Assembly (NCBI GenBank): GCA_018065265.1 | Contig: JAGHTP010000010.1 | Location: forward strand, 39,738 to 103,737 | DNA: 64,000 nt | Source: Candidatus Cryptobacteroides aphodequi | GTDB lineage: Bacteria > Bacteroidota > Bacteroidia > Bacteroidales > UBA932 | Direction: 5' to 3' | Shown here: positions 1 through 64,000 of the stretch, in pieces | How positions within the stretch are numbered: position 1 is the stretch's first letter | Layout of the letters: every line of letters begins with the position of its first letter | Notes under the pieces: generated by a model | The model's input: only the letters and a program-made list of their open reading frames with translations | Database searches by the model: none | Told to the model about the DNA's origin: nothing | Translations under genes and position numbers: made by a program

Positions 1-1921
1 CTCCGATGAAACGACCCTGGCCGGTAAGGTCAAAGAGTTCCGAGCACAGGATGTTCCAAAGGCACTCCGTGCGCTCACCCTCAATCGAACGTTTTGCGGA
101 ATTCAACGATTTCCAGTTGTCCATACAGTATGTGAGTGACTGTTCGGCGCCGTGCTTTCTGTATGTTTTGAGCGAGTCAAGAATCGCCAGAAGCTTCGCA
201 TCCATCCCGCTGTCTCCCTGTGCGGGAACAGCCCACTCCATTTCTGAGCCCTGGACTCCATATTGCGTATCCGCCACCTGGCTCGGCCAGAATTTGAACG
301 GTGCTGCATCCTCATACCAGACTTTGGCGAGGTCGGGATTATATGACGCATTCGGAGTTGGCATCTTCGCACCGACCTTCTTGCGCCAGGACGCGAGTTC
401 ACGGCGGAGTCTTGCGACCTTCAGCGGGTGTTCGGCGGCGATGTCACAAGTTTCCCCGATGTCGTTCTTCACATCGAAAAGCTGGACGGTACCATTGTCA
501 TAGTACTCGATAAGCTTGTAGTTTCCGCGACGGATAGCTCCGCAGGGACTGACCATTCCGTGATTCGAATAATGAGGGAAATGCCAGTAGATGGCCCTGT
601 TACGTATCTTCCCGCCTTTCAACAGCGGAGAGATGTCCACGCCATCGCTACCGGCATCCGCTGGGGCTTTCGACCCTGTCATCGAAACGATCGTGGAATA
701 AAGGTCAGGAGTGGTGACCGGTGTCCGGCATTCTACGCCTTCACTTCCCTGACCGGGCCACTTGATGATGAGAGGTACTCGGAGTCCTCCCTCGTACATC
801 CAGCCCTTTCCTCCGCGAAGTGGCAGCATTGAACTTGCATACGCAAGATCTTCCTTGCCGATGGGAGTAAACTTGTTGGGATTTCCATAATTTGCCGCAG
901 ACATTCCACCGTTGTCGGCAAAGAATATCACAATGGTATTCTCAGAGAGACCCAGAGAATCCAAAGCAGAAACCACACGTCCTACACTCTCGTCAACAGC
1001 CCCCACCATTGCAGCGAAGTTGACATTGTCCTGTATCTGCTTGATTTTAACAAGATTGTGAGGGAGAATACGATTGGCTTTGTACTCATCCTGAGACAGC
1101 AGTGCAAGGCACTCCTCACGACTGAGCGCATCGGGATCATCCGGATTTCCTTCGAGAATGTATCCCGGCCTGTCGGGACGTTGCCACGAAGCAAGTTTAC
1201 GGGTATATTTTTCAACGAGGTCCGGCCGTCCCTGGATGGGATCGTGTGTGGCAAAATGAGAGAGGAGCAGGAAGAAAGGCTCATCTTTATGCGAAGCGAT
1301 ATAGTCTATGGCTTCGTCTGTCATCTTGTCGGTCAGATAGTCTCCTGGCTGGCCGTCATACCCGTTCATTCCGAACGGATAATAATAGGTATCGGGCCAT
1401 CCACGGAGATATCCGTTGGGAATATGGATGTCGAAACCGTATTCCTGAGGCACGGCGCCTGTTTCTCCAAGATGCCATTTGCCTATGATGGCTGTTGCAT
1501 AGCCGTTATCCTTCATTGTCCCCGCTATATTGGGGATGTTGTGGGGAAGATCCTGCTCAACCCTTGTAGTCGAACTTTTCTGGAAGGGGTATTCCCTGCG
1601 CCCGGGGAGCCAGTCCGTCACTCCGTTCGACGCAGGATAAAGGCCTGTCAGAAGGGACGCCCTTGCCGGGGATGAGACGTGGCACGACGCGTAAGCATCG
1701 GTGAAGCGGACACCCTGACCTGCGAGAGCGTCGATATTGGGCGTCTCGTAAAATTCACTTCCATAGCACCCGAGATCACACCACCCCATATCATCGATAA
1801 GGATGAACACGACATTGGGCTTTGCGGGATCCGACTTTTCGGCACAATACGCATTGAAGGCATTGAGCAGAGCCAGATTTGCTCCAGCGACCCTTACTAC
1901 TATTCTGGTAACGGGTTTCAT
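1..1921 (-). CDS. sulfatase (arylsulfatase-type, Ser-type active site), 3' end beyond window
   Basis: Not in the ORF track because no stop lies inside the window. Reverse-strand translation from ATG at 1921 reads MKPVTRIVVRVAGANLALLNAFNAYCAEKSDPAKPNVVFILIDDMGWCDLGCYGSEFYETPNIDALAGQGVRFTDAYASCHVSSPARASLLTG..GKWHLG..; has the sulfatase signature S-S-P-A-R-x4-T-G. Confidence 0.93.
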   Translation of the reverse strand, partial: MKPVTRIVVRVAGANLALLNAFNAYCAEKSDPAKPNVVFILIDDMGWCDLGCYGSEFYETPNIDALAGQGVRFTDAYASCHVSSPARASLLTGLYPASNGVTDWLPGRREYPFQKSSTTRVEQDLPHNIPNIAGTMKDNGYATAIIGKWHLGETGAVPQEYGFDIHIPNGYLRGWPDTYYYPFGMNGYDGQPGDYLTDKMTDEAIDYIASHKDEPFFLLLSHFATHDPIQGRPDLVEKYTRKLASWQRPDRPGYILEGNPDDPDALSREECLALLSQDEYKANRILPHNLVKIKQIQDNVNFAAMVGAVDESVGRVVSALDSLGLSENTIVIFFADNGGMSAANYGNPNKFTPIGKEDLAYASSMLPLRGGKGWMYEGGLRVPLIIKWPGQGSEGVECRTPVTTPDLYSTIVSMTGSKAPADAGSDGVDISPLLKGGKIRNRAIYWHFPHYSNHGMVSPCGAIRRGNYKLIEYYDNGTVQLFDVKNDIGETCDIAAEHPLKVARLRRELASWRKKVGAKMPTPNASYNPDLAKVWYEDAAPFKFWPSQVADTQYGVQGSEMEWAVPAQGDSGMDAKLLAILDSLKTYRKHGAEQSLTYCMDNWKSLNSAKRSIEGERTECLWNILCSELFDLTGQGRFIG

Positions 1922-4167
1922 TGAACTTCAGGATTATTCTTGAGTACAGGATATTTGCCGGCTGCAAAATTCCATACATCCTTGTCCCAGGATGTGAATA
2001 TGGAGCCGTTTGTCATTTCCTCATAAGTCTTGGCCGATGCGATGGAAGCATCCACCGTATTGTCCGGGTTCTTGGCAAGAGCCTTGACCGCGCCCTTTCC
2101 GGACTCATAGACACAAGCGGACACGTTAATCTGAACATCAGTTGCAGTGCCAAGGTTGCTGCCGAGGACACCGCCGAAATTGGTTTTGTCGTCATTGCCC
2201 GTCATCTGCGCGCAGTTGTAGCAGTTCTTCACCACCGACTTGGTGTCCTTCTTGTGGCCCACCACGCCACCATTGTTAGGGTTGTTTCCAGTAACGGTCA
2301 TTGCACCGGCATTGTAGCAGTTCTGTACCGTAGCGCCTGTTTCAATGTATCCGGCGACTCCGCCTGTATTTACAAGGCCGTCGATAACACCCTTGTTGAA
2401 CGACTCGCTCAATGAAACAGTTTCGCTCGACATACTTCCTACGACGCCTCCAAGCCTGGCATTGCCGCCCGTACTCTTGACCTTTCCATAATTGGCCAGA
2501 CACTTGAGTTCTGCATTCGAGCTGGCATTTCCAAGTACTCCGCCCGAATTGCCACGCACACTCAACTCGCCGAAGTTCGCGCAATTTTCCACCTTTATGG
2601 GGCAGTCGTCAGTTCCGCTGACATTACCTATAAGGCCGCCGACATTATTTGCAAGAACCGATATGTCTCCCGCAGAAATGGCACCGTAGTTGGAACATCC
2701 ACGAATAACTATCTCCTTACCGGATGCCCACCCGATAAGGCCGCCTACGCTGGCGCCACCGTTTGCTGTGAATGAGCCACACGCCTTGATATTGGCATTG
2801 GAACTGCAGTTCTCTATCGTCACGGAATCGGCCACGTGTGCAACAAGTGCGGATGCGAAACCGTATCCCGCCACAATTGCATCATCTCCGGCACCGACTA
2901 CGGTAAGGTTGCGTATTGAAGCCATTGCAGCACCGCGACCCTTGATATGGTTGAACAGGGCGTGACCGCGGTTCTCATCGGATGTTCCGGAATCGTTGGT
3001 TGTGAATTTCAGCCCGCTGATGGTGTGATTGCCTCCGTCATATGAGCCGCCGAACTTGCGGTTGGGAGAACCGATACCGGGCCAGTTCTCAGAAGTAAGC
3101 GCGATGTCAACCGTCTGAAGAAGGAACTTTCCTACGAAGAGATTACTGTCAGCCACGCATTGTGCAAGTGCGAGAATGCCGGCCTCGTTGGATATGCGGA
3201 TAGGACGCTCTGCAGAATCTCCTCCGAAGCATCCGAATGCCTGATTCCAGGTCTCGACAGATGTCACAAGGCCACCGGCTCCGACAGTAAACTGGATGTC
3301 CACGGCCTTGTCGCCTATCTTGGTGATGGTCCAAAGGCCCTCTTCGAGTATTGACTCAAATTCAATCGCCGTGCCTTCATCCGAGCAGGAAACGATAACG
3401 TCTATGCTCCTGGCCGTGCCGTTTGACAAAGTCATCGAGTACGAACCCTCGGCAAGGTATCCCGACATACCGTCGAAGAAAACAGTATACGTTATTCCCT
3501 TGAACAACTGGGAAAGGCTTAGGGATGCCTTCAATTCGGGATTCTCGTTCGAGGCCACAGTCAGGGTTGCAGTACGGATTGCTCCGCTGGCATTTTCAGT
3601 TATTGCCAAAACTATTTCGCCCATCCCTTCGCCGGCAGATCCGGATGTGATTGCAATCCAATCCGGGGTATCGGCAAGACTTGCCGTCCAGGCCACGTTG
3701 GATGCAACCTGAACGCTGTATGCGTCATCTGCATCAGCGCCTTCCGACTGCTCTCCTGATGGAGTAATGGTAAGATACGGTTCCGTGCCCATCTGGGTCA
3801 CTGTTACTTTCTTGGTAGCGCTGAAAGATGCTTTCGCATTGCTTTTGGCCACTATGGAGACAACAGTGCTTCTCTTCTGCGTGCCCTGGTTTGCAAGAAG
3901 GTCATACATTACCTTCCCGCTTCCCTTTCCGGACGCAGACGAAAGAGTTATCCAATCCTCTCCGGCATCTACACTTGCCTGCCACTCAACGTCGTCAGAC
4001 GCTTTGATGGCGATGGAATAACCATTGCCGGCAGTCGCCGGCTTGCTTACAGTCAGATCAGCAGAATCGAATTCCGGATTGACTTCAGGTGTGAGATTCT
4101 CTTTGCCGTTACAAGCAGCAAGGAAGAGCGCCATTCCAATGGCGAACAACATTGAATTGTACTTCAT
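1918..4167 (-). CDS. secreted lipoprotein with two BACON-like domains and C-terminal GLUG-type repeats
   Basis: Start moved to MKYNSMLFAIGMALFLAACNGKEN (lipobox); two WQASVDAGEDWITLSSASGKGSG / WTASLADTPDWIAITSGSAGEGMG blocks; repeated GGLIGxxSG, GGVVGxxxx motifs. Confidence 0.8.
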   Translation of the reverse strand: MKYNSMLFAIGMALFLAACNGKENLTPEVNPEFDSADLTVSKPATAGNGYSIAIKASDDVEWQASVDAGEDWITLSSASGKGSGKVMYDLLANQGTQKRSTVVSIVAKSNAKASFSATKKVTVTQMGTEPYLTITPSGEQSEGADADDAYSVQVASNVAWTASLADTPDWIAITSGSAGEGMGEIVLAITENASGAIRTATLTVASNENPELKASLSLSQLFKGITYTVFFDGMSGYLAEGSYSMTLSNGTARSIDVIVSCSDEGTAIEFESILEEGLWTITKIGDKAVDIQFTVGAGGLVTSVETWNQAFGCFGGDSAERPIRISNEAGILALAQCVADSNLFVGKFLLQTVDIALTSENWPGIGSPNRKFGGSYDGGNHTISGLKFTTNDSGTSDENRGHALFNHIKGRGAAMASIRNLTVVGAGDDAIVAGYGFASALVAHVADSVTIENCSSNANIKACGSFTANGGASVGGLIGWASGKEIVIRGCSNYGAISAGDISVLANNVGGLIGNVSGTDDCPIKVENCANFGELSVRGNSGGVLGNASSNAELKCLANYGKVKSTGGNARLGGVVGSMSSETVSLSESFNKGVIDGLVNTGGVAGYIETGATVQNCYNAGAMTVTGNNPNNGGVVGHKKDTKSVVKNCYNCAQMTGNDDKTNFGGVLGSNLGTATDVQINVSACVYESGKGAVKALAKNPDNTVDASIASAKTYEEMTNGSIFTSWDKDVWNFAAGKYPVLKNNPEVQ

Positions 4168-4168
4168 A

Positions 4169-5749
4169 TTACTTGAATGTTGGATTATCGACATTTGATG
4201 ATATCAGTCTGAGAGTCGAGATATAATTGGCCTCGGACAACTTCACTCCGTTTACAACGACATTGTCAAAGACAAGCCCTTTGATCTTCGAAGTCTCGCT
4301 CAAGCCCTCGATATGATTGGAGAAGGTCTTGTCATACGATATGTTCCAATCCTTAAGAACGAGACCGTCTATTGTCAGCGGGGTATAATTGTAGGGGGCA
4401 ACCATAAACACCAGACTGACGGGGGTTTCCGTAACGACATCCTCGACCAGCCAGTTCTTCGACCAGCCATAGTAGTCAACGTAGAAGCCACCTCTTTCAT
4501 AATAGTATTTGTTGCCCACGCAACTGAGGACTCCGCGGTTCTTCTCTTCCTTGTTCCATTCACCGTGAAGGATATCGACGCGCTTGATTTCAGCCTTGTC
4601 ACACTTGCCGTTTCCCCAGTTCATCTGAATAAGGCCTCCATTGTTAAGCTGCCAGCATACTATGTCGTTGAACTTTACACCGGTTTCATAACATTTGATG
4701 TTATCGTCGTTTGCCCAGATGAAGCAGTTTGAAACCGTGGAATTGGCATAGGCCGAAATACCGTCGGCATTGTATGTCCAGCCGCCGATGACCTTTGTCC
4801 ACTTCACCGTATTCTGTTCTCCGACAAGTCTTACGGAAAAATACTTGTTATTGGCGACGGTGATTCCTTCCAGTTTAATCCTGTCACTTCCTGTGACAGC
4901 CTCTATGCAGTGAGCCTCGCGATAGTTCATCCGGCCTTGCGAGAGCACTCCGCGTCCGAAAATATGCACATCCGGGTGACTTTCCATCCGCAATGAGCCA
5001 TAGACATACGAACCACCTTCGAAATACACGCTGCTGATATGCGAAGGGATATTGTAAAGACCGATGTCGTGGACTCCTGCCTTAAAATATATACCGGAAT
5101 ATCTGGCAGGGACTGAAGCCAACGTCGACGCAGTCGCGTGATCGGCATAGAAGTAGCTCTCGTCATCCTGCGCAGGAGCATCGGTTTCGGAAGGGTTTGC
5201 AAATATCATCAGGCCGTTCTTGTAACCGTTCTGCCCGATTTCAACCGAGCATTGGCCGGGTTCGGTCATTGTAAAGCTTATTACGTTTCCTGACACTTCA
5301 GGTGTGATGCCATAACGGCTCGGGATAACTCGCACTTCGCCCTCCATCGGGACGAGTTCGGTATCGAGCACTGTCACCTCAACTTTGACTTCGCCGGTAA
5401 AGGAGAAGTCCGTCCAGCTGATGCTGCGGCCGGCAAAGATATCTAACGGGAACTTGTCTGTAGCGGTCATATTTTCATAACCGAGTTGATATGCCGGGCA
5501 AGCGCTGCAATAGACGGGCGAGTCCTGTTTGGTGCCTGTCTTCTGGCTCACCCTGACCTTGTAAACCGTGGAAACGGGCACACCTTCGCCATCATCTGCC
5601 AAAGGATAGACAGTAAGGGATGATTCATCCGGCTGTTTCTTGTTCCCGTTGTTTTCAAGCGGTTCATATGCATTGTTGAACTGCGTGCAGGAAGCGGCCA
5701 TAAGGGTTGCCGCAAATAATATTATATTCATGTTGTTCATTTCTGTCAC
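4169..5749 (-). CDS. GH49-like right-handed beta-helix glycoside hydrolase, lipoprotein
   Basis: LMAASCTQ lipobox; beta-sandwich then beta-helix; motif ANDDNIKCYETGVKFNDIVCWQLNNGGLIQMNWG resembles the GH49 catalytic region. Confidence 0.6.
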   Translation of the reverse strand: MTEMNNMNIILFAATLMAASCTQFNNAYEPLENNGNKKQPDESSLTVYPLADDGEGVPVSTVYKVRVSQKTGTKQDSPVYCSACPAYQLGYENMTATDKFPLDIFAGRSISWTDFSFTGEVKVEVTVLDTELVPMEGEVRVIPSRYGITPEVSGNVISFTMTEPGQCSVEIGQNGYKNGLMIFANPSETDAPAQDDESYFYADHATASTLASVPARYSGIYFKAGVHDIGLYNIPSHISSVYFEGGSYVYGSLRMESHPDVHIFGRGVLSQGRMNYREAHCIEAVTGSDRIKLEGITVANNKYFSVRLVGEQNTVKWTKVIGGWTYNADGISAYANSTVSNCFIWANDDNIKCYETGVKFNDIVCWQLNNGGLIQMNWGNGKCDKAEIKRVDILHGEWNKEEKNRGVLSCVGNKYYYERGGFYVDYYGWSKNWLVEDVVTETPVSLVFMVAPYNYTPLTIDGLVLKDWNISYDKTFSNHIEGLSETSKIKGLVFDNVVVNGVKLSEANYISTLRLISSNVDNPTFK

Positions 5750-6804
5750 TTCTTGATTTCGGGCCTTGCAGTTTCCTGCACAATCGCCCTGTCACGGAAC
5801 ACCAGAGTATCACAAACCTCGCAGGTATTACCTGCCGAATTCTTGTAAAAGTAATTCAGATACAGTGCGTCACGACGAGTCTTCTTTTCCGGAGTTCCGC
5901 CCCAGGATTCACCTCCTTCGGCAAATTCGCCGACTCCTGTGATTCCTTTGATCTTCGAATCGGAAGCGGACACGATATCAAGGCATCCCGCCCCGTCATC
6001 ACAGACATTCAGAGTCCACTGATCTCCCTTTATGTTAAGTGTCGTGGAAAACGATGTCAAGGAAAGCGTTTTCAGGCTGACGACCTCGTCGTATTCAGTA
6101 TAATCCGCGTGATATACGTCTTCTTTTATGATTGTACCAAGCGCATCCCTTTCGGTTCTCACGCCCCTGCGGAGCCAGGACCCGTGAAATTTATTGACGA
6201 ATTTCACCCCGAAAAGAGTATAATCCATTGGAGCCACCTCCCAGTCCTCGGCATTGTGCCTGTCGGGTTCGGCCGTTCCGGCCTTTGCCTCACCTGTGAT
6301 GATGTGCAGAGGAGATTCCGCTTCTGTAATGCGCAGGGGAATTACATATTCACCGGTAACGGCTTTGGGATCATCAAAGAAAGCGTCATTGAGATGTACC
6401 CTTATCAGGCCGCTTGACGTGCCGGCCTTGATGGTGACGTTCCCCAACGGATTCATTTCATAATAATCTTCGGGGAGCACAGTCAGCTTTTTGCCTGCTT
6501 GGTTGTACAGGTTCGTTCCCACAAGCGTCTCATCCAATTCGTAGGACACCCTCCAGTCACGCTTGCTGTTGCCATAATAGCCTCCTATGCATATGCCGAT
6601 GTTAAACTCGTGGGCACGGTCAAGCGTGTTGTCCACAAGGTCATTTCCCAGAGACAATGTGCGTACGGGATACTGATATGGGAAATAAACGCTTTGCGTT
6701 TCAAAATCGTCAAACTCTATCCTGCCATTATGGCAGGATGTGGCAGCAAAGACAGCCGCAACCGATATAAGCAGTGCCTTGTATCTCATATTCATCATTT
6801 CCAT
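5746..6804 (-). CDS. DUF1735 / BT_3987-type surface lipoprotein
   Basis: Lipobox ATSCHNG; domain layout typical of PUL lipoproteins; likely start MRYKALLIS at 6789. Confidence 0.65.
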   Translation of the reverse strand: MEMMNMRYKALLISVAAVFAATSCHNGRIEFDDFETQSVYFPYQYPVRTLSLGNDLVDNTLDRAHEFNIGICIGGYYGNSKRDWRVSYELDETLVGTNLYNQAGKKLTVLPEDYYEMNPLGNVTIKAGTSSGLIRVHLNDAFFDDPKAVTGEYVIPLRITEAESPLHIITGEAKAGTAEPDRHNAEDWEVAPMDYTLFGVKFVNKFHGSWLRRGVRTERDALGTIIKEDVYHADYTEYDEVVSLKTLSLTSFSTTLNIKGDQWTLNVCDDGAGCLDIVSASDSKIKGITGVGEFAEGGESWGGTPEKKTRRDALYLNYFYKNSAGNTCEVCDTLVFRDRAIVQETARPEIKK

Positions 6805-8462
6805 CCTTTATTCTGTTCCAACCCTTTTTGTACCTCGGGATAGGGGATCGGGCCATAAACCATATGCTCGGCATATGTTCTTTCTTCAACATCAAAGAAA
6901 GAAGTACCGCCATCATCGGTTCCCCTGGCCGTTGCATTGATGGCATCATAGTCGAGATGCCGTCTTATGTCCCAGTATCTGAACCCTTCGAAAGACAGTT
7001 CTATTCTCCTTTCGTTCTGAATCAGGGCCCGGTAAGCGGCAGGATCCGTAATCGAATTCAAATAAGCGTCTTCAGCCGGAAGACCCGCACTCCTGCGAAG
7101 GGCCGCAAGCACGGACCGTGAACTGTATTTGTATGTTCCCGGATCACTGATTCCATTCTCCTCAAAAGCACATTCAGCGAAAATAAGAAAAAACTCCGTA
7201 TACCTGAGCAGTGTCACGAAATGCCTTGCATTGACTATCGAACCCGTTGTGAGATTAACATCCGGATTCATGAACTTTCGAAGATAGTAACCTGTTCTTG
7301 TGGATTTTTCCGCAACATTGTTCAACCCATCATTTTTGTCATTGACAGTATTGATTACCATCGTTTTAAAGGTTGAACCGTTGTATGTCACATACTTGTA
7401 GAACCTTGGATCTCTGTTCTCGTAAGGAAGGGCAGGATTGAATGCAGGGTATCCCTCAGCATTCGGGAATGCGTCGACAAAGTTCTGTGTGGGGTTGATT
7501 CTTCCGTTGCCGTAAAGCGAAGGAGGGAAATTGTCCGTCTCCCAGTTATGGCCATTGAATATACTCTTGCGCCATAGAATATCGGATGAACCTTCATTAT
7601 TGTAATAGTCAATTCTGTCAGGCTGAAGTGCTTCCGGACCACCGAAGAAATCGATGACTTCAGCGGCACAGGCAGCAGCCTTGCCCCAACGGCCGGTATC
7701 TCCTTCGGGATTGTACGCAGGAGTGGCGGCCCAATAAAGCAGCCTTGCCTTCAATGCCTTGGCAACGATGCCGCACATACGGTTTGTGTATCTTACGCCA
7801 TAAACTTCGTCATACTGAGGCTTGTTTTCCATTGAAGCCGGAGCATCTCTGTACACCATAGGCAGGTTGTCGATGGCATAATCGAGATCTTCGATGATAT
7901 ATTCCACACATTCGTCAAATGATGAACGTGGCACGATGGCCGATGGCGATGAAACATCCACAGGAACAAGAATCATCGGAACACCCAGCAGCCTGCCGGA
8001 AGTCCCTTCCCCGGCGTGGGCTTCAAGAAGCTGCATATAGTACCAGGCCCTGAGACCACGTGCCTCCGCAGTAAGTTTCTTCTTATACTCAGCGTCCTTC
8101 CACTCGTCGGAAGACCATTTCACCCTGTCGACAATGTCGCATATGAAATGATTGGTATAGGCTATGCTTTCATAGGCCGCCTTCCAGGTTCCGTAAGCAT
8201 TGTTGGACGAGTTGAGACTGCCGGTGGCCGCAAGCCTGAACGTGCTTGCAGCATTGTTGGCCACAGCATTGTCTGTACCGGCATCCTGGTTGTACAAGAC
8301 TCCCGGCAGATTGTTGTAAGCCGACAGAAGCACCCCCTCAGCCAGAGCGGGATGCCTGATGATCACATCATCCGTATATTCATTGTCCATATCCGGATCC
8401 AGGAAAGAGCATCCCGAAACCGCGAAGAGGAGTAGTGTTGCTGCTAATATACTGTGTTTCAT
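6795..8462 (-). CDS. RagB/SusD family nutrient uptake outer membrane protein
   Basis: Lipobox SGCSFLDPD; LTAEARGLRAWYYMQLLEAHAG; RNERRIELSFEGFRYWDIRR-like C-terminus. Confidence 0.93.
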   Translation of the reverse strand: MKHSILAATLLLFAVSGCSFLDPDMDNEYTDDVIIRHPALAEGVLLSAYNNLPGVLYNQDAGTDNAVANNAASTFRLAATGSLNSSNNAYGTWKAAYESIAYTNHFICDIVDRVKWSSDEWKDAEYKKKLTAEARGLRAWYYMQLLEAHAGEGTSGRLLGVPMILVPVDVSSPSAIVPRSSFDECVEYIIEDLDYAIDNLPMVYRDAPASMENKPQYDEVYGVRYTNRMCGIVAKALKARLLYWAATPAYNPEGDTGRWGKAAACAAEVIDFFGGPEALQPDRIDYYNNEGSSDILWRKSIFNGHNWETDNFPPSLYGNGRINPTQNFVDAFPNAEGYPAFNPALPYENRDPRFYKYVTYNGSTFKTMVINTVNDKNDGLNNVAEKSTRTGYYLRKFMNPDVNLTTGSIVNARHFVTLLRYTEFFLIFAECAFEENGISDPGTYKYSSRSVLAALRRSAGLPAEDAYLNSITDPAAYRALIQNERRIELSFEGFRYWDIRRHLDYDAINATARGTDDGGTSFFDVEERTYAEHMVYGPIPYPEVQKGLEQNKGWK

Positions 8463-8468
8463 ACCGCG

Positions 8469-11465
8469 TCAGAAATTATAAGTTGCGCCGACACAGACTG
8501 TCCTGTACTTCGGCTCCGAGCCGACATTGAGTTGAAGTTTGTCTGCATTGGGACCGAGCATCAGGCAGTCCTGAGCTTTGAGGTATATCTTCAAATGATC
8601 TCCGGGGACATTATATGTCAACTGAATATCAGGAATGGCGAAATGGTTCGTGCTGCCAATCCAGTAGCTGGATTTGACATTATTATTCGCATTTCCCATA
8701 GTTGTCAGCCTTGGATATCCTTCTGAGAGGACATTGACCGAATACTTCTTTTCCCCATAAACATTGTAGTAGTCTCCGTTGAAAAGGGTGCTGCCACCTG
8801 TCTGGGCGAACAGATACGCCCACAAATTAAAGCGCTTCCAACTGATGTCCACATTGAGACCATAATTGAATCTTGCGTGCGAGTGGCCGATTTCTTTCAT
8901 ATCATAGGCATCGATTACCTTGTCTCCGTTAAGATCGGCATATTTTATATCTCCGGCCTTGACTGTTCCATAAGAAGGGATTACATCCATTCCGTCAATC
9001 TCTTCCTGAGTATAGAGTCCAGTGGCTACAAGGCCCCAGATTGCATCTGTTGACGATCCGCGACGACGGTAATACTCCATACCTTCGCCATAGTCAAGTT
9101 CATCGAAGGCGAGCACGGCTCCCTTGTAGAATTTGACATCAGCACGCAGGGCGAAATGCCAGTCGCCATAGGAATGTGTCCACCCGATACGCAGTTCGGC
9201 GCCGTCAGTTTTGTGACTGCCGTAATTCACGTAGGGCAGGAACGAATCGCCGCCCACATAGAAAGGAGACGTCGTAGACAGGCGCACTGGTTCTCCTTTG
9301 CGTTTTGTATGGAACAGGGCGGCCTCAATGGCAAGCGTCTTGTCGAACAGATAAGCTTCCGCGCCGAGCGAAATGTCGTGCTTGTGTATCCAGCCAAGAG
9401 AAGCGTTTCCGGCTGTTATCGAAAGCAGATTGTTGCTTCCGGCACCGTCGGCATAGGAATATGTTCCATTCTTCAGGTACGTGTTCTGATACAGATGGAA
9501 AGAATCGAACTCGCTGCTGATATCGGTACGGCTGTCAGCAAGGGACGCCTTGATCTTCAGGAAATACGGGTCATCACATACAATCCATCCGGCGCCGAGA
9601 CTCTGTGCGTACCCCCATCTGTGCCCTCTGGAAAGTTTCTGGCTTCCGACCAGGGCTGCGCCATATTCGGCGATGAATTTCCTGTCATACATATAATTCA
9701 CCCTGGCGCCATAATTGAGCGAGCGTTCAGTGTACATCGATCCGCTCTCCTTATATGTCCCCAGAATCGAGTTCGCAACTGCCTTGATGTCGTGAACGCC
9801 ACCGAAGATCTGGTCATAAGAGAGGACATTGTACCATCCCGTACGGCGGAAGAACGCCACATCCGAAATTTTCTGAGCGCCTACAAAGTCATTGACACCA
9901 ACCTGACTGATGGCATAGGTCCCGTCATCAAGCAGGGTCGGAGTATATACGGCATAACTGTTTGCCTGTGTGACAGTATAGCGGTTATAGTTGTCCGATC
10001 CGAAATATGTCTTGAATTTCAACCCTTCCACCAGACTTTCGAGATTGACATCGATTCCGGCATTGATTTCCGCCATCCTGTCCATAGAATTCGAATAACC
10101 ACCGAGATACAGGTCTCCATAAATATTCTGGGTAAAAGTCATATCTCCACCAAGAAGGCTGTTCCCGAAAAGGACCGACCTCTGACTTCTGGCATCATCG
10201 ACCAGATACTGGTACTCGGGATTGATCCGGTCGATTGGAATCAGAAGAGGCTGCGCATTGATTCTGTTCTGCGATGCCATCTTCCAGAAATTCAGATTCT
10301 TGTAATTGACTCCGCTGTATGCGTTGAAAATCGATGAAGCAGCGAGATTGATGCTTATGAATTCGTTGAGTTTGACATCGACGTTACCACGCATATTAAA
10401 GCAGTTGGTCCGTTGATTGTCCGCCTGTCCTCCTTTAAGAATCGAACTTGTATTGTACCATCCGAGATTGACATAGTACCTGGTAACGTCATTGCCACCA
10501 GCGCAGTCGGCGGACACGCGGTGCTGAGGTTTGAACGAACGCAGGAATTCGGAGCTGTAATAATCAATCTCGGGATACATCACAGGATCAGAGCCGCTTC
10601 GCGCAGCCTCTATGTCTTCATAAGAGTATTTCTTCGACAGTCCGTCATTCTCGAGCGCCTCATTGTACTTGATCATATAGTCTGCAGTATGCAGATAGCC
10701 GGGATAGCTTTTCGGTATCCCGAAGTCGCTTTCGTAACGAATATGTATATCACGCTTCAATGACTGACCGTGTCTGGTGGTGATCATTATGATGCCGGCA
10801 TCTGCGAGAGTGCCATAGAGAAGACGTGAAGCGGCGTCCTTGAGAATGGTGATTTCCTCAATCTCATCAACATTTATCTTGTCGGAATAGGCTGTGAACG
10901 ATGAGCCTCCGTCACGTACAAGGCCATCCACGACGACCACGTACTTTTCGCCACGGATATCATTGGAGCCGAAGGTTCCGAGTCCTTCCGCCTCAACCAG
11001 ACTCTTCCAAAGCCTGTCATTGAACTTTCCGTCCAGATCGGACGGGCGGATTCTTTCAACTCCGTTGACAATCCGGAGCTGCTCGAGTTCACCGAAAGGC
11101 ACATTCACCCTGGCATTCTGTCCCAGCTGGAACAACGTGGAGTCGAGCACGATGACTCTGTCGGAGGCCAAGTTCGGAAGGAATACGTTTCTTGTCTCGA
11201 ACGCCGGATGCTCGATGCAAATGTAATCTGCGGCACCGGTTCTGACACTGAACTCGCCATTTTCAGAAGTCCGTGTAACCTGAGTTCCTTCCATAGCCGT
11301 GACAACGGCGCCCTGGACCGGCCGGCCGCTTGCATCAACGACTTTTGCCGACCAGGTAGCCACAGCCTTCTTTCCCTTTTTGGCAGCAGGAGCGGCATAT
11401 AGCGGAGCTGTGCAGAGAGCTGCCATCAAAATGGCAAGCACAGTCATTTTCAATGTTGTCTTCAT
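8469..11465 (-). CDS. SusC/RagA family TonB-linked outer membrane protein (divergent N-terminus)
   Basis: CarboxypepD_reg-like region, plug VDEIEEITILKDAASRLLYGTLADAGIIMITTRHG, long beta-barrel; immediately upstream of susD-like gene. Confidence 0.92.
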   Translation of the reverse strand: MKTTLKMTVLAILMAALCTAPLYAAPAAKKGKKAVATWSAKVVDASGRPVQGAVVTAMEGTQVTRTSENGEFSVRTGAADYICIEHPAFETRNVFLPNLASDRVIVLDSTLFQLGQNARVNVPFGELEQLRIVNGVERIRPSDLDGKFNDRLWKSLVEAEGLGTFGSNDIRGEKYVVVVDGLVRDGGSSFTAYSDKINVDEIEEITILKDAASRLLYGTLADAGIIMITTRHGQSLKRDIHIRYESDFGIPKSYPGYLHTADYMIKYNEALENDGLSKKYSYEDIEAARSGSDPVMYPEIDYYSSEFLRSFKPQHRVSADCAGGNDVTRYYVNLGWYNTSSILKGGQADNQRTNCFNMRGNVDVKLNEFISINLAASSIFNAYSGVNYKNLNFWKMASQNRINAQPLLIPIDRINPEYQYLVDDARSQRSVLFGNSLLGGDMTFTQNIYGDLYLGGYSNSMDRMAEINAGIDVNLESLVEGLKFKTYFGSDNYNRYTVTQANSYAVYTPTLLDDGTYAISQVGVNDFVGAQKISDVAFFRRTGWYNVLSYDQIFGGVHDIKAVANSILGTYKESGSMYTERSLNYGARVNYMYDRKFIAEYGAALVGSQKLSRGHRWGYAQSLGAGWIVCDDPYFLKIKASLADSRTDISSEFDSFHLYQNTYLKNGTYSYADGAGSNNLLSITAGNASLGWIHKHDISLGAEAYLFDKTLAIEAALFHTKRKGEPVRLSTTSPFYVGGDSFLPYVNYGSHKTDGAELRIGWTHSYGDWHFALRADVKFYKGAVLAFDELDYGEGMEYYRRRGSSTDAIWGLVATGLYTQEEIDGMDVIPSYGTVKAGDIKYADLNGDKVIDAYDMKEIGHSHARFNYGLNVDISWKRFNLWAYLFAQTGGSTLFNGDYYNVYGEKKYSVNVLSEGYPRLTTMGNANNNVKSSYWIGSTNHFAIPDIQLTYNVPGDHLKIYLKAQDCLMLGPNADKLQLNVGSEPKYRTVCVGATYNF

Positions 11466-11468
11466 CTT

Positions 11469-13325
11469 CTACCAACCGGGATTTTGAGTAAAACCATCAT
11501 ATTGCTGGACATCCGATTTACGGAACGGGAACCAGTAGTGCTTGTCGTCGAACTGCCCTTCGAAAAGAACGACCTCACGATAATACGTGTGGTTCTTGTC
11601 GAACTCCGCGGCATATCTTGTCCTGTATTCCGGCAGATGGGCAAGATACCATCTGCGCAAGTCCACGAAACGGTGTCCTTCAAAAGCGAGTTCAACCGAA
11701 CGTTCGTTGCGGATACGGTCTCTGAACTTATCTTTCGAGCCGGTGTAAATGCTGCGTACATCGGGCAACGATTCGTCGCCATAACTTATCAGTTCCGCCG
11801 GCTGGGTGGCATCTTCCGATTCGGGCAACTTAACCCTTCTGCGGACGATATTGACAGCTTCAAGCGCCGTCAAAGCACCCCAGGACGGAGCGATGTCCGG
11901 ACCTTTGACCTCATTCAGAGCCTCGGCGTAATTCAAATAAACCTCAGCCAGCCTGATATACGGGCAGGAATAACGGTAGTTGTTCCAATCGGAGCCAAGG
12001 TCGGTATTGTTCACTTTGTACGGAATGTACTTTCTGATAAGATATCCGGTAATCGAGCCGCCGGCCTGAGGATCGCGGTCAAGGCCCATCCCCGTACTTG
12101 AGCTGCCTCCGGCAGAATAAAGCTGGATATACGACGACTCGCTGCTGTTCTTGGCGATCCATTTCGTGCCGTCTACAAGGATGTCCTTGAGAAGACGCGG
12201 ATCACGGTTGCGCCAGGGTCTGAGCTTGTCATAGTCGCCGGCAGGCGCATCTGCAATAGCGTATCCTGTAGCCGTTTCGTACATATTGACCATATTGACG
12301 GTAGGCGCAGTGACAACACCATTGCCGCCGAACCTCTGGCTATTATGCAAACGCCCGATTCCAAGATTGAGTATCTGGCTCTGTCCTTTGGCCGTACTGA
12401 TCTTTGCGAATATGGTTTCCGTTGTCCAGATACTGTTGATGCTGGAACGGGAATCACAGAAATTAGTGGAATACTCGCTCCAGGGCACAAGCGCATAGAC
12501 TCCCCTGTCGGCCATCTTTATTACCTCATAAGCCACTTTGGCAGCCTGTTCGCAAAGCTCGGGATCATATTCGGCGACACCGGTCTCAAGTTTGGTCGTG
12601 AGCGGACTTGCGGCATATAGCAGAGCCCTCGACTCCAGCGCGAGTGCGGCACCCTTTGTCGCGCGGCCCACATTCGATCCTCTCGACTGCGAGCCGACCT
12701 GAGTGTCGTTCCAGTCCTCCGGCAACAATTCGGCGGCAGCGGCGAAGTCGGCAGCGACATTCAGCAGTGTTTCCTTGAATGAAAGCCGGGGCAGCTTAAG
12801 GTTGTCCTCGGGAGAGAAATACTTCGATATATACGGCAGACCTCCCCAGTATTTCGCAAGTTCAAAATGGTTCCAGGCTCTAAAGAAGAGAGCCTGACCT
12901 TTGAGCAGATTGTACTCTTCTTCAGTTCCGGTCAGGTAGTCCATCCGTTCCAGAGCGTGATTGCAGGTGCGGATATTCTCCAGCGCCTGGTCCCATAAAC
13001 CTACGTGATCTCCCGATACGGTGACAAACGGATTGTGCGACGTGTTGCGGTAAAGCCACATATAGTCACCCATCGGTATGTTGAACGAGACGGGGAAGGT
13101 CTTGTTGTTATATACGTCATCGCCGAAGTCCATCGAAGCGGTATAGCACTGACCGACATATTTGATCAGGCCAGTTCCATACAGGACATCGAGGAAGCCC
13201 TGGAAGTAACGGTAGTTGCCGAACACCTGCTCTTCGTTCACATCCGATGAAGGTGTCTTTTCGAGATATGGTTCACAGGCGGATACAAGCGCCAGAACAA
13301 TAATTGGAATTATTCTTTTCTTCAT
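11469..13325 (-). CDS. RagB/SusD family nutrient uptake outer membrane protein
   Basis: Lipobox SACEPYLEKTPSS; IRNERSVELAFEGHRFVDLRRW. Confidence 0.95.
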   Translation of the reverse strand: MKKRIIPIIVLALVSACEPYLEKTPSSDVNEEQVFGNYRYFQGFLDVLYGTGLIKYVGQCYTASMDFGDDVYNNKTFPVSFNIPMGDYMWLYRNTSHNPFVTVSGDHVGLWDQALENIRTCNHALERMDYLTGTEEEYNLLKGQALFFRAWNHFELAKYWGGLPYISKYFSPEDNLKLPRLSFKETLLNVAADFAAAAELLPEDWNDTQVGSQSRGSNVGRATKGAALALESRALLYAASPLTTKLETGVAEYDPELCEQAAKVAYEVIKMADRGVYALVPWSEYSTNFCDSRSSINSIWTTETIFAKISTAKGQSQILNLGIGRLHNSQRFGGNGVVTAPTVNMVNMYETATGYAIADAPAGDYDKLRPWRNRDPRLLKDILVDGTKWIAKNSSESSYIQLYSAGGSSSTGMGLDRDPQAGGSITGYLIRKYIPYKVNNTDLGSDWNNYRYSCPYIRLAEVYLNYAEALNEVKGPDIAPSWGALTALEAVNIVRRRVKLPESEDATQPAELISYGDESLPDVRSIYTGSKDKFRDRIRNERSVELAFEGHRFVDLRRWYLAHLPEYRTRYAAEFDKNHTYYREVVLFEGQFDDKHYWFPFRKSDVQQYDGFTQNPGW

Positions 13326-13337
13326 TGCATATCCTCC

Positions 13338-16300
13338 TTAGAATTCCAGTTTGACGCCAAGGTTGACTCTCTTGGTAATAGGGTAGGCACTGACATTGGT
13401 GTTTTCCCTCTTTCCTCCTGTCTCCCTGTCCTCATTGAGGTGGGAATACAGGAAAAGATTGTTTCCATTGACGTAGAAATTGATATAATTGATTCCCAGG
13501 TTTTTCAGACTGCTGTTCTTGAGCTTGTACGATAGTTCAGCGGTCTTGAGCCTCCACTGTGTTCCATCTTTCAAATAGTACTCACAACTGGCCACCGGAG
13601 CGCCGGAGAGCATAAATGATGGCGTATGATGCGTTCCCGTACCTCCGGGAAGCCACATATCCGCAGCGACTCCAGTGTCGACAACACTGTAATAATGCGG
13701 CGAAGAAAATTCGCTTTCCGTCTGGATAAGGGTGCAGTTTCTGGTTCCATAAATCTGGACCATTAAACTGATGTTCTTCCACGTGGCCCCCAGCTGGAAA
13801 CTTGCAGTGTGCTGCGGGTGGTTGGAATAACCGTAGGGCACGATGTCGTCGGTATTTACAATGCCGTCTCCATTATAGTCTACCTGGCGGTACATTCCCA
13901 CAATGGCCTGGTTGGAATTCTCCACGGCAACAGAGGTGTACATCTGGTCCCAGTTCTCGATAATGCCGTTTGAGAGAACACTGGTCTGCTGTCCTATGGA
14001 GTAACCTGCTTTCTTCTGATATGCGGGTGCCAGTTCAGGATCTTCCATATAGACAATCACATCCTTTGCATACGACAGCATCGCGGTAGCATAATAACTG
14101 AAATCCTTGCCGATTCTGTCGTTCCACCTGAGTTCGAATTCAATTCCACTTTCTTTGGTCCGTCCTATATTTGCGGCAATCGGATCGGCACCGAACCAGG
14201 GCGGTATGTTGCGCTGTTCGGCGCTCATAAAGATATCGTAGCGGCGTCCCCAGAAATAATCCACATTGAACACAAGCCTGTGCGAAAGGTACGCTGTTTC
14301 AAGCGCGACATCATTCTTGATCGAAGTCTCCCACTTTGCTTCAGGATTACCGATGTTGCTTACCGTATAGGTAGGATATGGTGAAACGCTTGTGGCCGGC
14401 TGCCCGAAGTACGCGGGATTGGCAATCTTTTTCCACTGAGTTACATAAAGCCATTTTGGAATGTTGTTGTCGCTTCCCACCTTTCCCCACGAATACCTGA
14501 GCTTGAACAGGTCGAGCCATTTGCGCACATCGGAATTGCGCAGCCAGGGCTCTTCGGTGGCAACCCATCCGAATGCTGCGGAAGGGAAAAATCCGAACTT
14601 GTTTCCTTTCGCGAACTTTTCCGACCCGTTGTATGCCCCGTTCACCTCCAACAGATAACGGCCGTCATAGTCGTAGGTCAGTCGCCCGGCCCACTCTTCG
14701 CGGTATGTAGCGAAAGCCGATCCGGTTGCATTCTCGATACGCTTGAAAAGTCCGAGTGCGCTGACCGAATGTTTGTCGGCGAAAGTCCTTGCATAGTCGA
14801 TTGAGGCCTGATACATCAGGTTCTTGTAGACATTGGTCTGGCTCGTTTCCGTTCCGACAGCATTCTCCGCGAGATCGAACTCGAAACCGGACGCGGAACT
14901 CCAACTCGAAGGAATGTTCCAGACTGTGTCCCCGGTCTGCCAGTTCACATACTTCGTTTGGGGACGGGAGGCAGAGATGTCCGGGCCAGACGAGTAATAG
15001 AAGTTCCTGAAATTCACAAGTCCTTTAAACTTGAGCCCCTTCGTGATGAAATCAAGTTTCTGGACAAGAGTCAGCGAAACGTTGGCATCCATACGGGTAT
15101 CTTTGGTCACACCGCTGTAATTGAGGAGTTCCACCGGATTGTACATATTGTATCCGTCCTCGTTATTTGCAAACGTGCCGTCGGGATATCTTACAGGATA
15201 TTGGTCAGGGCCTTTGTAGTACACTCCCCTCCAAAGGTATGCAGCACCGGCCCCGGTGGACTGCTCGACACCGGTTGCGCCGTCCATATCCAGCGAAATA
15301 GTCGTTGACTTCGTGGGCAGGAAATCGAGATTGACCCTGTAATTGTATCGCGAATAGTCGTTCTTGGGAACATATCCCTGACCGAAGTCCTGGCCTTTCA
15401 ACACATCTCCATCATAAAGGTACGACAACGATCCGTAATATTTGACATATTTGGTACCACCACGTATATTCCAGTTGTATCGCTGCGACCAGGCGAACTT
15501 CCTGACCATCTCATCTGTCCAGTCGACATCCGGGAACATATACGGATCGGTCTGGTCACGGTACTTGCGAAGGATTTCGACAGGAGTTATGTAACTCCAC
15601 GACGACGGAGCCACGGCCACCTGATTCTCAATGGCACGATTACGCAGATACAACGCATCGTAGGATCCGAGATTGTCGGGCATTTTGGACGCAGTCTTTG
15701 CGATGATGTTGGCAGAAGCATTCATTACCGGAGCGCCATCGCGGCCACGTTTTGACGTAACAAGGATGACTCCATTGCCACCTCGCACACCAAAAACTGC
15801 CGTAGCGGACGCATCCTTCAAGACTGAAATGCTCTCAACTTCAGAAACGTCGAGGTCGTTCATATCCCTCTCGACACCGTCCACCAGGACAAGCGGAGAG
15901 GATCCGTTCCACGTAGATTTGGCGCGTATTAATATTTCCGCGCTGTCCTCTCCAGGCTTTCCAGAATAACTGAGCGTGGACATTCCGGGCACAAGTCCGG
16001 TGAGCGCATTCGAAATATTGGTAACACCACCGGTACGTGTGATATCGTCGGACTTGACCTGTGAGATGGCGCCGACAACGCTCTGTTTCTTCTGAAGTCC
16101 ATAACCGACGACAACCACCTCTTCTAGCATCTGGCTGTCTTCATCCATAGATACTTCGAAGGGTTTTACAGCATTCTTCGCCGTGACGGTAACCGACGCA
16201 TCCTTCATTCCAAGACATTGGAACAGCAGGACCGCGCCTTCAGGGGCGGCAATCACAAACTGCCCGTCGAAATCGGTCATCGTACCTGTGGTGGTCCCGC

Positions 16301-16448
16301 TTATTATGATGCTTACACCGGGGAGAGTTTCGCCGGTCGATGATGACCGCACCGTCCCGGAGATCATCATATTATCCTGGGCATTAAGCGGTACCGCCGC
16401 AAAAAGCCCAAGACAAAGCGAAACAATTCCTAAAATGATTCTTTTCAT
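13338..16448 (-). CDS. SusC/RagA family TonB-linked outer membrane protein
   Basis: ISGTVRSSSTGETLPGVSIIISGTTTGTMTDFDGQF; VVVGYGLQKKQSVVGAISQVK; VESISVLKDASATAVFGVRGGNGVILVTSKRG. Confidence 0.98.
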   Translation of the reverse strand: MKRIILGIVSLCLGLFAAVPLNAQDNMMISGTVRSSSTGETLPGVSIIISGTTTGTMTDFDGQFVIAAPEGAVLLFQCLGMKDASVTVTAKNAVKPFEVSMDEDSQMLEEVVVVGYGLQKKQSVVGAISQVKSDDITRTGGVTNISNALTGLVPGMSTLSYSGKPGEDSAEILIRAKSTWNGSSPLVLVDGVERDMNDLDVSEVESISVLKDASATAVFGVRGGNGVILVTSKRGRDGAPVMNASANIIAKTASKMPDNLGSYDALYLRNRAIENQVAVAPSSWSYITPVEILRKYRDQTDPYMFPDVDWTDEMVRKFAWSQRYNWNIRGGTKYVKYYGSLSYLYDGDVLKGQDFGQGYVPKNDYSRYNYRVNLDFLPTKSTTISLDMDGATGVEQSTGAGAAYLWRGVYYKGPDQYPVRYPDGTFANNEDGYNMYNPVELLNYSGVTKDTRMDANVSLTLVQKLDFITKGLKFKGLVNFRNFYYSSGPDISASRPQTKYVNWQTGDTVWNIPSSWSSASGFEFDLAENAVGTETSQTNVYKNLMYQASIDYARTFADKHSVSALGLFKRIENATGSAFATYREEWAGRLTYDYDGRYLLEVNGAYNGSEKFAKGNKFGFFPSAAFGWVATEEPWLRNSDVRKWLDLFKLRYSWGKVGSDNNIPKWLYVTQWKKIANPAYFGQPATSVSPYPTYTVSNIGNPEAKWETSIKNDVALETAYLSHRLVFNVDYFWGRRYDIFMSAEQRNIPPWFGADPIAANIGRTKESGIEFELRWNDRIGKDFSYYATAMLSYAKDVIVYMEDPELAPAYQKKAGYSIGQQTSVLSNGIIENWDQMYTSVAVENSNQAIVGMYRQVDYNGDGIVNTDDIVPYGYSNHPQHTASFQLGATWKNISLMVQIYGTRNCTLIQTESEFSSPHYYSVVDTGVAADMWLPGGTGTHHTPSFMLSGAPVASCEYYLKDGTQWRLKTAELSYKLKNSSLKNLGINYINFYVNGNNLFLYSHLNEDRETGGKRENTNVSAYPITKRVNLGVKLEF

Positions 16449-17983
16449 TTTTCAGACTTTTCGTATATGACTATCGAATCCATAACCAGGTTGGCTCCGG
16501 GTACGGGGTTGGTCCAGGTAATTTCCAGCGTATGGTGCCCTGAGTCAAGGAGATAGTTCCAATAAATGTCGAAACGACGGGTGGCAAAATCAGAGGGCAT
16601 CAGCACCTGTTCCACATTGCCGTCAACGGACACTGTCACTTCCGCCACATAATCAGCCGGAACGCCACCATCTTTCTTCCTGTTAAGTTTGCCCGGCACC
16701 GCTATGCCGCATCCGTCGAACTCATAGACGAAGGTCTTGCGGAAATTGTTGCATTTGGTCTTATCCTTCGCCACGAGCCTAAGGCCTTCGAAACTCTTTT
16801 CGAAAGGAGCCACAGCCACCTGTGCAACGGGCACCTTTACGGTTTTACGTCCATATCGGCCTCCAGCCTTCGAAATATTCTCAAGCGCAATCCTCTCGGT
16901 CATATCATATGCCTTGCGAAGGGAAATTTCCGTATGAGGGAAGTTGATATTCTCCACTTCCTCAACGGGTGCAATCCAACGCTCTGCGATATTGCTGTAA
17001 CCAAGAACGGTTCCCAGTATACCGGCAGCCGACGCGGGGTTGCAGTCGGAATCGGCTCCGCATCTCATCGCTATGTCCATTGTTTTGAACATATCCTTCT
17101 GTCCGTAGAGAAGTCCCATCACGACGTAGGCGGAATTCACCTTCGCATCAATGTCGAAAGGATCGTCCACCCCCTTGGGACAACTGATTTCAGCAGACCA
17201 CTTGTCCTCTACCATTTTCCAGGTGTCCTGCCAGTCGGCATTCTCCCCGCACCAGCGGATCACATCCGAAATGCACTTATGATAATCGCTCTGTTCGGGG
17301 ATGGCTTTGAGCGCTTCGCTTACGATTGCCTGGATATCGTCATACACAAAAGCAAGCGAGTACATCGTTGCGATGTAGAGACCGCCATAATAACCGTCGC
17401 CATAATTCATAATGTGCCCGACTTTGTCACAAATCTTCATAGCCACATCGGGAAGCGCCGGGCTGGTCAATCCGGCGAAATCAGCCTCAATCTGGAAGTC
17501 GATATCATCAGCGTGAGGATTGTTGGTCCAGTATCCGCACTCCGGTACGGACATTCCGGCAAGAATGTTATACCTTGCAGCCTGATTCGCGTGCCACAGG
17601 TTATAACTTGCGTGAGCAAAAGAATCCGCATATATGGAAGCGGGGACATCCATCCCCTCCCTGTCGAGGACATCCAGGAAAGAAAGATCCATATAAACGT
17701 CGTCATACAGCCCCGGCTCATTGTCAAAATACCATTTGCAGCGATGTTCTCCGTCCCAGGGGACCTGAACATCACCGGGAATCATCATCCCGTTATATTT
17801 GAACTCGGTCGGGGCACCATATGTACAACCGAAGGTCTGGCCTGCCCAACCTCCCATAATCTTGTCGCGCAGTTCTGTTCTTGTGAGTTTAATTTTGGCA
17901 GTACGTGCATCAGAAACCGTACAGAAACCGAACAAGCCAATCAGAACGGCCAGAACAATTGTTTTTCCCTTCATTTTATACAT
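16445..17983 (-). CDS. secreted ADP-ribosylglycohydrolase family protein
   Basis: RDKIMGGWAGQTFGCTYGAPTEF; DDVYMDLSFLDVL; AMRCGADSDCNPASAAGILGTVLGY; signal peptide. Confidence 0.85.
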   Translation of the reverse strand: MYKMKGKTIVLAVLIGLFGFCTVSDARTAKIKLTRTELRDKIMGGWAGQTFGCTYGAPTEFKYNGMMIPGDVQVPWDGEHRCKWYFDNEPGLYDDVYMDLSFLDVLDREGMDVPASIYADSFAHASYNLWHANQAARYNILAGMSVPECGYWTNNPHADDIDFQIEADFAGLTSPALPDVAMKICDKVGHIMNYGDGYYGGLYIATMYSLAFVYDDIQAIVSEALKAIPEQSDYHKCISDVIRWCGENADWQDTWKMVEDKWSAEISCPKGVDDPFDIDAKVNSAYVVMGLLYGQKDMFKTMDIAMRCGADSDCNPASAAGILGTVLGYSNIAERWIAPVEEVENINFPHTEISLRKAYDMTERIALENISKAGGRYGRKTVKVPVAQVAVAPFEKSFEGLRLVAKDKTKCNNFRKTFVYEFDGCGIAVPGKLNRKKDGGVPADYVAEVTVSVDGNVEQVLMPSDFATRRFDIYWNYLLDSGHHTLEITWTNPVPGANLVMDSIVIYEKSEK

Positions 17984-18006
17984 TTTTTGTTATTTTGCGA
18001 TATCGT

Positions 18007-18026
18007 TTGTGCAATTGAGTGCACAA
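18007..18026. promoter_or_regulatory. candidate LacI-family operator (perfect 7-bp inverted repeat)
   Basis: TTGTGCA-ATTGAG-TGCACAA in the LacI/ARH divergent intergenic region; extra half site TGCACAA at 18050. Confidence 0.5.
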
Positions 18027-18130
18027 GTTTATATTTTATTTACTTTATTTGCACAAAATTCCAAGAAATTTATACTGATACACACTGCATCAAGTGCGCA
18101 AAACAAGAAAATTCTTGCGCTAATAATTCA

Positions 18131-19171
18131 ATGAACAAAGAAACTCTTTCAACCATAGCCAAACGCACAGGTTACTCTGTGACAACGGTCTCCCGCGTAA
18201 TAAGCGGCAATGCAGCCTCCCACAGAATACCTGAGAATACGGCCAAGGCTATAATGGACGAAGTCAAGCGGTGCAATTACACGCCCAGCGCAATAGCAAA
18301 AAGTTTGCGCACAAGCAAAAGCGGAACGATAGGTCTTATCCTTCCGTCTGTAGCAAATCCATATTTTGCGGAAATAGCAGGAGCCGTCATCGCTGAAGCA
18401 AAAGCAAAAGGATACTTCACCATTGTCCTTGACACAATGGAGCAAAAGAAAAATATGGAGGAATGCGCCAGGATACTTTATGGAAGACAGGTTGAGGGAA
18501 TGATAGTCATTCCGAGCGGAGATGACCCATCCTTGCTGGAGCGCCTTGATAGCCACCTTCCCATCGTGCTGATGGACAGGAGCTATGACTATTCCACGCT
18601 TTCGTATGTCACTACGAACAACTACGAAGGAGGATTAATGGGAACCCGACTTCTCATAAAGAGCGGCCATACAAGAATTGCCTGCATCCAGGGCGAAAAG
18701 GAAATGCCGGTCAGCGAAAGAGTCAAGGGGTACAGAGACGCAATGCGCGAGGCCGGGCTTGAGGAAAACATAAGCATTTCCGGGAATGAGTTCTCCGCTC
18801 ACTGCGGATACCTCGAGACAGCCCTGCTGCTTTCTTCCGAGGACCGGCCTACAGCCATATTTGCGCTTTCAAGCACAATTCTGCTTGGCGCTATGAAAGC
18901 AATCAAGGAGCATCAACTGATGATCCCCGATGACATTGCGCTTCTCTCCTTCGATGACAATCTGTATATGGACTACACCACACCTGTGATAACCCGTATC
19001 CGTCAGCCCTTGGAAGATATGGCCAAACTGGCCGTTAAAATACTGTTCGGCAGAATTGAAAACACCCTGACGGCATCTTCTCAACTCCGACTGAGCCCGT
19101 CCCTCATAACTGGAGAATCACACAAGACTTGTCATTCTCCAACTGAGCCTTCAGTTCTTCAAGGGAATTGA
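18131..19171 (+). CDS. LacI family transcriptional regulator
   Basis: Start corrected to ATG 18131: MNKETLSTIAKRTGYSVTTVSRVISGNAASHRIPENTAKAIMDEVKRCNYTPSAIAKSLRT; periplasmic-binding-like sensor domain. The track's 16934 start is antisense read-through. Confidence 0.95.
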   Translation: MNKETLSTIAKRTGYSVTTVSRVISGNAASHRIPENTAKAIMDEVKRCNYTPSAIAKSLRTSKSGTIGLILPSVANPYFAEIAGAVIAEAKAKGYFTIVLDTMEQKKNMEECARILYGRQVEGMIVIPSGDDPSLLERLDSHLPIVLMDRSYDYSTLSYVTTNNYEGGLMGTRLLIKSGHTRIACIQGEKEMPVSERVKGYRDAMREAGLEENISISGNEFSAHCGYLETALLLSSEDRPTAIFALSSTILLGAMKAIKEHQLMIPDDIALLSFDDNLYMDYTTPVITRIRQPLEDMAKLAVKILFGRIENTLTASSQLRLSPSLITGESHKTCHSPTEPSVLQGN

Positions 19172-19964
19172 AGTGCATCTCGTCGCGAAGGCGCGAGAGG
19201 AAACGGACTTTGATGTCGAGTCCATAAATGTCTTCGTCGAAGCCGAGGATGTGCGATTCGACCTTTTCGGCCGGATCGATGTTGGTGAGTGCCCTGAAGC
19301 GGCCGGCCGAAGGGATCTCCACTTCGGTAAGATAGACCCCGCTCTGCGGAATGAGCAGCAGCGGCTCGCGCAGCTTGAGATTGGCTGTCGGAAAGCCGAT
19401 TGTGCGTCCCAGATGCTTGCCGCCCACGATGACACCCGACAACTCGTACGGCCGGCCCAGCATAGCGGCGGCAGCGCAAACGTCCCCTTCGCTCAAAGCC
19501 CTGCGTATGCGGGTTGACGAAACCGGGCTGTCCTCGTAAAGCATCGGAGGCACGACGACGATGCGCGGCATCCCTTCACGCCCGCTCAGGGGCAGAAGTT
19601 CATCGGGGCTGAGAAGGTCGCAACCCAGACGGTTGTCGTAGCCCAGCACGAGGGTCGTGGCCCCGTAATCGCGCACGAGCAGGTCGATATACTGCCTGGC
19701 ACGCAGTGAAGCGAAACCGCGGCTGAAAGGCATCACCTCAACCCTTGCGGCTCCGTAAGAAGAAAGCAGCGCAGTCTTTTCGCCCTGAGTGCCAAGCAGG
19801 CGCAGATCGCGCGCGCCATCCTGAAGGACAGCGCGCGGATGCGGCCAGAACGTGACGGCCAGAGACTCCTGTCCCGAAGCAGCAGCCTCAGCGGCCAGAA
19901 CTTCGAGCACAGCGCGGTGGCCCAGATGCACTCCGTCGAAAAAACCTGTTGCTACTACAGCCAT
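19104..19964 (-). CDS. ribF: bifunctional riboflavin kinase / FAD synthetase
   Basis: ATGFFDGVHLGHRAVL; VSSTRIRRALSEGDV; GRTIGFPTANL. Confidence 0.95.
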   Translation of the reverse strand: MAVVATGFFDGVHLGHRAVLEVLAAEAAASGQESLAVTFWPHPRAVLQDGARDLRLLGTQGEKTALLSSYGAARVEVMPFSRGFASLRARQYIDLLVRDYGATTLVLGYDNRLGCDLLSPDELLPLSGREGMPRIVVVPPMLYEDSPVSSTRIRRALSEGDVCAAAAMLGRPYELSGVIVGGKHLGRTIGFPTANLKLREPLLLIPQSGVYLTEVEIPSAGRFRALTNIDPAEKVESHILGFDEDIYGLDIKVRFLSRLRDEMHFNSLEELKAQLENDKSCVILQL

Positions 19965-22501
19965 TTTACGATAGGCAGATCCTGACGGTGAGGCAGCATA
20001 GCGTTCTTCGGATATACGCGGGTTCCCACCTGATACATACCGGTACGCTCGGGAAGAACCGAAACGCTGTACTTGGCTATGCCGTTCTCGAACGACTCGA
20101 GCTTATAGTCCCATACCTCCTGGATATGCAGATGACCACGGCGGTCGGAGGTGGTGAAGAGCATCTCCACTGCAACATCCTCGGCCTTGAGTCCGGCGAG
20201 GTCGAGTTCAACCTCGCTGCGGAGCTCGTTCTTCTGCGAAAGCGTGTACGAAGCCTCGGGCTGCGAGAACGAAACGACACGGATGTTATTCCAGGCCTCG
20301 CGCACCTGGGCCTTCCAGGCTGCAATCTCACGGGCCTTGGCGGCACCATCGGCATTGAGGATGGCAAAGCGCTCCGCCTGAGGCAGATAGAACCTCTCGC
20401 AATAGTCGGTAAGCATCCTGTTCGTGGTGAAGTTGGACGCCACCTTCGCGATGGTATTCTTGATATAGCCGATCCACTTCGCGCTGCGGCCGGTCTTGGG
20501 ATCGGTGTCGTAGTACGAGGGAGCAATCTCGTTCTCGATTATCTGATAGATGGTGGCGGAATCAAGTTCGTTCTGATATCCGTTGTCCTCGTAGGTCTGT
20601 TCGAGAGGCAGGGCCCAGCCGCAGCCTTCCTTGTAGCCCTCAACCCACCATCCGTCAAGCACGGAGAAGTGCATTACGCCGTTCATCGAAGCCTTTTCGC
20701 CCGATGTTCCGGACGCCTCCTGCGGGCGGGTAGGGTTGTTGAGCCATACATCCACGCCCTGCACGAGCCTCTTGGCGAGAGTGATGTCGTAACCGGGCAC
20801 GAAGACGATCTTGCCGATGAAACGGGGATCCTTGCTGATTTCAACTATCTGGCGGATGAGGTCCTGTCCCATTCCGTCGGCGGGATGAGCCTTGCCGGCG
20901 AAGATGAACTGGACGGGGCGCGCGGGATTGTTGACAATGGCGTCGAGCCTGTCGAGGTCGCGGAAGAGGAGAGTTGCCCTCTTGTAGGTGGCAAAACGCC
21001 TTGCAAAACCTATGGTGAGCACGTCGTCACGCAGAGTTTTCTTGATGGTAACGACCTCGCGGGGAGAATAGTGCGAACTCAACGCAGGATCGCTCAGGCG
21101 CTCCTTCACGGCGTTCATCAATTCTGTCTTGACGTACTTGCGTGTATCCCAGATGTCCTCATCGGACACATTGTAAATACCGTCGAAGCAGGACTTGTCG
21201 TAGTGATGGGTCTTGAACGCATCGCCGAACGCCTTCCCCTGAAGGGCCTTCCATTCCTTCGAAGCCCAGGTGGAGTAGTGCACACCGTTGGTGACATAGC
21301 TGACATAAAGCTCCTCGGGCAGATAGCCCGGATACATAGGAGCGAAAATGTCCTGGCTGACCTTTCCGTGCAGCATCGAAACGCCGTTGACGTTCTGGCT
21401 CATATTGGCGGCAAGGATGCTCATCGAGAAGCGCTCGTTCTTGTCATAGACATTCAGTTTACCAAGGCCGAGAAGAGTGTTCCAGTCGATGCCGAAGCGC
21501 TCGGGATAGTGGCCGAGATAGTGCTGGAGCATTCCTTCATCGAAGGCGTCGTGGCCTGCGGGAACGGGAGTATGCGTAGTGAAGAGGCCCGAAGCACGTA
21601 CGAGCTCCATTGCCTCGCTGAAAGCCATCTTGCCTTCGGTCATATACTCGCGGAGTCTCTCGAGGCCTGCGAATGCGGCGTGGCCTTCGTTATAGTGGTA
21701 AATGGTGGGGTTGAGTCCGAGTACCCTCAGGGCCCTTACGCCACCTATTCCGAGCAGAATCTCCTGTTTGAGACGGTTCTCCCAGTCGCCACCGTAAAGC
21801 TGGTGGGTTATCTGACGGTCAGCATCGGAATTGGCCTCATAGTCGGTATCGAGCAGATACAGGTCGGTCCTTCCGACAGCCACTTTCCAGATGCGGGCGC
21901 GGAGTTCGCGTCCGGGGAGGGTGACATAAGTCGTAAGCCACTGTCCGTCTTCGCCGAGAACGGGTTCAGCGGGAATCTTGAGGAAGTCCTGCGCCTCGTA
22001 TTCGGCCACCTGGTTGCCTGCGGGAGTAAGTTTCTGGGTGAAGTAGCCGTAGCGGTACAGAAGACCCACTGCGACGAGGTTCACGTTCATATCGGAAGTC
22101 TCCTTGAGATAGTCTCCCGCAAGAATTCCAAGACCGCCGGAATAGATCTTCAGCGAACTGTCAAGACCGTATTCCATACAGAAATATCCGACGGAGGGCT
22201 CTGTCCTCTCACTCTTGAGAGCCATATACGAATTGAAGTCGTCCATCACGGCCTTCAGGCGTTCAAGGAAATCCTGATTCTTTGCCAGCTGGTTGTAGCG
22301 CTTGAGGCTCACCTGGTCGAGGATGACCATAGGATTGTGGCCGGAACGGTGCCAGAGGTCGGCGTCAACCGACTTGAAGAGCGCCTTGGCATTGTCGTTC
22401 CAGCACCACCAGAGGTTCTTGCAAAGGGTTTCGAGCCCGCTCAGGGCTTCGGGGAGATGACGCGTCACACGGACGCTTTTCCAGGATGGTGTATCTGCCA
22501 T
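19955..22501 (-). CDS. glgP: alpha-glucan (glycogen) phosphorylase, GT35
   Basis: DUF3417-like N-terminus; GYFCMEYGLDSSLKIYSGGLGILAGDYLKETSD; HYNEGHAAF; NNPTRPQEASGTSGEKASMNG. Confidence 0.93.
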   Translation of the reverse strand: MADTPSWKSVRVTRHLPEALSGLETLCKNLWWCWNDNAKALFKSVDADLWHRSGHNPMVILDQVSLKRYNQLAKNQDFLERLKAVMDDFNSYMALKSERTEPSVGYFCMEYGLDSSLKIYSGGLGILAGDYLKETSDMNVNLVAVGLLYRYGYFTQKLTPAGNQVAEYEAQDFLKIPAEPVLGEDGQWLTTYVTLPGRELRARIWKVAVGRTDLYLLDTDYEANSDADRQITHQLYGGDWENRLKQEILLGIGGVRALRVLGLNPTIYHYNEGHAAFAGLERLREYMTEGKMAFSEAMELVRASGLFTTHTPVPAGHDAFDEGMLQHYLGHYPERFGIDWNTLLGLGKLNVYDKNERFSMSILAANMSQNVNGVSMLHGKVSQDIFAPMYPGYLPEELYVSYVTNGVHYSTWASKEWKALQGKAFGDAFKTHHYDKSCFDGIYNVSDEDIWDTRKYVKTELMNAVKERLSDPALSSHYSPREVVTIKKTLRDDVLTIGFARRFATYKRATLLFRDLDRLDAIVNNPARPVQFIFAGKAHPADGMGQDLIRQIVEISKDPRFIGKIVFVPGYDITLAKRLVQGVDVWLNNPTRPQEASGTSGEKASMNGVMHFSVLDGWWVEGYKEGCGWALPLEQTYEDNGYQNELDSATIYQIIENEIAPSYYDTDPKTGRSAKWIGYIKNTIAKVASNFTTNRMLTDYCERFYLPQAERFAILNADGAAKAREIAAWKAQVREAWNNIRVVSFSQPEASYTLSQKNELRSEVELDLAGLKAEDVAVEMLFTTSDRRGHLHIQEVWDYKLESFENGIAKYSVSVLPERTGMYQVGTRVYPKNAMLPHRQDLPIVKWL

Positions 22502-22507
22502 ATTGTA

Positions 22508-23698
22508 TTATCTGCTTGAATATTTGTCGTTTACACGTATTATGAAGTCGCTCAGGACGTTCATATAGTTGATGAATGCCTCGTAGGGCGTGTTGTACGG
22601 GTTGAAATATTTGTGCATATCGCCGTCCGAGAAGAACTTGGTGCACATATAATAGAAGTGGTCGCTCTCCTGAAGATGTCCGTAGTCGGCCCAGAGTATG
22701 GGGTCGTTGAGAATGGCGAGCTTCTCTTCGAGCCTGTATATCTTATTGAACGCCTCGCTCTGGAGTTCGTTTCCAAGCCAGGCCGAAAGGTCACGCTCCT
22801 CGTCAGCCCACGAGATGGCGTTGGGAACGGAAAGTTCCGAAACGGCTTCGAGCGAAGATGCAGCCTGCGCGGGGGTGACGAAGTTCATACCCTTTGCGAG
22901 AACGGCGCCGGGGAGCGCCTTCATAAAATCGAATATGCCGCTGTCGGCGTCCTGATGCTCGCCAAAAGTCTCATAATCCATAAACAGGTTCACGATGTCG
23001 CCTTCGGCATCGTCAAGCCACTGAGCGAACTTGTCGGCGGTAAGGGGCCACTCGTTCCAGCCGCGGTCCGAAAAACGGAAAGCCATATCGTCACTGAGCT
23101 TGTAGTTGCGCAGGAGCAGTTTCTGCTCGGGGGCGATATCGTTGGAATAGACGTAGTTAGGCGAGCGCCATCCCATAATGTGGCGGGCGCCTTCGGTAAG
23201 CATCGTATTGAAGCCGAGCGACTGAACCTTGGCTCCGATGGTATCGGAATAGACGAGCTCGGTATTCCTGAATGTGACCGGAGTCACGCCGAAATGATCC
23301 ACGATCGCAGCCTTGTGCTTGGCGACCTGGTGCTCGAATTCGGCCTCGCTGCCAAGAGCGGCAAGCGAGTGATAATATGTCTCGCAGAGGAATTCCACCT
23401 GACCTGTGGCGGCAAGCGCGCGGAAACTTTCTATCACCTCCGGAGCATAGCGGTCGAACTGCTCCAGAGCCGAACCCGATATGCTGAAGGCCACCTTGAA
23501 AGCACCTTTGCCGGCCTCTATCTGCCGCAGGAGCAGCTCGTTCATCGGGAGGTAGCACTTGGTGGCTATCCTCTTGAGGATGGTCCTGTTGGCGAAATCG
23601 TCATAATAATGGGAGTCCTTGCCGATATCGAAGAAACGGTAAAGCCTCAACCTTGTGGGCTGATGTACCTGGAAGTACATACAAATCTGTTTTCCCAT
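22508..23698 (-). CDS. GH57 family alpha-amylase/glucanotransferase
   Basis: CMYFQVHQPTRLRLYRF; EFLCETYYHSL; FRNTELVYSD; FMDYETFGEHQ. Confidence 0.9.
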   Translation of the reverse strand: MGKQICMYFQVHQPTRLRLYRFFDIGKDSHYYDDFANRTILKRIATKCYLPMNELLLRQIEAGKGAFKVAFSISGSALEQFDRYAPEVIESFRALAATGQVEFLCETYYHSLAALGSEAEFEHQVAKHKAAIVDHFGVTPVTFRNTELVYSDTIGAKVQSLGFNTMLTEGARHIMGWRSPNYVYSNDIAPEQKLLLRNYKLSDDMAFRFSDRGWNEWPLTADKFAQWLDDAEGDIVNLFMDYETFGEHQDADSGIFDFMKALPGAVLAKGMNFVTPAQAASSLEAVSELSVPNAISWADEERDLSAWLGNELQSEAFNKIYRLEEKLAILNDPILWADYGHLQESDHFYYMCTKFFSDGDMHKYFNPYNTPYEAFINYMNVLSDFIIRVNDKYSSR

Positions 23699-23702
23699 AT
23701 CC

Positions 23703-24992
23703 TTACTTTATTACTGATTCGTAAACCTTTTTCAATTTTGCCGTAGCGTGGTCCCATTTGAGGGCATTCACTTCCTCGAGACCCTGCGCAGCGGCGAATT
23801 CCGAGAGAGCCGGGTAGTTGAGCAGCGCGTAGATATCGTCCGCCATTGCATCCACGTCCCAGAAATCGACCTTGAACGCATACTTGAGCACCTCGGCCGC
23901 ACCACTCTGGTTGGAGATGATGGAAGGCACGTTCGAGCGCATCGCCTCAAGGGGCGAAATGCCGAAAGGCTCGCTCACGGAAGGCATAATGTAGACGTCG
24001 CTCAGAGCGAACATCTTCTGAACCTCGCCGCCACGCAGGAATCCGGTGAAATGGAATCTGTCGGCTATGCCCAGACGTGCCACCTGCCTGATGGCGCGGT
24101 TCATCATATCACCGCTGCCGGCCATCACGAAACGCACGTTGGGCGTACGCTTGAGTACCTTGGCAGCAGCATCGATGAAGTATTCGGGGCCCTTCTGGAA
24201 AGTGATTCGGCCAAGGAATGTGACGACCTTGTCCTTCACTCCCCTCTCGACATCGAGATTCTCGCGGCCCGAGAAATCGACTGCGTTATGAACGGCAACC
24301 ACCTTGTCGGGCGAGATGCCGTACTTGTTTATGACTATGTTGCGGGTAAGTTCCGAAACGGCAACCACCTTGTCGGCGGCTTCCATTCCACGCTTCTCGA
24401 TTGCAAATACGCGGCTGTCGACCATATCGTCGGTTCCGCGGTCGAACGAGGTGGCGTGAACGTGAACTACAAGCGGCTTGCCGGTAAGTTCCTTGGCAGC
24501 GATTCCGGCAAGATAGGTAAGCCAGTCGTGTGCGTGGATAACGTCGAACTCTGAGCTGTGCTGCATTGCAATCGTACCGCCCACCTGGGCGTAGCGGCTC
24601 ACCTCTTCGAGGAGGTTGGCGCCATACTTGCCCGAGAACTTGAACTTCTGGCCGAAGCCCACCGTGGTCTCGGTGCGCTGTTCGCGCTTCATCTTCTCTA
24701 TGGCCTCGAAGTACTCTTCAGGCTCTACGTAGGGGACGATGTTGGAATCGACGTGTATGAACTTGACCTTGTCGAGGAACTCGTCCACGGTGCTGCTCAC
24801 GTTGCGCACAGCCACGTCGCTGGCGTTGATGATAGTGGTGCAGGACTGGTCTTCGTCTCCGCTGGCGGAAGGCATCACGAAGATGGTCTCAACGCCGTTG
24901 TGCGCGAGGCCTTCGACTATACCCTTGCAGGCGGTGCCCAGACCTCCGGCAATGTGGGGAGGAAACTCCCAACCGAACATCAGCACTCTCAT
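23703..24992 (-). CDS. GT4 family glycosyltransferase (glycogen synthase-like)
   Basis: MRVLMFGWEFPPHIAGGLGTACKGIVEGL; VHAHDWLTYLAGI; SVSEPFGISPLEAMRSNVPSIISNQSGAAEVL. Confidence 0.92.
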   Translation of the reverse strand: MRVLMFGWEFPPHIAGGLGTACKGIVEGLAHNGVETIFVMPSASGDEDQSCTTIINASDVAVRNVSSTVDEFLDKVKFIHVDSNIVPYVEPEEYFEAIEKMKREQRTETTVGFGQKFKFSGKYGANLLEEVSRYAQVGGTIAMQHSSEFDVIHAHDWLTYLAGIAAKELTGKPLVVHVHATSFDRGTDDMVDSRVFAIEKRGMEAADKVVAVSELTRNIVINKYGISPDKVVAVHNAVDFSGRENLDVERGVKDKVVTFLGRITFQKGPEYFIDAAAKVLKRTPNVRFVMAGSGDMMNRAIRQVARLGIADRFHFTGFLRGGEVQKMFALSDVYIMPSVSEPFGISPLEAMRSNVPSIISNQSGAAEVLKYAFKVDFWDVDAMADDIYALLNYPALSEFAAAQGLEEVNALKWDHATAKLKKVYESVIK

Positions 24993-26929
24993 ATCCTGTC
25001 CTCCTTGTATTTGTCAAGCAGATGGTCGGCGACCAGAAGCGCCGCCGTGCTCAGAGCCGATGAAATGGCTCCGTGGGCCTCGTGCGGGGGATCGCCGTCG
25101 TAAAGTTCCGAGAATGCGCCGACACCGTGCTTGCCGAGGTCTTCGAAGAAACCTTCGGTAAGCCACTCGGCCTTCTTCCAGAATGACTGGCCCTTCACGC
25201 GGAAGGCAACGTCGATATACTGTTCCAGAAGGAAGGTATGCGCACAACCGTTATGATAGGCGAGGTCGCGTTCTATCTGCGAACCTTCGTAAACTCCCTT
25301 GTATTTGATGTCGCGCGGCGAGAGGGTCCTTATGCCGCGGGCAGTCACCAGTTCGCCGTCGATGACACGCAGGATCAGCGGGTGCAGTTCCTCCTCTACC
25401 GGAGAATACTTTACCCAGAGGGCATAGAGCTGATTGGGGCGGACTTCCATATTGCGGCCGTTCGCGTCAACGTAGTCGGCCAGATAGCCGGCCCGTTCGT
25501 CGAAGAAGGTGGGCGTGAAGTTCTCTCGTACGAGTTCCGCGATGGCGGACCACTTCTTTTCGAAGCCGCCGGCCTTGGAACCGTACTTGCGCTCCATCTC
25601 GAGGGCGAAGCAGATGGTATTGTACCACAGCGCGTTGGTCTCGACCTGGTAACCGGCCCGTTCGGTAACCGCACGACCGCCTATGTAGGCGTTCATCCAG
25701 CTCAGCGCGACTCCGTCCATCTGAGCCCAGAGCAGGCCGTTGGGCTGCATTGCGACCTCGCGGCGTTCGCCGGGCAGATAGCTGTCGAGTATGTTCTTGA
25801 TGACGTGTCCGTATTTCTTCCAGACCGCGGCCTCGGATGCGCCGTAGTCGATGTATGCCTGCAGGGTGCTGGCCATATAGAGCGGAGCCTCCACCTGGGT
25901 TGTACGCCTTGTCAGACGTTCCTGCTCGTCGGCGATGAGGTTGTCCAGTATCTCCTCGAACTGGGCGGGGCTGTGCAGGCCGTACAGGGTCAGGCCGGGA
26001 AGGGCCTCGAGCGTCTCGCGCAGAAGGCCGCTGTACAGCCACGAATAGCCGGCTTCGATCTTACGGCGGCCGTTATGGTTCGTGACGAGGGTCGAAGCGC
26101 AGGCCTCGAGCTGGTCGTGATGTCCTTCGATGCGGGGCATCGTGGCAAGGGCGGCATTGTACTCGCGGGTGAACGAAGCGGGGCGTTCTTCAACCTTGCC
26201 TACCGAGAGGATGACCGAACCTTTGGTGCCGAGTTCGAGTTCGAACCAGCCGGGCATCAGCAGGTCTTCGCGGCAGTCGAATCCGCGCCTGTACTCGTCG
26301 CTGTAGGTAATGTTCATATTCCAGCAGGGAGCGTGATGATACTCCGACTTGCGGGAAAGCTGGAGGAACAGGTTGGGGAAACCGGCATACTCGCGGTACG
26401 AGACTCCGCCTTCCGCCTCGTCGAAAGAGGTGTTCGCAGCGTCGTTGCGATGCGTAAGGTCGTGGATATTGCGGAACGCTATCAGAGGTTTGAGCTGGAG
26501 CTTCACCTTTGCGGGAGCCTCCAGAAGTTCATACTTGATGAACAGCCTGTCCTTGTCGCGGCAGAGGAGAAGGGACTTCCTGAACACGACCTGCCCCACC
26601 TTGTAGGTTATGCAGGGCACCGGGTCGGCTTCGTAGTCCACAACATACTTGTGGCCACGGGGCTCATAGATGTCTCCGTAGCAATGGATGCCCAGGTTGA
26701 ACTGTTTCCCGTCCACCACAAGTGTCTCGTCGACAGAGGAGAGGAGCAGGAAGCGGTCACCCCCGAAGCGGTCGAGCGTCACGGCGAAAAGGCCGTGGTA
26801 GCGGCGCGTGTTGCAGGTCACGATGGACGTGTTGCAATAAGCTCCGGTACGCCCGGCGCAGATGATCTCGCGCTTAAGCGAGTAAGCGAGATTCACCAGT
26901 TCCGATTTGTTGAACTTCAGAAATGCCAT
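24989..26929 (-). CDS. glycogen debranching enzyme (amylo-alpha-1,6-glucosidase)
   Basis: ITCNTRRYHGLFAV; (alpha/alpha)6 region AGYSWLYSGLLRETLEALPG..YIDYGASEAAVWKKYG; RPNQLYAL. Confidence 0.9.
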   Translation of the reverse strand: MAFLKFNKSELVNLAYSLKREIICAGRTGAYCNTSIVTCNTRRYHGLFAVTLDRFGGDRFLLLSSVDETLVVDGKQFNLGIHCYGDIYEPRGHKYVVDYEADPVPCITYKVGQVVFRKSLLLCRDKDRLFIKYELLEAPAKVKLQLKPLIAFRNIHDLTHRNDAANTSFDEAEGGVSYREYAGFPNLFLQLSRKSEYHHAPCWNMNITYSDEYRRGFDCREDLLMPGWFELELGTKGSVILSVGKVEERPASFTREYNAALATMPRIEGHHDQLEACASTLVTNHNGRRKIEAGYSWLYSGLLRETLEALPGLTLYGLHSPAQFEEILDNLIADEQERLTRRTTQVEAPLYMASTLQAYIDYGASEAAVWKKYGHVIKNILDSYLPGERREVAMQPNGLLWAQMDGVALSWMNAYIGGRAVTERAGYQVETNALWYNTICFALEMERKYGSKAGGFEKKWSAIAELVRENFTPTFFDERAGYLADYVDANGRNMEVRPNQLYALWVKYSPVEEELHPLILRVIDGELVTARGIRTLSPRDIKYKGVYEGSQIERDLAYHNGCAHTFLLEQYIDVAFRVKGQSFWKKAEWLTEGFFEDLGKHGVGAFSELYDGDPPHEAHGAISSALSTAALLVADHLLDKYKEDRI

Positions 26930-26936
26930 ATTTCTA

Positions 26937-28907
26937 TTATTCTTTATACAACACCAGAGCGCACCTGCTTGGCAGGTACAGCTTCAGTGTATTATTTCCG
27001 GTGGTTGTGTGTGCTTCCGCGCTTTGAAGCCTGTCAAAGCCGCCGAAGCGTTTTTCATCTGAATTGAAGGCCATCCGCCAAAGGCCGGAGGGAGCCGCGA
27101 ACTCATATCCTTCGTACGAATTCACGGGGTTGAAATTCAGCGCAAAGATAACATCTGCGCGCTTGAAAACCAAAACTTTGCTCTGGTCGTCGCACTGCAG
27201 GCATTCAGGCACGCTTTCGAGCAGATTGCGACCGCGCAGGAAATGCACCAGAGCGGCATCGAACGCTTCGAGCCCGGCATAGCGCAGATCCGGATTGTCG
27301 GCAAGGCTCCACTGCCTGCGGGCATATTTGTACGACCAGCCGTTCCCCTCGCGCGGGAAGTCTATCCACTCCGGATGGCCGAATTCGTTGCCCATGAAGG
27401 TCAGGTATCCGCCCCCGGCCGTTGCCGCCGTTACGAGGCGTATGAGTTTGTGTAGGGCCACTCCCCTCTCCACGGTCAGATTGCGGCTGCCCGTCTGCAT
27501 CCCGTAGTACATCTCCTTGTCCATAAGGCGGAAGATGATGGTCTTGTCGCCCACCAGCGCCTGGTCGTGGCACTCGGCATAGGAGACGGTACGCTCGTCA
27601 GCACGCTTGTTGGTGAGTTCCCACCATATCGAGCCCATACTCCACTGCTCGTCAGGGAGTTCCTTTATCCACTTTATCCAGTGGTCGGCTATGCCCATCG
27701 CCATACGGTAGTCGAAGCCCACGCCGCCCGCTTCTATCGGTGCGGCAAGGCCCGCCATTCCGCTCATATCCTCCGCTATGGTTACGGCACCGGGCAGGAT
27801 GTCGTGCACAAGCAGGTTGGCAAGGGCGAGGTATGTGATTGCGTTTTCGTCCACGCCGTTACCGAAATACTGGCTGTACGAGCCGAAGTCGGTTTCGAGG
27901 CCGTGGTTCCAGTACAGCATAGATGTCACGCCGTCGAAGCGGAAACCGTCAAGCCTGTATTCCTGCATCCAGAACTTGCAGTTCGAAAGGAGGAAGTGCA
28001 GGGTCTGAGGCTTGCCGTAATCGAAGCAGCGGCTGTCCCAGGCGGGATGATGCCCCTGCCATCCGTCGTAGAAATAGAGATCTTCGCGTCCGTCGAAGCG
28101 GCTCAGGCCTTCGGCTTCGTTCTTTACCATATGCGAATGGACAATGTCCATCACCACGGCTATGCCGCGGCTGTGGGCGTCATCCACCAAGGCCTTGAAC
28201 TCTTCGGGCGTACCGAAACGAGAACTCAGGGCGAAGAAATTCGACACCTGGTAGCCGAACGATCCGTAGTACGGATGTTCCTGAAGAGCCATTATCTGTA
28301 TCACGTTGTAGCCAAGGCGCGCCACCCTCGGAAGCACGTCGCGGCGGAAGTCTTCGAACGTTGCCACGGCCTCCTTTTCGCCGCTCATACCAATATGGCA
28401 CTCATAGATGAACGGTGCGCCCTTGAGGCCGGTAGCCTTGTGACGCCAGCGGTAGGGTTCGGCGGGCTGCCAGACCTGGGCGCAGAATACCTTCGATTCG
28501 GGGTCCTGGACCACGCGCCTGGCATAGGAAGGAAGCCTTTCGGCACCGCCTCCGCTCCATTCTATCCAGAGTTTGTAAAGCTGGCCGTGGTGCAGGAAGA
28601 AGTCAGGAAGGGTGATTTCCCAGTCGCCGTTGCCGCAAGGCTGGAGCCTGTAGCCTTCGGTACGCTTCCAGTTGTTGAACTCGCCTATCAGATAGATTCT
28701 GGTGGCATTCGGAGCCCACTCGCGGAAGACCCAGTGGCCTTCCTCGAAATGCAGGCCGTACCAAAGGTGGTTGTTGAAGCAGGACGAGAGTCTTTTCTTA
28801 CGGCCAAGAAGAGTCCTCCGGCACGCTTCGATGCGGTCGTGGCGGGCGTCGATGGCGTCCTTGAAGGGCTCAAGCCAGGGGTCGTTCTCGTAAATGCGCT
28901 TCATCAT
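26937..28907 (-). CDS. glgB: 1,4-alpha-glucan branching enzyme, GH13
   Basis: FREWAPNATRIYLIGEFNNW; LDGFRFDGVTSMLYWNHG; ITIAEDMSGM; FMGNEFGHPEWIDFP. Confidence 0.95.
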   Translation of the reverse strand: MMKRIYENDPWLEPFKDAIDARHDRIEACRRTLLGRKKRLSSCFNNHLWYGLHFEEGHWVFREWAPNATRIYLIGEFNNWKRTEGYRLQPCGNGDWEITLPDFFLHHGQLYKLWIEWSGGGAERLPSYARRVVQDPESKVFCAQVWQPAEPYRWRHKATGLKGAPFIYECHIGMSGEKEAVATFEDFRRDVLPRVARLGYNVIQIMALQEHPYYGSFGYQVSNFFALSSRFGTPEEFKALVDDAHSRGIAVVMDIVHSHMVKNEAEGLSRFDGREDLYFYDGWQGHHPAWDSRCFDYGKPQTLHFLLSNCKFWMQEYRLDGFRFDGVTSMLYWNHGLETDFGSYSQYFGNGVDENAITYLALANLLVHDILPGAVTIAEDMSGMAGLAAPIEAGGVGFDYRMAMGIADHWIKWIKELPDEQWSMGSIWWELTNKRADERTVSYAECHDQALVGDKTIIFRLMDKEMYYGMQTGSRNLTVERGVALHKLIRLVTAATAGGGYLTFMGNEFGHPEWIDFPREGNGWSYKYARRQWSLADNPDLRYAGLEAFDAALVHFLRGRNLLESVPECLQCDDQSKVLVFKRADVIFALNFNPVNSYEGYEFAAPSGLWRMAFNSDEKRFGGFDRLQSAEAHTTTGNNTLKLYLPSRCALVLYKE

Positions 28908-29101
28908 TGCAGAGAGTCTATGGTGCTGCGCCTCTCTCGAAGGTATTCCCTGCAGCGCGAGATCAGCTCGTTCGAGCGTTCTATGCAGGCATCAATTTCC
29001 GAGAGGGCCGTCGCAGGGTCCTCGACCTTCTTTGCAAGAGCTTCCAGCTCGGCAAGTGCGCCGGCGTAGTCGAATTCCTTATTCTTTGCCATTGTTGACA
29101 C
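28904..29101 (-). CDS. xseB: exodeoxyribonuclease VII small subunit
   Basis: DYAGALAELEALAKKVEDPATALSEID; adjacent to xseA. Confidence 0.9.
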   Translation of the reverse strand: MSTMAKNKEFDYAGALAELEALAKKVEDPATALSEIDACIERSNELISRCREYLRERRSTIDSLQ

Positions 29102-30197
29102 TATCTATCGTTGCCGTGACGCTGCCGTCACGGAGCATTATACTTACTTTATCTCCCTCGTTCAGAGCCGAGACGCTGCGCGCAACCATTCCACGCGCAT
29201 CGAGAAGAAGTGAATAGCCTCTCTCCAGGAGCTTTCGCGGATCGGCGGCCAGAATGCGGGCCTGAAGGGTGTCGAGCCGCGCTTCCTGAAGCAGCACTTT
29301 GCCAAGAAAAGCCTGCCTGAGGCGCTCTCCGAGCGAGGTAATGTGCTCGTCCTCGGCGGTGTAGATGTCTATGAAGAAGTCGGCAAGCGCGGTGGGAGTC
29401 TTGAAGAACTGGCGCGCAACCATATCGGCCACGTGGTAGTCGCGGTCGTGGCCTATTGCCGTGAAGACCGGCAGCGGGCACGAAGCGAGTGCGGCGCAGA
29501 TGGAATAGTCGTCAAAGCAGGCCAGATCGGTGTTCGACCCGCCTCCCCTGAGCACAAGCAGGGCATCGAGCGAAGAGTCGAGCGACGCCCTCTGAACAGC
29601 CTCGCAGATGCTGCGCGGTGCGCCGAGCCCCTGCATCGAGGCTTCGAAGAGCACGAGTTCGAAAGCGAAGCCGTAAGCGTTTTCAAGCAGATGGCGCTGG
29701 AAATCGCCCCAGCCTGCGGCGTCGGGAGCGGTTATCACTCCGAGCCGGTATGGCAACTGAGGCAGCGCGAGTTCCTGCTGCGCGTCCATCAGCCCCTCTT
29801 CGGTAAGCCGTTCGATTGTCTTGCGACGCTGTAGTTCGGAATCTCCTTCGGCTCCTTCGAGCGGAGCCAGGTCGTTGATTATCAGGCTCAGGCCGTAAAG
29901 CTCGGAATAGTTAACTCCCACGCTCGCGGCAATCTGCTGGCCGGATGCAAGTGGAACGCCCGCCGCTTCGCGGTAGAAGGCCGAAAGCATCGTGTAAACG
30001 CCCGACCAGATGATGGCCTTGACCTTGGCCTTCTGCACTCCGTTTTCGCTCTGGACGAGTTCCAGATAACAGTGGCCGTTGCTGCGGACCTGCATCTGAG
30101 CCACCTCAGCCTTCACAATGACAGGCTCGCTGAAGAGCTCCGAAAGCCCTTCTTTGATCTGCCTTTGCAGGGTGAGAAGGTCGATGCAGTCGTCCAT
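29079..30197 (-). CDS. xseA: exodeoxyribonuclease VII large subunit
   Basis: OB-fold N-terminus; LGVITAPDAAGWGDFQRHL; LRGGGSNTDLACFDD; AIGHDRDYHVADMVA. Confidence 0.93.
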   Translation of the reverse strand: MDDCIDLLTLQRQIKEGLSELFSEPVIVKAEVAQMQVRSNGHCYLELVQSENGVQKAKVKAIIWSGVYTMLSAFYREAAGVPLASGQQIAASVGVNYSELYGLSLIINDLAPLEGAEGDSELQRRKTIERLTEEGLMDAQQELALPQLPYRLGVITAPDAAGWGDFQRHLLENAYGFAFELVLFEASMQGLGAPRSICEAVQRASLDSSLDALLVLRGGGSNTDLACFDDYSICAALASCPLPVFTAIGHDRDYHVADMVARQFFKTPTALADFFIDIYTAEDEHITSLGERLRQAFLGKVLLQEARLDTLQARILAADPRKLLERGYSLLLDARGMVARSVSALNEGDKVSIMLRDGSVTATIDSVNNGKE

Positions 30198-30205
30198 AGG
30201 CTTTT

Positions 30206-32995
30206 TTATTTTGCTTCGGGCACTCCGCCCATCTCTTCTATGACGGCCGTGCCTTCGGTTACAAGGATGCGGATTTCGGCGGCGCCGGTGCTCTCGAAGC
30301 TGTAGGTATGGGCGCCGACTCCGTCCTTGCTGCCCTTGTAGAGGGTGTAGAACAGGCCGCCGCCGTTGGTGTAGCGGACTTCGAAGCTGCAGTCGGTCTC
30401 GGAGCCCCAGGCCACATCGATATGGTCGACCTTGGAATCGGGAACAAGCTTGAGGGTAAGGTCGTCACCCTTGCGCAGTTTGACAGGGAACTTGCGGGCG
30501 GCATCGGCGGCCGCTGCCCCTTCACCGGTAACGACAAAGCTGTCCTTGAGCCTGATATCCTGCGAAGACGCACCGACGAGCACTTCGAATTCACCGGGCT
30601 CGACAACCCTGCGGAAGTCGCGGTCAAGAAGGCTCATCGCCTTGCCATCGAGGCTGAAGTTCACCTCCCTGGTTTCACCGGGCTCGAGATGAAGCCTTTC
30701 GAAACCGCGGAGCTGACGCTCGTAAACGGTAATGCTGCTGATGCAGTCGTGCAGATAAAGCTGCACAACCTCATCTCCGGCCATCTTGCCGGTATTGGTC
30801 ACTTTGAATCTAACATCCACGCTGCCGCCGGCAGGAATCTCCTTCGCCGAAAGGCTGAGGTCGGAATATTCGAAAGTCGTATAGCTCAAACCGTAGCCGA
30901 AATCGTAGAGTGCGCCGTGAACGCGGCTCTGGCTGCCGTCGGGGCCGGGCTTGGTGTAGCCGTCAACCTGTGAATTGGGCTTGAACGGGAAGTTGAAAGG
31001 AATCTGGCCGACCGAGCGGGGGAAGGTGACGGTAAGTTTTCCGCCGGGGTTATACTCGCCCAGAAGGGCTTCGGCAACCGCAGTGCCTCCGTGTGTTCCG
31101 GGGTACCAGGCTTCGAGTATCGAATTGACATTGGCGTCGGCCCAGTTGATCGAGAGCGGACGGCCGTTGATGAGAACGAGCACCACGGGCGTGCCGGTGG
31201 CGACGACTTTCTCAAGCAGACGCTGCTGGCTGAGCGGCAGATCGAGGCTTGAACGGCTGCGGTTCTCGCCGCAGGTGCGGTAACTTCCACCGAGCACCAC
31301 GACAGCCACATCGCTGCGCTTTGCGGCCTTGACGGCTTTGGCGGCCATCTTTGTCTCGGCCTTCGTGGGAGTGTCGGCAATGAGTTCAGTATTCGGCCAG
31401 TCGGGCTCGGTAATCTCGCATCCGCGCTCATAAACGACTTCCGCCTTGTCGGCAAGAGCCTTGCGCAGGCCGCCGAGCACCGTAACGGCTTCGGTAGCCT
31501 GAGGGCCGTAGTGGCAATGCACGAAGTTCTCCTCATCGGCGTTGGGGCCTATGACAGCCACTCTCTTGAGTTTTGATGCGTCGAGGGGCAGAAGGCCGTC
31601 GTTCTTCAGGAGGACGAGGCTCTCGCGCGAAGCTTTCAGGGCCCACTCGTTGTTTGCCGGACTGTTCACGGTCTCGTCGGCGAGCTTGTAGTCAAGCTGA
31701 TAGGGTTTGTCGAAAAGGCCCACGATGAACTTGACCCTGAGGATGTCGGCCACCCTCTCGTCGATAACCGACATAGGTATGCGGCCTTCCTCGACCAGTT
31801 CACGCAGCGGCAGCACGTAGCTGTCGGGGCTGCGGAAGGTGCAGCGCACGTTAAGACCGGCCATAACTGACTGATATACAGACTCCTTCATATTGGGAGT
31901 CACCTTGTGCTTCGAATGCAGATACTCCACGGCGTCGGAGTCGGAAACCACGTATCCGTGGAAGCCCATATCCTCGCGAAGCCTTTCATAAAGCCAGTAA
32001 TGACTGCCTTCGACGGGCTCTCCGTCTATGTCATTGTACGAGCACATGAGGCCGAGAAGACCCGCACGCTCGATTACTTCGCGCCAGGGGTAAAGATGTA
32101 TGTTCTCAACTTCGTGAGGCCCGATCTGAGGGTCCACGCGGGCCATACCCTCGCGGGCGCCCTTGCAGTTGGAATATGCCAGGAAGTGCTTCGATGTCGC
32201 TACAACCTTGCCTTCGGACTGCATTCCGCGCACCATCTCGACGCCGAGTTCGGCAACCAGGAAGGGACTCTCGCCGTAAACTTCTTCGTAACGGCCCCAG
32301 CGCTGGTCGCGGCCTACGTCGAGGATGGGAGCATAGACATTCGTGTAGCCGAGGAGCCTGCCCTCGCCGCCGGTGATTTCACCGACCTTTCCTATGAGTT
32401 CGCGGTCCCAGGTATGGCCAAGGCCAAGCTGGGTAGGGAAATTGGTTGCGATATACGATTCCACTCCGCGGATTCCCTCGTTCGTGAAATCGACGGGAAT
32501 GCCGAGCCTTGTCTGCTCTACGAAGAACTGCTGTACCTTGTTGATTGCCCAGGCGTGCTTCGAAGCCGGCCAGATATATTCGGCACCGGCTCCCTGGGTA
32601 GGTCTTCCGTTCACTCCGGAAAAACCGTTCAGGTGCTCGTCGATGGCACCGATGCCATCCTTCCAGAGCCTTTCGCTCCACTCGGGTGTGGGCAGATGGT
32701 CCCGCAGCACACGGCCATAACCGTAGAGGGTGACCATCTGACAGGTCTTTTCCTCGAGGGTCATCTGCGAAAGAAGGTCGGCGATGCGTTCGTCAAGAGC
32801 AGCGGCGGGGTCTTCATAGACATCCTTGACACCATTCTTGTTGAAATCGACCCAACCATCGTGGTAAATTTCACCGGTTCCGATTACTTCGTAACTGCTG
32901 TAATCGATGTTCTGCGTGTCCGCCGTGAGCGCTGTGGCTCCGGCGAGAGAGAGGGCAGCGACTGCTGCAAGGGAATATATCTTTCTGAGTGTCAT
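30206..32995 (-). CDS. GH3 family beta-glucosidase-like hydrolase, secreted
   Basis: LLSQMTLEEKTCQM; VVATSKHFLAYSN; GYVVSDSDAVEYLHSKH; C-terminal Fn3-like domain. Confidence 0.95.
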   Translation of the reverse strand: MTLRKIYSLAAVAALSLAGATALTADTQNIDYSSYEVIGTGEIYHDGWVDFNKNGVKDVYEDPAAALDERIADLLSQMTLEEKTCQMVTLYGYGRVLRDHLPTPEWSERLWKDGIGAIDEHLNGFSGVNGRPTQGAGAEYIWPASKHAWAINKVQQFFVEQTRLGIPVDFTNEGIRGVESYIATNFPTQLGLGHTWDRELIGKVGEITGGEGRLLGYTNVYAPILDVGRDQRWGRYEEVYGESPFLVAELGVEMVRGMQSEGKVVATSKHFLAYSNCKGAREGMARVDPQIGPHEVENIHLYPWREVIERAGLLGLMCSYNDIDGEPVEGSHYWLYERLREDMGFHGYVVSDSDAVEYLHSKHKVTPNMKESVYQSVMAGLNVRCTFRSPDSYVLPLRELVEEGRIPMSVIDERVADILRVKFIVGLFDKPYQLDYKLADETVNSPANNEWALKASRESLVLLKNDGLLPLDASKLKRVAVIGPNADEENFVHCHYGPQATEAVTVLGGLRKALADKAEVVYERGCEITEPDWPNTELIADTPTKAETKMAAKAVKAAKRSDVAVVVLGGSYRTCGENRSRSSLDLPLSQQRLLEKVVATGTPVVLVLINGRPLSINWADANVNSILEAWYPGTHGGTAVAEALLGEYNPGGKLTVTFPRSVGQIPFNFPFKPNSQVDGYTKPGPDGSQSRVHGALYDFGYGLSYTTFEYSDLSLSAKEIPAGGSVDVRFKVTNTGKMAGDEVVQLYLHDCISSITVYERQLRGFERLHLEPGETREVNFSLDGKAMSLLDRDFRRVVEPGEFEVLVGASSQDIRLKDSFVVTGEGAAAADAARKFPVKLRKGDDLTLKLVPDSKVDHIDVAWGSETDCSFEVRYTNGGGLFYTLYKGSKDGVGAHTYSFESTGAAEIRILVTEGTAVIEEMGGVPEAK

Positions 32996-33028
32996 TTTGT
33001 CGTTCGGGCAGGGCCACTCGGGCCGGGA

Positions 33029-34336
33029 TTATTTCTGGCGGCAGAAAATCTGCACGGGACAGCCGCAGAGGTCGAAATGCTCGCGAAGCTGGTTCTCAAG
33101 GAAGCGCTTGTACGGGTCCTTGATGTACTGAGGAAGGTTGCAGAAGAACGCAAATGCGGGGAATGCAGTAGGCAGCTGGGTGATGTACTTGATCTTCACG
33201 TACTTTCCCTTCCATGCAGGAGGAGGAGTCTCCTCGAGTATTGGCAGAAGCGCCTCGTTCAGGCGGGCCGTTGAAATCTTGCGGCGGTAGTTCTCGCAGA
33301 CTCTGGCAACTGCGTCGAGCACATCCTGGATGCGCTGCATCTTTACTACCGATGTGAACACGATGGGCACGTCAGTGAAAGGTGCGATACGCTCACGCAG
33401 CGAGCGTTCATACTCCTTGAGCGTGTTGCTATCCTTGATGAAGAGGTCCCACTTGTTCACAACCAGCACGCATCCCTTGCGGTTCTTCTGGATCAGGTTG
33501 AAGATGTTCATATCCTGGGCCTCCATACCGGTGGTGGCATCTATCATCATAACACACACATCGCTATGCTCTATGGCGCGGATGCTGCGCATTACCGAAT
33601 AGAACTCGAGGTCTTCGTGAACCTTGCTCTTGCGGCGTATACCTGCGGTATCGACCAGCATGAACTCGTGGCCGAACTTGTTGTAATGGGTCTCGATGGA
33701 GTCGCGCGTGGTGCCGGCAACGGGAGTCACGATGTTGCGCTGCTCACCGAGCAGGGCGTTCGTGATGGACGATTTGCCCACATTTGGTTTGCCCACGATA
33801 GCGATTCTGGGGAGATCGGCGTAAGGGTCCTCCTCCTTTGTCTCCTCAGGAAGGATGCGGACAATCTCGTCCAGCAGGTCGCCGGTTCCGGAGCCGTTGG
33901 CTGCAGATATGCTCCATATCTCACCGAGACCGAGGCTGTAGAACTGGTATGCGTCGTACTGCTTGTCACCGCTGTCCACCTTGTTCACACACAGGACCAC
34001 AGGCTTTTTGCTACGGCGGAGGACATCAGCAATCTCGGAATCGTAATCGGTCACTCCGGTAGCCGCCTCAACCATGAACAGAACGGCGTCCGCCTCGTTT
34101 ATGGCTATCTGCACCTGTTCGCGGATAGCGGATTCGAACACGTCCTCGGAATTGGTCGTGTAACCACCTGTGTCCACTACGGAGAACTCTCTTCCGCACC
34201 ACTCACAACGGCCGTAGTGACGGTCGCGGGTCACGCCCGCGGTATCGTCCACAATGGCCTGCCTCATTCCCACCAGACGGTTGAAGAGGGTTGATTTGCC
34301 GACATTCGGCCGGCCGACTATCGCTAATAGACTCAT
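33029..34336 (-). CDS. der: ribosome biogenesis GTPase Der
   Basis: Two tandem G domains: [14 protein letters not shown] and [37 protein letters not shown]-like C-terminus. Confidence 0.98.
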
Positions 34337-34563
34337 ACGTTGAATTTACAGTCACGGCAGGCCTCTTCCGTGCCCCTGGCCTTGCAGTGCGTGCCGTGCA
34401 ATTCGGCATCCTCGTCCTTGAAGCAGCGGATTCCGCGCTTTTGCATCTCTTCGTTCGAGCCCACGTCGTACTTCGGGAACTCACCGTCCTTCTTCAGAAG
34501 GAAGATGCACATCCCGGCTATGCCGAGGGCCAGAATCACTGCCGCTGCAAGGAAAGTTACCAT
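34333..34563 (-). CDS. small membrane-anchored Cys-containing protein (NqrM-like?)
   Basis: N-terminal TM helix; [38 protein letters not shown]. Confidence 0.5.
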
Positions 34564-34576
34564 TGTTGAACAAAAA

Positions 34577-35548
34577 CTATCTGTCGAACTCCGGGCTGAT
34601 AGGCTCGTAGTTGTAAACCTTGTCGATTATGCTTGCGAACACACCGGCCATAGAGACGATACGAATCTTGCTGTCGTCCGCAAGTTCCGGATGTGGTACC
34701 GAGTCAGTGATGTACACCTCGCTGAGGGCAGACTCGTGAATACGTTTCACGGCTTCGCCACTGAGAACTCCGTGGCTGGCGCAGGCACGTACCGAATTCG
34801 CGCCCTGTTCGAGCAGCAGATTCGCAGCCTTGCAGAGGGTGCCGGCAGTATCGATCATATCGTCGATGATGAACACGTCCTTGCCTTCTATGTCGCCGAT
34901 GGCGGTGATGTTGGCGACCACATTGGCCCTCTCGCGAGTCTTGTGGCAGACAATCATCGAGGCGTCCAGAGCGCGCGCATACACTGCGGCCTTCTTGGCA
35001 CCACCCATATCAGGAGCCGCGATCGCCAGGTTCGGGAGTTTCATATCCCTGATCATAGGGATGAACACCTTCGAGCCGTACACGTGGTCGACGGGGATAT
35101 CGAAGAAGCCCTGTATCTGGTCGGCGTGCAGGTCGCAAGTCATCACGCGGTCAGCACCTGCGGCGTGAAGAAGATTTGCCACCAGCTTGGCTCCGATGGC
35201 CACACGCGGACGGTCCTTTCGGTCCTGGCGGGCCCATCCGAAATAGGGCATTACCGCAATGACCGTGTCGGCTGATGCCCGCTTCGCAGCATCGATGCTG
35301 AGCAGGAGTTCCATCAGGTTGTCTGCGGGCGGAATTGTAGACTGGATGATATACACAGTCGCGCCGCGGACGCTCTCATTGAACTGCGGCTGGAATTCTC
35401 CGTCGGAGAACTTGTCGCACACAAGGGCTCCGAGTTTCATTTCGGGGCTGCCTGCCGGGGCATTGGCATTGAGGGCATCAATTACTTTCAGGGCGAAATC
35501 GCGGGATGCGCCGCAGGCGAAAATCGCCATCCTGTGAGTGTGGATCAT
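34577..35548 (-). CDS. prs: ribose-phosphate pyrophosphokinase
   Basis: DGEFQPQFNESVRGATVYIIQST; FGWARQDRKDRPRVAIGAKLVANLL; DDMIDTAGT. Confidence 0.96.
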   Translation of the reverse strand: MIHTHRMAIFACGASRDFALKVIDALNANAPAGSPEMKLGALVCDKFSDGEFQPQFNESVRGATVYIIQSTIPPADNLMELLLSIDAAKRASADTVIAVMPYFGWARQDRKDRPRVAIGAKLVANLLHAAGADRVMTCDLHADQIQGFFDIPVDHVYGSKVFIPMIRDMKLPNLAIAAPDMGGAKKAAVYARALDASMIVCHKTRERANVVANITAIGDIEGKDVFIIDDMIDTAGTLCKAANLLLEQGANSVRACASHGVLSGEAVKRIHESALSEVYITDSVPHPELADDSKIRIVSMAGVFASIIDKVYNYEPISPEFDR

Positions 35549-36147
35549 TGGGTTAGAGTGTTAAGGATCTTGCCTATGTAATCAAGTATTTCTTCCCGTC
35601 CGAGGCCGGACTGGGCTGAACTTGCAAAGTATGGAGGGAGGGTCTCCCAGTCGCGAAGCAGAATCTGCTCGTCGCGCGCGAGCTGGGCCTTGAGCACATT
35701 GGGGCCCTGTTTGTCGCACTTCGTGAAGATGATTGCGCAGGGGATGCCGTTCTCGCCGAGTTCCGAAAGAAAGTCGACGTCTATCTTGCCGATGTCGTGA
35801 CGCGAGTCGACCAGCACGAAGAGCATCACCAGTTCCTGGCTGTTGTGGATGTAGTCACGGATGAGGGCCTTGAGTTCGTCACGGCCTTTCTGCGACATCT
35901 GGGCATAGCCATAACCCGGCAGATCGACCAGATACCAGCTGTCGTTGATGAGGAAATGATTGACGAGTTTGGTCTTGCCCGGGGTGGACGAGGTCATCGC
36001 CAGCTTGCCGTTGCGGCAGAGCATATTAATGAGGCTGCTCTTCCCCACGTTCGAACGCCCTATGAAAGCGAACTCGGGGAGCCTGCGGGCAGGTCTCTGG
36101 CCAACTCTCGTGGAGCTTCCGGCAAATGTTGCGCTGGTTATCTTCAT
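35545..36147 (-). CDS. engB: ribosome biogenesis GTP-binding protein EngB/YsxC
   Basis: FIGRSNVGKSSLINML; TPGKTKLVNHFLIN; DLPGYGYAQ. Start assigned to MKITSATFAG. Confidence 0.94.
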   Translation of the reverse strand: MKITSATFAGSSTRVGQRPARRLPEFAFIGRSNVGKSSLINMLCRNGKLAMTSSTPGKTKLVNHFLINDSWYLVDLPGYGYAQMSQKGRDELKALIRDYIHNSQELVMLFVLVDSRHDIGKIDVDFLSELGENGIPCAIIFTKCDKQGPNVLKAQLARDEQILLRDWETLPPYFASSAQSGLGREEILDYIGKILNTLTQ

Positions 36148-36330
36148 ACTATTCCCGGCACCGGTTGCGCGCATTTTGCCGCATTCCCGGACCTTCGCGC
36201 AAATTTAACGAAAATCCCGCACATTTCCGCTAATGCGGAACGCTTATCCCGCGAAACTTGTTTTTCTGCTTCGCTGCGCCTGGAGGGCGGACCGGCAAAA
36301 CTGTATTTTGCAATACAATGCTTTACCAGA

Positions 36331-36546
36331 GGTGGCGGGATGCCGGGGGCGCGGGTAGCGTGGTGAGCGATTTTGAGCGAAGCGGATTAAGTCGAGCATG
36401 AGACGGAAGGCCGGTTGCGCGCAGCGCAATTGCGAGCATGTCTGAGCACGTAGTGCGAGTTGCGCAGTCAAAGGCCTTCCGGCCACGCGAGACCCGCGTC
36501 GCGAAGCATGAGCGAACCTGCGACCGCGCCCCGGCATCCCGCCACC
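36331..36546. repeat. noncoding element bounded by near-perfect about 23-bp inverted repeats
   Basis: GGTGGCGGGATGCCGGGGGCGCGG at 36331 versus CCGCGCCCCGGCATCCCGCCACC at 36524-36546 (one base length difference); inner hairpins TTGCGC-GCA-GCGCAA (36415-36429) and GCAC-GTA-GTGC. Confidence 0.75.
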
Positions 36547-36648
36547 GGCTGAAAGGTGCTGCCGCGCTCCGGCTCCACGTTGCCTCGGCAGCGCACCAGG
36601 TATCTGCGAACGGACGGAGTGATGTAATCAGTCCTGTTCTCACACAAA

Positions 36649-36801
36649 GAGCGGAGTTTTACGACTTTGGGCCTGTTTTCCGTAAAACTCGGGGTTGTCG
36701 AGCGGAGTTTTACGATTTTGAGGCCTTTTTTCGTAAAACTCGGAGCCGAAGAGCGGAGTTTTACGACTTTGAGGCCTTTTTTCGTAAAACTCCTAGTTGA
36801 A
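36649..36801. repeat. three tandem 51-bp repeats, each containing a stem-loop
   Basis: Units start at 36649, 36700 and 36751: GAGCGGAGTTTTACGAYTTTGRGGCC..TTTTCGTAAAACTC; stem AGTTTTACG/CGTAAAACT in each. Confidence 0.9.
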
Positions 36802-36817
36802 GAGTTGAGGCAGCACC

Positions 36818-36846
36818 ACCGCCGCGCGAAAGCGATGCGCGGCGGT
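36818..36846. repeat. perfect 10-bp inverted repeat
   Basis: ACCGCCGCGC-gaaagcgat-GCGCGGCGGT. Confidence 0.8.
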
Positions 36847-37030
36847 TACAGGCGCGGCTGTGGTGGGCTCTGGGGAACGGCCCTCCTCGCCACGCCTGTT
36901 GCCTAGTCGGCCGGGACCTTCCTTGAAAAAAAGCTCAGATCAAGGACGGAGGCAGAACAGGTAGCGAAGCGGGAAGGATGGAGCGCGAAGCGCGGAAGTT
37001 TTGCTCCCGGCCCGCCCTACAGGCGCGGCG

Positions 37031-37114
37031 GCGGGGGTAAAAAGACCGATTCTGCCCCCCCGCAGCTTGCTTTTTCGGCACGGCGGGGGCAAAAAGACCG
37101 GTTTCGCCCCCCGC
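37031..37114. repeat. two copies of a G/C-arm hairpin with shared AAAAAGACCG loop sequence
   Basis: GCGGGGGTAAAAAGACCGATTCTGCCCCCCCGC (37031-37063) and GCGGGGGCAAAAAGACCGGTTTCGCCCCCCGC (37083-37114), abutting the stop of the kinase gene. Confidence 0.75.
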
Positions 37115-40100
37115 TAAGCGGGGTAGCGGATGGTGAAACAGGCGCCGCCGAGCAGAAGGCTGCGCGAATACGAGATGGTAGCGTTGCAGTTCTCGAGAAT
37201 CGAACGCGAAATGGCAAGTCCGAGGCCACTGCCGCCGCTCTTTGTCGTGAAATTCGGCGTAAAGAGCTTTGCAACGTTCTCCTCGCCGACTCCCGGGCCG
37301 CAATCCTCCACGACAATGTCGTAGTAGCCTTCTTCGGAAGATCTGCGAAGCGAAACCGCCACGTGCACATCACCGCCGGCGCCCTCGCAAGCCTGCACGG
37401 CATTGCTGAGCAGGTTCACTATCACACGGGTCAGCTGAGGCTTCGGGCCCCTGACAGTCACATCCTCCAGACCGATGTACTCAATCACAGAACCGGGACG
37501 TGACTCGAAGAGCGATATCTCCTCTTTGAGAAGTTTATCAAGCGCTATCTCCACGGGCTCCTCGGTATAGAGTTTCGCGAACGTCGAGAACTCATTGGCG
37601 GTATCGGAAAGCACATCGATGTGGTCCAGAAGAACACCAGCCGCCTTCTCGAACTTCTCCTCCCAGTCGGGATCGCCATTCTGCTTGAGACGTATGAGGC
37701 GCTGGATCTGCAGCTTCATCGGCGTAAGCGGGTTCTTGATCTCGTGCGCCACCTGACGGGCCATCCCCGACCAGGCCTTGTCGCGCTCTGCCTGTGCCAG
37801 TTTGCGTGTGCTTTCGCCCAGTTCGCGTACCATTCGGTTGTACGAATCCACAATCGAGGAAATCTCATCCTTGCGGTCGTATTCGATGTATTCAAGCGAA
37901 TCGAGGTCGGCCGAAACCATCTTCGCACCCATATCGTAAAGCGGCGCGAACATCCTGTCCAGTATCTTTCCCGTAAGGAAGAATGCAACCAGAAGCAGCA
38001 GGAGGAACACCGTCATAATGGTGGCAAGGTGCATCACGGCGTCGCTTTCGAAGTCGAAATCGCCACCGGAATACAGGCACGAGGCCACGGCCAGAAGCTG
38101 TCCGTCAGGGCCGGTTACCGGAGCGTAAAGAGCGTGGATATGTTCGGAGCCGGCAGCGGAATGGGACATCGCAACGCCCTTGTGGCGATGGACTATCTGC
38201 TCGAACGGCTCCCTTTCCATACGGCTGCTGCGGCTGAGCTTTTCGTACGACATAGGCGTCGTAGTCATATACAGACGGCCGTCGGTACGGTAGATCGAAA
38301 GATCGGAGTTGGTATTATCGCCAACCTTGCGCAAACTGTTGAACAGGTCTCGTCTATTCAGAAGGTCGAGCGACGCCACATTGCCGAGTTCCTCATCGAG
38401 CATCACGCGCACGGTGTTCATCTTTTCGGTAAGGAGCTTGCGGGAATTGGCCTCGTTGCGCTGGTACACGAAAATGACGCTCACGGTCGCAAGCGCCGCC
38501 AGCGTAAGCATCAGCGAGAACATCACCACGGCTGAAATGCGGGTGCGGAAATAGCTGCTCCTCCGCCCGTTCGCGCGGCCATAGCCTATGCGGAAAAGGC
38601 TCGAAGCGCCGAAAAGCATCAGCGAGAGCAGGATCAGGGCTACCAGCACGCGGTATCCGCTGTTCGCGGGGCGCGAAAGTATCATCAGCGCGCCTTCATC
38701 CAGCCTCGTGAAGAAGTGGATATAGCCGCCGTATTCGAAGAAATCGCGTCCGCTGTTGAACGAAGGGTCGTAAAGATTGTCGGCGAGCACGCTCGGGTAA
38801 ACATAGTTCCCGCGGTAGAACTGGCGCTCCATCCCCTCGTACTTGGCGAACGAATAGCGCGGCGGCACCAGCGACGTGCGCGGAGCCAGATTGTCGCCCG
38901 TACCCTGGCGGTGCATTCCGGCCTTGGGATCGAGCGTTATGGTGACATTGCTTATGCCTGTGAACTCGCCGTAATAGATGAACGAAGCCCGGTAACGGCA
39001 CTGTCCTCCGGCTGCCGGAGAATAATGGAAGCGCGAAGCCGGGGCTATGGGTTCGCCCTCGGAAGCCTGTGGCTCGGAACCGATCGATATGAGTATGTCA
39101 TACGCGCCGGCAACCTGACCCAGATAAGACGAGATGATGCGCGAGGCGACCATCTGCGAAGGATTGTCCATATCGAGCGACAGGGCTATCAGAGGATCGG
39201 ACGCAATGCGGTTCTCAATATTCAGGAGCTGCCTTTCGAGCGGGATGTTTCGTTCAGCGGAAAGCCTGTCCGCCCATCCTGCGACCCGGATCTTCTCGGC
39301 CCCGAAGCCAAAGTGCCCGGCCGAAAGGGTGATGACCGTGGCGCAAAGGAGCGAAAACAGAATGCGCGAACGTGTCGAGAACGCTTCGAAGCGGCCTGTG
39401 AGCTGCAGGAGCATAGGCATGCACAGCGACAGAAGGACCAGCGAGAAGAGCACCATTGCGCTGTGCAGGTCGAGCTGATTGATCTTGTAAAGCTCCAGAT
39501 TGACATCGGTCGCAGATATTATATCCCTGACGGAAAGGGCGATGAACCAGGGCACGCAGAGTGCCAGCAGGCCCATTATTATTACGAGCATATGGCGCGA
39601 AGGACGTCCTTCGACCCTCTGCCAGATATCGCGGCGGGCCTGGTACAGGAACAGCACCATCAGGAAAAGCGCCGCGCTTAAGATCAGAAAACGCCAGATG
39701 GCGCTGTCGGGCATATGCGCCGGGACAACCAGCGAAAGCGCGAAGGCCGATACGAACGATATTCCTATCCCGAACAGCGAACGGGGAAGAGTCCTTTTGC
39801 CAACGCCCACCCACAAGAGCGCCGCTGCAACGAAAAGAAGGGTTGCAAGCAGATACAGGGGGAACGAGACGTTCCTGTTACGGGCCTCATCGGGAAGAGA
39901 GATGCAGAACTGCGGTATTCCCGCCACCTTCACGATCACACCGCCCTCGACAGCGGACGGGCTGATGACATAGCGACGGGCCAGATTCTCGATTCCGAAG
40001 CCGGCGAATATCTTGACCGAACCGCCTGAAATATCCTCGCGTCTGAAAACGAAGGGCTTGCCGCCCATCATCTTGAAGCTGTATTCCGTCGAAGCGTCAA

Positions 40101-40455
40101 GCAGTGGCGAACGCTGGTACTGCTGACCGCGGATGAAACGCTGGAAACTGCCGGCCGAACTGATGTCATCGTTCATCACCGGGAAACGACCCAACCATTG
40201 CTGGAGAGTGTCGGCGGCATAGCGGTAAATCACGAAGTCCTCGCGCAGAGCAGTGCGTTCGTCGAGCATTCCGGCAGCGGAGCGGCGCACAAGCCGGTCG
40301 AGTTCCGCGGAGCGCCTTTCGATGCCACGTTCAATCCTGCGGGCGGCAGGCTTCAGAGACGACTGACCTCCGTTCCAGATGAACGAACCCGCCGCAGCCA
40401 AAAGACCGGCGGCGAGCAGAACAAGGGTCACAATGCGCAAGGATTGCTGTTTCAT
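37114..40455 (-). CDS. NtrY-like transmembrane sensor histidine kinase
   Basis: Multiple N-terminal TM helices, HAMP-like segment, ARQVAHEIKNPLTPMKLQIQRL, NLLSNAVQACEG, LFTPNFTTKSGGSGLGLAISRSI. Confidence 0.92.
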   Translation of the reverse strand: MKQQSLRIVTLVLLAAGLLAAAGSFIWNGGQSSLKPAARRIERGIERRSAELDRLVRRSAAGMLDERTALREDFVIYRYAADTLQQWLGRFPVMNDDISSAGSFQRFIRGQQYQRSPLLDASTEYSFKMMGGKPFVFRREDISGGSVKIFAGFGIENLARRYVISPSAVEGGVIVKVAGIPQFCISLPDEARNRNVSFPLYLLATLLFVAAALLWVGVGKRTLPRSLFGIGISFVSAFALSLVVPAHMPDSAIWRFLILSAALFLMVLFLYQARRDIWQRVEGRPSRHMLVIIMGLLALCVPWFIALSVRDIISATDVNLELYKINQLDLHSAMVLFSLVLLSLCMPMLLQLTGRFEAFSTRSRILFSLLCATVITLSAGHFGFGAEKIRVAGWADRLSAERNIPLERQLLNIENRIASDPLIALSLDMDNPSQMVASRIISSYLGQVAGAYDILISIGSEPQASEGEPIAPASRFHYSPAAGGQCRYRASFIYYGEFTGISNVTITLDPKAGMHRQGTGDNLAPRTSLVPPRYSFAKYEGMERQFYRGNYVYPSVLADNLYDPSFNSGRDFFEYGGYIHFFTRLDEGALMILSRPANSGYRVLVALILLSLMLFGASSLFRIGYGRANGRRSSYFRTRISAVVMFSLMLTLAALATVSVIFVYQRNEANSRKLLTEKMNTVRVMLDEELGNVASLDLLNRRDLFNSLRKVGDNTNSDLSIYRTDGRLYMTTTPMSYEKLSRSSRMEREPFEQIVHRHKGVAMSHSAAGSEHIHALYAPVTGPDGQLLAVASCLYSGGDFDFESDAVMHLATIMTVFLLLLLVAFFLTGKILDRMFAPLYDMGAKMVSADLDSLEYIEYDRKDEISSIVDSYNRMVRELGESTRKLAQAERDKAWSGMARQVAHEIKNPLTPMKLQIQRLIRLKQNGDPDWEEKFEKAAGVLLDHIDVLSDTANEFSTFAKLYTEEPVEIALDKLLKEEISLFESRPGSVIEYIGLEDVTVRGPKPQLTRVIVNLLSNAVQACEGAGGDVHVAVSLRRSSEEGYYDIVVEDCGPGVGEENVAKLFTPNFTTKSGGSGLGLAISRSILENCNATISYSRSLLLGGACFTIRYPA

Positions 40456-40922
40456 TCGTGGTGATAGCTTTCGCCCTTGATTATGGTAAAAGCGCGGTAC
40501 AGCTGTTCTACAAAAATCGTGCGCACCATCTGGTGCGAAAAAGTCATCGGAGAAAGGGACATCTTCGAGTCGGCACGCTCATAGACCCCGGTGCTGAAAC
40601 CGTACGCTCCGCCAATGACGAAGACAAGGTCGCGGCCGGCATTGGCCTTCTGCTGGATGTACGCCGCGAACTCGATGCTGCGCATCTGGGCGCCGTGTTC
40701 GTCAAGCAGAACGACATAATCCTGGGGACGGAAACGACGCAGAAGGAGTTCGCCTTCCTTCTCTTTTATCTGCTCCTGACGGAGCGAAGAGACCCCCTTC
40801 AGTTCGGGAATTTCGACAATCTCGAAGGGTATATAGTGGCGAAGCCTGGAAGCGTACACTTCCAGGCCTTCGGCCACCCACTTGATGTCGGTTTTACCTA
40901 CAGTTATGAGGGTAATTCTGAT
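40452..40922 (-). CDS. rlmH: 23S rRNA (pseudouridine1915-N3)-methyltransferase, apparent non-canonical start
   Basis: Track start is GTG at 40877, but homologous N-terminus continues upstream: (ATC)RITLITVGKTDIKWVAEGLEVYASRLRHY; C-terminus FVIGGAYGFSTGVYERADSKMSLSPMTFSHQMVRTIFVEQLYRAFTIIKGESYHHE; 156 aa if starting at ATC 40922. Confidence 0.85.
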   Translation of the reverse strand: MRITLITVGKTDIKWVAEGLEVYASRLRHYIPFEIVEIPELKGVSSLRQEQIKEKEGELLLRRFRPQDYVVLLDEHGAQMRSIEFAAYIQQKANAGRDLVFVIGGAYGFSTGVYERADSKMSLSPMTFSHQMVRTIFVEQLYRAFTIIKGESYHHE

Positions 40923-40928
40923 AGAGCT

Positions 40929-41495
40929 CTAGACTCTCTGGCCGTAAGTACGGTCGGTTGTGTTGACTGTGATGACGTCACCTTCGTGAATGAAGAGAGG
41001 AGCCATGATGCGGGCGCCTGTCTCGAGGGTGATCTCCTTGAGTGCTGATGTGCTGGCGGTGTTGCCTTTCACTGCATCGGGAGCTTCGGTAACGGCGAGG
41101 GTAACGTATGTGGGAAGTTCGCAGGTAAGACACCTTTCGTCCTCACCGGTAACGAACATCATCTCAACGTGCTGGCCTTCCTTCATAAGGTCGGAGTTGT
41201 CAACGACCTCGCGGGGGAGTTTGATCTGCTCGTATGTCTCTTCGTGCATGAAGTTGAAACCGTCCTCTTCGCCATAAAGGAACTGATAGGGACGCCTCTC
41301 GACTTCGATGACATCAATCTTCGCACCTGCGGTGAAGGTATTCTCGAGGATACGTCCGTTTTCGAGGTTACGGAGCTTGGTTTTCACGAATGCGGGGCCC
41401 TTGCCGGGTTTAACGTGCTGGAACCACACGATCATACAGGGTTTTTCGTTGAACTTGAGATAAAGTCCGTTCTTAAAGTCAGCTGTTGTTGCCAT
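40929..41495 (-). CDS. efp: translation elongation factor P
   Basis: ATTADFKNGLYLKFNEKPCMIVWFQHVKPGKGPAFVKTKLRNLENGRILENTF. Confidence 0.96.
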   Translation of the reverse strand: MATTADFKNGLYLKFNEKPCMIVWFQHVKPGKGPAFVKTKLRNLENGRILENTFTAGAKIDVIEVERRPYQFLYGEEDGFNFMHEETYEQIKLPREVVDNSDLMKEGQHVEMMFVTGEDERCLTCELPTYVTLAVTEAPDAVKGNTASTSALKEITLETGARIMAPLFIHEGDVITVNTTDRTYGQRV

Positions 41496-41526
41496 ATATA
41501 CGTATAATATTAAGTTACAAATCGCG

Positions 41527-41556
41527 CAAAGATAACAAATTATTGCAGATTCTCAA
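41527..41556 (-). promoter_or_regulatory. Bacteroidota-type sigma70 promoter for efp
   Basis: Minus strand TTG-N19-TATCTTTG (TAnnTTTG -7), about 32 nt before the efp ATG. Confidence 0.6.
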
Positions 41557-42385
41557 TGTGGGCGGCCACTTTCTCCAGCAGCCACCGGGGAGTCGAAGTC
41601 GCCCCGCACACGCCCACCGTGTCATCGGCCCTGAAGAAGGCCGGGTCTATCTCGGTCTCGTCCTTCACGTGTACGGTGCGTATGTTGGCCTGACGGCAGA
41701 TGCCGCTCAGCACGCGTCCGTTCGAAGAGTTCCGGCCCGCGACGAACACTACCACGTCGTGGCTGCGGGCGAATTCCTGCAACTGGCTGTGACGGGAACG
41801 CACCTGCGCACAGATGGTTTCGTGCAGAACCGCGCGGGGCCGCGCGTCGCGTATCATACTGCAGGCCGAAGCGTAATCGACCGGACTCATAGTGGTCTGC
41901 GAGAACACTTCCGGCGCCTCCTCCAGGCCGGGAAGCAGAGTCTGCAGCTCCTCGAGGCTCTCGAACACCACAGCGCGCGGGTTCTGGCCCAGCAGGCCGA
42001 GCACTTCCGGGTGTCCCTTCTTTCCGAAGATAAGCACCTGAGCGTCGGCGGCCGCAATGCTTTTCTGAATATTGAGCACAACCGGACAGGTACAGTCTAT
42101 GATGTTGAAGCCGAGGTCGCGCAGACGCTCGTACACACGCGGAGGCTGGCCATGGGCACGGATAAGCACCGTCTCCCCCGCCGCCGAGGACATCTCCTCC
42201 AGGTCGTCTTCGTCCAGAGGAACCAGGCCGAGGGCGCCGAGCCTCTCGAGTTCGGACCCGTTGTGCACAATGTCGCCGAGCGAGTAAAGACGCTCGTGCG
42301 AGCAGAGATAATCCTCCGCACTGCTTATAGCCCTGATGACACCCGGGCAGAAGCCGGAATGCGGATCTATCTCGACCTTAATCAT
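41540..42385 (-). CDS. ispH: 4-hydroxy-3-methylbut-2-enyl diphosphate reductase
   Basis: SGFCPGVIRAI; LGDIVHNGSE; DCTCPVV; SSNGRVLSGICR; VCGATSTPRWLLE. Confidence 0.95.
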   Translation of the reverse strand: MIKVEIDPHSGFCPGVIRAISSAEDYLCSHERLYSLGDIVHNGSELERLGALGLVPLDEDDLEEMSSAAGETVLIRAHGQPPRVYERLRDLGFNIIDCTCPVVLNIQKSIAAADAQVLIFGKKGHPEVLGLLGQNPRAVVFESLEELQTLLPGLEEAPEVFSQTTMSPVDYASACSMIRDARPRAVLHETICAQVRSRHSQLQEFARSHDVVVFVAGRNSSNGRVLSGICRQANIRTVHVKDETEIDPAFFRADDTVGVCGATSTPRWLLEKVAAHIENLQ

Positions 42386-43064
42386 AAATGGTGTATTTGC
42401 CGCGCAGAAGGCCCTTCACCCAGGCTATCTCCTCGCTGAGGGTCATATCGCTGTTGTCGAGCACATAGGCGTCCGCTGCCTGACGGAGGGGCGAAGTCTC
42501 GCGGTGCGAGTCGATATAGTCGCGCTGACGCAGGTTCTCCACAACGTCCTCCATCACCGGGTTTTCGCCCTTGGCGACGAGTTCGTCGTAGCGGCGCTGA
42601 GCGCGCACCTGCTCCGAAGCTGTCATAAAAATCTTCACCTGCGCGTCGGGGAACACGGTCGTTCCGATGTCGCGCCCATCCATCACCACATTGCCCTGAC
42701 GGCCGAACTCGTGGAGCTTCTCATCGACGAAATTGCGCACATAGGGAAGCGCGGCGATAGGGCTCACCTGGGCCGAAACCTCGAGCGTGCGGATCTCCCT
42801 CTCCACGCAGCGGTCGCCTATGAACGTGCGGTTGTCGGCACTGAAACGCAGAGGCAGGCTCCGCAGCGCCCCTTCCAGTTCGGGACGGATGATGTTCATA
42901 CGCGAGATGAGATGCTCTTCCTGAGCGAAAAGCGTTACGGCGCGGTACAGTGCGCCCGAGTCGAGATACACGAGGCCGAGTTCCTTCGCAAGAAGTTTCG
43001 CGAAAGTGCTCTTGCCCGTGCTGCTGCAGCCGTCTATGGCTATGATGATATCGGGAAGTTTCAT
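42378..43064 (-). CDS. cmk: cytidylate kinase
   Basis: Start corrected to MKLPDIIIAIDGCSSTGKSTFAKLLAKELGLVYLDSGALYRAVTLFA; VMDGRDIGTTVFPDAQVKIFMTAS. Confidence 0.95.
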   Translation of the reverse strand: MKLPDIIIAIDGCSSTGKSTFAKLLAKELGLVYLDSGALYRAVTLFAQEEHLISRMNIIRPELEGALRSLPLRFSADNRTFIGDRCVEREIRTLEVSAQVSPIAALPYVRNFVDEKLHEFGRQGNVVMDGRDIGTTVFPDAQVKIFMTASEQVRAQRRYDELVAKGENPVMEDVVENLRQRDYIDSHRETSPLRQAADAYVLDNSDMTLSEEIAWVKGLLRGKYTIYD

Positions 43065-43105
43065 AAATACACTGGCAAATATAATATTTTCGACCCGAAA
43101 ATCAC

Positions 43106-43113
43106 TATCTTCG
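43106..43113 (+). promoter_or_regulatory. candidate -7 element of the response regulator gene
   Basis: TATCTTCG 8 nt before ATG 43122; preceded by the 6-bp palindrome TTTTCG-ACC-CGAAAA at 43087-43101. Confidence 0.45.
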
Positions 43114-43121
43114 CCACCGGT

Positions 43122-44267
43122 ATGAAAATTCTGATAATCGACGACGAACGCGCAATCCGCGGTTCGCTTTCTGAAATCCTGAGCGACGAAGGTTACGAAG
43201 TGGCCTGCGCCGAAGACGGTGCCACAGGACTCGAGAAGGCCCTGGGCGAACATTTCGACATAATCTTCTGCGACATCAAGATGCCCGGGATGGACGGAGT
43301 CGAGGTACTCGGCCGCCTGACCGGAGAAGGCATAGATTCGTCGATTGTGATGATGAGCGGCCACGGCGACATCGACACCGCCGTGGAGTGCATAAAGAAG
43401 GGCGCATACGACTTTATCCAGAAGCCTCTCGACCTCAACCGCCTTCTCATAACCATAAAGAACGCCAACGAAAAGAGCACCCTCATCGGGCAGAACCGCA
43501 TCCTCAAGAAAAAGGTCTTCGGAGCCGAGATGATAGGCCAGTCCGAAGGCATCTGCCAGATACGCCAGATGATTCAGAAAGTTGCGCCCACTCCGGCAAG
43601 AGTGCTTATCTACGGTCCCAACGGTTCCGGAAAGGAGCTTGTCGCAAGGCAGCTGCACGCCCTCAGCGACCGCAGCAAGATGCCTTACATCGAGGTCAAC
43701 TGCGCCGCCATTCCGTCGGAGCTGATCGAAAGCGAACTCTTCGGACACGAAAAAGGTTCGTTCACCTCGGCGATCAAACAGCACAAAGGCAAATTCGAGC
43801 AGGCCGACGGCGGCACTCTCTTCCTTGACGAGATAGGCGATATGTCACTCAGCGCACAGGCCAAGGTGCTCCGTGTCCTGCAGGAGAACAAACTCAGCCG
43901 CGTGGGCAGCGACGTCGACATCAAGGTGAACGTCCGCGTAATCGCCGCGACCAACAAGAACCTCCGTGACGAGATCGAGGCCGGCCGTTTCCGCGAAGAC
44001 CTCTACCATCGCCTGAGCGTGATAGTCATCAACGTCCCCTCGCTGGACGAGCGCAAGAGCGACATTCCCCTTCTGATAGATTACTTCGTGGAGCAGTTGG
44101 GCGCAGAAGCCGCTCTGCCGCGCAAGACTTTCTCCGCCGCAGCCGTGAAGGCACTGCAGGAGCGTTCGTGGAAGGGTAACATCAGGGAGCTGCGCAACGT
44201 CGTGGAGCGTCTGCTCATACTCGGTGGCAGCGAGATTTCTCTCGAAGATGTAAAGACTTACTGCTGA
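43122..44267 (+). CDS. NtrC-family response regulator (REC + AAA+), lacking C-terminal HTH
   Basis: [79 protein letters not shown]; ends at [30 protein letters not shown]. Confidence 0.93.
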
Positions 44268-45160
44268 TCGGCAGCCGGGACAGATTCAGCGGCGGCCTCT
44301 GCGGGGGCTGCCGTTTTTGTTTCTGCGGGAGCGGCCTTGGCCGAAGGGGCTTCGGCGGGAGCGGTTTCAGCTGCAGCGGCAGCCTTGGCGGCCAGCTGCG
44401 CTTCGTGGTCGGCACGGGCGCGGTCCACGCTCACGGAGCGCTTCAGCACGAATCCGGCACCCAGATACTTGGTGCGCACGTCCTCGTCGGCGGCCAGTTC
44501 GGCGGGAGTACCCTGCTGAAGGATGGTTCCTTCGTAAAGCAGATATGCCCTGTCGGTGATAGCCAGTGTTTCACCCACGTTGTGGTCGGTGATGATGACA
44601 CCGATATTCTTGTACTTTAGTTTAGCGATGATGTACTGGATGTCCTCCACCGCGATGGGGTCGACTCCTGCGAAAGGCTCATCCAGAAGGATGAACTTCG
44701 GGTCTATGGCCAGGGCGCGGGCAATCTCGCATCGGCGGCGCTCACCACCGGAAAGCTGGACACCCTTGCTCTTGCGCACCTTGGAGAGGTTGAACTCCGA
44801 AATGAGAGACTCGAGCCTTTCCTTGCGCTCTTCCAGAGGCATACCCTTCATCTCCATAACGGAGAGGATGTTGTTCTCCACGCTCATCTTGCGGAACACG
44901 GAGGCATCCTGCGGAAGGTAACCGACACCCAGCTGGGCGCGTTTGTACATAGGGAGCTTGGTTATCTCGATATCATCCAGGAAAACGCGGCCGTCGTTAG
45001 GTTCAATCTGGCCGGTGATCATATAGAAGCTGGTGGTCTTTCCGGCTCCGTTCGGGCCGAGGAAACCGACTATCTCACCCTGGTTTACTTCCATCGAGAC
45101 ACCCTTCACAACCGTGCGGATGCCGTATTTCTTAACTAGATTCTCGCAATGCAGTTTCAT
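44258..45160 (-). CDS. lptB: LPS export ABC transporter ATP-binding protein with Ala/Pro-rich C-terminal tail
   Basis: [60 protein letters not shown]; tail [36 protein letters not shown]. Confidence 0.95.
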
Positions 45161-46965
45161 TGTACGTCCAATTCAAGGTCTTTAACTATGCCCAGCACGC
45201 CGGGGTTTTCCTCCATCATCACTTTTGCCTTGTCGGAGGGGAGGTAGATCATTTGTTCCTGCTCCTCGGATGGGATCACTCCCACCTCGAGCCTTACGGC
45301 AGCCGATCCTGCGGCGGAGCGGAACTCGGTTTCGAGGCCGCGGAGTATCTTTTCCTCAATCCAGCTCTTCTGCGCTTCACTGACCACATCGAAACGGAGG
45401 GTTTTGTGGCCGTCGGCTTCGGACACCGATACGGCGGCGTTCATAAGTGCGTTGCAAAGACGCGGCTGGTTGCTCTTCGAGGCGGCAATGTTCTTCCAGG
45501 CCTCAACGAGCGCTTCGTCAGAAGGCAGTGCAGCAGAGGACACAGAGGCAGCGGCAGCCTGCTGGGGTTCAGCGGCAGCGGCCGGGGCCGAAGTAAGTGC
45601 GCCGATGGATATGCCGGCACCTTTACGCACGGGGGCCGGTTTTTGTGCGGCGGGGGCTACGGCAGGGGCGGGCGCCGGAGCGGGCTTCGAAGCAGGGGCT
45701 TCGGCGGGTTTCGGAGCGTGGGCGCTCTGAACTGCCGGAGCTGCGACCGGAGCGGGCTGTGCAGCGGGTGCAGGGGCGCTCTGAACTGCCGGAGCCGCGG
45801 CCGGAGCGGAGGCTTCGGCGGACTTCGGCGCGGGGGCGGGGGCGCTCTGTGCGACGTTCTGAGCGGCAGGGGCCTTCATCAGGAAGCACAGGCGCATCAG
45901 CGCGAACTCTATGTGCAGGCGCTGGTTCGACGCGGCCTTATAGCCGGCATCGCAGGCCGTGGTAACATCGAGCGCATCGTACAGGAACTTCACCGGGCAG
46001 GCGGAGCCTTGCGCGCGGTAGCGTTCCTTCAGGCTTTCAGGGAAGTCGAGCAGGGCCTCGAGCCCACCCGTGCGGCTGACGAGCAGATCGCGCAGATGTT
46101 CGCTCAGCGATGTCACGAAATACTGGGCGTTGAACCCTTTGCGCAGCACTTCGTCAAAAGCGAGCAGAGCATCGGCATAATCGCCCTTCAGTGCGGCGTC
46201 GACAATGCGGAACCCGTACTCGTAGTCAAGCACGTTGAGGTTCGCGAGCACATCGGCGTATTTTATGTCCTGGCCGCAGAAAGCGACCGTCTGGTCAAAG
46301 ATGGTAAGAGCATCGCGCATGGCGCCGTCGGCCTTGCGGGCGATGACGTGCAGCGACTCGTCGTCAACATTCACCCCTTCCTTCGAAGCTATGCCACGCA
46401 GATTGCGTACTATGTCGCCGACGCTTATGCGGTTGAAGTCGTAGGTCTGGCAACGGCTGAGGATGGTGGGGAGAATCTTGTGCTTCTCTGTCGTACAGAG
46501 TATGAAGATGGCGTGTGCGGGCGGTTCTTCAAGCGTCTTGAGGAAGGCGTTGAAGGCCGATGACGAGAGCATATGGACCTCATCGATGATGTACACGCTG
46601 TAGCGGCCGACCTGGGGCGGAATCTGCACCTTGTCCATAAGGGCCTTGATGTCCTCGACACCATTGTTCGAGGCGGCATCGAGCTCGTGGATGCAGTACG
46701 AACGGCCTTCGGCAAAAGAGATGCAGCTCTCGCACTGCCCGCAGGGCTCCATATCGGGGCCCGGGTTCGAACAGTTGATGGCCTTGGCGAAGATGCGTGC
46801 GGTGCTGGTCTTGCCCACTCCGCGCGGACCGCAGAAAAGATAGGCGTGAGCGAGCTGCCCGCGCTGGATGGAATTCTTGAGCGTGCGCGCTATATTGTCC
46901 TGCCCGATAAGCGTTTCGAACGAGTCGGGACGGTACTTGCGTGCTGATACGACATACTCTGACAT
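45157..46965 (-). CDS. dnaX: DNA polymerase III subunit gamma/tau
   Basis: [53 protein letters not shown]; Ala/Pro-rich linker. Confidence 0.96.
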
Positions 46966-46988
46966 AGCCCACAAATTTAAGAAATACT

Positions 46989-47019
46989 TTTGAATATTCA
47001 CGATTCGTTGCTACCTTGC
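46989..47019 (+). promoter_or_regulatory. Bacteroidota-type promoter for ORF 47028
   Basis: TTTG-N19-TACCTTGC, 8 nt before ATG 47028. Confidence 0.55.
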
Positions 47020-47027
47020 AGTGAAAG

Positions 47028-47930
47028 ATGACTATCGGCATTTCAACAGGCACACGGGGTAGGCTCCGCCCTCTGTTCGGGGCGATTCTGCTGCTGACCC
47101 TATTCCTGACGGCAAGCCTTCCGGCGGCCGGCCAGGCGAAGATCTTTACCAAGAAAGCCCGCATCGCTGACTTCCCCATCAAAACCGTAAAGGTCGTGAT
47201 GAGCGGTAACGCAATCCTGGACCTGGCTCTTCAAAAGGAGATGACCGAACGCTGGTATCTCTCCCCCTATGAATTCTGCTCGGTGGACGACTTCAACCGG
47301 CTGGAATCGGACCCCAACTACTACTTCCTCCGCTTCGTGCTGAGGCCCTCCGACCCCGGGCTCGTGTTCCTCTCGCTTATGAAGGGCGGCACGCTCGAAA
47401 CGCGCCAGACCACCGACACCCGCTACGAACTCGTTCGCCTGCCTTTCGCGCCGGAGGGCATGGGTTCGACACGCGAATACATCTTCCTCGGCGCGTTCCT
47501 GGAGATTCTGCAACAATACGTCGAGGACGCCATAGCCGCCGACAGGCTCGGCTATCTGGGCCTCTGGTCGCAGAACAAGCTGCTGAAGATGAGCGGCCTC
47601 ACTATTCTTATCGCCGATGAGGACATAAGCCCCGAAGGACGGCAGCGCGCCGAACAGACCGGCGGCGCCATCACGGTCGTCGAAACAGACGAGGCCGATG
47701 CGGCTCTGCTTGAAGGCGCCGATGACACTCTCGTATCCTTCTGCGTAAGCCCTTACGAGCCCTCACTGCGCGCGCATTGCTACGATATGCTCATCCGCAC
47801 CGATACCGGCGAGCTGTACCGCTTCAGCCGGCATCGCTACACTTCCGAAGGCAAACGCGGATTCGGTGCCGCGGAAATCAATATGTTGCACAACATCCTT
47901 TCAAGAAATGCTGACAGGTCAGACAAGTGA
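47028..47930 (+). CDS. conserved secreted hypothetical protein
   Basis: 300-aa ORF with N-terminal hydrophobic signal (LLLTLFLTASLPAAGQA), upstream promoter, dense coding context. Confidence 0.75.
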   Translation: MTIGISTGTRGRLRPLFGAILLLTLFLTASLPAAGQAKIFTKKARIADFPIKTVKVVMSGNAILDLALQKEMTERWYLSPYEFCSVDDFNRLESDPNYYFLRFVLRPSDPGLVFLSLMKGGTLETRQTTDTRYELVRLPFAPEGMGSTREYIFLGAFLEILQQYVEDAIAADRLGYLGLWSQNKLLKMSGLTILIADEDISPEGRQRAEQTGGAITVVETDEADAALLEGADDTLVSFCVSPYEPSLRAHCYDMLIRTDTGELYRFSRHRYTSEGKRGFGAAEINMLHNILSRNADRSDK

Positions 47931-48519
47931 CGGAATGCGCTATGCGGCCAAGCGCCGCCCCGGGGCCGTAGCGTGCTGCTCGATCAGCGTAGGCTGCGGC
48001 ACTCGCGCCGAAGCTCCTCAGCCCGAGGGCACGGCTCACTTCGTCGAGCACGCCATCTTTAGAGGTACGGCATCGCGCTCCGCCCGCGAAATCAACAGCT
48101 GCCTCGATCTGCTGGGAGGCGAACTCAACGCCTTCACTACCAAGGAAGAAATAGTGCTGCACGCCACCGTGCTGAAGGAAGACCTCGCAGTAGCGCTCGA
48201 CCTGCTCTTCGACCTCGCGCGCAACGCCAGTTTTCCCGAAGACGAGATAGAGATCGAGCGCGGAGTCATCCTGGACGAGATAATCTCATCGGCCGACATC
48301 CCCTCGGAAGACATCTACGACAACTTCGAAAGCCGCCTCTTTGCGGGTTCGGAGCTCGGCCGCAGGATTCTGGGCACCTGCGAATCAGTGCGGAAGGTCA
48401 CGCGCGACGACCTCGCCGCCTTCTACCATCGCTGCTTCATCCCCGCAGGCATGGCCGTCTCGGTCGTCGCCGACCTCGACGAAGAGCAGATGGTGGCAAT
48501 GATCAAAGACAGCTCCTGA
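47908..48519 (+). CDS. M16 (insulinase/processing protease) family protein, single-domain length
   Basis: GTRAEAPQPEGTAHFVEHAIFRGTASR (HxxEH) and distal EIEIERGVILDEI; only about 203 aa from ATG 47908. Confidence 0.8.
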   Translation: MLTGQTSDGMRYAAKRRPGAVACCSISVGCGTRAEAPQPEGTAHFVEHAIFRGTASRSAREINSCLDLLGGELNAFTTKEEIVLHATVLKEDLAVALDLLFDLARNASFPEDEIEIERGVILDEIISSADIPSEDIYDNFESRLFAGSELGRRILGTCESVRKVTRDDLAAFYHRCFIPAGMAVSVVADLDEEQMVAMIKDSS

Positions 48520-49282
48520 GGTTGCCCGCGGCCAGGTGGTATGGAACAAGGGCGGAGACTACGCCCTCATTGCCGCTGGCGATTGAATACGGGTTGTACC
48601 AAACAAGGACTCCTTCCTGCACAAGGGCGCACCCGTCGGCTCCGGCGATGAGTGCCGCACTGTCGGAGAACGAATGATATTCTGTCCACAAACCGCCATC
48701 CTGAACGCGGAGGAACTTGACGGCCTGGTCTGCAAAGTCGGCGAAACCCTTTCTGCGGATGATATCATCAAGCCGCAGCACCCTGCCCGTTCGGGTGTCG
48801 ATAGTGAACCACTGCCTGACGGTGTGATTTCCGGCGTTTCCGCTGTCCTCCCAGACATCGCGCTGCATCGTGCAGCAGTGCCCGAGCCAGCAGACCTCAG
48901 TCAGAAGTATCCCGCCCTGCGGCACGGGGTCTCCGAACGGAAGAGGTTCCCGAGCGGAGTTTTCGCCTCCCAGAGCCTGGAAGTAATACTCGACTATGTC
49001 TTCCACGCCGGAGTCTTCACGCAGTTCCATAAGTTTGGCGTCGCGCACAAATGCCAGGTCGCGGCAGAAATACATCAGCCGTTCCGACACCCATTCCAGC
49101 ACGGTGCGATCGGGATGACATTGGACACCGATGCTGTATTGCCCAGTGGTTCTGGACACCATTTCCGGGATATCAGGGACAGCGGGGGCGGGAAGATTGT
49201 CGTCAGCAAAAGACGTCGCGGCTATGGCCAGCAGCAGTGCAGGAACAAGAGCAGCGGCAAGAAGAAGTTGTTTCATAATCAC
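48503..49282 (-). CDS. RsiV/DUF3298-like secreted protein
   Basis: Signal peptide; TIDTRTGRVLRLDDII; VLVWYNPYSIASGNEGVVSALVPY resembles the DUF3298 C-terminus. Confidence 0.65.
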   Translation of the reverse strand: MIMKQLLLAAALVPALLLAIAATSFADDNLPAPAVPDIPEMVSRTTGQYSIGVQCHPDRTVLEWVSERLMYFCRDLAFVRDAKLMELREDSGVEDIVEYYFQALGGENSAREPLPFGDPVPQGGILLTEVCWLGHCCTMQRDVWEDSGNAGNHTVRQWFTIDTRTGRVLRLDDIIRRKGFADFADQAVKFLRVQDGGLWTEYHSFSDSAALIAGADGCALVQEGVLVWYNPYSIASGNEGVVSALVPYHLAAGNLRSCL

Positions 49283-49289
49283 GGTTATT

Positions 49290-50972
49290 TTATCTGCTAA
49301 TATTCCACGATTTCCAGTTTTCTCCTACTATTGAGGATGGAATTACCGTGGGACTTTGCATTTTTCCTAGAATACTACTTTGCTGACGAACATTTTGGCT
49401 GATATAGTCGCTTAACTCTTGATAAGAGACGTCTCCTCCTGTTTCCTGAAGTTTCTTCAACAGATAGTATGTGAACAATCCATGGGATTCACTGATTAAA
49501 GGCATTGCCGTCTCATTTCCTTGAGCGGCTGAGAAAACCACCATGTTTCCGGTCGGGTCAGCCTCTTTAGCCTTAATGACTACTCCACGAAGAGACGGGA
49601 CCAGCATTTCACCATCTCGGTTTGCTCCGCTAAAACAAGCGTCTATGAACACCGTTATTGACCGGCTCGGCAAAGAGCCCAATGACGCGTATAATGTCTG
49701 CAACTTATATCCAGTCTTCACATTACTCCCTATTCCATCAACAGGAAGGAGATACGAGTCCTTGCTAGATTCATCAGGAACGCCATGGCCAGCATAATAG
49801 AATATTGCCTTCGCTTGACCCTCATAAGACTTCAAAACATTCTCAAGCCAGTTGACTTCTCCTTGAATATTGTTAAGCGTCGCATTCGGGACATAGTGGA
49901 TGTTACGGGCCGGGATGCCTAGTGCTTTTTCGCAGTATTCCTTAAAAACACTTCCGTCATTAATTGCATATGGCACGGAAGACGCGTTCTGATAGTTTTC
50001 ATTAGCGACGATAACAGCGAAGGTCTTATCATTGATATATCGGGACACAGGTATCTCTTTGTCGACAGAACTATGAAGGTAGCCTATGGCTATCTCTTTT
50101 CGTTCTTCCTTCTGCTCGTCAACGACTATTTTTGTGTTTGTAAAATTCTGATTCAAACTCAATGTGATAGTTCGGCTCTCTGCATATTTGCCATATTTTT
50201 CCATAACATCTACCACAACCGGAATAGTCTCCTTATCGTAGTTTACCATCGCAATAAGAGGGTATTCTATTGATTTGGTTTCTCCACCATTCACTTCGTT
50301 GAAACTAATGCTCCTAAGGTTGTCGTCAAGCAACGTGACGCCAGATGGCACTGTGACTTTAATATTTACATTTTCCGCCTTCCCATATCGCGTATTCTGC
50401 AAAAGGACCTGTAGGTCGAAAGGTATTCGTTTCTCTATTTTTGCGCTTGATGAAGTTCCCGATATGGAGTAGTCGACAACCATCAACATGGGAGGCTCAA
50501 ATTGTCTTGTATTTATTGCTAATTGAATAGCCTCGGTTCCGAAGCCTTGGGCTTCCTCTATTTGGATAGAAAAGTCGACTTTCCCATTTTTTGTTCCGAG
50601 GCCAGATTCAATCGGAATAGTAACAGGAACGGTTTGCCCCGACGGGATTATACCCAATTTATGATCCAGGTAATTGATTCCATCGGTGGTTCCAATAGCA
50701 GTAATTCTGGCATAGCATCCCATAGCATCTCCAGCTCCGCTATTCTTAACTTGGAAACGGATATAACATTTTTCATTAGCATCGATTGCGTTATTTTCCC
50801 CCTCATCGGAAAAGAAAACTGACCCAGCATCAATATTAAGCACGGGCGGTATCACTTCCTTGGCTATATAGAAGTTTTTGGGTGAGCTAATATTTGGTTG
50901 AGCGTACAACGGGGCGGGAAAGAGTGAATGCAAAAGAACAAGCGAGCAAACAAGAAGGATTTCATTTTTCAT
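49290..50972 (-). CDS. secreted caspase-like (peptidase C14) protein with N-terminal beta-sandwich region
   Basis: Signal peptide; His-Cys dyad motifs IFYYAGHGVPD and ITVFIDACFSGA; FAVIVANENYQ start of p20-like domain. Confidence 0.88.
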   Translation of the reverse strand: MKNEILLVCSLVLLHSLFPAPLYAQPNISSPKNFYIAKEVIPPVLNIDAGSVFFSDEGENNAIDANEKCYIRFQVKNSGAGDAMGCYARITAIGTTDGINYLDHKLGIIPSGQTVPVTIPIESGLGTKNGKVDFSIQIEEAQGFGTEAIQLAINTRQFEPPMLMVVDYSISGTSSSAKIEKRIPFDLQVLLQNTRYGKAENVNIKVTVPSGVTLLDDNLRSISFNEVNGGETKSIEYPLIAMVNYDKETIPVVVDVMEKYGKYAESRTITLSLNQNFTNTKIVVDEQKEERKEIAIGYLHSSVDKEIPVSRYINDKTFAVIVANENYQNASSVPYAINDGSVFKEYCEKALGIPARNIHYVPNATLNNIQGEVNWLENVLKSYEGQAKAIFYYAGHGVPDESSKDSYLLPVDGIGSNVKTGYKLQTLYASLGSLPSRSITVFIDACFSGANRDGEMLVPSLRGVVIKAKEADPTGNMVVFSAAQGNETAMPLISESHGLFTYYLLKKLQETGGDVSYQELSDYISQNVRQQSSILGKMQSPTVIPSSIVGENWKSWNISR

Positions 50973-51015
50973 TTTATGTGCAATATTTTTTATCTATTAC
51001 TCTTAATCATTCCAA

Positions 51016-54000
51016 TTAGCGTTCATATTCCCGCACTAATCTAAATGCACAATATTGGCGTGATGAATAATTATTCCCATTATCAGGGATATCATGTAAT
51101 TTACACTCCGGCAAAACTAATTCTTGCACAGTTGAAGTGAGACCATCCACTTTTATTTCACTTCCCGTACAATAACGACCCGTAACTCCAACATCTTCAA
51201 CGGACAAATCGTCATAACCATAACTGTAACTATATCTGCCCGCAATTCTTCCGCAGCACGGGATAAAAACAGCACCACAGTTTTGCATAATTCTCCATGT
51301 GTCCAAGTCAATTATTTCCCCCTCTGTAAATGACTTGATGTAATTCGGGCGGACCCAATCATCCGGGAGAAGTAATAACCCATCAATGTTGTTTATGGTT
51401 ACAATGTTATGGAATACTGATGCGTTTTTTCGCTTGGTTAACAGATAATTCCATTCTTCCGGGGTAGCAAACCGCCACTTTTCAGCATCATTCCCAACAT
51501 TAATTAATTGAGAACCATTATATGTTTTTTGGGGATAAAACATATCATGTTTTTCGGCAATGCCATGAAATGCCTTCGAACCGCTTTGTATAATTACAAG
51601 GTTATCTTCCCCAAGAACATCATACTGGTTTGTAGAAAAATATCCATATGTCATTTCAGACGTATTATTTTGGATCAGATTCCCCTGCGAAAAGAAGATT
51701 TGTTTCGTGTCGGATACCGAAAATAGTCCAGCGACTGCGCCAAGTGGAACAGATGTCGTCTCAAACTCAATAACGGGGCCATAGAATGTTGAAATTTGGT
51801 TTTTTACATATCTTCTCGCAAAAATGGTTTCCCCGGAGGGAAGAGCTGGTAAATCAATAACATTTGTTTTAGCGTCTTTATCAATTACATAACAGAACTG
51901 ATTTGTGTCGGGATTTGACATAGTCGAATAACATACCCCTTGTTCAATAACGCCATTATCCCCGTATGAGTTAATCTTGCAAATGATTCTAGCGGAAACC
52001 GTTGAGATATTTCCAACACTAATCTCGCCAAAAGTAACAGGGTAATATGTCGTAGTAAATGTGGTTACCTCTCCATAAGATATACCATACTCGGTAATTG
52101 CAAATGGCCGCACATAATACTGAGTAAATTGAGTAAGATTAGATGCATTTATTTGATAATAACCTGTGGAAACAGGTGATGACACCGTCACAATGTTATC
52201 CGACGTGGTCGGATTTATTGACACGCCATAACAAAAGCCAAGAGTTGAAACTAGAACTCCACCCATTGACTCAAGTTTAGCACCGAATGTAGCCGATGTC
52301 GGTTGTATGTCGCATACGGAGGCCGCGCCAAGCGTTGCAAGTCCTGCAACAGTATGAATTTTTATCTCGTCTGAATAAGTCGTTTCATATTTAGTAGTGG
52401 CATATGCCTTTATATAGTAATCAGAATCCGAAACGAGTTTGGAAAGCGTAGCGCTCATGGAGCCGATTCCACCGTCAACGGCCGTTTTTGACGAGTTTGT
52501 TGTCGGTCCAGATGTTGTGCTATAGCAGAACCCTCTGCTGAGAATGTCCGTACCCCCGTTTTCAGTTACATTGCAAGAGGCGTCAGCAGTGGTTTGCCCA
52601 ACGTTCGATACTGTGAGCCCAGACAATACGGCGATTCCACTCTTTGTCGAAACAGAAACTTGACCAGAATAATAGGTTCCGATGGCGTTTTTTACATAGG
52701 CCCTTACGTAATAAGCAGTATTACGCTGGAGCGATGAAATCGTTGCGGAATATGTTGACGAGCTGGATGATGATGTGACTTTATTATTGGATATCGTTGG
52801 CATCGTATTCGTTGAATAGCAGAAACCTCGTTCCAAAATATTACTACCACCATCATCATCAATGGAAACAGATATCTCAGCAGAGTCCGCCAAAATGTTG
52901 GATGATGCAAGTCCGGTAAATACTACAGTTCCAGTCTTTGTGGTGAAAGATAACTGGCTCCCGTAGACCGTTCCATAAGAAGTTGTGGCAAATGCCCGGA
53001 CGTAATATTTCGTATCCGGTTCTAATGAGGAAACCGTTTTTGTCATAACACCGGTAGACCCAGTAACGGTTACTTTTGCAGAGGAAACTGTAGGATTTTC
53101 CGTCGTAGAATAACAGAATCCACGTTCAATAATAGAAGCACCATTTGCAGACGGCACTTTACCATTAAAGGTGGCCGATTGAGCTTTAATATCTGTTATG
53201 GATGAGGTCGAAACGTCCGCCATTCCCGACAATGTCTTTACGGAAACTTGTGTGCCATAATAGGTTCCAACAGCATTTACAGCAAACGGCCGGATGTAAT
53301 ATGTAACATTGTTTGTGAGCCCAGAAACTGTTGAAGAGAGCGGCCCAACCGTTCCAGAGACCTCGACGGTATTACTTTGTGTGGTGGGATTTTGAGATGT
53401 GCTATAACAGAATCCGCGTTTAGTAATGGTGCTGTTTCCATCTGAGGATATTGTAGTGCTTACCTTGAAAGAGGATACAGTAATGTCAGCGGTTGATGAG
53501 GCGCTGAATGAAACCACACCATCGGAAGTTGTAAAGCTTTCTTGTGCTCCGTAGTGTGTGCCATAACCATTAACCGCATATACACGCACATAATACTTGG
53601 TTGCAGGATTCAGGCCAGTGACATTCTTTGAAACGGAGCCAGTTGTACCATCGATGATAATTTTTGTAGAAGATGTCGTCGGATTAGAGCTTGTGCTGTA
53701 GCAGAAACCACGCTCAGTTATATTGCTGCCGCCGTCTGAGGTGATAATACCATTCAAAGTCGCAGATTGAGACATGATCTCTGTGGCAGCAGTCGTTGAA
53801 AGAGTCGCCACGCCATCAAGTGTTGTCGCCGACACTTCCTGACTATAATATGTACCACTCTCATTTGTGGCATATGCGCGGAAATAATAGACGGTCTTAT
53901 TCTTCAACCCGGAGATCGTCAATGAATATTCTCCGACCGTTCCACTGGTTTTTGCGACATTATCAGATATCGTTGGATTCTTGGTAAGTCCATAACAGAA

Positions 54001-55620
54001 TCCTCTCTCAGATATAATTCCACCTCCGGCTGAAATGACGCTGCTGGTCACAATCGCTGACTCGGCGGCAATATTTGAAACGATCGGAGCAGTAAACTGA
54101 ATAATACCATCTACAGTTATGAATGATAGTTCTTCGCTATAGAACGTGCTGTTTGCATTTGTAGCGAAAGCCCTAACATAGTATGTAGTTCCGCTGTTTA
54201 GATTTTTAATAGTACCGACAAGCGATGACGTTGAACCGCTTACCACATAAACGCCGTCATCTGTTGTTGGATTCTTGCTTGTAGAATAGCAAAAACCGCA
54301 TCTTGTCACAGAGCTACCTCCGTTTGACGTTATCGAACAAGCGGCCGACACGGAAGATGCTGTGATGTTAGAACAAGTCAATTCCCCGAACTGTACGGCA
54401 TCATACAACGTTGTAAAGGAGATATTCTCTCCATAGAATGTCCCGATCCCATTAATCGCATAAGCACGAACATAGTATGTCGTATTTTGCGGAAGGTTCC
54501 ACAGCGAATATTCAAATTCGCCAACGGCTTTTCCGATAACGGCTATCTTATTATTGCTTATAGTAGGATCTGCTGATGTGGAATAGCAGAAACCTCTTTG
54601 CGTGATGGCGCTTCCTCCATCAAAAGAGACAGATCCCTTTAGCTTTGCGGAGTTCTTGGTTACAGACTCTGGACTAAGCGTATTGATAAGAACCTTTCCA
54701 TCGAGAGTCTTGAAAGAACTCGGTTCGCCATCATATTCACCATCAGAGGTATTTGCATAACACCACACAGAGTATTCCGTATCTGGTTTTAGTTTTGTAA
54801 TGACGGTTTTTGAATCAGCATTGACCGTTATGATATCTGAAAAATTGCTCTCTTTATATCGGAATCCTCGTTCTTCTATTTCAACGCCACCGGAATCAGC
54901 CACGCCTCCGGTCAATGAAGCGGATGTTGCAGTCACCTCCGTTATGGTAAGAGGATTAAATGAGAGCGACTTACATGTCGTGAAATACTTAGTTTCACCT
55001 TCGCCTCTACCTATTTCAGACTTTGCATAGGCGCGATAGTAATACTTGGTATCATACTTAAGCTGGCTCACCAAAAATGAAAACTCCTGCAAAGAAGACT
55101 TGTACTCCTTCATATCATTTTCGTTTTCACCAACCAAAAAGCCCTTCTCAACAATATCTTTACCACAGGAAAAAGTCACTTCTCCGTTGAGTGTTGCTGT
55201 CGTGCCAGATATATTAGTCGCCTCACATGTCACAACTTGCGGAACAACATAATCGCTTGTTGCGAAACTGCGATTGGCCTTATCTCGATATTCGCTAACC
55301 TTATTAACCGCGATATATCTATAATAATATGTGGTTTGAATGGACAACCCATCCAAAGTAATGGAATACTGTTCTCCTTCCTTTGTCATTTTTTTCTTCA
55401 GGCAGTCCTTGAATGCGTCATTATCAGCATACTCAATGAATATAGAAGAAATCGTTATGTCACCAGATGCCGCACAAGACACGCGAGCATCCGTAAAGGA
55501 TGGCTTCACCGTGTCAAGAAATAAAAGATCGCCTACTGGGATTAGCCTATCCTCTTTAACGCAGGACGAGGTGGACAAGATTGAAAAACCTATGATAACA
55601 AATACAATAAACCTTTTCAT
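51016..55620 (-). CDS. giant surface lipoprotein with about 12 Fn3-like repeats (RGFCYS motif) and unique C-terminal domain
   Basis: Lipobox STSSCVKED; repeated ERGFCYSTSxNPTxxxxxxxxxGxxGxxxxxxxxLxxxTxYYVRAYAxNxxGTxYGxxxSFTT about every 90 aa; C-terminal FSVSDTKQIFFSQGNLIQ..WRFATPEEWNYLL. Confidence 0.88.
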   Translation of the reverse strand: MKRFIVFVIIGFSILSTSSCVKEDRLIPVGDLLFLDTVKPSFTDARVSCAASGDITISSIFIEYADNDAFKDCLKKKMTKEGEQYSITLDGLSIQTTYYYRYIAVNKVSEYRDKANRSFATSDYVVPQVVTCEATNISGTTATLNGEVTFSCGKDIVEKGFLVGENENDMKEYKSSLQEFSFLVSQLKYDTKYYYRAYAKSEIGRGEGETKYFTTCKSLSFNPLTITEVTATSASLTGGVADSGGVEIEERGFRYKESNFSDIITVNADSKTVITKLKPDTEYSVWCYANTSDGEYDGEPSSFKTLDGKVLINTLSPESVTKNSAKLKGSVSFDGGSAITQRGFCYSTSADPTISNNKIAVIGKAVGEFEYSLWNLPQNTTYYVRAYAINGIGTFYGENISFTTLYDAVQFGELTCSNITASSVSAACSITSNGGSSVTRCGFCYSTSKNPTTDDGVYVVSGSTSSLVGTIKNLNSGTTYYVRAFATNANSTFYSEELSFITVDGIIQFTAPIVSNIAAESAIVTSSVISAGGGIISERGFCYGLTKNPTISDNVAKTSGTVGEYSLTISGLKNKTVYYFRAYATNESGTYYSQEVSATTLDGVATLSTTAATEIMSQSATLNGIITSDGGSNITERGFCYSTSSNPTTSSTKIIIDGTTGSVSKNVTGLNPATKYYVRVYAVNGYGTHYGAQESFTTSDGVVSFSASSTADITVSSFKVSTTISSDGNSTITKRGFCYSTSQNPTTQSNTVEVSGTVGPLSSTVSGLTNNVTYYIRPFAVNAVGTYYGTQVSVKTLSGMADVSTSSITDIKAQSATFNGKVPSANGASIIERGFCYSTTENPTVSSAKVTVTGSTGVMTKTVSSLEPDTKYYVRAFATTSYGTVYGSQLSFTTKTGTVVFTGLASSNILADSAEISVSIDDDGGSNILERGFCYSTNTMPTISNNKVTSSSSSSTYSATISSLQRNTAYYVRAYVKNAIGTYYSGQVSVSTKSGIAVLSGLTVSNVGQTTADASCNVTENGGTDILSRGFCYSTTSGPTTNSSKTAVDGGIGSMSATLSKLVSDSDYYIKAYATTKYETTYSDEIKIHTVAGLATLGAASVCDIQPTSATFGAKLESMGGVLVSTLGFCYGVSINPTTSDNIVTVSSPVSTGYYQINASNLTQFTQYYVRPFAITEYGISYGEVTTFTTTYYPVTFGEISVGNISTVSARIICKINSYGDNGVIEQGVCYSTMSNPDTNQFCYVIDKDAKTNVIDLPALPSGETIFARRYVKNQISTFYGPVIEFETTSVPLGAVAGLFSVSDTKQIFFSQGNLIQNNTSEMTYGYFSTNQYDVLGEDNLVIIQSGSKAFHGIAEKHDMFYPQKTYNGSQLINVGNDAEKWRFATPEEWNYLLTKRKNASVFHNIVTINNIDGLLLLPDDWVRPNYIKSFTEGEIIDLDTWRIMQNCGAVFIPCCGRIAGRYSYSYGYDDLSVEDVGVTGRYCTGSEIKVDGLTSTVQELVLPECKLHDIPDNGNNYSSRQYCAFRLVREYER

Positions 55621-55638
55621 ATTCACAACTCCCATCTA

Positions 55639-56439
55639 TTAAAAAACACACCCAATTCCAAGATTTGCATCAACCTGACCGCAAACGATGTCTACACCTG
55701 CGGATAAACAAAGATGATTAAGGCTTGCCATAAGCCCAATATCTATTGTACGCCCACAATATGACAGTGGGACATTATGCACCCACTGTCCATCTAATGT
55801 CTGCCAGTCCACCCGGCATCGCCCATAGCCAATCCCCGCATTCAAGTAAACCGGAACTCCCAAGCGCACAACCAATCCACCCACACCATATATCTTAGAC
55901 TTACTGGCAAGACCGGAATATGCAGGAAAAACCTCATCTACATCACCATACTCATCACAGGAATATTTACAATTCTGTGGGACCGCCAACGTGGTTAGCG
56001 CTTTAACATACCATCCAATCCGTCCCAATTGCCCAACCGAAAAACCAGCAGTTGGCCCGGAATCAAATGAATAACCTCCAATTAGCATAGCGTATGTTCT
56101 CCAGCACACCTTTCCCTTTACCACGAAACTAAGATGCTCTCCTTGAAAGTTTTTTTGGGGATACTGGTCGAGCACCTTCCACACAATTTTGTTATCCTTA
56201 CCCGGGTTAATCCTTTTCCCGACGCTGCCACTAAGAAATTCACTTGGCAGCTCTGTGATTGTTCTGCCTCCATCATATGTAATAAACACTGAAATATTGG
56301 ATTTCTCTTTAAGGTCATAGGTTATTGCTATGGACTTACCCTCCTGATTCGCATCAACGTTTGCCACGTTCTGTGCGTAAGCTGATGTTGCAGCGAATAT
56401 TGATAGGACAGCAACAGATATTATTGAAACGACTCTCAT
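55639..56439 (-). CDS. secreted protein, N-terminal beta domain plus putative outer-membrane barrel
   Basis: MRVVSIISVAVLSIFAATSAYAQ; GKDNKIVWKVLDQYP; C-terminal alternating strands ending in F. Confidence 0.6.
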   Translation of the reverse strand: MRVVSIISVAVLSIFAATSAYAQNVANVDANQEGKSIAITYDLKEKSNISVFITYDGGRTITELPSEFLSGSVGKRINPGKDNKIVWKVLDQYPQKNFQGEHLSFVVKGKVCWRTYAMLIGGYSFDSGPTAGFSVGQLGRIGWYVKALTTLAVPQNCKYSCDEYGDVDEVFPAYSGLASKSKIYGVGGLVVRLGVPVYLNAGIGYGRCRVDWQTLDGQWVHNVPLSYCGRTIDIGLMASLNHLCLSAGVDIVCGQVDANLGIGCVF

Positions 56440-57890
56440 AATGAATATACCTTGACGGGGTGATTTAGATACTTTGGAATACTCATTCCTATTGTTGAAC
56501 CGATATATGAAGGATCGCATACATAAAATTTTGAATCCTTTATACTAACATATGCGCCCTTTATATCTTCGGGAAGCCTAACCGCGGTGGAGATGTGATC
56601 CCCATAATCAAGTAAAACCGCATCTAGTCCCGTAACATTTCGGACTAGATACGTAAAAAGGACTGCACGGTCTTCGCAGTCGTTGAATTTATAGTAATAG
56701 TTTTCTTCCAGAAAAAATGGCTTTTCAACTCCAAATTGCTCAATATCCGTCTTATAAGGGAAGTCAACTTGGACATATTTCAGAAGACTGTTGATTTGTT
56801 CCAGCGTAGACTGCGATGTCAATTTTGTTCTTACGGTCTGTAATAGCTCGTCGGAAAAACTGACGTCTGGCATAGACGAAGCATAAACTTCAATGGAAGT
56901 CTGAGGATAAGTGTTGTAAAATCTCATCATCTGTCGGTTTATCGGCACAGATAGAACAGCATTCAAAGAGGAGGCATTCTGGTCAACTCTAATGACATCG
57001 CTACCGCCAAGGCACATCGGAGACTTGATTCTTAAATCTAGGGGCGCCACCTTAGTAGAAAGAGTGCAGTTATAGGTATAGACATCTTGCACTCTTCGGA
57101 TTGGCTCGGCAAAATAGAAAATATAAGTGTCGATAATAACATACTTTCTAAAATACACTGGTTGCTTGGATGCAAACAAACACGTCAGCCGGTCATCAAT
57201 TCTGGCGACCTTGAACATGAGCCCCATCTGGTTCATGATGAAGACAGTAAACAATTGCTGCTCGGAGTTCTGGTTTTGAGGGAACAGACATTCTGACAAA
57301 CCTTTTACCCACTCGTATTCGCCCCAATCATTCAAATGAATCTGAGATTTCGCTGCCTTAATTGCATTGACAATAATCGAATAATTACTGTCGCTTAAAG
57401 CTGACCAATAGACCGATACGTCTTTTTCTGAGATCCCGGAAGGATGGAGGCGCCCATATCCGGCCGGGACCTTCACTTCCTGTTTGCTGCCATAGAACAT
57501 AAAAGATATAGTCTCAAGATTACCCTGATATATCCCAGCGGCAGTTTCCGCATCCATATTTGTCGGCCATTTGTCGGGCATCACCTCTATGGTCTCCGAT
57601 ACCGGCAAGGATTTGTTGGATACATTTTGCGTGGCATCAGCAATTGGAAGAATTTGAGGGTCAGGGCTATTTGCTCTCGGCTTACCTTCTGAAACTTGAT
57701 ATTTATTCCAATCTTGTTTCAGCTCTTTAGCGAAGTTCGTATTCAAGCTGTCAGTATGAGCAGAAAATGAACTTAGCGTTTGCCGAGAGAACTGAGAATA
57801 CCGTTCTTGATACGAGTTCTGGGCCGCCAGTCGTAGACTGATTGCCAACAAGAAAAGAATTACATTCAGGCACCTCAATTTATTCATCAA
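56436..57890 (-). CDS. secreted transglutaminase-like cysteine protease/transferase, copy 1
   Basis: NDCEDRAVLFTYLVRNVTGLDAVLLDYGDHISTAV..KFYVCDPSYIGSTIGMS gives a C-H-D arrangement; paralog of 58846-60300. Confidence 0.65.
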   Translation of the reverse strand: MMNKLRCLNVILFLLAISLRLAAQNSYQERYSQFSRQTLSSFSAHTDSLNTNFAKELKQDWNKYQVSEGKPRANSPDPQILPIADATQNVSNKSLPVSETIEVMPDKWPTNMDAETAAGIYQGNLETISFMFYGSKQEVKVPAGYGRLHPSGISEKDVSVYWSALSDSNYSIIVNAIKAAKSQIHLNDWGEYEWVKGLSECLFPQNQNSEQQLFTVFIMNQMGLMFKVARIDDRLTCLFASKQPVYFRKYVIIDTYIFYFAEPIRRVQDVYTYNCTLSTKVAPLDLRIKSPMCLGGSDVIRVDQNASSLNAVLSVPINRQMMRFYNTYPQTSIEVYASSMPDVSFSDELLQTVRTKLTSQSTLEQINSLLKYVQVDFPYKTDIEQFGVEKPFFLEENYYYKFNDCEDRAVLFTYLVRNVTGLDAVLLDYGDHISTAVRLPEDIKGAYVSIKDSKFYVCDPSYIGSTIGMSIPKYLNHPVKVYSL

Positions 57891-58269
57891 TCACCAAGGT
57901 CTTTATTGCAGTAGAGTCAACCGTGACTTTACTTACACTATCTGGAACCATCTCCAACGAAGCATGAACAGACTGCATTTCAAAAACATCAGCCGGAGTC
58001 CCGTTCATATGCGAACTGCTGTTTGGCAGAAATATTACCGCTGCTATTGCACATACAGCAAAAGCTAGAGCTGCTCCACTCCAGATGAATATTTTATGAC
58101 GAGTGAACCAAGACATCTGGATGGTTACGTTCTGCCCTGATTTTACACCAAGCTTTGACCCGACAAAATCATATGCTCTATTGGTGCAAAGATCTTCCGG
58201 AGCATCACTATCAACCAATTTGGCGGCCTTCAATATTTCTAATTCCTCGTCCACCTTAACAATATCCAT
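57880..58269 (-). CDS. small single-TM protein, putative anti-sigma/sigma-associated
   Basis: One TM helix (IFIWSGAALAFAVCAIAAVIFL), overlaps the sigma gene end (14 nt). Confidence 0.55.
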   Translation of the reverse strand: MDIVKVDEELEILKAAKLVDSDAPEDLCTNRAYDFVGSKLGVKSGQNVTIQMSWFTRHKIFIWSGAALAFAVCAIAAVIFLPNSSSHMNGTPADVFEMQSVHASLEMVPDSVSKVTVDSTAIKTLVIDE

Positions 58270-58846
58270 TTAGTTCTTTACGAATCTGTTTCAGAAGCCT
58301 ATTCTTTACTGTATATACGTAATCGGTTGTCATCCCGTATTCCTTCGCTACCGCTTCATATTCAGCATCCTCAAGAAAAAGTCGCTTTGCAATTTCTTTG
58401 TCGCGCTCACTCTTGATGTTTTCAATGGCATTCTTGATATCCATATCAACTCCTGTGTCAATACTCTCAACCCAATCTCCCCGGAAAGACTCCCACTTAT
58501 TACTTATAGTAATGAGACCACTTAAATCTATCTTTGAGCGTTTATAGTCGCGGAAAAACCTATATGATACAGTGGATATCCATGTGCTTAAAGCCGCCTT
58601 GGTTGGATCAAATGCGCGAAGGCGCTTCCAGTCAGATTCATATAAATACATGAAAAACTCGTCGACGAGGTCAGAGATGTCAACCTTCTGGCGAAAAAGC
58701 TTATAGATATGATATTGGAAAGTAGCAGAGAATTTCTTGTAGAAGAAATAGACAATAACCTCTTGATCCCCATCAAGAACAGCGGAAACCAGTTTTTTGT
58801 CAGACCAGGACGAATAGTCGCGTCTATTTCTAAAAACGAATGCCAT
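58256..58846 (-). CDS. ECF-type RNA polymerase sigma-70 family factor
   Basis: VDISDLVDEFFMYLYESDWKRLRAFDPTKAALSTWISTVSYRFFRDYKR (sigma2) and EAVAKEYGMTTDYVYTVKNRLLKQIRKEL (sigma4 HTH). Confidence 0.8.
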   Translation of the reverse strand: MAFVFRNRRDYSSWSDKKLVSAVLDGDQEVIVYFFYKKFSATFQYHIYKLFRQKVDISDLVDEFFMYLYESDWKRLRAFDPTKAALSTWISTVSYRFFRDYKRSKIDLSGLITISNKWESFRGDWVESIDTGVDMDIKNAIENIKSERDKEIAKRLFLEDAEYEAVAKEYGMTTDYVYTVKNRLLKQIRKELNGYC

Positions 58847-60300
58847 TATTTGAGCAATATGACTTTAGCGGATTTATTGTCCATCTCCGGCATTGTCATA
58901 CCAATAGGGGCTCCTATATAGGTCGGGTCGCATACCAAATACCGGCCCGTATCCAAAGATATATAGTCGCCTTTTACATATTCCATAAATTTCACCGCAG
59001 TAGCAAGATGGCCGGGGTAATATACCAAAACAACATCAAGCCCTAGCAAATCTCTAACTAATCGAGAGAATAGAATAGAGCGATCCTCACAATCGCAATA
59101 CGGATAATAGAGGGTCTCTTCAGAAAAGAATGCGCGATCTCCTCCCCATATCTTGTCATCATATTCGTATTCAAAAGCTGTTTGAACGAAATCGAGGAGA
59201 ACGTCTGCTGCTTCCGGTGCGGTCTTTCCGTCTATGGCTCTAATTAGTGATGGATACAGCTGTTCCTTTACTTTTGCATCTATTGGAGTGTTCGCATAGA
59301 ATGCCCAACGAGTCATTGGATTATCGTCGATTTGTGATGTGGGATAACAGCCGAAGAAATTAATCAGATTCAGATTTGTGTTGCAGGAAGCAATAGTAGA
59401 ATATCCTTGTGACTTGAAAGCACGCCCGGGGGAAGCAGAATACTCCAATGCCGGGCCTTGCTGTATTTCTAGAGACAGTTCCCGTTCACTAGGGAAAACA
59501 ACATTGGCAACGGCCATGCTATTTTCTTCGCCATCAAGCAGATAATAGAATGTCCCATCGATGTTGAAATATGGTAATTCATAAATCTGATGCTTGCTCG
59601 CAAATAAAAGGAAAACTGAATCGTCTGTCATCCCCAATCTCATTTTATACCCGGATTGACAGTAAAGAAAAGCAGTTAGTATAATGGCATCATTCTTATT
59701 GTCGAGAAAGCTCGAGGAAAACGCAAGAAGCATTTGCAAGTATGCCCAATCGCATAAATGATGATCTTCCCTGATTTTTAGACAATCGGCGATTATGTTA
59801 TTGTAGTTTGGTCCGGACAATTTTTCCCAAATGTCAGCCACGGAATCACCATCCAAGGATGCTAAATGAAAGCAGTTATTCTCCTCCGCACGCACATTCA
59901 ATTCTGTACCATAAAACTTGAATGAAAAGTTTGTTGGGATTATGACCGGCTTCTCTTCAATAGGCTCAACAGGAGATGGTTGCGGTTCAACCTCCGGGAT
60001 AGGCACGACAACATCAATGGGAACTTCCTTGTCGCGAATAGGGGTCGTATCTTCTTTATCTTTAATTACCGGAGGCAACTCTTCTTCTTTGGGTTTAGGA
60101 ATAGCAGGGGCTGCTTTATATTCTTCCCAAGCCTGACGCAGAAACTCGGCATACTTGTCATTACACTCTTTGCGGAAATTCCGATATGATGAAGTAGCCT
60201 GTTGCGTGAAACGCTCATACTTATCCTGGAAAGAGTTCTGCCCCATTGCCGGAAACGCAACAAAAGCAGACAAAAACAATAAATACAGACCCTTTTTCAT
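58846..60300 (-). CDS. secreted transglutaminase-like protein, copy 2
   Basis: CDCEDRSILFSRLVRDLLGLDVVLVYYPGHLATAV..YLVCDPTYIGAPIGMTMP; same length (484 aa) and similar termini to 56436-57890; Pro/Glu-rich linker. Confidence 0.65.
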   Translation of the reverse strand: MKKGLYLLFLSAFVAFPAMGQNSFQDKYERFTQQATSSYRNFRKECNDKYAEFLRQAWEEYKAAPAIPKPKEEELPPVIKDKEDTTPIRDKEVPIDVVVPIPEVEPQPSPVEPIEEKPVIIPTNFSFKFYGTELNVRAEENNCFHLASLDGDSVADIWEKLSGPNYNNIIADCLKIREDHHLCDWAYLQMLLAFSSSFLDNKNDAIILTAFLYCQSGYKMRLGMTDDSVFLLFASKHQIYELPYFNIDGTFYYLLDGEENSMAVANVVFPSERELSLEIQQGPALEYSASPGRAFKSQGYSTIASCNTNLNLINFFGCYPTSQIDDNPMTRWAFYANTPIDAKVKEQLYPSLIRAIDGKTAPEAADVLLDFVQTAFEYEYDDKIWGGDRAFFSEETLYYPYCDCEDRSILFSRLVRDLLGLDVVLVYYPGHLATAVKFMEYVKGDYISLDTGRYLVCDPTYIGAPIGMTMPEMDNKSAKVILLK

Positions 60301-60304
60301 GTGG

Positions 60305-61195
60305 TTAGTTCCGTATTGTAATGTCTCTAATCTTCAGGGTCATATCCTTGTCTTGACGTCTGTTCTTTGCCAACCAGCGTTGGAATTCATCAAAATCAAG
60401 GTTTGCAGGAGTGCTTATGTCATCATAAATCCTGTCATTCGCTTTCGTGAAGGGATGGGGAGAGAAAACCACATAGATTCTGTTTACCTCCGACTCTCCT
60501 GAACATGTCAAAGAATACTCACAATTGACCAGCCTTGGATTCTTGTTCTCGATAGTGCTATATTCAGACACTCCGTCTGCAAAAAACACATAGTGCACGC
60601 CACCCTTCACTTGAAAAGCCTGATTGGAGTCATATTTGAGAGGAAGAAGCCGGCTAACTCCTGTAAGATCGTATAGGTAAATCACAACGTAACCGTCCGT
60701 CGGAGATTTGAATGAAAGATACAGGTCATCTCCGTTATGGAATTCATCACTTTTGAACCTGTCATCAAAGCCATTCCTTAACACATCGGCCTGAAACAAT
60801 GCCTTCGCAGATGTTGTCTCGCGTATTTTCCCCGTAATAGAAACAGTTATAACCTGCATATTATTGGCAAACTCATGAGTGATTTCCGGCTTGCCGATGG
60901 TCTCGATCCACTCCCCTTTCACTTCGCTCTCTCCAAGCGATAAAAAGTTAACGGACGAATCTGTCCCATCATTCTTTATCGTGGTGAAATTATTCACACC
61001 GACCACCGTTCCGAAATGCTCTTCAATGATTGCAACCTTAGCTCTTTCAATCGCTATCAACTGGGCCTGTTCAGGAGCAATGTTCATAGGAGAATAATAC
61101 GTATTCGTACCAGATGCCGTCAGCACCCTCTGGGCCGACGACATCACTGGAAAAAAAAGAGCTAATAATACTATTGCAATACCGTACCGCATCAT
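60305..61195 (-). CDS. secreted DUF4384-like protein
   Basis: Signal peptide; DDLYLSFKSPTDGYVVIYLYDLTGVSRLLPL. Confidence 0.6.
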   Translation of the reverse strand: MMRYGIAIVLLALFFPVMSSAQRVLTASGTNTYYSPMNIAPEQAQLIAIERAKVAIIEEHFGTVVGVNNFTTIKNDGTDSSVNFLSLGESEVKGEWIETIGKPEITHEFANNMQVITVSITGKIRETTSAKALFQADVLRNGFDDRFKSDEFHNGDDLYLSFKSPTDGYVVIYLYDLTGVSRLLPLKYDSNQAFQVKGGVHYVFFADGVSEYSTIENKNPRLVNCEYSLTCSGESEVNRIYVVFSPHPFTKANDRIYDDISTPANLDFDEFQRWLAKNRRQDKDMTLKIRDITIRN

Positions 61196-61869
61196 TTATT
61201 TTGCTCCCATATGGCATCGAGTTGTTCATGAAGGTCCTGTCCTTGCAATTCCAGTTCTTTCTCAATGACCGCCTTGGCGTCATCAATGGCCATCTTTGCA
61301 TTATAAGCAAGTACAACTCTAACCTGTACGGCCTTGTTCGGTAGGTTTTTATAGCACTCTATAACAGTGAACGTTCTACCAAGTTTTTTGACTATCAAGT
61401 CCTTACTTGCTTTCACTGTAGAGACTAGCGACGCACCATCTTCTTGAGAAATTTGTTCATTTCCAATGGTGCTCTCGATAAGTGAAGTCACTTCTGTCTG
61501 AATCATACTCGCAAGATCCGACTTTGCCAATTCAATAGCCTGCATCTTTGCCGCATCATAAACGCCACCAACAGACATGGCGGCTCCAAAAATATATTTT
61601 GGCAAACCAGACTCTTCATACTCATAATTCATGTTGTAAGATTTGTCCAATTGCTTCTCGAGAGGCAACTGGCCAGGAGCGACAATCCAACCTTCTTTCG
61701 TTAGTTTTTTTGCCTCTTTATGGGCCACCTTTGATGCCCTAGCATTTAATTCTGATTGAGACAAATTGGCAATTTGTTTTCTCTCCTTAATAATGTCCTT
61801 TGTCGTCTGGGCATACATCGCATACACCGACATCAAGATAGCGAAAATGAATACAATTACTTTTTTCAT
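61192..61869 (-). CDS. secreted LPP20-like protein
   Basis: Signal peptide; AMQAIELAKSDLASMIQTEVTSLIES..RTFTVIECYKNLPNKAVQVRVVLAYN. Confidence 0.55.
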   Translation of the reverse strand: MKKVIVFIFAILMSVYAMYAQTTKDIIKERKQIANLSQSELNARASKVAHKEAKKLTKEGWIVAPGQLPLEKQLDKSYNMNYEYEESGLPKYIFGAAMSVGGVYDAAKMQAIELAKSDLASMIQTEVTSLIESTIGNEQISQEDGASLVSTVKASKDLIVKKLGRTFTVIECYKNLPNKAVQVRVVLAYNAKMAIDDAKAVIEKELELQGQDLHEQLDAIWEQNK

Positions 61870-61950
61870 ATTAACTTGTTTTACTCTTGTTTCAATCTAT
61901 ATAGGAATGGTGCAATAGGAATCTATCAGAAATCTTTCTCCCAATATTTA

Positions 61951-62883
61951 TTAATCTACGCTGACGCGATAAAGGCCATTCTCTATTTTAAATATCGTCA
62001 CGGGAATAATGTCATATCCTCGTTGGTCATCTGCCTTAATTAATTGGAACGTAGGAATCGTGTTAATTACAATGTGATCAATTAACTTCGCTTTTTGTCC
62101 ACAACATGGTTTAAATATGTACACATTTTCCTCACTAGATATTATTTCATCGACATTGATAAATTCTATCCCCAACACTATTCTTTTTACGGCTAATACC
62201 GAATATGTAAACCGCCGATTATGGCATGATTCCGGATTTACTCCATCTATCTGATGTCCAAAACTTTCGAAGTCCTGTCCATTGGGATTTGGTACAAGAA
62301 TACGCCATTCATTTTCGTAAGACCAAACGGAATGCTTCACGGTACACTGTATTGACATCGCAACACTAGCAGACCGGTCAGGGATACAAACTTTAGGTAA
62401 ACACTCCACATAATTAATTGGGAACGGACCGTAATATCGAAAATCAAACTTCCCAATATCAAACTCGACACATATCCCTTTCTTACCAGAATAGTGCGCC
62501 CACATTAATTCGTTAACACACGATGTTGCGAGAGAAATGATCCCACATTTTCGGTATTCTTCGGAATAAAATAAATCTTGCGACATCTTTTTGATCTCCT
62601 GGGGCGAAAATGTATTACACATTTCATTGTACTGATTACCAAAGAGGGCTTTTTCATCCTCAAAATGAATAATATTTTTATCACAGTCAAACGAATCATT
62701 TAACTGATAAGGATGGCTCGCATAAATGTACGATGACGTTATTGCATCAATACTATTCGGGGACAGTGAATAATACTTGTAAAATGACGAAGGGAAGGGA
62801 TGTGCAACCTTATCGTATTCTATAGAGAACGCTTCATTGTCTAAATAGATCATATCCCCTATTTCAACCTTCTTTTGACACAT
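61951..62883 (-). CDS. DUF2971 family protein
   Basis: FYKYYSLSPNSIDAI; ELMWAHYSGKKGICVEFDI; HSVWSYENEWRILVP. Confidence 0.75.
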   Translation of the reverse strand: MCQKKVEIGDMIYLDNEAFSIEYDKVAHPFPSSFYKYYSLSPNSIDAITSSYIYASHPYQLNDSFDCDKNIIHFEDEKALFGNQYNEMCNTFSPQEIKKMSQDLFYSEEYRKCGIISLATSCVNELMWAHYSGKKGICVEFDIGKFDFRYYGPFPINYVECLPKVCIPDRSASVAMSIQCTVKHSVWSYENEWRILVPNPNGQDFESFGHQIDGVNPESCHNRRFTYSVLAVKRIVLGIEFINVDEIISSEENVYIFKPCCGQKAKLIDHIVINTIPTFQLIKADDQRGYDIIPVTIFKIENGLYRVSVD

Positions 62884-62917
62884 TTTAAAACATCATCCCA
62901 CCTCGGCCCCCACCGAA

Positions 62918-63017
62918 CGAAAAAAACAAAACAAAAGACGTGGGAGATTACAGAGCTTATCTCGACCTCGGGCCTTGGCTGCCTTCACTAGAGATAAGCA
63001 ACGTAAGGCCCACGTCT
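62918..63017 (-). ncRNA. long imperfect hairpin followed by U-tract: candidate small RNA or leader attenuator/terminator upstream of DUF2971
   Basis: Minus strand AGACGTGGG..GCTTATCTC-(27 nt)-GAGATAAGC..CCCACGTCT then TTTTGTTTTGTTTTTTT; two perfect 9-bp stem blocks plus a GTAA/TTAC pairing. Confidence 0.6.
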
Positions 63018-63214
63018 AAGATAATATATGGGGTCACACGCGCAGAGACGCGCGGAGAGCATAATCATCTGATGTGGACGTTCCGTTGCCGATATCTTCC
63101 TAGTGAAATCAAATTGCCAAGTTTGAGGTCAGAAGATAAACGTCAAGTAACGTCTTCAAATATGTCCGTCACAGCTAGCAGAAAAAAAGTTTTTCGGCCG
63201 CCTCTGTGCCACCC

Positions 63215-63222
63215 CAAAGGTA
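63215..63222 (-). promoter_or_regulatory. candidate -7 element TACCTTTG reading toward DUF2971
   Basis: Matches TAnnTTTG; -33 element weak. Confidence 0.3.
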
Positions 63223-63274
63223 GAAATAATTTCTTTTCCTTCAGCTCTTTCAAAAACAATTATTTTCAGCGGCG

Positions 63275-63316
63275 GGATTTCGTCACAGCCAGGAGGATTC
63301 CGTCACAAAGGTGACG
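63275..63316. promoter_or_regulatory. two 13-mers 20 bp apart plus hairpin, upstream of ORF 63352
   Basis: GGATTTCGTCACA (63275) and GGATTCCGTCACA (63295); CGTCAC-aaag-GTGACG 63301-63316. Confidence 0.5.
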
Positions 63317-63351
63317 AGCATTGGTGTTGAGGAATTAACTTTATCCCCACT

Positions 63352-63992
63352 ATGAAAAACGAAAGTAAAAACTCTGGGGAGAAAGACATTGCACGAAGCG
63401 GCAGTGCACAGCCGGATAATTTAAATACAGGAATACAAGGGAGAGGCCACTTTATTAACAGGATATCAGACTGGCTTTCCCCTATTACAATAGACTTGAT
63501 AAAATCAGAATTAGCACTGCACAAAACGGACAACCTGACTAAGAGCGAGCTCCGCAATCTCCAAAGGGAGATTTCTTTCTCTCTGTTCCCAAACGATCCC
63601 GAACCAATCGGGATTATTGATTCAGGGTATCTCCCCTACTTCAACGACATCGGGATAACGGATAACATTATCTATTCCGGCAAAGCATATTTTGTTGACC
63701 ACGCTTTGTTCTCTCATCCCGAGATAAAAACAGAAGAGTATGAACACCTACTTGATACTCTATCCGAGCCTGATTTAGTAAAACTGGATGACAGGCACGG
63801 AAACATAGCTTTGTTATTCATAAAAAAGTTCAACAAGTTTTTGTTGAAGTCATCAGAGCCGACGAGGAGAAGAGGCTCGTTCTTCACAAAACATTCTATT
63901 ATAAAGACAAAGTTCCACAAAAGGCATTGCCTGATGTGGAACCTGTAAGGGTGGTACCGGAGGGCGGACATTCCTCCATCGATCCTGCGTAA
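63352..63992 (+). CDS. hypothetical protein; zero-frame ORF ends 63948, -1 frame extension ends 63992
   Basis: Zero frame gives ..RHGNIALLFIKKFNKFLLKSSEPTRRRGSFFTKH..*; a -1 shift at A_AAA_AAG (63822-63828) gives ..LLFIKK-VQQVFVEVIRADEEKRLVLHKTFYYKDKVPQKALPDVEPVRVVPEGGHSSIDPA*. Confidence 0.6.
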
Positions 63993-64000
63993 GCAGTCAC

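Follow-up and report, generated by a model that had tools for sequence, protein, structure and literature searches.

The window, as we call the whole 64,000-nt stretch of DNA that was analysed, is the end of contig C14 of a 1.48-Mb draft genome (G000). An operon-like run of genes occupies its minus strand from 62883 to 55639 and encodes a DUF2971 protein, a 225-residue protein, a DUF4384-like protein (below cut-off), two related 484-residue proteins and a weak sigma-70 region 2 protein. The DUF2971 gene (61951–62883, ATG at 62883) is the first of the run; its 310-residue product matches PF11185 in Pfam with E = 3.5e-7. Ahead of this gene, the initial annotation had described a hairpin, a T-tract and the ATG, and all of these elements are indeed present on the minus strand. 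The outer arms of the hairpin are AGACGTGGG (63017–63009) and CCCACGTCT (62944–62936), and the inner arms are GCTTATCTC (62999–62991) and GAGATAAGC (62963–62955). Together with a TTAC/GTAA pairing, these 9-bp arms enclose a 27-nt apical loop (62990–62964). The U-tract UUUUGUUUUGUUUUUUU (62920–62936) adjoins the stem and is interrupted by two G in this copy. Folding of the hairpin alone gives a moderate gain over shuffled sequences (z = −2.45).

A DNA search of 100 relatives returned two good matches, in genomes G032 and G007. Aligned with these, the sequence shows conservation that reaches far upstream of the hairpin, as far as about 63157, over a total of 245 nt, and the genes downstream differ among the three loci despite the conserved RNA. 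Each of the three full-length sequences forms a single long rod (−92, −94 and −74 kcal/mol) by pairing its 5′ half with its 3′ half, whereas in the hairpin described above the arms of the 3′ half pair with each other. The conserved core of the rod lies at 62931–63160 on the minus strand (positions 1–233 of 233 of the covariance model, 208.5 bits; minimum free energy about −92 kcal/mol). It is preceded by a 5′ hairpin, P0 (CACAG...CUGUG, 63170–63208, minus), identified by fold and covariation, and a 3′ hairpin that covaries (UUCGG-UGGGGG-CCGAG, 62901–62918, minus) follows the U-tract. The conserved RNA spans about 63208 to 62901, so the boundaries first drawn were too narrow, and the rod measures about 230 nt rather than the 82 nt proposed. 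The original hairpin makes up only the last third, on the 3′ side, of a structured RNA of roughly 320 nt and represents one of two alternative local folds.

To determine how widely this RNA occurs, we used two covariance models. The first, built from the window, G032 and G007 sequences, found copies in 40 of 300 genomes of the family-level taxon. The second, built from 25 copies, found them in 78 of 393 genomes of the order, representing 44 of 206 genera. Across the whole class, the second model hit 12 of 395 genomes; just three of these lie outside the order, all with weak scores (53–61 bits), and by these scans the RNA is essentially missing elsewhere in the class. The draft genome of the window holds a single copy. 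Twenty-four genomes were searched with more candidates: at E ≤ 1e-6 they hold between 0 and 18 copies, and the richest has about nine that score at least 70 bits, its weaker copies being less certain. One named carrier is a plasmid of Phocaeicola massiliensis (Bacteroidales), whose copy shows 72% identity; this carrier and the Bacteroidota type of promoter point to Bacteroidales as the order of the window. No phage matched the leader RNA and no viral contig matched one pattern, and a phage origin was rejected on these searches. For alignment, we collected 96 full-length copies. The 9-bp arms of the original hairpin covary among the copies, so that a lack of covariation in homologous loci, which would have counted against its first description, was not observed. 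Comparative data, namely these arms and the 96 full-length copies, confirm at the level of sequence that the hairpin is far beyond chance.

The same letters of this RNA can pair in two ways. In the two-hairpin fold, hairpin 1 (63077–63154, covariation) is closed by helices a–a′ (GACGUU/AACGUC, 63154–63149 with 63082–63077) and b–b′ (UAUCUUC/GAAGAUA, 63138–63132 with 63099–63093). Hairpin 2, the original hairpin and the terminator stem of this fold (62936–63017; sequence, fold and covariation), is closed by d–d′ (GACGUGGG/CCCACGUC, 63016–63009 with 62944–62937) and e–e′ (GCUUAUCUC/GAGAUAAGC, 62999–62991 with 62963–62955). Two further pairings join the halves. Segment c1 (63116–63130) pairs with f2 through GACCUC (63130–63125) with GAGGUC (62969–62964) and CUUGGC (63121–63116) with GCCAAG (62979–62974), and c2 (UUCACUAG, 63100–63107) pairs with f1 (CUAGUGAA, 62991–62984). 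All of these segments are read on the minus strand.

A MAFFT alignment of 19 copies is blind to structure and provides a cleaner test of these pairings than alignments fitted to the rod. In it, where the strongest helices first came to light, c1 pairs with f2 of its own copy at −20.6 kcal/mol compared to −10.8 kcal/mol with those of other copies, and c2 pairs with its own f1 at −8.9 compared to −2.7 kcal/mol (0 of 5000 permutations in both cases). RNAalifold on this alignment gave only the two local hairpins. The larger alignments, of 25 and 96 copies, were fitted to the rod model and so lean to the rod. Within them, the rod shows 217 double-change cells against 67±6 in shuffled alignments (25 copies) and 1472 against 430±21 (96 copies), with slid controls at 220–308; 91.7% of its cells are paired in the 96 copies, including 98.6% for c1–f2 and 95.2% for c2–f1. 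The local helices are also paired in this rod-leaning alignment (a–a′ 96%, b–b′ 82%, d–d′ 95%, e–e′ 92%), and their double changes all exceed those of shuffles. The pairs also favor one strand: GU and UG cells number 909 compared to 90 for AC and CA, an excess indicating that the selected molecule is the RNA of the minus strand.

Sequence comparison documents both pairings, often at the very same positions. In the quartets we checked, both folds are satisfied at the same four columns in 66–91 of about 95 copies. At columns 10/123/280/394, for example, 91 of 93 copies satisfy both, and C-G-C-G changes jointly to U-A-U-A. Four segments that are complementary in two ways form a four-way arrangement capable of branch migration, a design that would suit a switch or a single compact junction; the rod and local pairings could be parts of one four-way-junction fold. 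On average, the rod gains 12.7 kcal/mol over the parts folded separately, a value that leaves out the loop–loop pairing of the two-hairpin form.

We also examined the surroundings of the RNA. The sequence TAnnTTTG is the −7 promoter box of the Bacteroidota. In the window, the matching box TACCTTTG sits at 63215–63222 on the minus strand, placing the expected transcription start near 63209. Counted within 150 nt upstream, TAnnTTTG occurs 27–142 nt from the rod in 89 of 96 copies, compared to 8 of 90 for a control window of sequence. The most frequent arrangement among the copies has TTG 19–20 nt before the box, an element that is not clear in the window copy. Many copies have a 5′ hairpin with conserved letters between box and rod, and at five loci (L110, L111, L113, L121 and L122) these letters are TAGCTAGCCC...GGGTTGGGTGGGC. 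Across 83 copies, the arms of the 5′ hairpin pair with their own partner at −18.3 kcal/mol, compared to −10.1 with others' (0 of 5000 permutations).

On the downstream side, a gene in the same orientation follows 90 of the 96 copies, often with its ATG 40–60 nt past the rod, which leaves little room for another promoter. A further TAnnTTTG lies between rod and ATG in only 10 of 90 copies; most of the genes lack a second promoter box of their own. The U-tract is present in all copies, with a mean of 7.75 U in 10 nt (96 copies) compared to 2.8 at a control position. A generic scan for sigma-70 promoters and terminators did not detect the leader RNA because its loop exceeds the limit of the scan.

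Conservation continues past the U-tract. The stem of the 3′ hairpin pairs at −6.1 kcal/mol with its own partner and −3.95 with others' (0 of 5000). The G-rich loop of this hairpin pairs with letters immediately 5′ of the 3′ arm of the terminator, as in GAUUCCC/GGGAAUC (−9.2 own, −7.1 other, 0 of 2000; three controls with neighbouring stretches were null). In the window copy the loop's partner is ambiguous and falls in the CUCCC region (62946–62940). Because the rod leaves this partner free and d–d′ takes up part of it, the loop pairing fits the rod and competes with the terminator. Polymerase reaches the 3′ hairpin only once termination has been decided, so the hairpin cannot influence that decision, and it may serve translation or stability instead.

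The initial annotation had left the choice between a small RNA and a leader. The promoter box, the co-oriented gene and the hairpin past the U-tract favor the leader, and the RNA has the features expected of an attenuator: an upstream promoter with no separate one for the gene, a GC-rich hairpin followed by a U-tract, and a competing antiterminator pairing. We therefore lean, with moderate confidence, toward a bistable, cis-acting family of attenuator leaders in the Bacteroidales that adopts two exclusive folds. The message would start at the TAnnTTTG promoter about 50 nt upstream, making the whole RNA the 5′ leader of the operon. In a putative OFF fold, each half would close on itself (a–a′ and b–b′; d–d′ and e–e′), and d–d′ with the U-tract would act as an intrinsic terminator that ends transcription before the gene. 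In the ON fold, the halves would zip into the ~230-nt rod (a–d′, b–e′, b′–e and a′–d), so that a′ captures the upstream arm of the terminator and RNA polymerase continues into the operon. The 3′ hairpin would complete the read-through message, its loop pairing the stretch that the rod leaves single-stranded, and the c1–f2 and c2–f1 helices, common to both folds, would serve as a hinge. A ligand, a protein or the growth state could be the trigger that tips the balance between the folds in a regulon of surface and secreted proteins. We infer termination, read-through, the regulated alternation of the folds, the assignment of the ON state and the trigger from this arrangement. With somewhat less than even confidence, we extend this model to an order-wide class of bistable leaders that would jointly control, in answer to a signal, a surface-protein regulon of gut Bacteroidales by branch migration between terminator and rod, and that would constitute a new riboswitch class or the target of an RNA-binding protein.

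The main rival to the attenuator assigns the 3′ hairpin a role in translation or message stability: the rod and the 3′ pseudoknot would govern ribosome access or protect the message, and the U-tract would be a linker. The hairpin lies near the ATG, and its conserved loop pairing can coexist with the rod, in which the partner of the loop is free. However, a GC-rich hairpin directly adjoined by a conserved U-tract is the classic layout of a terminator, and the preserved, competing local folds would go unexplained. On balance, we consider this reading unlikely.

Less probable still is an independent small RNA, running from promoter to U-tract and acting in trans or on a protein, with the gene expressed by leaky read-through. 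The RNA does have its own promoter box and a terminator-like end, and Bacteroides thetaiotaomicron possesses multicopy small RNA families such as FopS (PMC11697453). Nevertheless, a co-oriented gene lies close behind nearly every copy (90 of 96), and a covarying hairpin past the U-tract that pairs into the rod would be needless for an RNA that had already terminated. FopS itself measures about 65–70 nt and, apart from its single-stranded 5′ seed, comprises just a terminator hairpin (PMC11697453). FopS and GibS of Bacteroides resemble the present RNA in being a multicopy Bacteroidales family with sigma-ABfr-type promoters and a terminator, whereas the leader RNA has a ~230-nt rod that forms part of a 5′ leader; size and architecture rule out membership of that small RNA family (PMC11697453).

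Patchy presence, several copies per genome, a palindromic make-up and the proximity of some copies to contig ends would also suit a mobile inverted-repeat element (a MITE or an insertion-sequence end) that carries a promoter. We regard this as very improbable: copies sharing a genome differ from one another (62% identity) about as much as those from separate genomes do (55%), their orientation to genes is fixed, and the GU pairs are strand-specific. Conserved parts on both sides of the U-tract likewise argue for a functional RNA, and a recent mobile repeat in particular is disfavored by the divergence within genomes. A DNA-level cruciform or a known housekeeping RNA (SRP, 6S or tmRNA) would account for the rod shape but can be dismissed almost entirely, given the lack of an Rfam match over the element, the SRP RNA on another contig and the ten-fold excess of GU over AC.

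The conclusion that the hairpin matches no RNA family held in our scans of Rfam 15. No match in the window reached the gathering score, none covered the element at E ≤ 10 (a single spurious SNORD115 match lay outside it), and 20 other loci yielded no match to the leader, only tRNAs and one distant SAM-II; these three scans rule out any Rfam family. SRP RNA had come under consideration because of GAAGGCAGCCAAGG in the loop, but the genome's own SRP RNA is on contig C27 (47 bits, over cut-off). A search for tRNA and tmRNA found none.

Among known systems, the leader RNA is predicted from its sequence to behave like an attenuator or riboswitch-type leader. It shares with attenuators and riboswitch platforms a promoter-proximal leader, a terminator-like stem with a U-tract, and an exclusive pairing that removes a terminator arm. 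It differs from them in a much longer rod made from the two halves of the leader, a self-symmetric four-way covariation, a conserved hairpin and loop pairing past the U-tract, and very diverse downstream genes. The put and EAR processive antitermination elements are structured leader RNAs ahead of operons for surface or exported products. They resemble the present RNA in this placement, but here a terminator is built into the element. Bacteroidales-1, Bacteroides-1, Bacteroid-trp and 6S-Flavo are likewise structured Bacteroidota RNAs found by comparison (PMC2864571; Rfam), and all scored below threshold on the window and the 20 other copies; the Rfam scan covered those Bacteroidota motifs of PMC2864571 that are in Rfam. 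In the literature on Bacteroidales attenuator leaders, the supplement of PMC8040213 aside, we found no account of this RNA. That survey of the human microbiome describes palindromic Bacteroidetes candidates of 80–132 bp, for example HMP2_4205 and HMP2_1032, which are similarly palindromic and terminator-like. They differ from the leader RNA in size, and partial overlap, and with it an earlier partial detection, is possible (PMC8040213).

The genes behind the RNA are varied. Among 91 downstream proteins, we identified BspA-type leucine-rich repeats (10), CarbopepD_reg (5), PEGA (3), outer-membrane barrels (3) and DUF2971 (3), along with glycosyltransferases, TerB and others. Clustering of all nearby open reading frames also placed leucine-rich-repeat proteins behind ten copies. 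Many first genes encode signal-peptide or lipoprotein-like N-termini, and the common theme is surface, secreted and envelope proteins. The great diversity of these genes and the lack of a metabolic pathway among them suggest no ligand. Only in three genomes (the window, L161 and L186) does DUF2971 directly follow the RNA as first gene, which rules out the DUF2971-specific leader originally envisaged. Relatives of DUF2971 in named genomes are only distant proteins and were of no help for the RNA.

Bacteroidales dominate the human and ruminant gut, and to our knowledge few cis-regulatory RNAs have been described for them. The leader RNA occurs in about a fifth of the sampled genomes of the order, some of which have at least nine clear copies, ahead of surface, secreted and envelope genes. 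If the attenuator reading is true, it would add a regulatory layer for the bacterial surface. Its two folds, kept by four-way covariation, also provide an unusual test case for RNA switching.

Several downstream genes recur between loci. In ten genomes (L090, L091, L109, L119, L129, L133, L135, L136, L158 and L189), a helix-turn-helix protein of 70–90 residues (MHIGxLI...NVYKIF) begins 5–59 nt past the end of the model, and it may be an autoregulated factor of the leader RNA or a frequent cargo. By eye, the 225-residue product of the second gene in the window resembles the first gene product behind L132 and L176, and other genes of the window operon have homologues behind L111, L114 and L127. 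Short peptides with double-glycine-like motifs (...LFGGKKP, ...VKGGSICLL) are encoded behind the leader at L115 and L116, and an ABC transporter of the type exporting such peptides follows another copy in the same genome (L125). The flank of L115 also contains a SAM-II riboswitch (9783–9842) that is unrelated to the leader RNA.
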